Below, in pieces: positions 1-37,885 of a stretch of 37,885 nucleotides of DNA. Below the pieces are notes generated by a model that was not told the DNA's origin, did no database searches, and was given only the letters and a program-made list of their open reading frames with translations. Numbering within the stretch: position 1 is the first letter of the stretch; every line of letters begins with the position of its first letter. Both the position numbers and the translations under genes were made by a program. Origin of the DNA: a virus; IMG/VR virus record IMGVR_UViG_3300007344_000080, positions 1 through 37,885 of that record; one strand, given 5' to 3'.

Positions 1-65
1 ATGAGATTTTTATGCGGGCTATAAATGAAATGAAAAAGCCCACTTTATAGAGAGTTAGCTAGTTT
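1..65. other. Left end of genome / terS leader
   Basis: Non-coding lead-in to the terminase genes. The right end of the window closes just after an HNH endonuclease gene. HNH next to terS is the usual arrangement around cos in HK97-type phages, so the two window ends probably meet at the packaging site. A weak GGGCT/AGCCC inverted repeat (16-20 / 37-41) is visible. No terminal repeat is shared by the two ends. The cos position itself cannot be read from the sequence. Confidence 0.4.
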
Positions 66-533
66 ATGTCAGGTAGATACCCATCAGTAGCAGAAAAGAA
101 TGACGATAAGGTCGTTCAGTTTCCTGGTACCGAAGAAAAAGCGGAAATGAGCGATAAGGAAGCGAAAAAAATCGCGATCCAATCGCGTCCGCGTGGTATG
201 TCAAAACCTGAACAAAAAGTGTGGGAAATGGATGTGCCGGCTTATGTGAAAATTAATCGCTTTAAACCGCACTTCACACGGTTCTTTAGAGAGTACTGTG
301 TTGTTATCGCTCGCATGGAAGAAACAAAAGCGTTCTTAGACCAAGAAAATGTTGGTTGGACATATACAACAGTTGGCCGCAATGGCGCACAGCATAAGAA
401 TCGTCCTGAAGTGGCTCAGTACAACGATGATTGGCGAAAGCTAAACAGCTTAATTAATCAGATTGGTGGTAGTCCAGCAACGGACCAAAGGTTTAACAAT
501 TTACAACCTGGTCTGTTTGATGACTTGTATTAG
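66..533 (+). CDS. terS: Terminase small subunit, P27-like
   Basis: Probable DNA-recognition subunit of the packaging motor: it would bind the cos/pac region and present DNA to the large subunit. The 155-residue length, charged N-terminus and position directly before an unmistakable large terminase fit the phage P27 small-terminase family. No catalytic motif is expected. The gene ends one base before the terL start, implying translational coupling. The ribosome-binding site is poor (GAGAG about 16 bases upstream). An internal Met at residue 28, preceded by GCGGAA, is an alternative start. Assignment rests on size and context plus general resemblance. Confidence 0.8.
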   Translation: MSGRYPSVAEKNDDKVVQFPGTEEKAEMSDKEAKKIAIQSRPRGMSKPEQKVWEMDVPAYVKINRFKPHFTRFFREYCVVIARMEETKAFLDQENVGWTYTTVGRNGAQHKNRPEVAQYNDDWRKLNSLINQIGGSPATDQRFNNLQPGLFDDLY

Positions 534-2243
534 ATGCGGAAAAACTACCCAACGTTTCAGCGTGATCACCTTGCTGATATAGAGCAGTACGCTAACGATG
601 TTATAAGCGGTAAACGCCTTGCAAATCGTTATGAGAAATTAGCTGTTGAGCGTGAAAGCCGAGATTTAGAACGCGCTGCTACAAAAGATTTTCCATATTA
701 TTTTGATGTAGAGGCTGCACTTAAAGCCATAAGGTTTATTGAAACCTTTAGTCATGTAAAGGGAAAGTGGGCAAGGGCGAAAGGGCAGGACGCTTTAATT
801 GCTTTAAGCCCTTGGCAGAAGTGGATAACAGCCCAGGTCTTTGGTTGGAAGCATATCATCACCAAGCGCAGACGTTTTAGATCTGCAGCGGTATATGTTC
901 CAAGGAAAAATGGCAAGTCAACGTGGATTGCACCTATTGGGCTGTACATGTTGTCGAACGATGATGAGCCAGGCGCTGAAGTTTATTGTGGTGCTACCAA
1001 CCAGAAGCAAGCTAATGAGGTATTTCAACCAGCCCATAAAATGGCTACGAGGCAACCTGCTTATCGTCGGCAATTTAAAGTTGAATTATTAGCCCAACAA
1101 ATATCGAGCACTGCAGACGGCGGTAAGTTTGAACGTTTGATAGGTGATCCTGGTGATGGTGGTTCGCCGAGTTGTTACCTCTGTGATGAATATCACGAAC
1201 ACCCTGATGACAGGCAACGGGACACCATGGTCACAGGGATGGGCGCTAGGGAACAACCTCTCGAATTTATAATATCAACAGCCGGTTCTAATTGGTTTGG
1301 CCCTTGTGGGCAGCATTGGAAAGAATGCCAAGAAATACTAGAGGGCACTCGGGTTGATGAAACAACATTCTGTATCATCTACGCAGCAGATAAGGATGAT
1401 GATTGGCAAGATGAAAATACATTAATAAAAGCCAATCCTAACTATGGTATTTCGGTTGATGTTGATGGTTTAAAAAACCAACTCAACAAAGCTAAGCAAT
1501 CAGCACGTAAGCAAAATGCATTTAAAACAAAACACTTAAATTTATGGGTGGGTGCAAAAGAAAGTTGGCTTAACATGGAAGATTGGAAAGCAGCTGCCGA
1601 TCACTCTATTACCATGGATGTGTTCTTGGGAGATGAGGGAACAAAAGGCGTCGATTTATCTGAATCGGATGATTTAACAGCCGATGTAACCTGCTTTACC
1701 CGCACAATTGATGGCAAACTTCACTACTACTTGTTTGCTAAAACCTATGTCACTGCAGCGAAAGCAAGCGAAATTGATATTTACCGAGACTGGGTTGATC
1801 AAGGTGACCTTTTAGAGTGCGATGGAACAAGCATTGATTACGATGAAGTCGAACGAGCGATTGAAACTGATAACGAAAATTATCAAATTACAGGCTTGTT
1901 TTACGACCCTGCAGGTGCGGCACCTATCGCACAGCGTGTTCAAAACAACACTGGCATTGAGCCAATAAAAGTCGCGCAAAACTACACAAATTTTTCACCG
2001 GCTATGCGTGAGTTTGAAACCTTACTCAGGCAGGGCCGCATTCACCACAATGGTGATCCTGTTCTTGCCTGGTGTTTAGGGAACGTAATCGCGAAAGAAA
2101 CCATGGACGGCAAATATATTAGGCCTGTCAAAGAGCATAAAGACAATAAGATTGATACCGCGGTTGCTATGTTACTTGCCTTTATAGGCTCATGGCAGCC
2201 TGAAGAAGATGATGGTTCTAACCAAGAGTTTTTGGAATTCTAA
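534..2243 (+). CDS. terL: Terminase large subunit (ATPase/nuclease)
   Basis: Motor ATPase that pumps DNA into the prohead and cuts the concatemer. The N-terminal ATPase domain has a P-loop VPRKNGKST at about residues 122-130 (Lys128) and a Walker B hydrophobic stretch ending Asp218-Glu219. The C-terminal RNase H-like nuclease domain shows the expected spaced acidic residues: Asp374 in GVDLSESD, Asp458 in YDPAGA, and Asp541 in KIDTAVAM. The 569-residue length is normal for the HK97-like Terminase_1 family. The stop overlaps the portal start (TAATG), so the packaging genes form one translational unit. All key residues are present. Confidence 0.97.
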   Translation: MRKNYPTFQRDHLADIEQYANDVISGKRLANRYEKLAVERESRDLERAATKDFPYYFDVEAALKAIRFIETFSHVKGKWARAKGQDALIALSPWQKWITAQVFGWKHIITKRRRFRSAAVYVPRKNGKSTWIAPIGLYMLSNDDEPGAEVYCGATNQKQANEVFQPAHKMATRQPAYRRQFKVELLAQQISSTADGGKFERLIGDPGDGGSPSCYLCDEYHEHPDDRQRDTMVTGMGAREQPLEFIISTAGSNWFGPCGQHWKECQEILEGTRVDETTFCIIYAADKDDDWQDENTLIKANPNYGISVDVDGLKNQLNKAKQSARKQNAFKTKHLNLWVGAKESWLNMEDWKAAADHSITMDVFLGDEGTKGVDLSESDDLTADVTCFTRTIDGKLHYYLFAKTYVTAAKASEIDIYRDWVDQGDLLECDGTSIDYDEVERAIETDNENYQITGLFYDPAGAAPIAQRVQNNTGIEPIKVAQNYTNFSPAMREFETLLRQGRIHHNGDPVLAWCLGNVIAKETMDGKYIRPVKEHKDNKIDTAVAMLLAFIGSWQPEEDDGSNQEFLEF

Positions 2244-3487
2244 TGTTTAAAATCCCTTTTTTAAGTCGTTCAAGCAGCAAAAGCACGACACAAGTCAGCA
2301 ATACAGCTGAGCAAAACGACATATCAGTACAAGATATTAATTCCTTGGCTGATCTATTTGGGGTAATGCCTTCATTAGCAGGTCCGGCTGTTACTCCAAA
2401 AACATCCATGAAAGTATCGATCGTTTTTGCTTGTGTGCGTTTAATTGCCGGCGCTATTGCTCAGATGCCCGTTCATATCTTTGAACAAAGTGAAAAAAAC
2501 GATAAACAAAGAGTCCCAAACCATAGTTTAGCTAACTTATTTAACTTACAGCCAACACCCGCGTGGAGTGCAGCTGTATTTTGGGAGTTTATAGTATCGA
2601 GCATGCTGCTTCATGGTGATGGGTTTGCTGTCTTACTGAGAGATAGAAACGGTGATGTAGAAGAAATATTACCAATCAGCCCTGTAGGTATGAATGTAGT
2701 TAATAACAATGGGCGTTTAAATTACTTTTTTACACTTGATGGTACAGCTCGTGGCTTTGATCAAGATGACATTTTGCACTTTCCTGGCTTTGGTTTTAAT
2801 GGTCTTAAGTCTATGTCGGTTATTCAATGGGGCGCATTTAACAGTATTGGCCTTGAGCTTGCCATGGAGCAACACAGTGGCGAGTTTTTCAAATCAGGAT
2901 CAACACAACGCGTAGCTGTTGTAAAAAAAGGCAAATGGGATGAACAACAAAAGGAAAAGTTTCGCACTGCATGGGTTAAAGCTTATGGCGGTGTAGAAAA
3001 CGCTAAGTTTCCTTTAGTACTTGATGAAAGCACTGATGTTAAAGCATTAAGCTTATCAGCCAAAGATTCACAGCTACTTGAATCACGCGAATTTCAAATC
3101 ACAGACATAGCACGTGCGTTTGGTCTGCCTAGCTTTATGGTAAATCAAGAACAAAAGACAACATCCTGGGGCAGTGGCATTGGTGAGATTGGCTTATCGT
3201 TCTTGCGTTTTACGCTTGGGCCACACTTAAATCGCTTTGAGCAAGAAGTAAACCGCAAACTCTTTTTGAAAAAGCCCATGTTTGCTGAATTTATCGCTGC
3301 TAATTTAATGCGTTTGACCTTAAAAGATCGCAACGAAGCATACCGTCAAGCGATTGGTGGCTCGCAAGGACCGGGCTGGATGAGTATTGATGAAGTGAGA
3401 AAGCTTGAAAATCTACCAGAACTAGGTGGTCGTTACGCGTTACCTTACGACGCCACTGCAGCAAACAACCAACAAACGGACAATTAA
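2243..3487 (+). CDS. Portal protein, HK97 family
   Basis: Forms the dodecameric ring at one capsid vertex through which DNA enters and leaves, and to which the terminase and connector dock. At 414 residues it has the usual size for the HK97-type portal family. Typical family features are the early segment TSMKVSIVFACVRLIAGAIA (about residues 54-73), where new portals start their first conserved helix, and a late RNEAYRQAIGGSQGPGWMSIDE region (about 369-390) followed by NLPELGG. The C-terminus is low-complexity and Gln/Asn-rich. It sits between terL and the protease, as in HK97. Confidence 0.95.
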   Translation: MFKIPFLSRSSSKSTTQVSNTAEQNDISVQDINSLADLFGVMPSLAGPAVTPKTSMKVSIVFACVRLIAGAIAQMPVHIFEQSEKNDKQRVPNHSLANLFNLQPTPAWSAAVFWEFIVSSMLLHGDGFAVLLRDRNGDVEEILPISPVGMNVVNNNGRLNYFFTLDGTARGFDQDDILHFPGFGFNGLKSMSVIQWGAFNSIGLELAMEQHSGEFFKSGSTQRVAVVKKGKWDEQQKEKFRTAWVKAYGGVENAKFPLVLDESTDVKALSLSAKDSQLLESREFQITDIARAFGLPSFMVNQEQKTTSWGSGIGEIGLSFLRFTLGPHLNRFEQEVNRKLFLKKPMFAEFIAANLMRLTLKDRNEAYRQAIGGSQGPGWMSIDEVRKLENLPELGGRYALPYDATAANNQQTDN

Positions 3488-3489
3488 CC

Positions 3490-4233
3490 ATGAGAAACAG
3501 CCGAAAACTAATGCAGTTGATTAAAAACAACTGCCAAAACCGTGAGCAAGTTGGCTATCAAATAAAACAACAGTCACCTTTAGCTAATGCAGGTGAAAAC
3601 CGCCCCGCATTTTTAATTTACGATGTTATTGACTCTTGGTGGGGCGTATCTGCAGAAATGATTAAGCGTGATTTGCTCACAGTAAGTGATGCCACTGATA
3701 TCGATGTTTACATCAATAGCCCAGGTGGTGATGTATTTGAAGCGACGGCAATTTACTCTAGTTTAAAAGCGCATCCTGCAAAAATTCATGTTCATATTGA
3801 TGGTATTGCCGCAAGTGCTGCAACACGCATTGCATTAGCCGGCGATACAATTGAAATTGCTGATTCAGGTTTTTATATGATCCATTATGCCTGGACACTA
3901 GCACTTGGTAATGCCCAAGAAATTCGTGATACAGCAGACATGCTCGATAAAGTTGATAACACCATTGTAAATGACTATGAAAAGCGTACAGAAGCAGGTG
4001 AAGAACAAGTTCGTAACTGGATGCAAGCTGAAACATGGTTTACCGCACAAGAAGCCTTAGAGCACGGCTTTGTTGATAGCATTATGCAAGACGGAAGCAC
4101 AGACCAAACAACCAATAAAGCGTGGGATTTAACGACGTATCAAAACGCACCTGAGCCCAAAGTTCCAGAAAACACATTTCCGCAGCGTGAAAGGCTAGAA
4201 CGATTTGCCAACATGTTGCTTGTAACTAGCTAG
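3490..4233 (+). CDS. Prohead maturation protease, ClpP-like
   Basis: Serine protease packaged in the prohead that trims the capsid scaffold domain and then digests itself. The ClpP/S49-like fold is shown by YINSPGGDVFEA (about residues 76-87), the nucleophile Ser109 in GIAASAAT, and His132 in MIHYAW; an Asp in the DMLDKVDN helix (about 153-160) would complete the triad. The C-terminal 40 residues are tail-like and probably disordered. At 247 residues it is normal length. It starts three bases after the portal stop. A strong intrinsic terminator follows immediately, separating it from the capsid gene. Confidence 0.93.
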   Translation: MRNSRKLMQLIKNNCQNREQVGYQIKQQSPLANAGENRPAFLIYDVIDSWWGVSAEMIKRDLLTVSDATDIDVYINSPGGDVFEATAIYSSLKAHPAKIHVHIDGIAASAATRIALAGDTIEIADSGFYMIHYAWTLALGNAQEIRDTADMLDKVDNTIVNDYEKRTEAGEEQVRNWMQAETWFTAQEALEHGFVDSIMQDGSTDQTTNKAWDLTTYQNAPEPKVPENTFPQRERLERFANMLLVTS

Positions 4234-4253
4234 CTCCGCTGGCACCACTATCG

Positions 4254-4277
4254 AAAGCACCGAAAGGTGCTTTTTTT
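4254..4277 (+). terminator. Intrinsic terminator before capsid gene
   Basis: Perfect 8-bp stem AAAGCACC / GGTGCTTT (4254-4261 / 4266-4273) with a GAAA tetraloop, running into seven T's. It lies 21 bases after the protease stop and 25 bases before the capsid start. In late transcription it is probably read through by Q-modified polymerase, or it serves as an mRNA 3' end/stability element. Confidence 0.85.
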
Positions 4278-4301
4278 ATACTTAAAATTGAGGAATACAT
4301 T

Positions 4302-5549
4302 ATGCCTAGCATTCAAGATAAGCGGGAGCAGCGCAAAGGTTTAGCTGTCACCCTAAACCAATTAGTCACAGATCATCCAAAAGATGAAGCTTGGACTGAT
4401 GACAAGCAAAAAAAATACGATGACCTGGTTAATAAAATCGATGCATTAGATGGTGAACTTGACCGTCATCAAAAAGTGCTCGATTTACAGGCTAAGTCAA
4501 AGCAAACTATTCAAGACCGTGCAGATCAAAGCGGCATCTCTACTGATGAAGCTGAGCACCAAATTCAGCAAGAAAAAGCAGCGTACGCATCATGGCTACG
4601 TGGCGGTATGTCGGCGCTTAATGAAGATCAACGCGCTGCAGTACAAGCTCGTATTGATAGCCCTAAAAATACGATGAGCACTGGCCAAGGTTCAGAGGGT
4701 GGTTATCTTACTGCAGATGAAATTGCACCAGGCATTTCACAGGCATTAAAAGCTTATGGCGGTATGCGTGAACTGGCTACTGTGGTACCTACACAAACGG
4801 GTTCCACAATTCCTTGGCCTACGGCTAACGCAACGGCTGAGCAAGGTGAATGGTTAGCTGAAAATGCCACAGCAAATGACGAAGATACTTCATTCGGTGT
4901 GCGTAACATTGATACGCACATGATCAGCTCAAAAGTCATTGCAGTGCCATTCCAATTGTTGCAAGACACTCAATTTGATCTTGAGGGTTACATTAACAAC
5001 TTAATCGGCCAGCGTATTGGCCGCACATCAGAAGATGCATTTATTAATGGTGATGGTACGGGTAAGCCACACGGTATTCTTGCAGATATCACTGCGGGTA
5101 AAGTGGGCGGTTCAGGCCAAATTGCCACAATTACTGTAGATGACCTTATTGACCTAGAACACAGCGTTGATCCTGCTTATCGCCGTAGCATGAAGTGCGG
5201 TTACATGATGAACGACTCATCAATCAAAATTGTTAAGAAGCTTAAAGACAGTCAAGGGCGACCACTTTGGTTACCGGGTATTGAGTCAGCTGAACCAAAT
5301 ACAATTTTGGGCAAGCCATATGCCACTAATCAACACATTCCAGCTATGGCAGCAAACGCTAAGTCGGTGTTGTTTGGTGATTTCTCTAAATACATTGTGC
5401 GTGATGTATCACAAATGCTGTTCTTCCGTTTCACAGACAGTGCGTATAGCCGCAAAGGCCAAGTTGGTTTCTTAGCGTTTATGCGTACAGGTGGCCGCTG
5501 CATCGATGTAGGTGGTGCTGTTAAGTACTACCAAAATGCAGCCGCTTAA
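4302..5549 (+). CDS. Major capsid protein, HK97 fold
   Basis: Builds the icosahedral shell. Residues about 1-115 are a charged, coiled-coil-rich delta (scaffold) domain with KREQRKGLAVTLNQ near the start. The mature part begins around the SPKNTMSTGQGSEGGYL region, where HK97-type proteases usually cut. The mature region carries family features: early GGYLTADEIA, the FINGDGTGKPHGIL motif at about residues 248-261, and a C-terminal VGFLAFMRTGGRCIDVGGAVKY strand. At 415 residues it is typical. A GAGGA ribosome-binding site precedes the start. The gene is insulated by a terminator on each side, which may allow independent mRNA dosage. Confidence 0.96.
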   Translation: MPSIQDKREQRKGLAVTLNQLVTDHPKDEAWTDDKQKKYDDLVNKIDALDGELDRHQKVLDLQAKSKQTIQDRADQSGISTDEAEHQIQQEKAAYASWLRGGMSALNEDQRAAVQARIDSPKNTMSTGQGSEGGYLTADEIAPGISQALKAYGGMRELATVVPTQTGSTIPWPTANATAEQGEWLAENATANDEDTSFGVRNIDTHMISSKVIAVPFQLLQDTQFDLEGYINNLIGQRIGRTSEDAFINGDGTGKPHGILADITAGKVGGSGQIATITVDDLIDLEHSVDPAYRRSMKCGYMMNDSSIKIVKKLKDSQGRPLWLPGIESAEPNTILGKPYATNQHIPAMAANAKSVLFGDFSKYIVRDVSQMLFFRFTDSAYSRKGQVGFLAFMRTGGRCIDVGGAVKYYQNAAA

Positions 5550-5563
5550 TTGATGCTCCAATT

Positions 5564-5585
5564 GCCCCTGAGAAGGGGCTTTTTT
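5564..5585 (+). terminator. Intrinsic terminator after capsid gene
   Basis: Stem GCCCCT / AGGGGC (5564-5569 / 5574-5579) with a GAGA loop followed by six T's. It lies 15 bases after the capsid stop and 21 bases before the next start codon. Confidence 0.85.
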
Positions 5586-5605
5586 ATTTAAGTAAGGACT
5601 TAACC

Positions 5606-5854
5606 ATGGCAGCTAAAAAAACAGATCCAACACCTGAGACGAACCCAGAGTCAATAACAGCACGTGTACTGGTTGCATGCGTGATTGCTGGTCAACCTTT
5701 TGAGCCAAACGCACTTGTAAAAGGTGATGCAGAGTTACTTGACCCCCTTATAAAGGTTGGTGAGCTATCAAGTGACAAAGCAGCAGTAGAGTATTGCAGC
5801 GAAGAGCTAAAAGTAGAAATCGTTGATCTTAATGCGACTGACAGCGAAGAGTAA
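5606..5854 (+). CDS. Small head-region protein, function unknown
   Basis: An 82-residue acidic protein between the capsid and the first head-tail connector. The middle, RVLVACVIAGQPFEPNALVKGD, looks like a small beta-rich domain, and VEYCSEE follows. Small proteins of this type are common at this place in HK97-like head clusters, where they may be decoration, head-fibre or connector accessory proteins; the sequence does not decide which. The start is well supported by AAGGA nine bases upstream. It is the first gene after the capsid terminator and is five bases from the next gene, so it belongs to the connector operon. Confidence 0.7.
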   Translation: MAAKKTDPTPETNPESITARVLVACVIAGQPFEPNALVKGDAELLDPLIKVGELSSDKAAVEYCSEELKVEIVDLNATDSEE

Positions 5855-5859
5855 CAACA

Positions 5860-6468
5860 ATGAAAATGCTCCGAAAGCTAATCCAGGCACCTTTGATTGA
5901 GCCATTCACCGTAGAAGAATTGGCAGCACATACTTATGCAGATGATGATCACCATGATTATTTGCAAACCTTGGTACCGAGAGCGCGAAAGCGGTTTGAA
6001 CAACGCACTGGCCGTTTACTTGTAGAACAAACATGGCAATTTGCTATGCCTAAATTCTGTAAAGAAATTGTTTTACCAACCGCGCCGCTTAGGAGCATCA
6101 CATCAATTAAATACATAAACACATTGGGTCAATATGTAACGCTTGAGCCAACAGAGTATCGCGTTGTGGAACATGGCTTAACAGCCACCATTACACCAAA
6201 ATTAGGCGGAAATTGGCCTGCAGTAGGCTTTAAAGTAGCAGATGCAGTGCAAATAGAATGCGTTATGGGTCATGCAGCTGTGGTGAATGATGCAATTGAC
6301 GTAAATACGTTAATTGACAAAGACAAATACGACCTTGCTAAACAAGCCATTTTAATTTTAGTAGCAGATTGGTTTAGAAACCGTGAAGACACCGCACCCG
6401 TGCAGCTTTATGACATGCCAAATGCATTTAAAGCAATCGCAAACGAATTAGCGGTAGAACTATTATGA
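5860..6468 (+). CDS. Head-tail connector (gp6-like adaptor)
   Basis: Probable adaptor that binds below the portal ring and closes the packaged head. The 202-residue protein resembles the Phage_connect_1 / HK97 gp6-like family: an N-terminal IEPFTVEELAAHTYADDDHHDYL segment, long helices RARKRFEQRTGRLL (about residues 44-57), then a beta-rich middle, and a C-terminal helix KYDLAKQAILILVADWFRNRED (about 158-179). The middle insertion makes it longer than HK97 gp6 but similar to the versions found in Vibrio and Pseudomonas phages. The stop overlaps the following ATG by four bases. Confidence 0.85.
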   Translation: MKMLRKLIQAPLIEPFTVEELAAHTYADDDHHDYLQTLVPRARKRFEQRTGRLLVEQTWQFAMPKFCKEIVLPTAPLRSITSIKYINTLGQYVTLEPTEYRVVEHGLTATITPKLGGNWPAVGFKVADAVQIECVMGHAAVVNDAIDVNTLIDKDKYDLAKQAILILVADWFRNREDTAPVQLYDMPNAFKAIANELAVELL

Positions 6469-6794
6469 AAACAATGCCAGCCGCTAAATACAATTGCAAA
6501 GTAAGCTTTGGTAAAAATACCAAGTCAGATGACGGCTACAATACGGACTCTTTCGCGCATGAATTTTTTAAATGGGTGAACATTCATACTGGAGCGTCTA
6601 AAGAACTAGAGCAAAGCGGCCAGTTAACGGGGGAGGTTACCCATACAATAACCTGTCGTTATAGCAGTAAAATTAAAGCAACCCACCAAATCACATTTAA
6701 GCAGCGCCAATTTGAAATTATTGGTGAACCAATAAATCAAGATTTCGAAAATATTCAAACCATTATTGCTGTAAAGGAGACCACCAATGCTTGA
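6465..6794 (+). CDS. Head closure protein (phage head-tail adaptor family)
   Basis: A 109-residue, mostly beta protein of the SPP1 gp16 / HK97 gp7-like head-closure type: it starts with a basic segment, has VNIHTGASKELEQSGQLTGEVTHTITCRYS (about residues 43-72) and ends with RQFEIIGEPINQDFENIQTIIAVKE, the characteristic final strands of the family. It forms the ring below the connector that seals DNA in and offers the tail docking face. ATG overlaps the previous stop and its own stop overlaps the next start, so translation is coupled on both sides. Confidence 0.85.
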   Translation: MKTMPAAKYNCKVSFGKNTKSDDGYNTDSFAHEFFKWVNIHTGASKELEQSGQLTGEVTHTITCRYSSKIKATHQITFKQRQFEIIGEPINQDFENIQTIIAVKETTNA

Positions 6795-7293
6795 TGCAGG
6801 AATTGATATCTCGGGTTTAAAGCAAATGGAACAAGCATTACAGGATATTTCTAAAGAGATAGGTGCGAAAAAAGCGACAGGTATTATGACAAGCGCTATC
6901 CGTGAAGGTGCTGTGAAATATCAGCAAGGTATGCAACGTAATGCACCTGAATCTGAACTTGCCCGCATAGTTAAAACTAAAAGCGGCCAAAAAGTAGAAA
7001 TCCGCCCTGGCTTTTTAAAATCTCGCATTAAAATTCGCGCCAGCACAAATCGCACAGGTGCAGAAACAAAGCGTTTTGGTAAAGGCGTTGTATCACTGGT
7101 AAAAGTAGGGGTTTTTAGAGTCCCTTATATAGTGCAGGTTGAATACGGGACTACTAATCAAAAGGCTCAACCATTTATTCGCCAAGCATTCCAAAAGCGG
7201 ACAAACCAGGTCGTGGTAGTAATCAATCACCGCTTAGCAAAACGAATTCAAATGGCGCAACGCCGTATAGCTAAAAAGAACAAAGCACAATGA
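6787..7293 (+). CDS. Tail completion / neck protein, HK97 gp10 family
   Basis: A 168-residue basic protein of the HK97 gp10 (phi13 / TP901 neck) family, expected to cap the head-proximal end of the tail or help join it to the head. Family signs are the opening ISGLKQMEQALQDIS, the middle VRIVKTKSG...GFLKSRIKIR region, and VPYIVQVEYGTTNQKAQPFIRQAF (about residues 114-137), the usual signature 'YGT...QPFIRPAF'. The Lys/Arg-rich tail (RRIAKKNKAQ) is compatible with contact to DNA. A strong AAAGGAG site precedes it inside the upstream gene. Confidence 0.88.
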   Translation: MLDAGIDISGLKQMEQALQDISKEIGAKKATGIMTSAIREGAVKYQQGMQRNAPESELARIVKTKSGQKVEIRPGFLKSRIKIRASTNRTGAETKRFGKGVVSLVKVGVFRVPYIVQVEYGTTNQKAQPFIRQAFQKRTNQVVVVINHRLAKRIQMAQRRIAKKNKAQ

Positions 7294-7688
7294 TAGAAAA
7301 TAGCATAAGAACAAAAGCTTTATCATCACAAGGTTTGGTGGCGCTTATTGGTGAAAACTTCCATCTGACGGAAAACCACAACAGCAAAGATAACTATATT
7401 TTGCTGACTGTGATTGATGATGACACGCCTATAGAAATTCACATGGAAGATAACCAAAGCGAAGCACTTGTGCAATTTGATTGCTACAGCAAATTACCAG
7501 TTAACGCTAAAGCAATAGCGAAAGAAATTGAATCAACTTTCAACAAAAAAGGGTTTGTCGATACAGATGTGAAAGTGCAATTAGCACTAAAAAATCGCCG
7601 CATACCCGACTTCGATACTGGCTCAAAGTTATATCGTGAGTCATACGAATACATTTTTCATTATCACAACATAATTAACGAGGTGTAA
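7290..7688 (+). CDS. Tail terminator protein (DUF3168-like)
   Basis: A 132-residue protein in the position of lambda gpU / HK97 gp11, which forms the ring that stops tube polymerisation and joins tail to head. The pattern IRTKALSSQGLVALIG, then EALVQFDCYSK (about residues 51-61), then ESYEYIFHYH near the C-terminus matches the DUF3168 family layout. ATGA overlap with the previous gene; the next gene starts one base after its stop. Confidence 0.85.
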   Translation: MIENSIRTKALSSQGLVALIGENFHLTENHNSKDNYILLTVIDDDTPIEIHMEDNQSEALVQFDCYSKLPVNAKAIAKEIESTFNKKGFVDTDVKVQLALKNRRIPDFDTGSKLYRESYEYIFHYHNIINEV

Positions 7689-7689
7689 A

Positions 7690-8154
7690 ATGCCAGATCC
7701 AATTCCAGCAACTGGCCTAGCAGCTGATACTGTTGACTCACATGGTTCAACACTGCAATTTTGTTCAACAGGAGAGCAAGCTGTTGACAAATTTTTACCA
7801 GGAATTGACGTAATACCACAGGTAAACTCAGGCAAACAATGGGAAGATGATACCGATATTGGCGCTACAAGGCGTTCATACTTCGATAAAGCGCTTCCTG
7901 AAGATCAAGATTTTGAATTAGTCATGCGAGATATACCTGGTAATGCAGACCAAAAAGCATTTACTGATCAGGTTGAAGCTTTCACAAATATCAGCATGAA
8001 AATTACTCGTGCTAGCGGTCGTGTTATTAACTTTGTATTTGTTCCTCAAGATTACTTTTCGGGTGAATCAGGCAAAGAGACTGGTAAGCAAATGTTTGCA
8101 TGTATTGGCAAACTGCAAGAAGTTAATTTTGATACTGTAGGGGCAGGTGCCTAA
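7690..8154 (+). CDS. Major tail tube protein
   Basis: A 154-residue protein expected to form the hexameric rings of the tail tube. It follows the tail terminator and precedes the tail-assembly chaperones, the fixed position of gpV-type tube proteins. The sequence is mainly beta, with GSTLQFCSTG at the start, LVMRDIPGNADQKAFTDQVEAF (about residues 77-98, a typical tube-protein loop/helix) and VFVPQDYFSGESGKETGKQMF near the end. It is shorter than lambda gpV because no Ig-like C-terminal domain is present. TAATG overlap with the next gene. Confidence 0.88.
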   Translation: MPDPIPATGLAADTVDSHGSTLQFCSTGEQAVDKFLPGIDVIPQVNSGKQWEDDTDIGATRRSYFDKALPEDQDFELVMRDIPGNADQKAFTDQVEAFTNISMKITRASGRVINFVFVPQDYFSGESGKETGKQMFACIGKLQEVNFDTVGAGA

Positions 8155-8489
8155 TGATTACTGCAGCAGAAATCATGGCGGGTAAACTCGCCACATCCAC
8201 ACGTGTGTTTGACGTAAAAGGTGTGGGTAAGATTGAATTACATCGATTGCCGGCTACTGATGAAGTGAAAGCAAGAGATGTGTTCTCCGATAAAAATGCT
8301 GATCCTAAAAAGCTAGAAAAGCTAGCTCAGCGAAACACTTATTACATGCTTCACGGTAAGTATGATGACAAAGAAGCTGCAAAACTACCTCAACTAATGG
8401 ATGTAGAGCAGCTTGGAATGATCCACACAACAGGTTTGTTCTTTACAAACCTATCTCAAGATAATCTTGAAGCTATTGAAAAAAACTAA
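8154..8489 (+). CDS. Tail assembly chaperone G (upstream frame)
   Basis: A 111-residue product read without frameshift. Proteins in this position bind the tape-measure protein and keep it soluble while the tube assembles. It has an N-terminal beta segment (RVFDVKGVGKIELHRLP) and a helical C-terminus rich in Glu/Lys and Leu, as usual for gpG-like proteins. Its final codons, GAA AAA AAC TAA, contain the slippery heptamer used to make the longer GT form. The G stop is at 8487-8489. Confidence 0.9.
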   Translation: MITAAEIMAGKLATSTRVFDVKGVGKIELHRLPATDEVKARDVFSDKNADPKKLEKLAQRNTYYMLHGKYDDKEAAKLPQLMDVEQLGMIHTTGLFFTNLSQDNLEAIEKN

Positions 8490-8728
8490 AAAAGCAGCCT
8501 GAGTTACATGCGCTCTGCAATTTAGCAGATAACTTAGGTTGCTCAATCTACGAATTACATTCACGTTTGCCAGCTGAAGAACTAGAGCTTCGTTTAGTCC
8601 ATCAAGGATTAAACATGGGGCTAACGTTCGACCGTTCAGAGCAGCGCAAAATTGAACAAAATAAAAAGCAACGTGAAACAGAAGCGTTTTTAAATACCTG
8701 TCCTTGGCGCCAACGTAAGAGAACTTAA
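8154..8728 (+). CDS. Tail assembly chaperone GT (-1 frameshift product)
   Basis: Fusion made when a fraction of ribosomes slip back one base on A AAA AAC (8480-8486). The next codon is CTA at 8486-8488, and the new frame stays open for 80 codons to TAA at 8726-8728, giving about 191 residues. The T part begins LKKQPELHALCNLADNLG and ends in a basic WRQRKRT, and is typical of T domains (IYELHSRLPAEEL, HQGLNMGLTFDRS). T has no credible start of its own and fills exactly the gap between G and the tape measure. The G:GT ratio normally matters for tail length and assembly. Confidence 0.9.
8480..8542 (+). promoter_or_regulatory. Programmed -1 frameshift signal: slippery site plus stem-loop
   Basis: Slippery heptamer AAAAAAC (8480-8486), in phase as A AAA AAC. 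After a 7-base spacer a stem forms: 8494-8506 (GCAGCCTGAGTTA) pairs with 8530-8542 (TAACTTAGGTTGC) over 13 bp, with two G-U pairs as RNA. The 23-base loop can hold a small inner hairpin CTGC / GCAG (8515-8518 / 8525-8528). Heptamer, spacer length and stem are all as expected for efficient -1 slippage. Confidence 0.92.
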
Positions 8729-8730
8729 CT

Positions 8731-10857
8731 ATGTCATCAATTGCAACACTCACTATCGACTTGATCGGTAAAAGTGGCAAGTTGTCGGCTGAGCTGAAGA
8801 AAGCCACCAAGAATACTCAATCATGGGCTGATAAAACTCGAAAATTGGTGGGTACAAGTACAAAAGCAATGGTTGGCTTTGGTGCTGCTGGTGTTGCTGC
8901 GTATGCCTCTATATATGCTAAAAATGCTGAATTTATAGATTTGCAAGCAAAAACCGCTGATAGATTAGGGATTACTACACAAGCACTTGGTGGGTTACAG
9001 CATGCGGCAAACTTATATGGCGCAAGCAATGAAGAATTAACCAAGTCATTGCAGCGTATGCAACAGGGTCTAGGTCAAGTAGCCCAAACAGGCACTGGTG
9101 AAGCTAAATATGCTTTAGAGGGGCTAGGCCTAGCAATTGAAGATTTACAAGGTTTAGCGCCAGAAGAACAATTTAAAGTTATTGCTGACAAACTCAAAGA
9201 TGTAGAAGACCAAAGTCAAAAGGTTTATATCGCGCAAAGCCTAATGGGTAAGTCAGGGGTTAAGATGATTAACCTTATGGATGCTGGCGCTGATGGTATT
9301 AGCGCGATGATGCAAGAAGCAGAAGACTTAGGCATGACCTTTGACCGTATCGATGCAGCTAAAGTCGAAATGGCGAATGATGCATTTGATAAAGCCCAAA
9401 AAACCACGCATAGCTTTGGCCAAACGCTAGCCATTGAAACAGCACCTATTATTGGCGCTATCTCTGATATGTGGACAGAATCAGCCAAAGAAGCCGGTGG
9501 TTTTGGTTCAATTGCGCAGCAAGTCGTCACAAAAGTAGCTTCAGGTATTGGCTTTCTGGCTGATATGGGTCGAGGCTTACAAGTTATATTTCTACTATTA
9601 CGCCAAGGGGTAGCAGAATTAGCTAACGTTGCAGTTCAAAGGTTTGCTGATGTAGCCCGAGCAATCAATCCAGTCCTAGAATCTTTAGATATGGAATCGT
9701 CTGGGCTTAAGCAATTAGAAGAATTTGGAGATTCATTCTCTGCTACTACTGCTAACTTAGCAAAAGAACTAAGTGAATTGGCCATGGAGCCAATGCCATC
9801 GGAAAAAATAAAAACATGGATAGCCGATGTACAAACCAAGTTTGAGGCAGCAGCTCAAGAGCAAGTAAATAACCCTGATAAAAAAGATTTAAGTGACTTA
9901 TTAATAAATTCAGATCCAAAAGTTGCTGATGAAAAAGCGCAGCGATTAATTGATTCTGCTCGAAATCAATATCAGCAAATTTTTGATGCTCAACTAGAAG
10001 CTGAAGGCAAAGAGGTCGAACTTGAAAATAAACGCTTTGAACGTAAACAAGCTGAAATGGAGCGTGAGTTTCAACTACTTCGAGATAAAAACCTAATTAC
10101 CGCTGAAATTGAAGCCGAATACCACATAGCTAAAGAACAAGCACTTTCCCAGCATGAGCAAAGGGTAAGCGAAATAAAGAAAGAGCAGCTTGAATTACGC
10201 GCTGAAAAAGAAAAAGAACACCAACAAAAGCTTGCAGACATTGAAACTGATAGAAAAAAAATGATGCAAGAAGGTTATGGCGGTCTTTTGGATGTGATGG
10301 GCGGATATTTTGATGGCATGGAAGGTAAAAATGCTAGTTATGCTAAGTCTGCAATGGCAATCGGCGAAACGATGCTCGATGAAGAGAAAAGAAATTCTTT
10401 ACAGAGTATTTGGACCAATACTTATGACACTGCAATGAAAGCTTATAACGCGCTTGCAGATATTCCTTACGTTGGCCCTGTACTCGGCGCCGCAGCTGCA
10501 GGTGTTGTTATTGCTGCCGGTGGTATGTATGCGGGTAAAGTGAGTGGTTTAGCATCTTTCGATGGTGGTGGTTATACCTGGGATGGACCAAGGACTGGTG
10601 GCCTCGATGGAAAAGGTGGTCAATTAGCTATGCTTCACCCTCAAGAGACTGTTGTTGATCACACAAAGGGACAGAGCTTAGGTTCGAATGTAACGGTTAA
10701 CTTGTTTGAAGATGCGAGTAGAGCAGGTTCGACAACACGCAGTTCAGGGGCATCAGGTGAAGAAGTTATCAATATATTTGTAACGAGTATTCGCCAAGGT
10801 GGCGAAGCTTCAATGGTCCTTGAAAATACCTATGGCTTACAAAGGCAGGGGTTCTAA
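8731..10857 (+). CDS. Tail tape measure protein
   Basis: Sets tail length and is ejected ahead of the DNA. At 708 residues it is fairly short and predicts a tail of roughly 100 nm by the usual 0.15 nm per residue rule. It has an N-terminal TLTIDLIGKSGKLSAELKKATKNTQSW helix, small hydrophobic segments (AMVGFGAAGVAAYASIYA at about 46-63; ADIPYVGPVLGAAAAGVVIAAGGMYAG at about 577-603) and a very charged coiled coil at about 390-520 (QAEMEREFQLLRDKNLI, KEKEHQQKLADIE). The Gly-rich GGGYTWDGPRTGGLDGKGGQ near residue 610 and MLHPQETVVD are a common end signature of this family. It starts two bases after GT. Confidence 0.95.
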   Translation: MSSIATLTIDLIGKSGKLSAELKKATKNTQSWADKTRKLVGTSTKAMVGFGAAGVAAYASIYAKNAEFIDLQAKTADRLGITTQALGGLQHAANLYGASNEELTKSLQRMQQGLGQVAQTGTGEAKYALEGLGLAIEDLQGLAPEEQFKVIADKLKDVEDQSQKVYIAQSLMGKSGVKMINLMDAGADGISAMMQEAEDLGMTFDRIDAAKVEMANDAFDKAQKTTHSFGQTLAIETAPIIGAISDMWTESAKEAGGFGSIAQQVVTKVASGIGFLADMGRGLQVIFLLLRQGVAELANVAVQRFADVARAINPVLESLDMESSGLKQLEEFGDSFSATTANLAKELSELAMEPMPSEKIKTWIADVQTKFEAAAQEQVNNPDKKDLSDLLINSDPKVADEKAQRLIDSARNQYQQIFDAQLEAEGKEVELENKRFERKQAEMEREFQLLRDKNLITAEIEAEYHIAKEQALSQHEQRVSEIKKEQLELRAEKEKEHQQKLADIETDRKKMMQEGYGGLLDVMGGYFDGMEGKNASYAKSAMAIGETMLDEEKRNSLQSIWTNTYDTAMKAYNALADIPYVGPVLGAAAAGVVIAAGGMYAGKVSGLASFDGGGYTWDGPRTGGLDGKGGQLAMLHPQETVVDHTKGQSLGSNVTVNLFEDASRAGSTTRSSGASGEEVINIFVTSIRQGGEASMVLENTYGLQRQGF

Positions 10858-10859
10858 GT

Positions 10860-11327
10860 ATGTTAGTTCGATACCCCAAAGACCTAAAACTTCCCCTTGT
10901 TTCAACTCACCGGCTATCCCAAAACCCTAACTTATTAAGAACTGAAATGGCAAGCGGCCGAGCTCGGCAGCGCAAGCGCTTTCAATCAGTGCCAACGACA
11001 ATGGCTGCAACGTGGAAACTGAAGGATGAGCAAGCAGTTATTTTAGAAGGGTTTGTGAAACACGGTACCAACGATGCGGTTAACTGGTTTGTTATGCCAA
11101 TTCGCACACCCCAAGGCTTAATTGATCACGATGTACGTTTTAAACAAAGTCCGCTGGAGTCATGCAGTTTCAATGGTGGGTTTTGGAGTTACAGCGCGAA
11201 TATCGAAATTAAAGAGCGGCAGGTAGTGAGTGAGGAAGCCACTGCTAACAGCTTATTAGAACCAAACACCTTAGATGAATTTGTTAATGGCGTTTCTGAC
11301 GCCTTAGGTACATATCAGGAGAATTAG
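10860..11327 (+). CDS. Minor tail protein, probable distal-tail component
   Basis: A 155-residue protein directly after the tape measure, where the distal tail (Dit-like or gpM-like) proteins are encoded. Visible are an Arg-rich stretch SGRARQRKRFQSVPT (about residues 32-46) and a compact beta part ending GFWSYSANIEIKERQVV, with conserved-looking Trp residues that resemble the FTP/L-shaped tail proteins. No enzyme motif. The C-terminal 30 residues are acidic. Placement is solid; the exact structural role is inferred from order alone. Confidence 0.7.
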   Translation: MLVRYPKDLKLPLVSTHRLSQNPNLLRTEMASGRARQRKRFQSVPTTMAATWKLKDEQAVILEGFVKHGTNDAVNWFVMPIRTPQGLIDHDVRFKQSPLESCSFNGGFWSYSANIEIKERQVVSEEATANSLLEPNTLDEFVNGVSDALGTYQEN

Positions 11328-11329
11328 AA

Positions 11330-13261
11330 ATGGCATCCTTTTTTAGTTTAGTAACAGAGCTTGAGACTTTACTAGAGCAGCTAAGTGCAATTCTTTCAGG
11401 TGATGAAAATCAAGTTGTTTTAGTAAATGGTAATAACAAAGATTCAATCTCAAAAGCTATTGCTGATCGGTTCGTCTCATTGCAATCGATGATAAGTGGG
11501 CGTTTAACGTTTGAAACGATTTCAGCTTTAAATTCCTCAGGTGAACCCGCAAATGGTGAGCTTGCAGAAGTCTGGAATGATTCAAACATTTTAAACAACG
11601 GACTTTATGGCTGGAAGGATGGTGCATGGACCTCATCAGATTACGACCCTGTAAAAGCCGTAAAATCGTTTGTTGATGCTTTATTAGTGCATAGCTCATC
11701 AAACCATTCAGGCTACCAATATGCAGTTGTTGATAACAATGGGAAGTTATTGCTTGGCATAGACAACCAAGGAAACATTATAAATAAGGGATTAAATGAC
11801 GTAATTAATAGCTTATCTGATCAAACTGAAAACCACGGACTAAGGCTCGTTTCACTTGAAGACGACTCTTTATCTCAAGAGCTTATTATTAATGCACTAA
11901 ACGAGTTCAAAAATGATTATTTTGATACAACTAATTCAAACCATTCTGGCTTTGCTTATGCAATAGAGTCATCGGATGGTAAGTGTTTATTTGGCGTTAG
12001 GCCTGATGGTTCTGTTTATAGTTTAGAGCTAAAGCCCCTTATCGAAAGCTTAAAAAGAGAACGCGGTGAACACTCAGGATATATCATTTCTTTTGTTGAT
12101 GGAGCTGAAAAGGTACTTGGTGGCTTTGATGCTTTTGGACGTTTCGTATTAAGCAAAGGCTCTAAGTTTTCTGACAGATATAGTCCTCGTTCTGGGTATA
12201 TCTATACATTAGAGGACTCAAAAGGCCACATCTTATTCGGTATTAAAAATGATGGTACAGCTGTTCTACCCAATGTAGGAAATTTGCAGCGTTCAATCAA
12301 TGAAATAAAATCACAAGTAGAAAAGCTAGAAAAACCAAGTGTATTTTTAGATCCGTTAACAGAACAATCCTCACCAATGGCTTCAGGCCCCGACATAATT
12401 TGTTGGGGAGACTCCATGACTGCAGGAGCAGGCAGTACCGATGGCAATCGTTACCCTACCTATTTGGCATCAAAAAGTGGGTTAACAGTTCACAACGCTG
12501 GAGTTGGCGGTGAAAGTTCAAACACTATAACGGCTAGAACTGGTGCAATTCCTTTCCCTGTTCGCATTGCAAATGCGGAACCAATTAAAGAGATCCCTTC
12601 ATCGGGAGAAGTACAAATAGAATTTGATACTTTCCTTGGTAATTCCTTCGCTCCATTGCGACAGGGTAGCGGTGGTGCTCAAGGTTTTGCAGGCGAACTA
12701 AATGGTGTTAAAGGCACTATGTACTTTACTGGTACAGGAACAACACCAGGAGACTATTTCTTCGTTAGAGAAACAGCAGGTGAAGCAGTACCAATGAATA
12801 GACCTCCGTACCCATATAGAACATTCTTTTCTGAAGAACATCGTGGTGACATTGCAATAATATGGATTGGTCAGAATGGTAACGTGCTTGAAGACGTTTT
12901 GTCTCAAGTCCAGCTAATTATTGACCATTTAAAAGCTTCTTATAAAAAATTTTTGGTTATACCTAAACCGACTTCAACACCTGAAGAGGACGCTGAGTTC
13001 GAAAGGTTGTGGGGTAGAAAGGTTGTAAAAATCAGAGATTACTTATCTAAACCTATTTATTCGGCAGATGGTGTAACGGTGGAAAGTAGTTATGGATTGA
13101 GTGATGCTGGTTTTGAGCCAACAGAACAAGATCTTATTGATGTAGAAGCAGGGAAAGTTCCTACTTCATTACGTGTAGATAGTGTCCACTTTAACAACGC
13201 AGGCTATGAAATATTGGCTGAGCAATGTTATCAAAGATTAATAGAACTTAAATATATTTAA
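11330..13261 (+). CDS. Tail fibre with C-terminal SGNH/GDSL-like esterase
   Basis: A 643-residue receptor-binding candidate. Residues 1-115 are helical and probably attach to the tail. Four imperfect repeats of about 27 residues follow (starting near 124, 203, 246 and 286), each of the form HSGYxYxxxDxxGKxLxGIxxDG. The rest, from about 355, looks like an SGNH hydrolase: block I GDSM with Ser362, block II Gly393, a variant block III GQNGN with Asn516, and block V Asp617-x-x-His620 followed by NNAGYEILAEQCY. Such domains deacetylate or de-esterify surface polysaccharide. A good AGGAG site precedes it. The catalytic set appears complete; the substrate is unknown. Confidence 0.82.
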   Translation: MASFFSLVTELETLLEQLSAILSGDENQVVLVNGNNKDSISKAIADRFVSLQSMISGRLTFETISALNSSGEPANGELAEVWNDSNILNNGLYGWKDGAWTSSDYDPVKAVKSFVDALLVHSSSNHSGYQYAVVDNNGKLLLGIDNQGNIINKGLNDVINSLSDQTENHGLRLVSLEDDSLSQELIINALNEFKNDYFDTTNSNHSGFAYAIESSDGKCLFGVRPDGSVYSLELKPLIESLKRERGEHSGYIISFVDGAEKVLGGFDAFGRFVLSKGSKFSDRYSPRSGYIYTLEDSKGHILFGIKNDGTAVLPNVGNLQRSINEIKSQVEKLEKPSVFLDPLTEQSSPMASGPDIICWGDSMTAGAGSTDGNRYPTYLASKSGLTVHNAGVGGESSNTITARTGAIPFPVRIANAEPIKEIPSSGEVQIEFDTFLGNSFAPLRQGSGGAQGFAGELNGVKGTMYFTGTGTTPGDYFFVRETAGEAVPMNRPPYPYRTFFSEEHRGDIAIIWIGQNGNVLEDVLSQVQLIIDHLKASYKKFLVIPKPTSTPEEDAEFERLWGRKVVKIRDYLSKPIYSADGVTVESSYGLSDAGFEPTEQDLIDVEAGKVPTSLRVDSVHFNNAGYEILAEQCYQRLIELKYI

Positions 13262-13270
13262 GGAGCTAAA

Positions 13271-14116
13271 ATGCTTACAGTAAAAACAAACTCAGTTGCA
13301 GTTGATCCAAATAACCAATTAGAGTTCTTAGAAAAAGATTTTGCAATCATCCGTGGCGCAACAATCGGTTTAGTCGATTTTAGTCATCCTGATACATTTT
13401 CAGGTGCAGACTATACAGGTATTAACATTCCTGCGGGCACTGTTGTAAAAGGTTTAACTGATGGTGCAGTTGATGGTGTTATCCCTTTAGAAATTCAAAA
13501 TGGTTTTTCTGAAGGTGTTTTGACATTAAGTGCGTCTACTTATGTCAGTTTACCAAGTGCTAACTTTAAACCGCCAGTTGACGGAAGTGTCGATCGTGCA
13601 GTTCATTGTTTTTGGATTTCGGTTCCAAAAACAGGATATCCGAATAGCACAAATAACAATGTGATAGTTTTGGGGGATGATAGTACAACAAGTAACAATT
13701 ATGGGCGTTTATCAGGTCAGTTTGATGTGTCTACAGATAATGCATCTTTGTTAAAGCTTGACTGGATCTTTTATGGTTCGAGCATTTCAGTACCATCAAC
13801 AGCGATTGATGCTTTAGCGGAGGGAATTCATCAAGTTGCTTTCACTTTTGAGGTTGTAGATTCAGAAACTGCTACTGTCAGAATGTATTTAGACAACCAA
13901 CTTGTAGCCACTAGAACTTCAACATATAACGACATACCAAACCAAGGTGGTTCAAATTTTGTACTTGGTGATGGTGAAGCGTTTAATGAGTTTGCGAATG
14001 ACGGGCTAAAGTTTGGGAGAATTAATATTGCTGATTTAACTAATCGTCCAGACATTTCTATTACAGATTACATAGCTCGTGATTGGGAGCATGCAAAAGG
14101 GTTTTTCGGCTTGTAA
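13271..14116 (+). CDS. Tail fibre-associated protein, LamG/ConA-like fold
   Basis: A 281-residue protein that is almost entirely beta. The segment VHCFWISVPKTGY (about residues 112-124), then LDWIFYGSS, then GIHQVAFTFEVVDSETATVRMYLDNQLVATRTST (about 189-222) has the strand order of LamG-like jelly-roll domains, with the usual 'h.va.t......v.lYlDG' motif written here as MYLDNQ. Probably a sugar-binding or fibre-tip protein working with the esterase fibre encoded nine bases upstream. A strong AAGGAG ribosome site. No enzymatic residues are recognised. Confidence 0.65.
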   Translation: MLTVKTNSVAVDPNNQLEFLEKDFAIIRGATIGLVDFSHPDTFSGADYTGINIPAGTVVKGLTDGAVDGVIPLEIQNGFSEGVLTLSASTYVSLPSANFKPPVDGSVDRAVHCFWISVPKTGYPNSTNNNVIVLGDDSTTSNNYGRLSGQFDVSTDNASLLKLDWIFYGSSISVPSTAIDALAEGIHQVAFTFEVVDSETATVRMYLDNQLVATRTSTYNDIPNQGGSNFVLGDGEAFNEFANDGLKFGRINIADLTNRPDISITDYIARDWEHAKGFFGL

Positions 14117-14118
14117 TT

Positions 14119-14610
14119 ATGAGCGAAGTACTTCAACGCATCTATGCAAGCGCCCCAGTTAACGACATTCCCATTCACACATTAGAGCTTAAGGCTGCCG
14201 ATTTATGGGAGCTTAGGATTTGCGATGGCTTTGATGACCAAATAGCCGGTATTGAAAATGGCGACATGGTTACATTTAAAGCCAGCGGTATGGGTGTGTC
14301 GTTACCGCAACGAGGTGTCAAGGGGCGCCAGGACTTACAATTTCAAATTGATAATGTATCTGGTGAAGCACTTGCACTGATTGATCAGGCAATTGATGCG
14401 GGTGTAAAAATCGATGTAATTTACCGGGTCTATGTATCGAGTGACTTAAGCGAACCTGCAGAGCCGGCAGTTACAATGAAAGCTGCTGACGTTCAAGCTA
14501 CTTCACAGAGCATCAATGTAGTTGCATCATTTAATGATCTTGTAAATAAAGCTTGGCCTAACAAGCGCTATACACCTTCCATTGCCCCTGGGCTCAAATA
14601 CTTCAGTTAA
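14119..14610 (+). CDS. Tail protein, DUF1833 family
   Basis: A 163-residue protein of the DUF1833 phage-tail family, recognisable from SEVLQRIYASAPVNDIPIHTLEL at the start and the VNVVASFNDLVNKAWPNKRYT-type C-terminus with FPGL/IAPGLKY. It is nearly always encoded directly before a C40 peptidase and a J-like protein, as here, and is believed to form part of the tail-tip hub. The open frame extends upstream, but ATG 14119 follows the previous stop by two bases and gives the family N-terminus, so it is preferred. Confidence 0.9.
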   Translation: MSEVLQRIYASAPVNDIPIHTLELKAADLWELRICDGFDDQIAGIENGDMVTFKASGMGVSLPQRGVKGRQDLQFQIDNVSGEALALIDQAIDAGVKIDVIYRVYVSSDLSEPAEPAVTMKAADVQATSQSINVVASFNDLVNKAWPNKRYTPSIAPGLKYFS

Positions 14611-14612
14611 TA

Positions 14613-15011
14613 ATGTTATACACAATTAATGATTATTTAAGTGTTCCTTATGTGAATGAGGGGCGAGATATGTCTGGTTTTGACTGCTGGGGTCAAACTC
14701 GGCATCGCCTCCATCATTATTATGGTCAACCATTGTTCGAATCGTTTGGCCATATTCACCCAGACGATAAAAATTTGCTTACTGAAGCCTACCAACAAAT
14801 TGTTTCCAACTTTAGAGCTTGCGAACCATCACCCGGTGTTGTGGCGTGCGGTTTTAAGTTTGGTAGCTTAATTCACATCGGCACAGTTGAACTAATCGAC
14901 GGTAAGCTTGAAATACTTCATACATCCCGCCGTAAAGGGCCATCAATTGACAGCATCGCTGACTTCAAGCGGTTATTTAAAGAGGTTAAATTTTATGAAT
15001 ATGTGGGTTGA
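14613..15011 (+). CDS. NlpC/P60-type (C40) tail-tip peptidase
   Basis: A 132-residue cysteine peptidase domain of the kind fused to or placed beside tail-tip proteins (lambda gpK C-terminal domain), thought to cut peptidoglycan cross-links during DNA injection. Nucleophile Cys25 in GFDCWGQT, His88 in HIGTVE, and a third polar residue His103 in ILHTSRR are all present, in the normal spacing. It lacks the N-terminal JAB/Mov34 domain of gpK, so only the peptidase half is encoded. It overlaps the J-like gene by 17 bases. Confidence 0.88.
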   Translation: MLYTINDYLSVPYVNEGRDMSGFDCWGQTRHRLHHYYGQPLFESFGHIHPDDKNLLTEAYQQIVSNFRACEPSPGVVACGFKFGSLIHIGTVELIDGKLEILHTSRRKGPSIDSIADFKRLFKEVKFYEYVG

Positions 15012-17523
15012 TATTAAAGTTTACCCAAACAAATTAGACCCGTCTTTAATGGAGCCTTGCAAATGCAAGGTTGGTTCGACACTTCATGAATGGCTGACTG
15101 AAAATGTCCCTGCATATTATGAAAGTGAAGAACCACTTTTTACTGCGCTTATCAATAAGCAGATATTACTGCCTGCAAATTGGAAAACTTATCAATTCAA
15201 GGCATCGGATGATGTAAGTATTATTGTTGAGCCAAAAGAGCCTGCCACTATCGCTTATGCGGTTATTGCTGTAATCGCTGTGGGTTATGCCGTATACACT
15301 GCAAACCAAATCCCCGATAACTATAACTCGACGACTCCCGATGGCAGCAGTATTTATGATGTAAATACCCAAGGAAATAAGCCCAGGCTTATGGGCATTA
15401 TCCCTGAAGGAGCAGGGCGCCATAAAATTTACCCTGATTATTTAACAATGCCACGACGAGAATATATTGATAATGAGCAATGGCTTTATCTGATGTTAAG
15501 TGTAGGTGTAGGGCGATATGAAATATTATCGAGTGAAATGTTCATAGGTAATACTCCAACAACAAGTTATGCCGGCGATATTGATATACAGGTGTTTGAG
15601 CCTAGTGAAAACGTAACAGGTCATGAAGCTCACAGAAATGTCTATACCTCAAGTGAGGTGGGTTCAACATCAGGAAGTACCGGTATTGAATTAAAAGGGC
15701 GTGTTACTTCAACTGGGGGAGATAATGGCTCTTATGAGTACTCTTTCGCTGGTGATGAGCTAATAGTTCATTATGTTGAGTGGGATGCTGAGCTTGGTAG
15801 GCCTCTTCGGTTCAAATCAGTGCCACCATTTGATGTTGGCGAAGTTCTTTCAATAACTGGCTCTTTAAATGGCCAAAATGATGGTTATTATGAGCTGCTA
15901 AACAAAGACTCAGATGGTAGCCAGGTGAATAAGGTTGATGGGCAGTCCCAAGATGACCCAACATGGACAAGTTTTGTAACTGAAAGCACATCTAATGCAA
16001 CGGTTATTGTTGAAGATGGTGGCGGCGACGGTCAATTTAATGGGCCGTTTTTCGCATGCCCAGCAGGAGAAGTGACTGACAAACTTTGGTTCGATTTTCG
16101 TTTACCACAAGGTTTAGGTGAGCTTGATGATGATGGTAATTTTTTAAGTCGCACAGTAACCGTTCAAATAGAGTACCGTGCTGAAGGTGCTCAAGACTGG
16201 ACTGCAGTTGATGACGAAGTATTTACAAATTCTACAAATGATGAACTAGGGCGAACGGTACCAGTTACATTACCATCTAAAATAAGGCCTGAGGTAAGAG
16301 TAAAAAGGGCCACTGCAGCAACTGACGATACGCGTATTTATGACGATATATTTTGGACTGCCCTTAAGGCCGAATTAAACAGCGCGACTAGTTATGATGG
16401 TTTAACCACAATAGCAATTAAGATCCGTGGCACAAATGCTTTAGCCGGCACAGCTGAAAATAAATTTAATGTTATTGGTACCCGTATTTTGCCAGTGTAT
16501 GAAAATGGCGCTTGGAGTGCACCAAGGCCAACAACTGATATAGCTCCATTTTTTGCACATGTATTAAAAAGTGCAGGGCATAGCGATGACAAAATAGGGT
16601 TAGAAGCACTAAATGCATTACATCCTATTTGGCATAATCGAGCAGATGAATTTAATGCTGTGTTTGATAGTGAGAGTACTGTTTTTGAAGTTCTTAAACG
16701 TGTTCTTGCTGTCGGTTTTGCTGAGCCTACGATTGATTATGGAAAAATAACACCAGTACGTGATCAAAAGCGAACTATCTACCGTCACATGTATCAACCA
16801 GATAACTATGTTGGCATGCTAAAGCGCTCTATTAAGTTAATGGATGATGATGAACCAGATGGTATCGAAGTCGAGTACTTCGACCCAGTTACATGGAAGT
16901 CAGAAACGATTCTTTGCTTGTTACCTGGTGATGAAGGTGCTAACCCTGAAAAAATCAGAGCCTTTGGAATAACAAACCGCGACAAAGCATATCAGTTTGG
17001 TATGCGAAAACGCCGCATTCGTCGTTATCGTCGAACTCGGTTTGATTTCAAAACTGAAATGGATGCGTTGAATTCAAAGTACCTAGACTATAGCGCAGTC
17101 GCTGATGATATTCCTGGATATGAACAAACTGGTACTGTTGTAGGGCATGTTGGTCGCTCAATCTACCTTGATAACCCTGAACTGCAATGGCAATCAGGGC
17201 AAACACATGTTGTTGCTTTAAGAAAACCAGACGGCACTCTATCAGGCCCATACAATGCTACGCCTGGCAATGACTCCAATGAAGTCGTCATCGATGCTAA
17301 TTTAGACTTTACACCGGTATTTGATGGTTCAATTGAACCACCCCTTTATATGTTTGGCATCACCACACGGTGGTGTAATGGTGTGCTTATAAAAGATATT
17401 AAGCCATCATCAACAGATCAGGTTTCAGTAACCGCAGAGCTTGATGACGAACGAGTTTACCTAGATGATGATAGCCCAGCGCCAACAACTACAAGCATTA
17501 CAATTCCAAATATTTACTTTTAA
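14995..17523 (+). CDS. J-like tail-tip / host-specificity protein
   Basis: Central tail-tip hub that plugs the tube and usually carries host-range determinants. At 842 residues it is shorter than lambda gpJ. The first 70 residues look like the small ubiquitin-like domain of gpI, followed by a hydrophobic segment TIAYAVIAVIAVGYAVYTA (about residues 82-100), suggesting a fused I-J arrangement. Then come baseplate-type beta domains (LYLMLSVGVGRYEI, FGITNRDKAYQFGMRKRRIRRYR). ATG 14995 is chosen over the longer frame because AGAGG precedes it and it restores the family start. No long fibre-like C-terminal extension is present; that role may lie with the separate fibre genes. Confidence 0.9.
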   Translation: MNMWVDIKVYPNKLDPSLMEPCKCKVGSTLHEWLTENVPAYYESEEPLFTALINKQILLPANWKTYQFKASDDVSIIVEPKEPATIAYAVIAVIAVGYAVYTANQIPDNYNSTTPDGSSIYDVNTQGNKPRLMGIIPEGAGRHKIYPDYLTMPRREYIDNEQWLYLMLSVGVGRYEILSSEMFIGNTPTTSYAGDIDIQVFEPSENVTGHEAHRNVYTSSEVGSTSGSTGIELKGRVTSTGGDNGSYEYSFAGDELIVHYVEWDAELGRPLRFKSVPPFDVGEVLSITGSLNGQNDGYYELLNKDSDGSQVNKVDGQSQDDPTWTSFVTESTSNATVIVEDGGGDGQFNGPFFACPAGEVTDKLWFDFRLPQGLGELDDDGNFLSRTVTVQIEYRAEGAQDWTAVDDEVFTNSTNDELGRTVPVTLPSKIRPEVRVKRATAATDDTRIYDDIFWTALKAELNSATSYDGLTTIAIKIRGTNALAGTAENKFNVIGTRILPVYENGAWSAPRPTTDIAPFFAHVLKSAGHSDDKIGLEALNALHPIWHNRADEFNAVFDSESTVFEVLKRVLAVGFAEPTIDYGKITPVRDQKRTIYRHMYQPDNYVGMLKRSIKLMDDDEPDGIEVEYFDPVTWKSETILCLLPGDEGANPEKIRAFGITNRDKAYQFGMRKRRIRRYRRTRFDFKTEMDALNSKYLDYSAVADDIPGYEQTGTVVGHVGRSIYLDNPELQWQSGQTHVVALRKPDGTLSGPYNATPGNDSNEVVIDANLDFTPVFDGSIEPPLYMFGITTRWCNGVLIKDIKPSSTDQVSVTAELDDERVYLDDDSPAPTTTSITIPNIYF

Positions 17524-17532
17524 ATATCTATT

Positions 17533-17988
17533 TCAGCTATTACATAAAATGATAAGCGGAACTTTAGGTCCAAGTGTATTAACTAATGTGCCGATAATAA
17601 CAAACAAAACACCAGAGCCTTCATCTATAGCGCATTTATAGAGGGCATATCTGAAATCGCGATCTTGTAGTTGTTCATCTAGTGTTTTCCTTGCTGAAGG
17701 CGAAATATATTTGGAGCTAGCAAGTTGCTTAGTAGTTTCAAGGTTTTTCAAAAAACTATGTTTTATAGTAAGAATAAGGCCAAGAACAGATATTATAGAA
17801 CCAGCTATTGGTAAATAAGATGAGCTTTTGATATAAGAATCAATAAAATATGAAATTAAGATAAGAAAAAATGCTATCCAAAAAACTCTTTCAACATGAG
17901 CAACTGGCCACATTATTTTGTGGAGGTACTTCAGTCTTTTTGGCATATCATTTATTGCATCATCATTTGGGTTTTTATCAGTAGACAT
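17533..17988 (-). CDS. Small membrane protein, possible exclusion moron
   Basis: A 151-residue protein on the opposite strand to the late genes, convergent with the J-like gene and only nine bases from it. Three hydrophobic segments: VFWIAFFLILISYFIDSYI (about residues 34-52), YLPIAGSIISVLGLILTI (58-75), and VLFVIIGTLVNTLGPKVPLIIL near the C-terminus. The middle is a soluble, charged stretch. Independent, reversed, membrane-protein genes after the tail block are typical lysogenic-conversion genes (surface or superinfection exclusion), but no family is recognised. GGAG lies about ten bases before the ATG. Confidence 0.65.
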   Translation of the reverse strand: MSTDKNPNDDAINDMPKRLKYLHKIMWPVAHVERVFWIAFFLILISYFIDSYIKSSSYLPIAGSIISVLGLILTIKHSFLKNLETTKQLASSKYISPSARKTLDEQLQDRDFRYALYKCAIDEGSGVLFVIIGTLVNTLGPKVPLIILCNS

Positions 17989-18072
17989 CTTAATTTAGCT
18001 CCAAACCTCCATTTTTAAGTAAGAAGATAATTTCATAAGTTTTTTAATTTGTATAGCTTAGGGCTGTGAGAT

Positions 18073-18107
18073 TTGAAAGTATTACACTATACTGTATATA
18101 TGTACAG
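18073..18107 (+). promoter_or_regulatory. Promoter with LexA (SOS) box
   Basis: LexA box CTGTATATATGTACAG (18092-18107), matching the gammaproteobacterial consensus CTGT-N8-ACAG exactly in both arms. It covers the -10 TATATA (18095-18100) of a promoter whose -35 is TTGAAA (18073-18078, 16-base spacer). Expected start near 18107, 20 bases before the umuD-like ATG. Transcription should be SOS-inducible and controlled by host LexA. Confidence 0.88.
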
Positions 18108-18126
18108 TTAACTGGTTTTGTTACTT

Positions 18127-18537
18127 ATGTTTGTTATCCCAATTTATATCGAAGCCGGTATTACAGGTTTTGAATCTCCAGCAGCTCAATACAAAGAACT
18201 TGGCCTATCACTTGATCAGCTCTTGATTAAGCATCCAGATGCTACTTTTATAGGCATGGCCTCAGGGCAGTCTATGCAGGGGGTAGGTATTTTTGATGGT
18301 GACTTACTATTAGTTGATAGAGCTGTTGATGCGAGTAATGGAGATATTGTTGTTGCGAGTTACAATGGTTGCTTTGTATGTAAGATCATAGATAAAGATA
18401 ACCGGTTGCTGTTATCAGCCTCTGATGAGTTTAAACCTGTTTATGTTTCACCAGAGGATGATTTCTGTTTAGAAGGGGTTGTAACAAGGAGTATCAGACT
18501 TCATAAGCCCTGTTCAGAATTTACACATAGTGCTTAA
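18127..18537 (+). CDS. UmuD-like S24 self-cleaving protein (orphan)
   Basis: A 136-residue UmuD homologue. The cleavage site is Ala10-Gly11 in IEAGITGFESPAA, the nucleophile Ser49 in SGQSM and the base Lys86 in FVCKI; the Ser-Lys distance of 37 equals that in E. coli UmuD. After RecA-stimulated self-cleavage such proteins act with UmuC in error-prone synthesis, but no umuC follows here, so it must use host UmuC or have another role. Phage P1 humD is a known phage orphan, but it encodes only the already-processed form, whereas this one keeps its cleavage site. TTG three codons upstream is a weaker start; no clear ribosome site for either. Confidence 0.92.
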   Translation: MFVIPIYIEAGITGFESPAAQYKELGLSLDQLLIKHPDATFIGMASGQSMQGVGIFDGDLLLVDRAVDASNGDIVVASYNGCFVCKIIDKDNRLLLSASDEFKPVYVSPEDDFCLEGVVTRSIRLHKPCSEFTHSA

Positions 18538-18646
18538 ATGTTTGCTAATGAATAGCAAAGTGAATCACTAAGAGTTGAGTTTATTTGTAGTAGCTATTTT
18601 TAATGTTTCAATAAGATTAATAGAGAAACAATCAAAGGAGATAAAT

Positions 18647-18934
18647 GTGAAATATCCAACAGAATACCGTATTGAAATTTATTTGGACTCGTTTAGTAAT
18701 GATCCAATCGCAAGTTTCTGTTCAACAACACCATTTATGGTGATGCAGTTGGGTGATGAAATAGATCCTTTTGCGTGGTCAGGTGGAAATGATGAAAGTT
18801 ATGCAAATTCTGGCGAAGTTTTAAAAGGCCACGCTCTCGAAGTTATTAAGATTCGCCATTTAATGATGGTAACTAATAACAAAACAATCCAAAGTATAAG
18901 TGTTAAGGTTAAAGCGGTTAAGTATAGTAATTAA
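18647..18934 (+). CDS. Unknown protein in SOS cassette
   Basis: A 95-residue protein with no recognised family. GTG 18647 is chosen because AAGGAG (18635-18640) sits six bases before it, while the upstream TTG has no ribosome site. The protein starts VKYPTEYRIEIYLDSFSND and has beta-type alternation at both ends with FMVMQLGDEIDPFAW in the middle, so it is probably a small beta protein. It lies 109 bases after the UmuD-like gene and 27 bases before the HEPN gene on the same strand, suggesting co-transcription from the LexA-boxed promoter. Confidence 0.6.
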   Translation: MKYPTEYRIEIYLDSFSNDPIASFCSTTPFMVMQLGDEIDPFAWSGGNDESYANSGEVLKGHALEVIKIRHLMMVTNNKTIQSISVKVKAVKYSN

Positions 18935-18961
18935 CTTAAATCCTTTAAAAGTAGATAGTTT

Positions 18962-19645
18962 ATGATAAATAATCCCGATGAAGATGATAGCTTGTCATTA
19001 GAGCTAGAGAACTCGATGTTAGAGTTAGAGAGCATAGACAATCGTCTTAATGAGACTTTTGATGAAGGGTTTGAGTGGTTGGATATTTTAAATGAGCTTT
19101 CAGATAAGCTGGAAGTATTCAATCAAAATATGGAATCGTTAAATCAGGGTATCACTAATGCCTATAAACAAAAGAATAGCTATTTTTTGAATGGGGTTTT
19201 GTTAGTAGGTGTTATTTCAGCATATGAAAGCTTTGTGCATGAGTTTTTTAATTTATGTTGTTCAAAGCAAACTTATATAGCAAATGCTTTAAAGAATGTA
19301 GATAGGTTAGAGAATAAAGATAGAAACCATCTAAGATTAAAAGCTCAAGTATCTGAAGAGGATTTAAGTAATCGACTCAGAAAAGCTACTTTACATGATC
19401 CAATTCAAATAGCTAATATCTCTCGTATACTATTTGGCCTTAAAATGCCTGTCTTAGAAAAAGAATATAATGAAAAGTTGTTAAAAATAAGAAATTTATT
19501 TACTCATAATGGTGGTCTATTAGATGGCAAGCCTATCAATATGACTACAGAGTATGTCACTCATGCTTACGAACTAATTTATGAGCTAATAAATGCTTAT
19601 GTATATACGATTAAGAAAGATGCTGATGAGTTTTTGACTCAGTAA
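18962..19645 (+). CDS. HEPN-domain protein, putative RNase / defence
   Basis: A 227-residue, almost wholly helical protein. The C-terminal half has the HEPN signature RNLFTH (Arg177-x4-His182, followed by NGG), the catalytic motif of HEPN ribonucleases. The helix GVISAYESFVHEFFNLC (about residues 83-99) is the partner helix of MAE_28990-like HEPN proteins. The first 70 residues are acidic and coiled-coil-like. Proteins of this group occur in defence islands and toxin systems, so an abortive-infection role is possible but unproven. No strong ribosome site. A bidirectional terminator follows 28 bases after the stop. Confidence 0.78.
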   Translation: MINNPDEDDSLSLELENSMLELESIDNRLNETFDEGFEWLDILNELSDKLEVFNQNMESLNQGITNAYKQKNSYFLNGVLLVGVISAYESFVHEFFNLCCSKQTYIANALKNVDRLENKDRNHLRLKAQVSEEDLSNRLRKATLHDPIQIANISRILFGLKMPVLEKEYNEKLLKIRNLFTHNGGLLDGKPINMTTEYVTHAYELIYELINAYVYTIKKDADEFLTQ

Positions 19646-19673
19646 TAGATTCTTTGTAATTGCTATTTAGTAA

Positions 19674-19695
19674 CCCGCTAATATAGCGGGCTTTT
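19674..19695. terminator. Bidirectional intrinsic terminator
   Basis: Seven-bp stem CCCGCTA / TAGCGGG (19674-19680 / 19684-19690) with a 3-base loop, followed by CTTTT. It sits between the HEPN gene and the convergent small gene, whose last codons run into it. Confidence 0.65.
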
Positions 19696-19890
19696 AGATA
19701 CTGAAATTGTCCTCACGCTTCGTTTTATCTTTTCTATATTCTCAGCTAGCACCCATAGCATGCCTGCGAGGGTATCTTTATCCATTGCCTCAAAGTGGTC
19801 TTCAATACACAGTGTATTGATTGCTGCTTCTGCCTGGTAAATATTTTTATCTAGTTCGTTTTTTAGTTGTAGCGCTTTGTTGTTTTGCAT
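19678..19890 (-). CDS. Small acidic/helical protein, unknown
   Basis: A 70-residue protein reading MQNNKALQLKNELDKNIYQ and on, helical throughout, with a DHFEAMDKDTLAGMLWVLAENIEKIK segment. The frame is open for 13 more codons upstream, but ATG 19890 has AGGGA seven bases before it and is preferred. It runs opposite to the SOS cassette and diverges from the HTH-ParA-like gene, sharing its 140-base upstream region. No family recognised; a regulator partner or host-takeover peptide are possibilities. Confidence 0.6.
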   Translation of the reverse strand: MQNNKALQLKNELDKNIYQAEAAINTLCIEDHFEAMDKDTLAGMLWVLAENIEKIKRSVRTISVSKSPLY

Positions 19891-19959
19891 TTGGTATTCC
19901 CTGCTGTTTTCGTTGAGGTAAAGATACAAGTGATTTTGTAAGGTAAAAAGTGAAAAGAT

Positions 19960-20026
19960 TTACGTCCTATGGTACAAATTACGTCCTAAGATTCGTATTT
20001 GGCTGTTCTCAGATTAAAAGGACGTA
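19960..20026 (+). promoter_or_regulatory. Operator-like ACGTCC repeats before HTH-ParA gene
   Basis: TTACGTCCTA occurs twice as direct repeats 19 bp apart (19960-19969, 19979-19988). The inverted half-site AGGACGTA (20019-20026) overlaps the ribosome-binding site AAGGA. Two direct and one inverted copy in 67 bp, directly before a gene with an N-terminal HTH, suggest an autoregulatory operator. Confidence 0.65.
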
Positions 20027-20030
20027 GCAA

Positions 20031-21044
20031 ATGAACCAAATAACACCAGAAAACTTAAGAGGTTTGCGTAAAAAATTAGGGTTATCAAATCAACAAGCAG
20101 CCGATAGTGTTTATAAGAACCTAAGGTTATGGCAAAGATACGAAGCTCCGTTATCAGCAAGTAGCAGTTTGAGAATACCCCCAGCGACTTTAGAACTATT
20201 CTGTTTGACACCAAATAAACAGGGCAAACTTGGTAAATTAGTTAGTTTTTATGGCGGCCAAGGAGGTGCAGGGCATACTCTGCTTACTATTGATATAAGT
20301 ATTGCCCTGATGGCAGATGGGTATGAGGTTTTAGTAATATCGGACCGAAATGGAAGTGCTTTATATAGCGAGATGTCAATTCAGCATAACTATCCATTCC
20401 CAAGAACGACCCAAGTTGAAGAACCAAGTAATATGAGGTTCGCAATTCATTTGAATCCTCCTTACCCTTCGTCTCCAAAATCAGTAAAACCTATCATAGA
20501 AAATTACGATTTCGTATTCTTAGATATTAACCGCACGCTTGCGATGGATTATTTTGATGAACTTGAACCGGACTTGATTATAGCTCCAGCTAAAATTAAT
20601 GAAGACAATATTCGCAACAGAACGGCTTTCAATAATATTAATAATTTATCCAGCAGGTTGGCAGAACAAAAAAATGTTAAGACAAAACTCGCCTTGTTGA
20701 TGGTTGCTGTGTCAACAGACTATGCGTTTAGTCCTAGTTATCATGGTTTGTTAGATGAAAATGCAGATGATTATGAGGAGGTGAGAGATTATTTTTATCA
20801 TCAGCAAGAAAAAGATCAACAGGACCAAGAAGAAATTTTAGAGTTATTTAATACGTTGGGGAAGCATGCCAATGTTCAATTTATGAATAGCTATACATCA
20901 GATGCATATGATAATTATCGGGAAAGATATGCTAAGGGGTATAGTATATTTCATAAAGCACCCAACTCACTTCCAGCTCATGAATTACGAAGTGTAAAGA
21001 ATGAAATGTTAAGGATTTTAAGTATACCGGATAAAAGTTTATAA
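20031..21044 (+). CDS. HTH-ParA-like fusion with degenerate P-loop
   Basis: A 337-residue two-domain protein. Residues 1-40 form a phage-type helix-turn-helix (ENLRGLRKKLGLSNQQAADS...LRLWQRYE). From about residue 68 it is ParA/MinD-like: LVSFYGGQGGAGHTLLTIDIS carries the deviant P-loop, then VLVISDRNG (switch-like Asp105), then YDFVFLDINR. Canonical KGGxGKT is changed to QGGAGHT: both the signature Lys (position 77) and the P-loop Lys (position 82) are missing, so ATP use is doubtful. Related HTH-ParA fusions sit near phage and island attachment sites. Repeats upstream suggest self-repression. A DNA-bound regulator or maintenance protein is likely; partition is not shown because no parB partner adjoins. 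Confidence 0.75.
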   Translation: MNQITPENLRGLRKKLGLSNQQAADSVYKNLRLWQRYEAPLSASSSLRIPPATLELFCLTPNKQGKLGKLVSFYGGQGGAGHTLLTIDISIALMADGYEVLVISDRNGSALYSEMSIQHNYPFPRTTQVEEPSNMRFAIHLNPPYPSSPKSVKPIIENYDFVFLDINRTLAMDYFDELEPDLIIAPAKINEDNIRNRTAFNNINNLSSRLAEQKNVKTKLALLMVAVSTDYAFSPSYHGLLDENADDYEEVRDYFYHQQEKDQQDQEEILELFNTLGKHANVQFMNSYTSDAYDNYRERYAKGYSIFHKAPNSLPAHELRSVKNEMLRILSIPDKSL

Positions 21045-21122
21045 ATTGATCCGTCTTACACTTTATATAAATTAGTTTTTAAATTAGTATGATTTTCGTA
21101 CATAAAACTTAAGGAGAGAGAT

Positions 21123-21377
21123 ATGCACGATCAACTATTTGAAGCGCTGAGATGTTGGGCTCGAAAACCAACCTGGTTTACTGGTCACCCGAGTGATGAA
21201 AGTAATTTCAAGTTAGCGGTATCCAATGTAAAAAACTTACCATTTACACCCACAAAAGATGAGATTTATGAAGCTATTTTAGAACATCAAAAAGATGCTC
21301 CCGCTGTTCTAGATACACCAAAAGATATAAGACCTCAAGCTGAACAGTTCGCTATAAAAATAGCTAAGAAGCTTTAG
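21123..21377 (+). CDS. Small unknown protein beside attP
   Basis: An 84-residue protein, start fixed by a very strong AAGGAG five bases from ATG. It is aromatic-rich at the N-terminus (RCWARKPTWFTGHPSDESNFKLAV) and helical and charged in the second half (DEIYEAILEHQKDAP...AEQFAIKIAKKL). It follows the HTH-ParA gene by 78 bases and ends 12 bases before the first attP repeat. No family recognised. The position, next to attP and far from int, is that of genes at the distal end of a prophage. Confidence 0.65.
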   Translation: MHDQLFEALRCWARKPTWFTGHPSDESNFKLAVSNVKNLPFTPTKDEIYEAILEHQKDAPAVLDTPKDIRPQAEQFAIKIAKKL

Positions 21378-21491
21378 TCCAAAGCGCAGTTTTGGATCTA
21401 TTTTGGATCAGTTTGATAAATAAAAGAGACTACACCAGACCTCAACGGCATAGTAAATAATACCCCTGTGTAGTCTGAATATATTCTATCA

Positions 21492-21518
21492 GGGGTTCAA
21501 ATCCCCCCAGCTCCACCA
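21492..21518 (+). other. attP core: 3' end of ssrA (tmRNA)
   Basis: GGGGTTCAAATCCCCCC followed by AGCTCCACCA is the T-arm and acceptor 3' end of gammaproteobacterial tmRNA, including the encoded CCA. Bases left of 21492 do not continue the tmRNA (the fifth T-stem base is A rather than G, and the upstream tRNA-like domain is missing), so this is a phage-borne restoring fragment and not a broken gene. Integration would swap it for the host 3' end and keep tmRNA intact. Confidence 0.88.
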
Positions 21519-21521
21519 TTA

Positions 21522-21556
21522 AAAACCCTTGTAATTCAATGAGTTACGAGGGTTTT
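21522..21556 (+). terminator. Terminator after the ssrA fragment
   Basis: Thirteen-bp stem AAAACCCTTGTAA / TTACGAGGGTTTT (21522-21534 / 21544-21556, one G-T pair) ending in TTTTCTCTTT. It is placed where a tmRNA gene terminator belongs, three bases after the CCA end, so the phage would provide both the 3' end and the terminator of the host tmRNA after integration. Confidence 0.85.
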
Positions 21557-21735
21557 CTCTTTCTAGTGGATCCGTATTGGATCAATTTCATAATTTCCCA
21601 CCTCATAACACCCATTGAGTTAAATGTTTGTATTAAAATTTAGTAATACTAAAGTTTGTTGATGTTTATCATTTTAATGTGGTTCAACTTACTGCATAAT
21701 CTTTTTCGGAAGTTTTAAAACAACAAAGGGATATC

Positions 21736-22236
21736 ATGAAAAAATCAATTCTAAAAACTGCATTATTCGTCAGCGTATTATCAGTTATAGCTGGTTGTCA
21801 AACTACATCTACAGTATACAAGCCTGTAGAAGTAACTGAAGTTGTGAACATTCCAGGTCAAAGCCAAGAAGAAATATACAATAAAACTCGTCAATGGTTT
21901 TCACAGTATTTTGTTTCTGGTGAGTCTGTTGTTGATTACGAAGATCCAAAAGCAGGCACTATTATTGGTAATGGTATTGCTGATAATGGCACCGATTTTA
22001 TGGGCATCATTCGATATAGCTTTAAATATAATGTTCGAATTGATACCAAAGATGGTAGATTTCGTGCTATAACAAAAATTGTTGAGCATACAAATACAGA
22101 CACTAGTAAAAGTTACACTGCTTCTTATGTAACCGATGAGAGAAGTGCAGCAGCCGAGCAAAAAGTAAAAGAAATTGTTAGTAACATAGAGAGTTATGTA
22201 ACAAGTGAAAGGCATGATTCTAAATCTAGTTGGTAG
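21736..22236 (+). CDS. Lipoprotein, DUF4468-like
   Basis: A 166-residue exported lipoprotein: signal KKSILKTALFVSVLSV, lipobox IAGC with Cys21. The mature part resembles the DUF4468 (TBP-like fold) family: SQEEIYNKTRQWFSQYFVSGESVVDYEDPKAGTIIGNGI, then YSFKYNVRIDTKDGRFRA, then a helix. These are usually chromosomal periplasmic lipoproteins of unknown function, so this looks like a host-derived lysogenic-conversion gene. It lies on the integrase side of attP, with its own 180-base upstream region and a terminator, and is oriented against the neighbouring antirepressor. Confidence 0.82.
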   Translation: MKKSILKTALFVSVLSVIAGCQTTSTVYKPVEVTEVVNIPGQSQEEIYNKTRQWFSQYFVSGESVVDYEDPKAGTIIGNGIADNGTDFMGIIRYSFKYNVRIDTKDGRFRAITKIVEHTNTDTSKSYTASYVTDERSAAAEQKVKEIVSNIESYVTSERHDSKSSW

Positions 22237-22249
22237 CGAAACTTAAATA

Positions 22250-22275
22250 AAACCCGCTTAATTAGCGGGTTTTTT
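22250..22275. terminator. Bidirectional terminator between lipoprotein and KilA-N gene
   Basis: Nine-bp stem AAACCCGCT / AGCGGGTTT (22250-22258 / 22264-22272) with loop TAATT, flanked by A's on the left and six T's on the right. It serves the plus-strand lipoprotein gene and the convergent antirepressor gene. Confidence 0.88.
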
Positions 22276-22280
22276 ATGCC

Positions 22281-22883
22281 TTAGTATTTATGGATTAGCG
22301 GGCTAAGTTTTTCGTTGGCGGCTTTGGCTATTTCGAGTAGCTGATAGGGCTGTATTGCCATACTCTCGCGGATGACGTTGGGTAGTTTATCGAATGATGT
22401 CACCATATCATCAAGTGCAAGCGCTTGGGTTCGGGTTGTTTGGCCGTTTTCTATGGTGAGTAAAATTCGTTGGTAGTCGAGAGGGGCGGGTGCTTTGGCG
22501 ATGGCCATTTGTTGCTGGGCGTCAAATGCGCGGATCACTTGTAAGTGAAATTGTGGGCTTATCCACATGGCGTATGCGTAAACCAGTTCTTTGCATACCC
22601 AAGTTCCTGAGTTTCTACCACCTCGCTTGGTCCTAAGCGGTTTGGAACACTCCTTATTGCTATCCAAATTCTTAAACCCGTAATCTCGGGATTGAGATAC
22701 TTCACCAATATACATCGTATTGCTTTGCTCTATTTCAGTTATTAAATTTTGAGTTTGCTCAATACTGAGGAAGTAATTAGGTTGATGCTTTTTTTCTGAA
22801 CCGGCAGCACGATGAAGATCATTTAGAGAATATAACCCGTCTTGTAGACGAATTTTATTTGATAAGATAAATAGATTAGTCAT
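22281..22883 (-). CDS. KilA-N domain antirepressor
   Basis: A 200-residue protein whose residues 5-121 form a KilA-N DNA-binding domain: GLYSLNDLHRAAG, then HQPNYFLSIEQTQNLI, then GTWVCKELVYAYAMWISPQFHLQVIRAFD, which is the diagnostic end of the domain. The C-terminal 80 residues are helical. Such proteins act as phage antirepressors that inactivate CI and trigger lytic growth. AGGAG six bases before ATG 22883 is a strong ribosome site, but it overlaps the target of an upstream C4-like antisense RNA, so translation is probably held off in the lysogen. Transcribed from a promoter just after int. Confidence 0.88.
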   Translation of the reverse strand: MTNLFILSNKIRLQDGLYSLNDLHRAAGSEKKHQPNYFLSIEQTQNLITEIEQSNTMYIGEVSQSRDYGFKNLDSNKECSKPLRTKRGGRNSGTWVCKELVYAYAMWISPQFHLQVIRAFDAQQQMAIAKAPAPLDYQRILLTIENGQTTRTQALALDDMVTSFDKLPNVIRESMAIQPYQLLEIAKAANEKLSPLIHKY

Positions 22884-22889
22884 TGCTGA

Positions 22890-22934
22890 CTCCTGTTGAA
22901 TAGTGATTTAACATCACCACCAAAGTCGTCAAAC
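22890..22934 (-). promoter_or_regulatory. C4 target sites b2 and a2 over the antirepressor RBS
   Basis: On the minus strand GTTTGACGAC (b2, 22934-22925) and TTCAACAG (a2, 22900-22893), the latter sharing two bases with the ribosome site AGGAG (22894-22890). Both are complementary to loops of the RNA encoded at 22941-23017: eight contiguous bp for a2 and seven for b2. Binding would cover the antirepressor start. Confidence 0.75.
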
Positions 22935-22940
22935 AGATGG

Positions 22941-23017
22941 TGGTGACGCGAGCAGGGTTGACGAACCGGCTTCAACAGATACCGGCAGACCCGAAGATCT
23001 CCCCACCCGCGCCACCA
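22941..23017 (-). ncRNA. c4: C4-type antisense RNA
   Basis: A 77-base element that folds as minus-strand RNA. Outer stem of ten bp, one G-U (23017-23008 with 22950-22941: UGGUGGCGCG / CGCGUCACCA). Inside, GGGU / ACCC (22992-22989 / 22958-22955) encloses CCGG / CCGG (22985-22982 / 22969-22966) with a 12-base loop carrying CUGUUGAA, the exact complement of UUCAACAG at the antirepressor RBS. A second stretch UUCGUCAA is complementary to UUGACGA in the b sites. Size, order and two complementary motifs match the C4 RNAs of phages P1 and P7, which repress ant translation. Confidence 0.8.
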
Positions 23018-23044
23018 TAATGCAGGTACGCGAATGCGCTGACA

Positions 23045-23076
23045 CAAAAAAACACGCAAATACTCAGAGGCGTGTT
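23045..23076 (-). terminator. Intrinsic terminator upstream of C4
   Basis: Read on the minus strand: AACACGC / GCGTGTT (23076-23070 / 23057-23051) with a 12-base loop, then seven T's (23052-23046). It lies downstream of the int stop and between the a1/b1 sites and the C4 element. It could end integrase transcripts or act as an attenuator for the antirepressor transcript. Confidence 0.7.
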
Positions 23077-23084
23077 TCGTGTCT

Positions 23085-23110
23085 CTGTTGAACTTTTCAG
23101 GTCGTCAAAC
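23085..23110 (-). promoter_or_regulatory. Upstream C4-complementary sites a1 and b1
   Basis: Exact second copies of the a and b target sequences: GTTTGACGAC at 23110-23101 and TTCAACAG at 23092-23085 on the minus strand, in the same order as b2 and a2. P1 and P7 immI regions likewise carry duplicated a1/b1 and a2/b2 sites around c4. They may titrate C4 or let it act on the leader. Confidence 0.65.
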
Positions 23111-23139
23111 CCGATACCAGATTTTGCTGGTAAGGCCTA

Positions 23140-23168
23140 AGTATGTGCTCAGAGACTTTTAATGTCAA
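23140..23168 (-). promoter_or_regulatory. Promoter for C4-antirepressor transcript
   Basis: Minus strand: perfect -35 TTGACA (23168-23163), 17-base spacer, -10 CATACT (23145-23140, four of six consensus bases). The -35 overlaps the end region of int. The predicted start near 23133 lies just before the b1/a1 sites. Confidence 0.7.
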
Positions 23169-23170
23169 CT

Positions 23171-24424
23171 TCATAGGGCTTTCTTACTTTGTGTTGGTAC
23201 GCTGGTGCTTGCGAATATCTTTGATACTCTCGCGGCCATGTCGGGTATTTCTTCGTTCATCCATTTACCGTAATGTTTTTCTAACATGGTGATGGATGTG
23301 TGGCCCATTTGGCGAGCTATCCAACGTTCGGCTACGCCTTTGGTAAGCAGCTGGCTTGCAAATGTGTGGCGAGCTTGGTTTATAGCGCGGTAGCGAATAC
23401 CACACTTTTTTAAATGCTTTTGTAAAAATCGTTTATTAACGTTTTGGCCATCGGTATGCGGCTTTTGGTTTAGGCTGTTAATAAACACAAATCTAAGCTC
23501 TGCTTTTTCATAGCTGCGGTTGTCATCTTTTAACACATCGACCTTGATTGCCGGCATTGCAAATGAAAGTGCCTTTTGACGAATTAATATGTCGTATGCC
23601 TGGTCTAGTAGGTCGATGTTTCTGTAGCTGCCGTCATTTTTCGTGTAGGCATAATCGCCTTTGGTAACACCACGCCTGATTTTTATTTGTCGTTTTACAA
23701 AATCAATGTCTTCCCATGCAAGCGCGTAGCACTCTGATGCGCGTAAGCCTGTCCAACAAGCAAATAAAAACCCGTTAAGCTCACTTTGATCAGCGGTTGG
23801 CTGCGAGTCTATCAACTGCAATTCGTCTAAGGTGAACGGATCACAGTTTTCTGAGCGGCTTCTTTTTAAATTTGGTAAATGGTCGAGCGGATTAAAGTCT
23901 ATTAACCTATCGGCCATTGCATCTTTGAATATGCCACGTAGGGGAATAAACACATCGTTAATTGTTTTATTCGATAAAAACGTGGTGAGTGTTAAGTCGC
24001 GCCAGTCTCGGATCATGGTTAAGGTGACTTTGTCTAACTTTAACTCGCCAAATTGCGGGCGAATGTATAGTTTGCACCTGGCTAAATTGTGCTTGTAGTT
24101 ATCTGCCCGGGTGTTGGCTTTGTTTCTTTCTAGCCATTTGTCTAAAGCAGTGTTCACTGTTGGTACTGCACCTTTTCCCTCAAACAATCTTACCTTTGCT
24201 GAATCAGGAAAATGCTTAGCGTAGTTAAATTGGTTGGTTGCAATCTCATGCAGTATGGCGGTACGTTTATTCGATGCAAATTTGATATTTGATTTAGATA
24301 TCAAAATGCCTTTAAGGGGCTCTATGCAACGCACACCACGGTAACTGAACATAATACGTATGTTTTTACCGTGGATGGTGACACCCTCATACTTTTTACA
24401 AAACTCACGCAGCGATGCCGTCAT
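23171..24424 (-). CDS. int: Tyrosine recombinase integrase
   Basis: A 417-residue site-specific recombinase expected to integrate the phage at ssrA. N-terminal residues 1-80 look like the DUF3596-type arm-DNA-binding domain (GVTIHGKNIRIMFSYRGVRCIE). A core-binding SAM-like domain follows (about 88-185), then the catalytic domain: Arg228 in TGLRASE, Arg352-His353 in ARHTFAS, His375 in MGHTS, and Tyr385 in EKHYGKW. All catalytic positions are intact. ATG 24424 is chosen over an in-frame TTG two codons earlier. It overlaps the excisionase gene by 20 bases. attP lies 1.6 kb away with two genes between, which is farther than usual. Confidence 0.96.
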   Translation of the reverse strand: MTASLREFCKKYEGVTIHGKNIRIMFSYRGVRCIEPLKGILISKSNIKFASNKRTAILHEIATNQFNYAKHFPDSAKVRLFEGKGAVPTVNTALDKWLERNKANTRADNYKHNLARCKLYIRPQFGELKLDKVTLTMIRDWRDLTLTTFLSNKTINDVFIPLRGIFKDAMADRLIDFNPLDHLPNLKRSRSENCDPFTLDELQLIDSQPTADQSELNGFLFACWTGLRASECYALAWEDIDFVKRQIKIRRGVTKGDYAYTKNDGSYRNIDLLDQAYDILIRQKALSFAMPAIKVDVLKDDNRSYEKAELRFVFINSLNQKPHTDGQNVNKRFLQKHLKKCGIRYRAINQARHTFASQLLTKGVAERWIARQMGHTSITMLEKHYGKWMNEEIPDMAARVSKIFASTSVPTQSKKAL

Positions 24425-24608
24425 TATCAAAATACTCGTCTAATTTTTCATAGTTATACACAACAACACCGCGTACTTTTTTCCAGTGCACACCCTCTAC
24501 GATTTTACCAGTTTGGCGCATTCTATTGAGTGCATCGTCGGTAAAGCCTTTGTGTTGTTCGATGATCTTGGCTTTCACCCAGCCAAGTTTTACGTATGTA
24601 ACGGTCAT
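24405..24608 (-). CDS. xis: Excisionase (recombination directionality factor)
   Basis: A 67-residue winged-helix protein of the lambda-Exc-like family: VKLGWVKAKIIEQHKGFTDDALNRMRQTGKIVEGVHWKK is characteristic ('...k...G.w.eG.hW'), followed by VVVYNYEKLDEYF. It bends attachment-site DNA and drives excision. Translational overlap with int means the two are made together from the early left operon, so int/xis output depends on derepression of that promoter. Confidence 0.9.
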   Translation of the reverse strand: MTVTYVKLGWVKAKIIEQHKGFTDDALNRMRQTGKIVEGVHWKKVRGVVVYNYEKLDEYFDNDGIAA

Positions 24609-24610
24609 GG

Positions 24611-24763
24611 TTATTCTCCGGCTTGTAGTTCGTCTAAGTGGGGAAGTGTTTCCAGTGCTTCGTCTAGGTCTTCACACTCATAACTTACGCGATGGCCATT
24701 GGTGCGAATTTCAATAACTACACCATCGGCCTCTTCCAAAATAGTGATTACTTTCTTAGCCAT
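24611..24763 (-). CDS. Small early protein, 50 residues
   Basis: Reads MAKKVITILEEADGVVIEIR... to ...ETLPHLDELQAGE. An AGGAG site five bases from ATG and an ending two bases before xis support it as real despite its size. It has a short beta hairpin (VVIEIRTNGHRVSYECED) followed by an acidic helix. No family recognised. Acidic small proteins in this operon position are often host-takeover factors, but nothing here shows a target. Confidence 0.7.
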   Translation of the reverse strand: MAKKVITILEEADGVVIEIRTNGHRVSYECEDLDEALETLPHLDELQAGE

Positions 24764-24771
24764 AATTACTC

Positions 24772-25038
24772 CTAAAGTTCATTATCTATAGGTATAGAGT
24801 TTGCCCATTCAGCTGCTTTAACTCTTAATTCCTCAATTGAATTACACTCGACAAGCTTTTCATCGTCCCAATCACCGCAATCTATAAAAATATGTCCACT
24901 GTTATCTGGCTCTAAATGCATAGTCACGAATAGAAGATTTATAATCCAATCTTCTTCTGGACAGCCGCATTCATCACTTTTACGAGCATCTATAAATTCA
25001 TACCGCAGCTGCATTTCTTCAAATGTGCCTAGAAACAT
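24772..25038 (-). CDS. Unknown acidic early protein
   Basis: An 88-residue, strongly acidic protein (MFLGTFEEMQLRYEFIDARKS...). Visible are a CGCPEEDW turn (about residues 24-31), a strand LLFVTMHLEP, an acidic GHIFIDCGDWDDE segment and a helix EELRVKAAEWANSI. GGAG lies five bases before the ATG. It overlaps the 3' end of the upstream Cys-rich gene by ten bases. No recognised family. Confidence 0.65.
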   Translation of the reverse strand: MFLGTFEEMQLRYEFIDARKSDECGCPEEDWIINLLFVTMHLEPDNSGHIFIDCGDWDDEKLVECNSIEELRVKAAEWANSIPIDNEL

Positions 25039-25298
25039 AGCTTCTCCTGCCTTGGTTGTTTAGCCTCAGGCCTGTTATCAGCATCAACCACTTCTATAAA
25101 TGGCTCTTGCTGATATTGGTTACAAAGCTCTGTTATGAACACTTGGGTTTTGTGTACTTGGCATTGGCCATAGCGCGTTTTAGTTTGCTGCTGGCCGTAT
25201 CTATCTATGTGAGGGCAGTGCTTATCATCTGCCTTACCAATGTGCTTATAGGCCTGACAGCTAATACAGGCCTTTGGCATGGTGATTAAATTACCCAT
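25029..25298 (-). CDS. Cys-rich early protein, possible zinc binder
   Basis: An 89-residue protein with Cys and His grouped as CISCQAY (about residues 12-18), KHCPHIDRYG (about 27-36), YGQCQVH (about 43-49) and a late Cys in ITELCNQY. The CxxC plus CxxxH pattern suggests one zinc site. ATG 25298 overlaps the previous stop as TAATG and is preferred to a TTG four codons earlier. The C-terminus is Gln/Glu-rich and probably disordered. Function unknown. Confidence 0.65.
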   Translation of the reverse strand: MGNLITMPKACISCQAYKHIGKADDKHCPHIDRYGQQQTKTRYGQCQVHKTQVFITELCNQYQQEPFIEVVDADNRPEAKQPRQEKLCF

Positions 25299-25669
25299 TA
25301 TGCAGCCCAAAGCTCACTGAGCTCCCGCTCAAGTCGGTAATGGTCTAAACGTTCTTCTAACTTTTCTCGTGCTGATTTTTGACGCTCGCTATAAGGTACT
25401 GCTCGCGGAGCGTCTTTCTTAGGTGAAGTTTGCTTTGCGATACTCACCGTGATTGGTTTGTTTTTGGTTTTAGGTGTAGCGCTTCTTTTTTTATAAGGCT
25501 TACGAACACAGCCACAACCAAGTACTCTGCCTAAGTTACCTTTTTTAACTGAACGCTCAGTGCCACAAATACAGCGACATAAAAAGTATTGGCCACATGC
25601 TTCTTCTGATAGCACTGTCCAATTGTTAAATACATCGCCGGCTGTTATTTGTATTTTGCTTTTGGCCAT
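25298..25669 (-). CDS. Zinc-ribbon-like early protein
   Basis: A 123-residue protein. The N-terminal 55 residues follow the pattern GDVFNNWTVL...FLCRCICGTERSVKKGNLGRVLGCGC, close to the 'G..fG.ltV...CxCxCG....v....L..G...CGC' module seen in many phage proteins, often joined to HNH or AP2 domains. Here no nuclease domain follows; instead a basic Lys/Thr/Pro-rich linker and a helical C-terminus. Probably DNA-binding through a zinc ribbon. AAAAGGAG lies five bases before ATG. Confidence 0.7.
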   Translation of the reverse strand: MAKSKIQITAGDVFNNWTVLSEEACGQYFLCRCICGTERSVKKGNLGRVLGCGCVRKPYKKRSATPKTKNKPITVSIAKQTSPKKDAPRAVPYSERQKSAREKLEERLDHYRLERELSELWAA

Positions 25670-25767
25670 AATGACTCCTTTTGTTTCTCAGCCTGGTTTT
25701 TACGTTGATAGTATTGACGTATACGGGCCCGTTGTTGGGCCACGCAGTTGCGTTTAAATTTGTGCAT
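25645..25767 (-). CDS. Possible 40-residue basic peptide
   Basis: Starts ATG 25767 inside the final codons of the exonuclease gene and encodes MHKFKRNCVAQQRARIRQYY... ending in KAKYK. It is strongly basic (Arg, Lys, Gln) and helical. A GGG-containing stretch precedes the start but is not a clear ribosome site. The frame fills the 85-base gap between the exonuclease and the zinc-ribbon gene and ends just inside the latter, which argues for a coupled small gene. Weakly supported. Confidence 0.4.
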   Translation of the reverse strand: MHKFKRNCVAQQRARIRQYYQRKNQAEKQKESLWPKAKYK

Positions 25768-26338
25768 CCCAATACCCTGGTTTAAATTGGTGATATATGT
25801 CGCTAATGTATTTAGCCTGGTGTTTTGCATCATCTAATGCGTTGTGTGGGTTGCCTTTAAATGCATTTGATTTTTTAGGATCAATACCAAGTACTCTACG
25901 GCCAACATCAACCATTGTTCGAACATCGCGGTCATTTCTAAAGTGCCATGGCTTTGTCATATTGGTGGCTTTGTAGGCATTGGTTAGAATGGTGTTGTCG
26001 AATGTGGCGCCATTACCCCAAACAACTCGATTTCTAAACCCTTCGATTTGGTACATCCATTCGTTGAATTCGAGAAGGGCATCTTTTAGCGGCATAGTGT
26101 CGTTTACATTGAACACAGAACGGGCTTCATCGCTTTTTTTCATCCACCATTTAAGTGTTGAGCCATCTACCTCGCCGTATTTCATAGCATCTTCTATGTC
26201 GATGACTTGGTAAAATTCTGCACCAATGTTGCCTGTAAGTGGGTTAAAGAATACGGCACCTATTGATACGATCACCGCATTCGAATGTTGGCCAATAGTC
26301 TCTAGGTCGAGCATGACATCGTTGAGTTCTGTATTCAT
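25754..26338 (-). CDS. DEDDh 3'-5' exonuclease
   Basis: A 194-residue nuclease of the DnaQ-like group, resembling the Rv2179c-type 3'-5' exonuclease family. Exo I: Asp11-Leu-Glu13 in MLDLETIG. Exo II: Asp114 in GNGATFDN. Exo III: His165-x4-Asp170 in HNALDDAKHQ. All four acidic residues and the His are present. The tryptophan-rich TLKWWMKK (about residues 61-68) is also typical. The protein may process phage or host DNA or RNA ends. AGGA precedes ATG 26338 by six bases; the longer frame to 26359 has no such site. Confidence 0.9.
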   Translation of the reverse strand: MNTELNDVMLDLETIGQHSNAVIVSIGAVFFNPLTGNIGAEFYQVIDIEDAMKYGEVDGSTLKWWMKKSDEARSVFNVNDTMPLKDALLEFNEWMYQIEGFRNRVVWGNGATFDNTILTNAYKATNMTKPWHFRNDRDVRTMVDVGRRVLGIDPKKSNAFKGNPHNALDDAKHQAKYISDIYHQFKPGYWDAQI

Positions 26339-26349
26339 GGTGTTTCCTG

Positions 26350-26520
26350 TTATGTCCAAGGGACTAAGCCCAATTGTTGACGTTTATCGTTCCACTTTTT
26401 AACCAGTTGGCAGGCTTCTTTTTGAAGCTTTTTGCTAGTTAGTAAGCGGCTGATCTCTTTTTGGTCCTTAGCTTTAAAGCTGACCAGGGTTTCAAGCGTG
26501 GCTTGCTCAAAGCTGTTCAT
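26350..26520 (-). CDS. Small basic helical protein, 56 residues
   Basis: Reads MNSFEQATLETLVSFKAKDQ... to ...NDKRQQLGLVPWT. It overlaps the end of the upstream coiled-coil gene by 14 bases and stops 11 bases before the exonuclease start, so it fits the tightly packed early operon. All helical, Lys-rich, with no known motif. The ribosome site is weak (AATGAAG), consistent with coupled translation from the upstream gene. Confidence 0.6.
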   Translation of the reverse strand: MNSFEQATLETLVSFKAKDQKEISRLLTSKKLQKEACQLVKKWNDKRQQLGLVPWT

Positions 26521-27271
26521 CTTCATTGCTTAAAGTAAGTAAGTCTGTAGCTGTTAGGTCCCAGTTGTTGGCTTTAACACGGCGTAACCAGTTACCACAG
26601 AGCTCTAAGGTGTCTTTTTTAGGACGTAAGCCACCTTTAGGGGCTTCGACTAATTCGGCTTCATCATCTTTGTTGAGGATGATTAAACCACCACGGCCAC
26701 TTTGGTGTAGGTAGAGTAGTGGGGTTTGCCTTGCGTCGTGGCCTTCGACCATGCCACCAATGTGATACGGGTAAGTTTGTACAATGTCGGTATCACCACG
26801 GTAGATTTGCACTATGTCAGCGGCAGCTAAACGATTTTTAAGTTCGCTTATTTCGGTTTTAAGCTCGGCTGTTGTTTTGCGTTCGCTTTGATAAAGGCGC
26901 TTTTGTTGCTCAGTCGCTAAGCGCTGGCTTTCTAGCTTGTCTTTGTAGCTTTTTATTTTGTCGCGTAGCTTTTTAGGTGTGCCGGCAATTTCTTTATAAG
27001 CAGCTAACGTAATTGTTAAGTCTTTTACTTTAGCTAATGCTTGATCGCGTTCTCTTTGTGCTTGCGCCAGCTGTTGATCGGCATTTTTTGCATTTTTAAG
27101 AACAACTGCAGCACCTTGCTCATAGTCTTTTACCAAAGCAGTAAGCTTGTCATTTTGTATTTGTAGCTGCTGTTCGTTTTCAACCATTTGGTCAAATTCA
27201 GCAACTTCTTGGTTATAAGCCGCAACTAAATTATCGATTGCATCTACGACAGATAAAGGGTGATTACTCAT
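26507..27271 (-). CDS. Coiled-coil early protein, unknown
   Basis: A 254-residue protein. Residues about 15-150 are one long heptad-rich coiled coil (QQLQIQNDKLTALVKDYEQG, QRERDQALAKVKDLTITL, KTTAELKTEISELKNRLAAA). The last 100 residues are a compact globular domain beginning IVQIYRGDTDIVQTYPYHIGG and including LLYLHQSGRGGLIILNKDDEAEL. No recognised family. It is the largest gene of the early left operon other than int and could be a structural or regulatory scaffold. The shape is recombination-accessory-like, but no recombination motif is visible. Confidence 0.75.
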   Translation of the reverse strand: MSNHPLSVVDAIDNLVAAYNQEVAEFDQMVENEQQLQIQNDKLTALVKDYEQGAAVVLKNAKNADQQLAQAQRERDQALAKVKDLTITLAAYKEIAGTPKKLRDKIKSYKDKLESQRLATEQQKRLYQSERKTTAELKTEISELKNRLAAADIVQIYRGDTDIVQTYPYHIGGMVEGHDARQTPLLYLHQSGRGGLIILNKDDEAELVEAPKGGLRPKKDTLELCGNWLRRVKANNWDLTATDLLTLSNEDEQL

Positions 27272-27287
27272 GGTGTTTATCCTGGTG

Positions 27288-27383
27288 TTAAACCCAGCTT
27301 TCTAGGTTCTGTTCAAAAATCAGCAATGCGATTAATAACGTGATGAATAGCATTGCAGATAGGGCTTTCTTAAGGGGTTTCAT
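27288..27383 (-). CDS. 31-residue single-pass membrane peptide
   Basis: MKPLKKALSAMLFITLLIAL... followed by a polar end (EQNLESWV): two N-terminal lysine pairs and one hydrophobic helix (about residues 9-23). Its ATG overlaps the stop of the preceding gene as ATGA, good evidence for coupled translation. Tiny membrane peptides are common in early phage operons and some affect the host membrane or phage exclusion; function is unknown here. Confidence 0.6.
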   Translation of the reverse strand: MKPLKKALSAMLFITLLIALLIFEQNLESWV

Positions 27384-27643
27384 GCCGCCAAAACTGCTTT
27401 TGGGATGCGTGTGTTTTCAATCAGGCTTAAAAAGGCTTTAGTCATGCATAAATCACGGCGGGCGCTAGCATTTAAGGCGATTGAGCCAAGCACTACTTGG
27501 TTGTTGATATCAAATAAAATGATTAAGCAGTACTTGGTACCTGACTCATAAATGCGTAGCTCTTCACCATGCATGCGTTGGTTCATGAAATTAATGCGTT
27601 GTTTGAGCTGGTTGATCACCAGGGATGTGAATACGTTTAACAT
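27380..27643 (-). CDS. Unknown early protein, 87 residues
   Basis: Begins MLNVFTSLVINQLKQRINFM, then a beta-type region LRIYESGTKYCLIILFDINNQVVLGSIAL (about residues 29-57) and a helix MTKAFLSLIENTRIPKAVLA. Pattern and size resemble small alpha/beta phage early proteins, but no family is recognised. GGAAAAGGAAAA precedes ATG, a good ribosome site. It overlaps the 31-residue peptide gene. Confidence 0.65.
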   Translation of the reverse strand: MLNVFTSLVINQLKQRINFMNQRMHGEELRIYESGTKYCLIILFDINNQVVLGSIALNASARRDLCMTKAFLSLIENTRIPKAVLAA

Positions 27644-27743
27644 AGCTTTTTCCTTTTCCTGTTGTGTTGTTTTAGTTGCTTACGGCAACCACTCGGCTGG
27701 TTTGGTTGGGCAAGTGCGCACCAGCGAGCTGTGAAACCTTGCT

Positions 27744-27908
27744 TTAGGCCGCTTGTGGCGGTGGCTCTGGTGTAGGGTTATTAGCTGCTTTTAAATTTGG
27801 GATCACCAATTCAAAAGGGCTCGCTTTTTGAGCTTGTTTTAGCTTGTGTAATAACGGGGCTGTTGCTGCGTTATTACGTGCTGCTGGGAATATAAATACT
27901 TTGGTCAT
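27744..27908 (-). CDS. Small early protein, 54 residues, Pro-rich end
   Basis: Starts MTKVFIFPAARNNAATAPLL and ends PTPEPPPQAA. AGGAGAG lies five bases before the ATG, a near-perfect ribosome site, and the gene begins 18 bases after the LuxR-type regulator gene ends. The amphipathic helix LLHKLKQAQKASPFELVI is followed by a flexible Pro-rich tail. No known family. Confidence 0.65.
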   Translation of the reverse strand: MTKVFIFPAARNNAATAPLLHKLKQAQKASPFELVIPNLKAANNPTPEPPPQAA

Positions 27909-27925
27909 ATTCACTCTCCTTGGCC

Positions 27926-28330
27926 TTAGGCTGCTAGTAAGTCGTTTTGCAGTTCACGCAGTCGGCGTAAACGGGTGGTGCGAACAGTTCGGGTTACTCG
28001 AATCGTTCTAAAACTGCGCTCAACGTCACTGTTAGTAGCACTTAACAACACAAGCACTAGGCACATGGTGTAACGCAACACACCTTGTTTAATTGCTTGG
28101 TGTACCGTTTGGCGCATTGAATGGGTGTTAAATTTGAAGCTGAGTTCATTACAGGCTTGACGAACTGTTGTGGGTTTTACACCCAATGATTCAGCAATTG
28201 ACTTTTGTGTTAGCCCTTTTGCTACGAGCAACAGCGTACGTGCTTGCTGTGCAGGTAAGCGAGAATGAGGCTTCGCACTTACGTGCATATCGTCAAGCTG
28301 GTATCCAGTTTCTGTGCGTAATGGGTTCAT
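27926..28330 (-). CDS. LuxR-type HTH regulator, first gene of left operon
   Basis: A 134-residue protein. Residues about 25-90 (RLPAQQARTLLLVAKGLTQKSIAESLGVKPTTVRQACNELSFKFNTH) form a LuxR/GerE-type helix-turn-helix. A short hydrophobic stretch (YTMCLVLVLLSATN, about 87-100) and a remarkable Arg/Thr-rich C-terminus (RSFRTIRVTRTVRTTRLRRLREL) follow. No receiver or ligand domain is present. It is the first gene after the CI-controlled left promoter, the place of lambda N, so it may regulate later early genes. The Arg-rich end recalls RNA-binding antiterminators, but that is speculation. The frame extends to a TTG at 28345; ATG 28330 is preferred. Confidence 0.75.
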   Translation of the reverse strand: MNPLRTETGYQLDDMHVSAKPHSRLPAQQARTLLLVAKGLTQKSIAESLGVKPTTVRQACNELSFKFNTHSMRQTVHQAIKQGVLRYTMCLVLVLLSATNSDVERSFRTIRVTRTVRTTRLRRLRELQNDLLAA

Positions 28331-28366
28331 ATCTTTAAATAACAATTAAATTTGTTATTTAAAGAT
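28331..28366. repeat. 36-bp near-perfect inverted repeat at operator L1
   Basis: Fifteen-bp perfect arms ATCTTTAAATAACAA / TTGTTATTTAAAGAT (28331-28345 / 28352-28366) with a 6-base centre. It abuts the ATG of the LuxR-type gene and is centred on the first repressor operator. It could be an extended operator or, if transcribed fully, a hairpin against the start codon. Confidence 0.85.
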
Positions 28367-28411
28367 ACAATAAAAATTGTTAGTGTCAACTGCAAATACA
28401 ATTAAAGTTGT
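28342..28411 (-). promoter_or_regulatory. Left early promoter with three repressor operators (OL)
   Basis: Promoter on the minus strand: perfect -35 TTGACA (28389-28384), 16-base spacer, -10 TATCTT (28367-28362). Three operators of form ACAA-N6-TTGT: 28342-28355, 28367-28380 (inside the promoter spacer) and 28398-28411. The same motif occurs three times between cI and cro, so these are very probably CI binding sites controlling the leftward early operon. Confidence 0.85.
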
Positions 28412-28430
28412 ATTATGTGGTTGATGAATG

Positions 28431-28457
28431 AAAAAAAACCGCCTTTAAAGGCGGTTT
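28431..28457 (-). terminator. Terminator of the cI-parB-methylase transcript
   Basis: Perfect 11-bp stem AAACCGCCTTT / AAAGGCGGTTT (28436-28446 / 28447-28457) followed on the minus strand by eight T's (28438-28431). It lies 19 bases after the methyltransferase stop and isolates the lysogenic transcript from the left promoter. Confidence 0.88.
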
Positions 28458-28475
28458 GGATTAGGTTTAAATTAT

Positions 28476-29354
28476 TTATTGAGCTTTTTTATAGTATCTT
28501 TCAAGCTCTTTATGAGTGATATCAGGTTTAAAAATAGACTTCACTAGATTTGGGGAATGTATTATTACTTCAGAGCCTTTTCGCTTGGTTTGAGCTGTAT
28601 AACTTAAACCAAATGATTCAGGAGTAAATTCACTGTAGATCCCACATATTTCAGGTGTGTCATCATACGTCACAATCCAAGGTTGATTTAAACGTTTAAT
28701 ACTTTCGTATAGACGATAATGGTCATCATGCTCAAAAAAGTTTTGATATAACCCTTTACCTTTCACATAATACGGAGGGTCGATATTGACAAGGGCTCTA
28801 CCTTCAATGTCTGGAATATGCTCTTCAATGAATTGAGTTGCATCAAGGTTAGTAAGCCTTACATTTTCTTTAAACGCTGCAATAGCTAAAATTTGTTTTA
28901 TTAGTCTTTCTTTATTGAACCTGCAATCTAGTTTGTAATTACCTGTCTGCGATAGCCCACCGATCACTCCAGCTTTAATTATGCCAGAGCGGTTTGTTCT
29001 ATTGAGAAAAAGAGTTGAAAACCCTAGCTTCAAAAAATCTGTTGGTTTTTCTTTGTAAATTGCTCTTTGATTATGCCACTCCTCTATCGTCACTGGTGTC
29101 GACGAGATTAAAGAACAAAGCTCTTCTGTTCGGTATAAAACCGAATGCCAAAAAGCATGTATAGCAGGATCAAGATCATTGATGTAAACTTTTTTTGCAT
29201 GTCCATTTAGTAGTAAAAACCAAGCAATAGCACAACCACCTGCAAATGGCTCAACATAAGTTTCGCCATGCAAGCCGTTTATCTTCATAGTTTCGAGTAC
29301 AAAAGCAGATAGCTTAGACTTTCCACCTGGGTATCTTAGTGGCGAATAGGTCAT
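28476..29354 (-). CDS. D12-class DNA adenine methyltransferase
   Basis: A 292-residue N6-adenine methyltransferase of the Dam/D12 class. Motifs: SPLRYPGGKSKL at residues 4-15, SAM-binding PFAGG at 36-40 with IND at 58-60, catalytic DPPY at 192-195 (NIDPPYYVKGKGLYQ). Length and order are normal, so it should be active; target sequence is not evident. Its ATG overlaps the stop of the ParB-like gene (TAATG), so the two are co-translated. It may protect phage or prophage DNA from a cognate nuclease or regulate promoters. No recognisable restriction enzyme lies beside it other than the ParB-like protein. Confidence 0.93.
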   Translation of the reverse strand: MTYSPLRYPGGKSKLSAFVLETMKINGLHGETYVEPFAGGCAIAWFLLLNGHAKKVYINDLDPAIHAFWHSVLYRTEELCSLISSTPVTIEEWHNQRAIYKEKPTDFLKLGFSTLFLNRTNRSGIIKAGVIGGLSQTGNYKLDCRFNKERLIKQILAIAAFKENVRLTNLDATQFIEEHIPDIEGRALVNIDPPYYVKGKGLYQNFFEHDDHYRLYESIKRLNQPWIVTYDDTPEICGIYSEFTPESFGLSYTAQTKRKGSEVIIHSPNLVKSIFKPDITHKELERYYKKAQ

Positions 29355-30853
29355 TAACTTTCTTCTAAATTGATTAGTTCATAAAATAAAGGCGTCATCA
29401 TATCCCAAAACCTATTTAAAAATTGAGCTTCAACTTTGTGGCATTTATCACTGTGTATGTATTCATTGAGTGTATTTAAGCTAAAATCATTTTCCATGTG
29501 CAATAATTGATCAATTACTTTATTAGCTGATGGCTCTACAATGAATTCACCTCTTAAAAGACTTAATTTATCTTTCAGTCTAATATCATTGTAACTAGAC
29601 TTTTTCTTTTTGGCCAATTCATTTTGTAATTCTTTACTTACTACATATTGATCAACCGCCAATTCCAAAAATATGCGTAATGAGGCACCAGCAACATTAG
29701 GATATCTTTTCAAAGGAAGCCTTTTGAATTCATCAAATAAGGCAATTACTTTATAACTATTCGTCTTTATAGCGTGGTAATTATCAGTAAACTGCCCTCT
29801 TTTAGGGTTGCCTTTTAGTACTTTGGGTTTTTCGTCCTTTTCAGGTGATACATCCTTACCTTCGTCTTCCTGCTTTTGAGTTGATGTGTCTAATGTTATA
29901 TCAACTTTATCATTAGTCTGACTTTTTGAGACTTCGTCTTTGTGAAGTACTTGTGGTAAAGAACTTAATATATCCTCAAATTTATTGTCAATCGTTCTCG
30001 TATTTACAGTAAACTTTAATCCGTTGTCTTTTGGAGAAATCATAAACTTTAAAAATTTTGCGTAAGCAGCATAAAAGCTATTGAGATCTGCGTTAATTGT
30101 TATACCTGAATCAGTAAAAATTAAGTGCCATGCTTCTTTTACTCTACTGCTACCAAACCACCGTTCTAAAATTGTCATGCTTATATGGTGACTTGTGACT
30201 TCTTTTTGTTCATGTTCAGTAAGTAAGGCAAGAACTTCTGGTTTAGCGGCAATATCCCTAAGCTTTACGTACCTCAATGCTTGTATAATTTCAGACCTTT
30301 GAAACCCTGTTATCTTTATAGTTTCGTCAATATTTTGATTTACTGAATCATATACATTTATTATAAATCTCTGAATTTGCAGCCTTTGCCACCTTGCTTG
30401 GTTACTCGCAGGTGAGTGTCTTTGTAATATGTACCAACGTGTTTCTTCATATGAAGGTGCTAAACAGACTTTTACTTTTTCGATTTCGTCTCTATTAATT
30501 AAGCGTGAATATTCAGTTATACTCTTGCGAATGGATAGAGGGGCTTTTTCTGGGTTACGAAGTAATTTTAATGCTAGAATGCGGCGATTGCCTTCTGCTA
30601 CAACAAATTGACCTGCTTCATTTTTCCAAATGACAACGGGGTCGATTGATCTAAAGCCTCGAGTAGCGATCGATTTAACTAAATTTATAAATTTATTTTC
30701 GTCGTTTGGTTCAAGTATTAACTCCTCAACGAAGTCTCTAACCGTTATAAGTTTACTTGCAGGGTCCAGTCTAGGATTATCATGCCACAGTCTCAAATTA
30801 TCTACTGATCTTAATACACGGTTTTCCCACCATAGTTTATTTTTTTGTTCCAT
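29354..30853 (-). CDS. ParB-like protein with helical C-terminal domain
   Basis: A 499-residue multidomain protein. Residues about 53-100 hold a ParB/sulfiredoxin-type fold: GFRSIDPVVIW (66-76) and FVVAEGNRRILALKLL (83-98), with the EGNRR box in place of GERR. A helical region follows (about 130-290), then a Lys/Asp/Glu-rich linker (about 310-350). The C-terminal domain (about 355-499) is helical with ASLRIFLELAVDQYV and LNTLNEYIHS, a pattern similar to HEPN-like domains of defence proteins. It may be a nuclease or NTP-using effector paired with the methyltransferase. Lying just downstream of cI on the same strand, it should be expressed in lysogens. Domain calls beyond ParB are tentative. 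Confidence 0.75.
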   Translation of the reverse strand: MEQKNKLWWENRVLRSVDNLRLWHDNPRLDPASKLITVRDFVEELILEPNDENKFINLVKSIATRGFRSIDPVVIWKNEAGQFVVAEGNRRILALKLLRNPEKAPLSIRKSITEYSRLINRDEIEKVKVCLAPSYEETRWYILQRHSPASNQARWQRLQIQRFIINVYDSVNQNIDETIKITGFQRSEIIQALRYVKLRDIAAKPEVLALLTEHEQKEVTSHHISMTILERWFGSSRVKEAWHLIFTDSGITINADLNSFYAAYAKFLKFMISPKDNGLKFTVNTRTIDNKFEDILSSLPQVLHKDEVSKSQTNDKVDITLDTSTQKQEDEGKDVSPEKDEKPKVLKGNPKRGQFTDNYHAIKTNSYKVIALFDEFKRLPLKRYPNVAGASLRIFLELAVDQYVVSKELQNELAKKKKSSYNDIRLKDKLSLLRGEFIVEPSANKVIDQLLHMENDFSLNTLNEYIHSDKCHKVEAQFLNRFWDMMTPLFYELINLEES

Positions 30854-30884
30854 TTTAATAACCTGTGTTTATGATTAAAGCTTG

Positions 30885-31520
30885 TTATCTTTTTCTGTAA
30901 CTACCAATTACAACACCGCATACTGTTGCGTCTGGCAGCATCTCAATTATTGGCTTAGGCCAGTTTGGATTTAATGCTTTTAGGTATTTTTGACTTCCAT
31001 CAATAATAAGCTGTTTAAAGGTCGCTTCTAAGTTACCGTTTTGTCTAACAACTACACACGAGCCGTTTCTTGCTTCAACCTCGGGATCCACAAAAATAAT
31101 TTCTCCATTAACGAAATCAGGTGACATCGATTCACCAACGACTTGTAAAGCAAAGGTGCGGCTACTGTGTTTTTCTGGGCAAGGATAAAACTCATCAACT
31201 TCTGAAGGTTGGAGTGCCTCACATATTTCACTCCAAGCGCCAGCTTGAACCCAACTAATGAGAGGGACATCAGATTTATGCTGAGAGATATTTAACGTAT
31301 TACTTTCAGTAAGCCCCATTAGACCATCTCCTGACTCTAACCAATCAGCAGATACATTTAAAAATCGAGCAATAGCGAGAAGGTTTCTTGGTTTTAAGGT
31401 TTTCCCTGCACAAATTCCCTGAATCGATTGCTGGCTAGAACCAACTGCTGTAGCAACTTGTTCTTGTGTTAGTCCTTTTTCCTTTAAAACGTAGTTTAAA
31501 CGTTGAGCTAAGGTGTTCAT
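30885..31520 (-). CDS. cI: CI-like repressor (XRE HTH plus S24 protease domain)
   Basis: A 211-residue LexA/CI-type repressor. Residues 1-62: HTH (LAQRLNYVLKEKGLTQEQVATAVGSSQQSIQGICAG). From about 85: S24 domain with cleavage site Ala93-Gly94 in WVQAGAW, Ser131 in VGESMSPD, Lys169 in EATFKQL. It should therefore be inactivated by RecA after DNA damage. The frame extends upstream to 31601, but ATG 31520 starts the family N-terminus; the extension overlaps two operators and is rejected. It is divergent from cro, with three operators between, and heads the transcript that includes the ParB-like and methyltransferase genes. Confidence 0.95.
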   Translation of the reverse strand: MNTLAQRLNYVLKEKGLTQEQVATAVGSSQQSIQGICAGKTLKPRNLLAIARFLNVSADWLESGDGLMGLTESNTLNISQHKSDVPLISWVQAGAWSEICEALQPSEVDEFYPCPEKHSSRTFALQVVGESMSPDFVNGEIIFVDPEVEARNGSCVVVRQNGNLEATFKQLIIDGSQKYLKALNPNWPKPIIEMLPDATVCGVVIGSYRKR

Positions 31521-31551
31521 AAGTATTGGCACTGTTGTTTTTAGATAGTTT

Positions 31552-31611
31552 ACAAAATAATTTGTATAATAAAAAACAATATAAATTGTTGTAAAATACA
31601 ATTTAAGTTGT
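31552..31611. promoter_or_regulatory. Right operator region, three repressor sites (OR)
   Basis: Three ACAA-N6-TTGT sites: 31552-31565 (centre AATAAT), 31576-31589 (TATAAA) and 31598-31611 (TTTAAG), spaced 24 and 22 bp. They lie between the divergent cI and cro genes and have the same half-sites as the three at the left promoter, giving a lambda-like six-operator switch. Confidence 0.88.
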
Positions 31612-31616
31612 ATGCT
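31589..31616 (+). promoter_or_regulatory. Candidate right early promoter
   Basis: -35 TTGTAA (31589-31594), 16-base spacer, -10 TATGCT (31611-31616); each box matches four of six consensus bases. Operator 31598-31611 lies inside the spacer, so repressor binding would block it. The expected start is about 25 bases before the cro ATG. Other box choices are possible. Confidence 0.5.
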
Positions 31617-31647
31617 ATGCGAAGGTTATACAAAAATAGGTATTAAA

Positions 31648-31869
31648 ATGAGCACTCATCCAGCATTACAAAAAGCCATTGCCACGCTAGGTGGCCAAGT
31701 GAAACTTGCAAATGCAATTAATACTTCACAGCAAAATATCTCTAATTGGTTAAGAACCGGTAAAGTGGCCCCAGACAAAGTTATTTTGATTGAGAGAGTG
31801 ACGGGTGTTTCTCGGCATGAGTTGAGACCTGACATTTATCCGCCAGACGATACAAAACAAGCTGCTTGA
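31648..31869 (+). CDS. Cro-like / YdaS-family repressor
   Basis: A 73-residue HTH protein of the YdaS/Cro family: ALQKAIATLGGQVKLANAINTSQQNISNWLRTGKVAPDKVILIERVTGVSRHELRPDIYP carries the full family pattern, including the diagnostic SRHELRPDIYP end. It would compete with CI at the shared operators and favour lytic growth. ATG 31648 (with AGG eight bases before) gives the normal N-terminus; the frame also opens at 31612 inside the promoter and is not used. First gene of the rightward early operon. Confidence 0.9.
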   Translation: MSTHPALQKAIATLGGQVKLANAINTSQQNISNWLRTGKVAPDKVILIERVTGVSRHELRPDIYPPDDTKQAA

Positions 31870-31976
31870 TTGGATTTTTTCATGGTTTGGTTCCTGTGTT
31901 GTTGAGCTTTTAGATTAGCCAATTAATAACTGGGATTTTAGCTAAACGAATATATGTTTTTTTGTACAGGTGATTT

Positions 31977-32312
31977 ATGGCTCAGGTCTCAGACGTAAAA
32001 ATAGATTTTAGTGTTGATAACGATGCTGTTATTCCGCTTATTGAACGCTTGCAAGGGGCGTTAAGTAAACTCGATAAACATGTTGCGAATTTGGTTAGTA
32101 CGCGCATAGAAGAACTACACCAAGCTAACGACTTGATCTTTCATATTACAGATTTCAATAAATCTGACATTCATATCCAAGTATTTTCTTACCCTACAGA
32201 GAGCTTTTTACGCATGGCGCAAGCTGTGTTTTCGAAACGTTATGAGGATTTACTGCCTTCAACTCTGACAGAGTTTGTTGCGGCGAATGAAAACCATGAG
32301 GCCTCAAAATGA
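31977..32312 (+). CDS. Unknown early right protein, 111 residues
   Basis: Begins MAQVSDVKIDFSVDNDAVIPL, acidic and alpha/beta in character (IHIQVFSYPTESFLRMAQAVF). It follows a 107-base leader after cro in which no gene is visible, and has AGGTG six bases before ATG. The position between cro and the replication genes is that of cII or replication-accessory genes, but there is no HTH, so it is not called CII. Its stop overlaps the next ATG (ATGA). Confidence 0.65.
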   Translation: MAQVSDVKIDFSVDNDAVIPLIERLQGALSKLDKHVANLVSTRIEELHQANDLIFHITDFNKSDIHIQVFSYPTESFLRMAQAVFSKRYEDLLPSTLTEFVAANENHEASK

Positions 32313-32731
32313 CTGAAACTGAGTTATTAGAAAAATTACGCAATATCAATCCTGTTGTGTTGGCTAATTTGTTGAACCCTAACCCTGGCAAGCTACACGA
32401 ACTTAAAATCGTTGTACCAAAGCCAACATTAGAACAAAAGGTTAGGGCTGCTGTTTGGGTAAGTAGTATGGGAATTCATCAGGCTGGTGTGGATACACAA
32501 GCCAGACTTATGTGGCCGCTGACAAAATTTAGTGAATTAGAAGTCTCGAAAGAGGCTGCTAGAACTTTAGGGAGTGTTCTAGTTGCTCTCTTAGAAGTTC
32601 TGCCTCATCAGCAGATTGAGCAGATTTGGACAGATCAAGGCGAACGCCTGTCTTTTGTTGAAGAACCTGAGTTACTTGATGATAAAAACCATTTTCAAGT
32701 TCAATCACATCACCCACTTGCACAGGGTTAG
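32309..32731 (+). CDS. Unknown early right protein, 140 residues
   Basis: Starts by ATGA overlap with the preceding gene. The first 25 residues (ELLEKLRNINPVVLANLLNPN) are helical, the middle contains EQKVRAAVWVSSMGIHQAGVD, and the end is acidic then His/Gln-rich. No family recognised. Its final 173 bases are covered by an open minus-strand gene candidate with a good ribosome site, so one of the two may be longer than its functional product; this frame is favoured upstream by the coupling overlap. Confidence 0.6.
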   Translation: MTETELLEKLRNINPVVLANLLNPNPGKLHELKIVVPKPTLEQKVRAAVWVSSMGIHQAGVDTQARLMWPLTKFSELEVSKEAARTLGSVLVALLEVLPHQQIEQIWTDQGERLSFVEEPELLDDKNHFQVQSHHPLAQG

Positions 32732-32798
32732 TTGATGTATATGTATTTGGGGTCATGTCTCCCTCTCCACACAAGTAGTAAAGACGGTATTTATACAT
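32559..32798 (-). CDS. Antisense small protein candidate, 79 residues
   Basis: Runs against the replication operon. Begins MYKYRLYYLCGEGDMTPNTY; the middle VQVGDVIELENGFYHQVTQVL reads like a small beta barrel, with a helical charged end (SADEAELLREQLE). AGGA lies eight bases before ATG, stronger than many sites here, and the first 67 bases lie in an otherwise empty gap, arguing against chance. It overlaps the 3' part of the plus-strand gene by 173 bases. Whether both are expressed is unclear. Confidence 0.5.
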   Translation of the reverse strand: MYKYRLYYLCGEGDMTPNTYTSTNPVQVGDVIELENGFYHQVTQVLQQKTGVRLDLSKSAQSADEAELLREQLEHSLKF

Positions 32799-32881
32799 AT
32801 TCAGCTTCCTTATTTTAGTTTGTTGGTTTGGTCGCTAAACATACTAATTTAGGGAAGCGTTTTTTAACAGGAATTTTAATT

Positions 32882-33931
32882 ATGCAGCAGGCAACGCTAC
32901 AAGATGTACAAGATGCTTTGCAGTATCTTGACCCAAATTTAGATCGTGATACCTGGGTTAGGATTGCCATGGGCATTAAAAATGAGTTTGCCGATGCAGG
33001 CTTTGATATTTTTGATTCGTGGAGCGCTGGCGGTGAGCGTTATAAGCCAAGCGATGTTAAAAGCATGTGGCGCAGCGTAAAAGCGGGCGGCGGTGTGACG
33101 ATTGGAACTGTAATCGGCATGGCTAAAGAGATGGGGTTTACATTTACCCGTGAACCTATGACGGCTGAGCAACAAGCCAAACTAAAAGATGATTACGCTA
33201 AACGAGCAAAAGAGCGCGAAGCGAAAGAGGCAGAGGATGAAGCCGCGCGCCAGCGTTGGCATGGGGTAATTAGTGACTTTTCCAAATATATCATTGATAA
33301 CTTCACTATACCGATAAAATCAAATAAGTACTTAAGCGATAAAAAAGTAAATGCCTATGGGGTGTTAGGTTTTAAAAAGTCGTTTATTTTGATTATTCGC
33401 GATAACTTTACTACTGAGTTAGTTGAAGGTGGTAAAGAGATAAAAGCCTTCTTTGATACTTTACCTAGCGAAGATGAAGGTAGGGACTTTTCGTTTTTAC
33501 ATATCAAGCGTGGCAGTCTGGCCATTCCCCTCATTGATATTAATAAGCAGATTTGGAACATCCAAGTAATCAACAATACCGGTACCAAGTTATTTTTAAA
33601 GCATGGCCGTAAGTCAGGGCTGTTTCATTTTATTGGTAAAGCAAGTAGTTGTAATATTTTGGCCGTTTGTGAAGGGTATGCAACGGGCGCGAGCATTCAT
33701 ATGGCGACTGGTTGGCCGTGTGCGGTGGCGCTCGATGCGGGTAATTTATTACCTGTGGCTTTGGCATTTGCTGAAAAGTTAAAGGATAAGACCTTTTTAT
33801 TTTGTGCAGATAACGACGTTAATACAAAGGGTAATCCTGGAATAACTAAAGCGAATGAAGCAGCAGCTGCGGTTAATGGCCTTGTTGCTGCACCAGATTT
33901 TTCTGGTATTTTAAATAAGGAGGCTGCTTGA
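32882..33931 (+). CDS. PriCT-2 / Toprim primase-like replication protein
   Basis: A 349-residue protein. The N-terminal 75 residues are a PriCT_2-like domain (DVQDALQYLDPNLDRDTWVRIAMGIK, then FDIFDSWSAGGERY...MWRSVK), which in primases contacts the helicase. A charged helix follows (about 95-125). The C-terminal half is Toprim-like: Glu264 in AVCEGYATG and Asp310-Asn-Asp312 in FCADNDVN, the metal-binding acidic residues. No zinc finger or primase-pol domain is present. ATG 32882 has AGGA nine bases upstream; an earlier TTG is rejected. TGATG overlap with the VapE-like gene; the two work as the phage replication pair. Confidence 0.88.
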   Translation: MQQATLQDVQDALQYLDPNLDRDTWVRIAMGIKNEFADAGFDIFDSWSAGGERYKPSDVKSMWRSVKAGGGVTIGTVIGMAKEMGFTFTREPMTAEQQAKLKDDYAKRAKEREAKEAEDEAARQRWHGVISDFSKYIIDNFTIPIKSNKYLSDKKVNAYGVLGFKKSFILIIRDNFTTELVEGGKEIKAFFDTLPSEDEGRDFSFLHIKRGSLAIPLIDINKQIWNIQVINNTGTKLFLKHGRKSGLFHFIGKASSCNILAVCEGYATGASIHMATGWPCAVALDAGNLLPVALAFAEKLKDKTFLFCADNDVNTKGNPGITKANEAAAAVNGLVAAPDFSGILNKEAA

Positions 33932-35289
33932 TGGCCTCACGTTCTTTAACAGATTGGAATGACTTACATGTAAGTGCTGGTTTAGCTGAGGTCAAAAAAC
34001 AGCTATCTGCTGTTGTTGATAAGCCAAGCGCGAATGATGGTGATAACCCGCCGCCGAAAAACGCTAACGCGCGGGAGCGTTCACTGGGGGATGAGCCGTG
34101 GCAACGGCTTTTCCACAGAACAAATGCTGGCAATCCACAAGCGAATATCAGTAATACAAAGTTGGTTTTAGAACACGATCCTGCTTTTGATGGTGTTTTA
34201 GGTTATTGCAATTTTAGCTATCGGATCATTAAGCGTAAGTTGCCACCGTTTAAAATGGCAAAGCTTGGTGAATGGACAGATGCCGATACCGAACGCTTAC
34301 GAATTTACTTATCTGAAAGCTATGGTTTTACACCTAAACCCAGTGATGTACTTGGTGCTATTTTGGTTCATTCAGAAGAGCATGCCTTTCATCCCGTTCA
34401 AGACTATCTAACGTCAATAACGTGGGATGGTAAGCCGCGAGTGGCTATGTGGTTGCATGACTACTTAGGAGTAGAAGACTCTGATTATGCGGCCATGGTT
34501 GGCACATTCTTTTTGGTTTCTGCTGTAGTTCGGGTAATGCGGCCACCTGTAAAAGTTGACTCGGTGTTGATTTTAGAGGGCTTGCAGGGGTTGGGTAAAT
34601 CGACGATGTGCCACAACCTATTTGGTGATTGGTTTACTGATACCCCGATGGCTTTAGGTGAAAAAGATACGTTTCAACAAATGCAGGGGATGTGGGGAAT
34701 TGAGCTTGCAGAACTTGATGCGTTTAATAAGGCTGAAAACACCAAAGCTAAACAGTTCTTTGGTTCGCAGGTTGATAGGTATCGCCCTAGTTATGGGCGC
34801 ATGGTGCAAGAGTTCCCGCGGCAGTGTGTTTTTATTGGTACCACAAACCAAGATAGGTATTTAAAAGACTCAACGGGTAACCGGCGCTATTGGCCTGTGA
34901 TGTGTACAAAGATATGCCAAGAGGCCATAAAGCGAGATAGAGATCAGTTATGGGCAGAGGCGGTTCACTTATTAAATGAGGGGACACCTTGGTGGCCTAC
35001 TGATGAATACAAACATCTATTTGAAGAGCAGCAAGAGGATAGGTTCGACTCCGATGTATGGGAGGGGCTTATTTATGATTGGCTACAAAAGAACAGACGT
35101 GTTGATTATTCAATCGCTGATATTATGGGGGAAGCATTGAGTATGGACCCACATGCTATGCGTCCACCTGAACAAAAACGTGTTGGCCAAATTATGCATC
35201 GCCTTGGTTTTGAGAAAAAGAAAAAGCGCGTAAATGGCAAACGACCTGCCTTTTATTACCCGCCGGAGGGCTTTTGGGATGCTAGATAG
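33931..35289 (+). CDS. VapE-like replicative ATPase/helicase
   Basis: A 452-residue protein of the VirE/VapE (DUF5906-like) family. Walker A GLQGLGKST with Lys223, Walker B-type GIELAELDAF (about 270-279), and the helicase end FIGTTNQDRYLKDSTGNRRYWPV (about 305-327), which is diagnostic. The N-terminal 70 residues are linker-like; the C-terminal 100 residues look like a winged-helix domain (HRLGFEKKKKRVNGKRPAFYYP). Together with the primase-like protein it should load and unwind DNA at the origin just downstream. A very strong AAGGAGG lies inside the upstream gene. Confidence 0.9.
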   Translation: MASRSLTDWNDLHVSAGLAEVKKQLSAVVDKPSANDGDNPPPKNANARERSLGDEPWQRLFHRTNAGNPQANISNTKLVLEHDPAFDGVLGYCNFSYRIIKRKLPPFKMAKLGEWTDADTERLRIYLSESYGFTPKPSDVLGAILVHSEEHAFHPVQDYLTSITWDGKPRVAMWLHDYLGVEDSDYAAMVGTFFLVSAVVRVMRPPVKVDSVLILEGLQGLGKSTMCHNLFGDWFTDTPMALGEKDTFQQMQGMWGIELAELDAFNKAENTKAKQFFGSQVDRYRPSYGRMVQEFPRQCVFIGTTNQDRYLKDSTGNRRYWPVMCTKICQEAIKRDRDQLWAEAVHLLNEGTPWWPTDEYKHLFEEQQEDRFDSDVWEGLIYDWLQKNRRVDYSIADIMGEALSMDPHAMRPPEQKRVGQIMHRLGFEKKKKRVNGKRPAFYYPPEGFWDAR

Positions 35290-35300
35290 TGTTTTTACTA

Positions 35301-35561
35301 TGACCATGACCGCAGGGGGTGACCTCTGCAAGCCGCGTGTTTACTGGATTGGTCATGGTGGTCACGGTGGTCACGGTGTTTTCACGCACACATACGCGCG
35401 CGCGTGCGAGCGGACGCATCTGATATCTATATTCTATTTAATAATGTTACTTCCTAATGTATGTAAAAACACTATGACCACTATGACCAGTATGACCATA
35501 GTAGTATTTATAAGGGTTGTAGCGGTCACGGTGGGTGGTCACGGTAAAAAACAGGGTGACC
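35301..35561. other. Iteron cluster, probable replication origin
   Basis: The 314-base gap between the helicase and Q genes is filled with 9-bp iterons. GGTCAYGGT occurs in tandem at 35351, 35360 and 35369 and again at 35524 and 35537. The inverse form (ACTATGACC, AGTATGACC) occurs in tandem at 35471, 35480 and 35489. Further TGACC half-sites lie at 35301, 35307, 35320 and 35557. Between the left and middle blocks is a GC-alternating tract (35394-35406) followed by about 80 AT-rich bases (35418-35470). Opposed iterons around an AT-rich tract beside replication genes is the layout of an origin. Confidence 0.75.
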
Positions 35562-35603
35562 AAAACAGTTTTAAAGTTATTAGCAATACGGTGGGGATGT
35601 AAG

Positions 35604-35963
35604 ATGCAATTAGATCTAAGAGAACAGGCAGAAAACGATTTAGCACAATGGGGGCTTTGGGCGAGAGAGAAGAACTTACCAACGCTTAAGTCTCAGAACC
35701 TCGTTACATCACGTTCTGTTAAGCTAGACATCAACGGTTGCCCTTTAGTGATAAAAGATGACTATGCGCAAGTACTCGATGCCAGTATTGCGAGAATGCG
35801 GCATTTAGATCCTACTTACCCGCTTATTGCTCGCCAGTACTTTAGCCTGGGTTTGAGCTGCAGAATCATTGCCCAAGACAGTAAAATTGGTAAAACTAAG
35901 GTTTCTTCAATAGTGGGAGAGATAGTTAGCTGGGTTGCTAGCGATCTTATTAAAGCGGCCTAG
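35604..35963 (+). CDS. Q-like antiterminator
   Basis: A 119-residue protein with AEQLAQWG-type opening (ENDLAQWGLWAREKNLPTLKSQN) typical of phage antitermination Q proteins of the short class, a middle IARMRHLDPTYPLIARQYFSLGLSCRIIAQD and an HTH-like end KIGKTKVSSIVGEIVSWV. It would bind at the late promoter and let polymerase pass terminators into lysis and structural genes. ATG 35604 is preferred to a start 23 codons earlier inside the iterons. A promoter and terminator follow within 100 bases, as for lambda Q and pR'. Confidence 0.85.
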   Translation: MQLDLREQAENDLAQWGLWAREKNLPTLKSQNLVTSRSVKLDINGCPLVIKDDYAQVLDASIARMRHLDPTYPLIARQYFSLGLSCRIIAQDSKIGKTKVSSIVGEIVSWVASDLIKAA

Positions 35964-35982
35964 ATCTTTTTTTCAAAAACTA

Positions 35983-36010
35983 TTGCTTTTGTCCGAACAG
36001 AAACTATACT
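35983..36010 (+). promoter_or_regulatory. Late promoter (pR'-like)
   Basis: -35 TTGCTT (35983-35988), 16-base spacer, -10 TATACT (36005-36010). It is the first promoter after Q and is followed 32 bases later by a terminator, the arrangement that Q-type factors act upon. Confidence 0.8.
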
Positions 36011-36041
36011 AATTCAGGTAAGCTTAGCAAAGCTACAACAT

Positions 36042-36072
36042 AAAGCCCGAGGTTAACGCCTTGGGCTTTTTT
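36042..36072 (+). terminator. Late-leader terminator (tR'-like)
   Basis: Stem AAAGCCC / GGGCTTT (36042-36048 / 36063-36069) extended inside by AGG / CCT, ending in six T's. Without antitermination the late transcript would stop here as a short leader RNA of about 55 bases. Confidence 0.85.
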
Positions 36073-36105
36073 GTTTCTGCTTTTTAGCTCACGTTCCTGT
36101 TGTTG

Positions 36106-36137
36106 ACCCGCTTTGGCTTTGCCTGAGCGGGTTTTTT
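36106..36137 (+). terminator. Second terminator before lysis genes
   Basis: Stem ACCCGCT / AGCGGGT (36106-36112 / 36126-36132) with a 13-base loop and six T's (36132-36137). It lies 14 bases before the endolysin start, so late leader RNA meets two terminators in tandem. Confidence 0.82.
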
Positions 36138-36151
36138 CGTTTGAGGCCCTT

Positions 36152-36625
36152 ATGAAAGTAAACAAGCTATTAGCCGCTGGTGTTACCGGTGTTCTTGCGC
36201 TTGCAGGCGTAACGATTGCACAGTTTGAAGGTGAGGTAAGAACGGGCTATGTAGATCCTGTTGGTGTGGTTACCGCTTGCTTTGGTCACACAGCGACAGC
36301 GGAGCTTGGCAAGAACTACACAGAGAACGAATGTTTAAGTCTGTTTGCTAAAGACTTAGGTGAACATAATAAGCAGCTGCTAAGAGCTGTTAGCGTATCA
36401 ATGTCAGCAAGCGAACATGCTGCTTACTTGTCATTTCATTACAACGTGGGTGCTGGGAACTTTCGTAGTAGCACGTTATTAAAACTTTTGAACAATGACC
36501 AACGAGTGAAAGCGTGTAATGAGTTACCGCGTTGGGTTTATGCTGATGGTCAGAAGTTACCAGGCTTAATTAAGCGCCGTGAAGCAGAGCGCCAGTTATG
36601 CTTAAGCGAGCTTAGCGATGTTTAG
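36152..36625 (+). CDS. SAR endolysin (GH24 lysozyme)
   Basis: A 157-residue muramidase that cuts peptidoglycan. It has the GH24 catalytic triad Glu26-x8-Asp35-x5-Thr41 (FEGEVRTGYVDPVGVVT), then ACFGHT. The first 22 residues (NKLLAAGVTGVLALAGVTIA) form a weakly hydrophobic, Ala/Gly-rich signal-anchor-release segment with no signal peptidase site, so the enzyme is exported by Sec and stays inactive in the membrane until release. ATG 36152 has GAGG upstream; the frame opens earlier inside the terminator and is not used. First gene of the lysis cassette. Confidence 0.93.
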   Translation: MKVNKLLAAGVTGVLALAGVTIAQFEGEVRTGYVDPVGVVTACFGHTATAELGKNYTENECLSLFAKDLGEHNKQLLRAVSVSMSASEHAAYLSFHYNVGAGNFRSSTLLKLLNNDQRVKACNELPRWVYADGQKLPGLIKRREAERQLCLSELSDV

Positions 36626-37046
36626 TTTAAACAAGGTATTGTTTACAGGCTTGGGGGTGATGCTTGCGATATCAGTGTTTCGATATTTTGGCGCTAGCGC
36701 TGAGCTTGAGAAAGCGCGTGATAGTAACAAACAGCTACTCAGCACTATTCAAAGCTATAAGAATCAGGTTGAGATGCTAGCTAACAATTTAGTGAATGCT
36801 GAGAAGCAAAATAAGCGATTACTAAAAGAGCGCACTTTACTAGAACAAATTCGTGCAAAGCACCAAGCACAACTTACATCTATCGAAAATAAGCTTCAAA
36901 CAACTAACTCACAACTTGATGCATTAAGGCTATCGACTAATGAAACAACTAAGAACTGGGCTAATGACTGTGTGCCTAGCGCTGTTATCAGCGTGTTCAA
37001 GTACGCCAACGCTAGAGCCTGTAATCAAAACAGTCGTACAAACTGA
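36618..37046 (+). CDS. Rz-like inner-membrane spanin
   Basis: A 142-residue i-spanin candidate. A single N-terminal membrane helix (VLFTGLGVMLAISVFRYFGA, about residues 7-26) is followed by a long periplasmic coiled coil (about 28-105: LEKARDSNKQLLSTIQSYKN, LLKERTLLEQIRAKHQAQL). The C-terminus (ALRLSTNETTKNWANDCVPSAV) is of the Rz/LysB type. Its 3' third overlaps the o-spanin gene in another frame. It pairs with the lipoprotein to fuse inner and outer membranes at the last step of lysis. ATG overlaps the endolysin end by eight bases. Confidence 0.88.
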   Translation: MFSLNKVLFTGLGVMLAISVFRYFGASAELEKARDSNKQLLSTIQSYKNQVEMLANNLVNAEKQNKRLLKERTLLEQIRAKHQAQLTSIENKLQTTNSQLDALRLSTNETTKNWANDCVPSAVISVFKYANARACNQNSRTN

Positions 37047-37224
37047 GTATGAGTTTGTACAGATGCCTAATGAATTCATTAAACCCTGTGAGGTTAGTAT
37101 TCAAGCTGTTGGAGACAATACATCCCACAGTCAGTACACAGTGTATTTAGAGACCGTTATTGATACCTGCAATGAGCAGCTATTAAGAGCGCGAGAGTGG
37201 AACAATGCGAATAGAAACAAGTGA
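36940..37224 (+). CDS. Rz1-like outer-membrane spanin lipoprotein (LysC)
   Basis: A 94-residue lipoprotein starting inside the Rz-like gene in another frame. Signal KQLRTGLMTVCLALL and lipobox LLSAC with Cys19. The mature part has VQTEYEFVQMPNEFIKPCEV, the PxEFxxPC motif typical of LysC-type o-spanins, and a short helical end. It overlaps the Rz frame by 107 bases and extends 178 bases beyond it. Together with the upstream gene it makes the two-component spanin. Confidence 0.9.
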   Translation: MKQLRTGLMTVCLALLSACSSTPTLEPVIKTVVQTEYEFVQMPNEFIKPCEVSIQAVGDNTSHSQYTVYLETVIDTCNEQLLRAREWNNANRNK

Positions 37225-37498
37225 TATAGCTATGCAAAAGGCCGTCAGTGTAACGACCTACAGCGCAAGCTTAGGCACTGCAGCTGGAGGGATATTTAGC
37301 TTGAATGAGTGGGCTATATTACTGGGGATTATATTCGCAGCATTAACATTCTTAGTTAATGCGTGGTTTCAACATAAGCGTGACGAACGTGAAGCGCGTA
37401 AGCATGAAGATGATAGAGAGTTCCATCGAGCAAGAATGGAAGCACTACAGCAAAGCGACCATGCACAGCTGTTATGCCAGGACAACATAGATGGCTAA
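37205..37498 (+). CDS. Pinholin-type holin
   Basis: A 97-residue protein resembling the P21 S holin class: VTTYSASLGTAAGGIFS (about residues 16-32) is a weakly hydrophobic first segment rich in Gly/Ala/Ser, and ILLGIIFAALTFLVNAWFQHKR (about 38-59) is a strong second helix with a basic end. The C-terminal 38 residues are highly charged. Pinholins of this type make small lesions that depolarise the membrane and release SAR endolysins, fitting the endolysin here. It overlaps the o-spanin gene by 20 bases. Confidence 0.8.
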   Translation: MRIETSDIAMQKAVSVTTYSASLGTAAGGIFSLNEWAILLGIIFAALTFLVNAWFQHKRDEREARKHEDDREFHRARMEALQQSDHAQLLCQDNIDG

Positions 37499-37868
37499 CA
37501 AACCTGGTAGCTGGTGTAGTAAGTGTCGTAAGGTACATCATGACGAGCCTTGCCCACACCGTAAAGCATTTGGCCGTAAGCGTGATAGTCATCAGCAATC
37601 AGGTCGTGGTGGTCGTGTGTGGCAACGAACAAGAGAATATATATTTCATCGCGATAACTTCCTTTGCCAGATATGTAAGAGTAAAGGGGTACTAACATCA
37701 GTAGAGTTGCATGGCCCTTATCATGGGGTATGTGATCATATCATTCCCTTGTCTCAAGGCGGCGATGACAAAATAGAAAACCTTCAGACCATTTGCCAGT
37801 CTTGTGATAAAGAAAAAACGGCAAGTGAGTCAAGACACAGCACTCACCCGGGGGCATCAAAAGTCTAG
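37491..37868 (+). CDS. HNH endonuclease, terminase-associated
   Basis: A 125-residue HNH nuclease. The His-Cys-box: VCDHIIPLSQGGDDKIENLQTICQSCDKEK (about residues 81-110), preceded by a CQICKSKG zinc pair (about 59-66). The N-terminal 35 residues carry another Cys/His cluster (WCSKCRKVHHDEPCPHR). HNH proteins encoded next to terS in HK97-like phages are needed for cutting at cos with the terminase; here it is the last gene of the window and terS is the first, which supports joining the ends. It overlaps the holin by eight bases. Confidence 0.93.
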   Translation: MANKPGSWCSKCRKVHHDEPCPHRKAFGRKRDSHQQSGRGGRVWQRTREYIFHRDNFLCQICKSKGVLTSVELHGPYHGVCDHIIPLSQGGDDKIENLQTICQSCDKEKTASESRHSTHPGASKV

Positions 37869-37885
37869 GGGGGTGCTCTGTACAC
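37869..37885. other. Right end of genome, candidate cos-flanking sequence
   Basis: Seventeen non-coding bases after the HNH stop, beginning with a run of six G's at 37868-37873. Together with bases 1-65 they form the HNH-terS gap, where cos is usually found. Overhang type and exact cut cannot be read here. Confidence 0.35.

Follow-up and report, generated by a model that had tools for sequence, protein, structure and literature searches.

Gene content and layout of the locus

The window, by which we mean the whole 37,885-nt stretch of temperate-phage DNA analyzed, carries on its minus strand an antirepressor-like gene and, ahead of it, a compact series of RNA features. The Pfam match of the gene product agrees with the KilA-N identity given in the initial annotation, and the protein is predicted to antagonize the phage repressor; a LexA/UmuD-like repressor gene is found at 30885–31601. 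The integrase gene (24430–23171) lies upstream of the unit, and the 3′ part of a tmRNA gene was matched at about 21300–21518 (+) with an E value of 2e-7, under the model threshold. As this tmRNA 3′ end is the likely core of an attP that directs integration into ssrA, the placement of the module between int and attP, as annotated, holds, with one extra gene in the gap. That gene (21736–22236, +), oriented independently and flanked by the KilA-N gene and attP, encodes a DUF4468 protein with a lipoprotein-like start and is possibly an accessory gene. A 337-aa protein at 20031–21044 (+) unusually combines two weak matches, one repressor-like at the N terminus and one to the ParA-like AAA_31 family. 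We found no DNA match for 22600–23300 among sequenced phages (blastn, 11-base words) or for 21400–24500 among plasmids (megablast), and one contig, L094, was identical to the window across the 4.6 kb compared.

The features of the unit are given below in the direction of transcription. Site letters follow the P1 record: a1 and a2 are copies of GTTTGACGAC and partners of the C4 junction a′, and b1 and b2 are copies of TTCAACAG and partners of the C4 loop b′.

23140–23168, minus strand: predicted promoter, TTGACA-17-CATACT (10 of 12 consensus positions), start predicted near 23133, where the isrK model starts
23046–23133, minus strand: short isrK-like leader RNA of about 87 nt, ending at an intrinsic terminator (RF01394); predicted C4 target and decoy
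23101–23110, minus strand: a1 site GTTTGACGAC (exact repeat; pairing with C4 junction)
23085–23092, minus strand: b1 site TTCAACAG (exact repeat; pairing with C4 loop)
23065–23087, minus strand: putative antiterminator helix, CAGAG (23087–23083) with CTCTG (23069–23065), overlapping b1 (sequence comparison; AGAGG/CCTCT at the same place in the relative L086)
23046–23075, minus strand: intrinsic terminator, ACACGC/GCGTGT and a T run, between leader and C4 (sequence; isrK model alignment; script, on the identical locus L094)
22936–23022, minus strand: C4 antisense RNA, 87-nt model (RF01695, 81.4 bits; fold z −5.5)
22971–22978, minus strand: C4 loop b′ CUGUUGAA (Rfam alignment, fold, complement of TTCAACAG)
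22958–22964, minus strand: C4 junction a′ UCGUCAA (sequence, Rfam C4 alignment)
22914–22946, minus strand: alternative hairpin of the C4 3′ arm TCACCACCA (22946–22938) with TGGTGGTGA (22922–22914), a2 looped (arm-match statistics)
22925–22934, minus strand: a2 site GTTTGACGAC, just 3′ of C4 (exact repeat)
22893–22900, minus strand: b2 site TTCAACAG, overlapping the Shine-Dalgarno sequence AGGAG at 22894–22890 (sequence)
22281–22883, minus strand: KilA-N antirepressor-like protein, 200 aa (PF04383, 3.1e-22, 78.9 bits; PHROG transcription-regulation and anti-repressor families)

A C4 RNA with Two Pairs of Target Sites

The Rfam C4 search that had been proposed as a check of the initial annotation aligned model positions 1–87 of 87 with no broken pairs and scored 81.4 bits against a threshold of 45. 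The closed outer stem described on the minus strand is equally clear, as the fold of 23022–22936 has an energy of −46.4 kcal/mol (z −5.5), which none of 200 shuffled sequences reached, and comprises an outer stem of 17 bp, a UUCG hairpin, and a second hairpin with CUGUUGAA in its loop. The C4 family identity is confirmed, and the element joins an established class as a new member; by analogy, the mature RNA would be about 77 nt long.

Both motifs claimed to occur twice as exact copies, at the ribosome-binding site (RBS) and near the transcript start, were located, the RBS pair overlapping the KilA-N Shine-Dalgarno sequence. A second target pair 5′ of C4, a feature of C4 membership, is thus present (23101–23110 and 23085–23092). 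The two exact copies of GTTTGACGAC compare with 0.02 expected by chance, whereas TTCAACAG as a bare 8-mer occurs four times in the window against 2.2 expected and does not pass an above-chance test alone; because the bare 8-mer is not rare, its weight as evidence comes from its position and from the family-wide loop test below. Both target copies are complementary to C4, over 8–9 bp at the loop and 7 bp at the junction (in the leader, 10 bp if one bulge is allowed), with predicted energies of −8.7 to −13.8 kcal/mol. The annotated complementarity to the antirepressor RBS corresponds to an 8-bp loop match (−10.4 kcal/mol) and a 7-bp junction match (−8.7 kcal/mol).

The unit had been likened to P1/P7 immI (c4-icd-ant). 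The two share the order a1-b1, C4, a2-b2, the loop and junction sites, and an antirepressor downstream, and the P1 leader also has a terminator and a competing helix (TGCGG/CCGCA). In P1, however, C4 is separated from ant by icd and targets the icd RBS; in the window, the KilA-N start follows the end of the C4 model by about 52 nt, which leaves no space for icd, and b2 overlaps the Shine-Dalgarno sequence of the antirepressor itself, a KilA-N protein and not P1 Ant. The comparison therefore stands for the site order and the leader and RBS sites but not for icd, the RBS site here belonging directly to the antirepressor gene.

Leader, Terminator, and a Competing Helix

The perfect −35 reported for the promoter is present (TTGACA, in the promoter at 23168–23140, −), but the overall score of 10/12 is at chance level by itself, 1.2 such sites being expected per shuffled region. 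Its −10 ends 7 nt 5′ of the first base of the isrK model (RF01394), which matched 23047–23133 (−) by the narrow margin of 52.1 bits against a threshold of 50 and ends in the terminator. The c4-a1b1 model (RF03163) aligned over its full length to 23094–23146 (−) with an E value of 4e-9 and 41.4 bits and did not reach its threshold of 46.7. The leader, which besides a1 and b1 also carries a hairpin, works like c4-a1b1, though formal membership in RF03163 fails on the threshold.

The intrinsic terminator (23075–23046, −) was absent from the initial annotation. The putative antiterminator helix opposed to it has a 13-nt loop and forms in nascent folds. When the window leader was folded with b1 free or blocked, the minimum-energy state of the full-length leader was the terminator both times; in the leaders of L127 and L082, blocking b1 did change the full-length minimum-energy fold. 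The result for the window favors a reading in which the RBS is the sole site of C4 action, the classical view for P1, with the leader sites as passive remnants or as decoy only and the terminator merely tuning read-through. Pairing at the RBS is, moreover, the demonstrated mode of C4 in P1/P7 (PMC5320573). We consider this reading possible but rather unlikely, given the conservation of the terminator and the competing helix far beyond shuffles and the effects of leader changes in Gifsy-1, both described below.

Loop and Targets Change Together across C4 Loci

We collected C4 candidates from viral contigs and species genomes with an exact-pattern search that required the outer stem; the nonredundant set consisted of 106 cores with 106 different loops. 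Many pattern matches in high-GC bacterial genome contigs lacked the outer stem and were discarded as chance. For each locus, the reverse complement of the loop was sought within 220 nt on the upstream side and within about 140 nt on the downstream side. The locus's own loop matched at least 7 nt on both sides in 44% of the 106 loci, in comparison with 0.5% for foreign and 0.5% for shuffled loops; the loci are mutually related and the percentages are hence not independent trials, a kinship that the swap of foreign loops was meant to address. As own loops match far more often than foreign or shuffled ones, the targets on both sides follow the loop. With the C4 model over threshold, sites in both leader and RBS, and this change of loop and target together over the 106 loci, the annotated C4 antisense control of the KilA-N gene is very probably correct.

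The downstream match usually takes in the AGG or AGGA of the Shine-Dalgarno sequence, and the start codon lies 44–57 nt 3′ of C4 in 87 of 103 loci. Pfam domains of the downstream proteins (n = 81) included Bro-N in 22, P22_AR_N and pRha in 4 each, ORF6N in 3, KilA-N in 2, and AntA in 1, and many of these proteins match anti-repressor PHROGs. C4 before an antirepressor is therefore the rule, with KilA-N one choice among several; that a KilA-N gene is under C4 control is not special. In the five neighborhoods of the closest KilA-N phages (L226–L230), C4 was over threshold in none, sRNA-Xcc1 was found in Pmp14 and VaK, sar in Emek, and none of these in SfV and ST64B.

A terminator separates leader and C4 in 67 of the 106 loci (63%), against 10% of shuffles. 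A helix of at least 5 bp competing with the terminator was found in 73% of the 67 unique leaders, compared with 12% of shuffled ones and 36% with foreign leaders; because of the last value, part of the antiterminator signal is a shared motif. The helix pairs the 3′ end of b1 and the following bases with the 5′ arm of the terminator or the adjoining loop, shares bases with b1 in 38 of 40 cases, and varies in sequence on both arms (GGCGG/CCGCC, GGCGC/GCGCC, AGAGG/CCTCT, GAGCG/CGCTC, CAGAG/CTCTG in the window, and TGCGG/CCGCA in P1). The C4 3′ arm finds a match of at least 7 nt after a2 in 39% of C4 loci versus 5% of shuffles, the partners being TCACCACC/GGTGGTGA in Gifsy-1 and TCATCACCA/TGGTGATGA in L086. 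This alternative hairpin may present a2 in transcripts after C4 excision.

The Gifsy-1 isrK Locus Reads as a C4 Unit

At the Salmonella IsrK locus of Gifsy-1, the isrK, c4-a1b1, and C4 models scored 79.3, 48.1, and 69.0 bits, all above threshold and in that order ahead of anrP (L225:34131–34316, spanning isrK, STnc1160/orf45, and the anrP RBS). The unit has the same promoter–leader–terminator–C4–antirepressor order as the window, the same ACACGC/GCGTGT terminator stem, and a TCACCACC...GGTGGTGA hairpin around a2; it differs in its antirepressor AnrP, an ORF6N protein, in its loop specificity, and in having antQ upstream. The 2016 study of this locus described IsrK, a processed RNA of ~80 nt named STnc1160, and "orf45," and likened STnc1160 to the CI RNA of phage P4 (PMC4825925); its text contains neither "c4 RNA" nor "phage P1." Judged by sequence, isrK/STnc1160/anrP is a C4 unit. 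When the published positions were mapped on the record, G28 and G31 fell in a1 (AUUGGCGUC), C159 and C162 in the C4 junction a′ (ACGCCAA), while A107, where orf45 starts, lay at the 5′ end of C4.

With a′ mutated (C159U/C162U), anrP translation, otherwise 4 units, reached 926 and 484 units, IsrK supplied in trans raised it 171-fold and transcription 8-fold, and mutating a1 (G28A/G31A) abolished the activity in trans (PMC4825925). As the published mutations sit in C4 pairing sites, IsrK is better read as a C4 target and decoy. Leader mutations in cis increased expression 23- to 55-fold (PMC4825925); together with the 8-fold effect on transcription in trans, this fits attenuation and speaks against an action of C4 at the RBS only. 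Double mutants in a1 and a′ regained repression only partly, to 224 and 327 units (PMC4825925), which follows on the C4 reading from the remaining mismatch of a′ with a2; with a single intramolecular helix, recovery should have been complete. Less easily accommodated is the finding that co-expression of orf45/STnc1160 did not counter the toxicity of IsrK but made it stronger (PMC4825925), an outcome unexpected under a plain decoy model.

The published IsrK model, backed in Gifsy-1 by mutational, native-gel, and 30S data (PMC4825925), would have the leader and the C4 region ("orf45") refold within the long transcript (structures A/B), with short IsrK activating orf45 translation, to which anrP is coupled. 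For the window we regard this as improbable. In addition to the partial recovery of the double mutants, "orf45" begins at the 5′ end of C4 in a region that is a full C4 match of 69 bits, and the ORF that starts with the corresponding ATG in the window stops after 29 codons, inside a2. This ATG is present in 71 C4s, in only 6 of which the ORF ends at the start of the antirepressor, and a conserved coupling ORF through C4 as a general feature was rejected.

We found no connection of IsrK with C4 in the openly searchable literature, a scope too narrow to establish priority, and a 2025 review gives IsrK and C4 as separate items (PMC12197685). The P4 CI RNA, a processed leader RNA that pairs with sites on either side of itself and favors termination, resembles the C4 units and provides a precedent for antisense-driven termination (PMC4825925); the likeness is one of description, and no Rfam link of CI to C4 was seen in our searches.

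sRNA-Xcc1 as a Proposed Parallel Family

In the KilA-N phages Pmp14 and VaK, the place of C4 directly ahead of the antirepressor gene is taken by sRNA-Xcc1 (RF02221; L229:2383–2466 and L230:2383–2468). This RNA was described from Xanthomonas, with targets that are predicted only (PMC2996969). Like C4, it is a hairpin RNA, with 87 positions, whose loop and junction match the antirepressor leader and RBS; unlike C4, it forms a separate Rfam family without a clan link, its terminator is rarer, and an antiterminator is not clear. We assembled 61 nonredundant viral loci. A loop match of at least 6 nt in both the leader and the RBS region was found for 78% of own loops (n = 59), against 5% of foreign and 3% of shuffled ones, and the genes that follow (n = 48) encode Bro-N (14), AntA (10), pRha (8), KilA-N (8), and P22_AR_N (4) proteins. 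The leaders of sRNA-Xcc1 gave no support for an antiterminator (17% vs. 12%). From these sequence patterns, we propose that sRNA-Xcc1 is a second C4-like family of immunity RNAs; the literature searched does not recognize it as such and names no established target for it. Two sRNA-Xcc1 copies are present at each of L257, L280, and L304, and L283 combines an sRNA-Xcc1 with a C4. Such loci with paired antisense immunity RNAs hint that several specificities are kept side by side.

A Proposed Immunity Switch

The unit probably serves as a secondary immunity switch in which one promoter drives the leader with a1-b1, the terminator, C4, and the KilA-N gene. Read-through transcripts would carry C4, which would then be cut out, at the 5′ end by RNase P in P1. 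The C4 loop and junction would pair with b2-a2 across the antirepressor Shine-Dalgarno sequence, so that translation is blocked and the prophage stays quiet. Loop and junction would also pair with a1-b1 in the leader, where binding to b1 most likely removes the overlapping antiterminator helix; the terminator could then form, and C4 would restrain expression of the operon that encodes it. The short isrK-like RNA left by termination may sequester C4 and thereby free the antirepressor. Of this scheme, the C4 identity, the pairing sites and their covariation across relatives, the terminator, and the conserved competing helix are observed, while expression, processing, and repression are inferred, as are attenuation and decoy action; for the attenuation and decoy steps we put the chances at about even. 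That the element is a degenerate fossil without function in the window phage is most improbable, since its stem pairing is perfect, the four target sites and the terminator are intact, and L086, with a KilA-N protein 68% identical, has a different C4 loop and targets changed to match.

The element itself is one more C4, and what is gained comes from the comparison, namely a probable attenuator, a new assignment for IsrK, and a proposed function for sRNA-Xcc1. In the general form, C4 units would be attenuators as well as translation blockers, with b1 part of an antiterminator and the a1-b1 RNA a decoy; IsrK would be such a decoy, P1 would have the same switch, and sRNA-Xcc1 would be the second family. 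We judge this whole as likely to be right as to be wrong. The comparison links the Rfam entries C4, c4-a1b1, and isrK as parts of one unit and explains the published IsrK data more simply. The 106 C4 loci with their 106 loops read as an open-ended set of phage immunity specificities.
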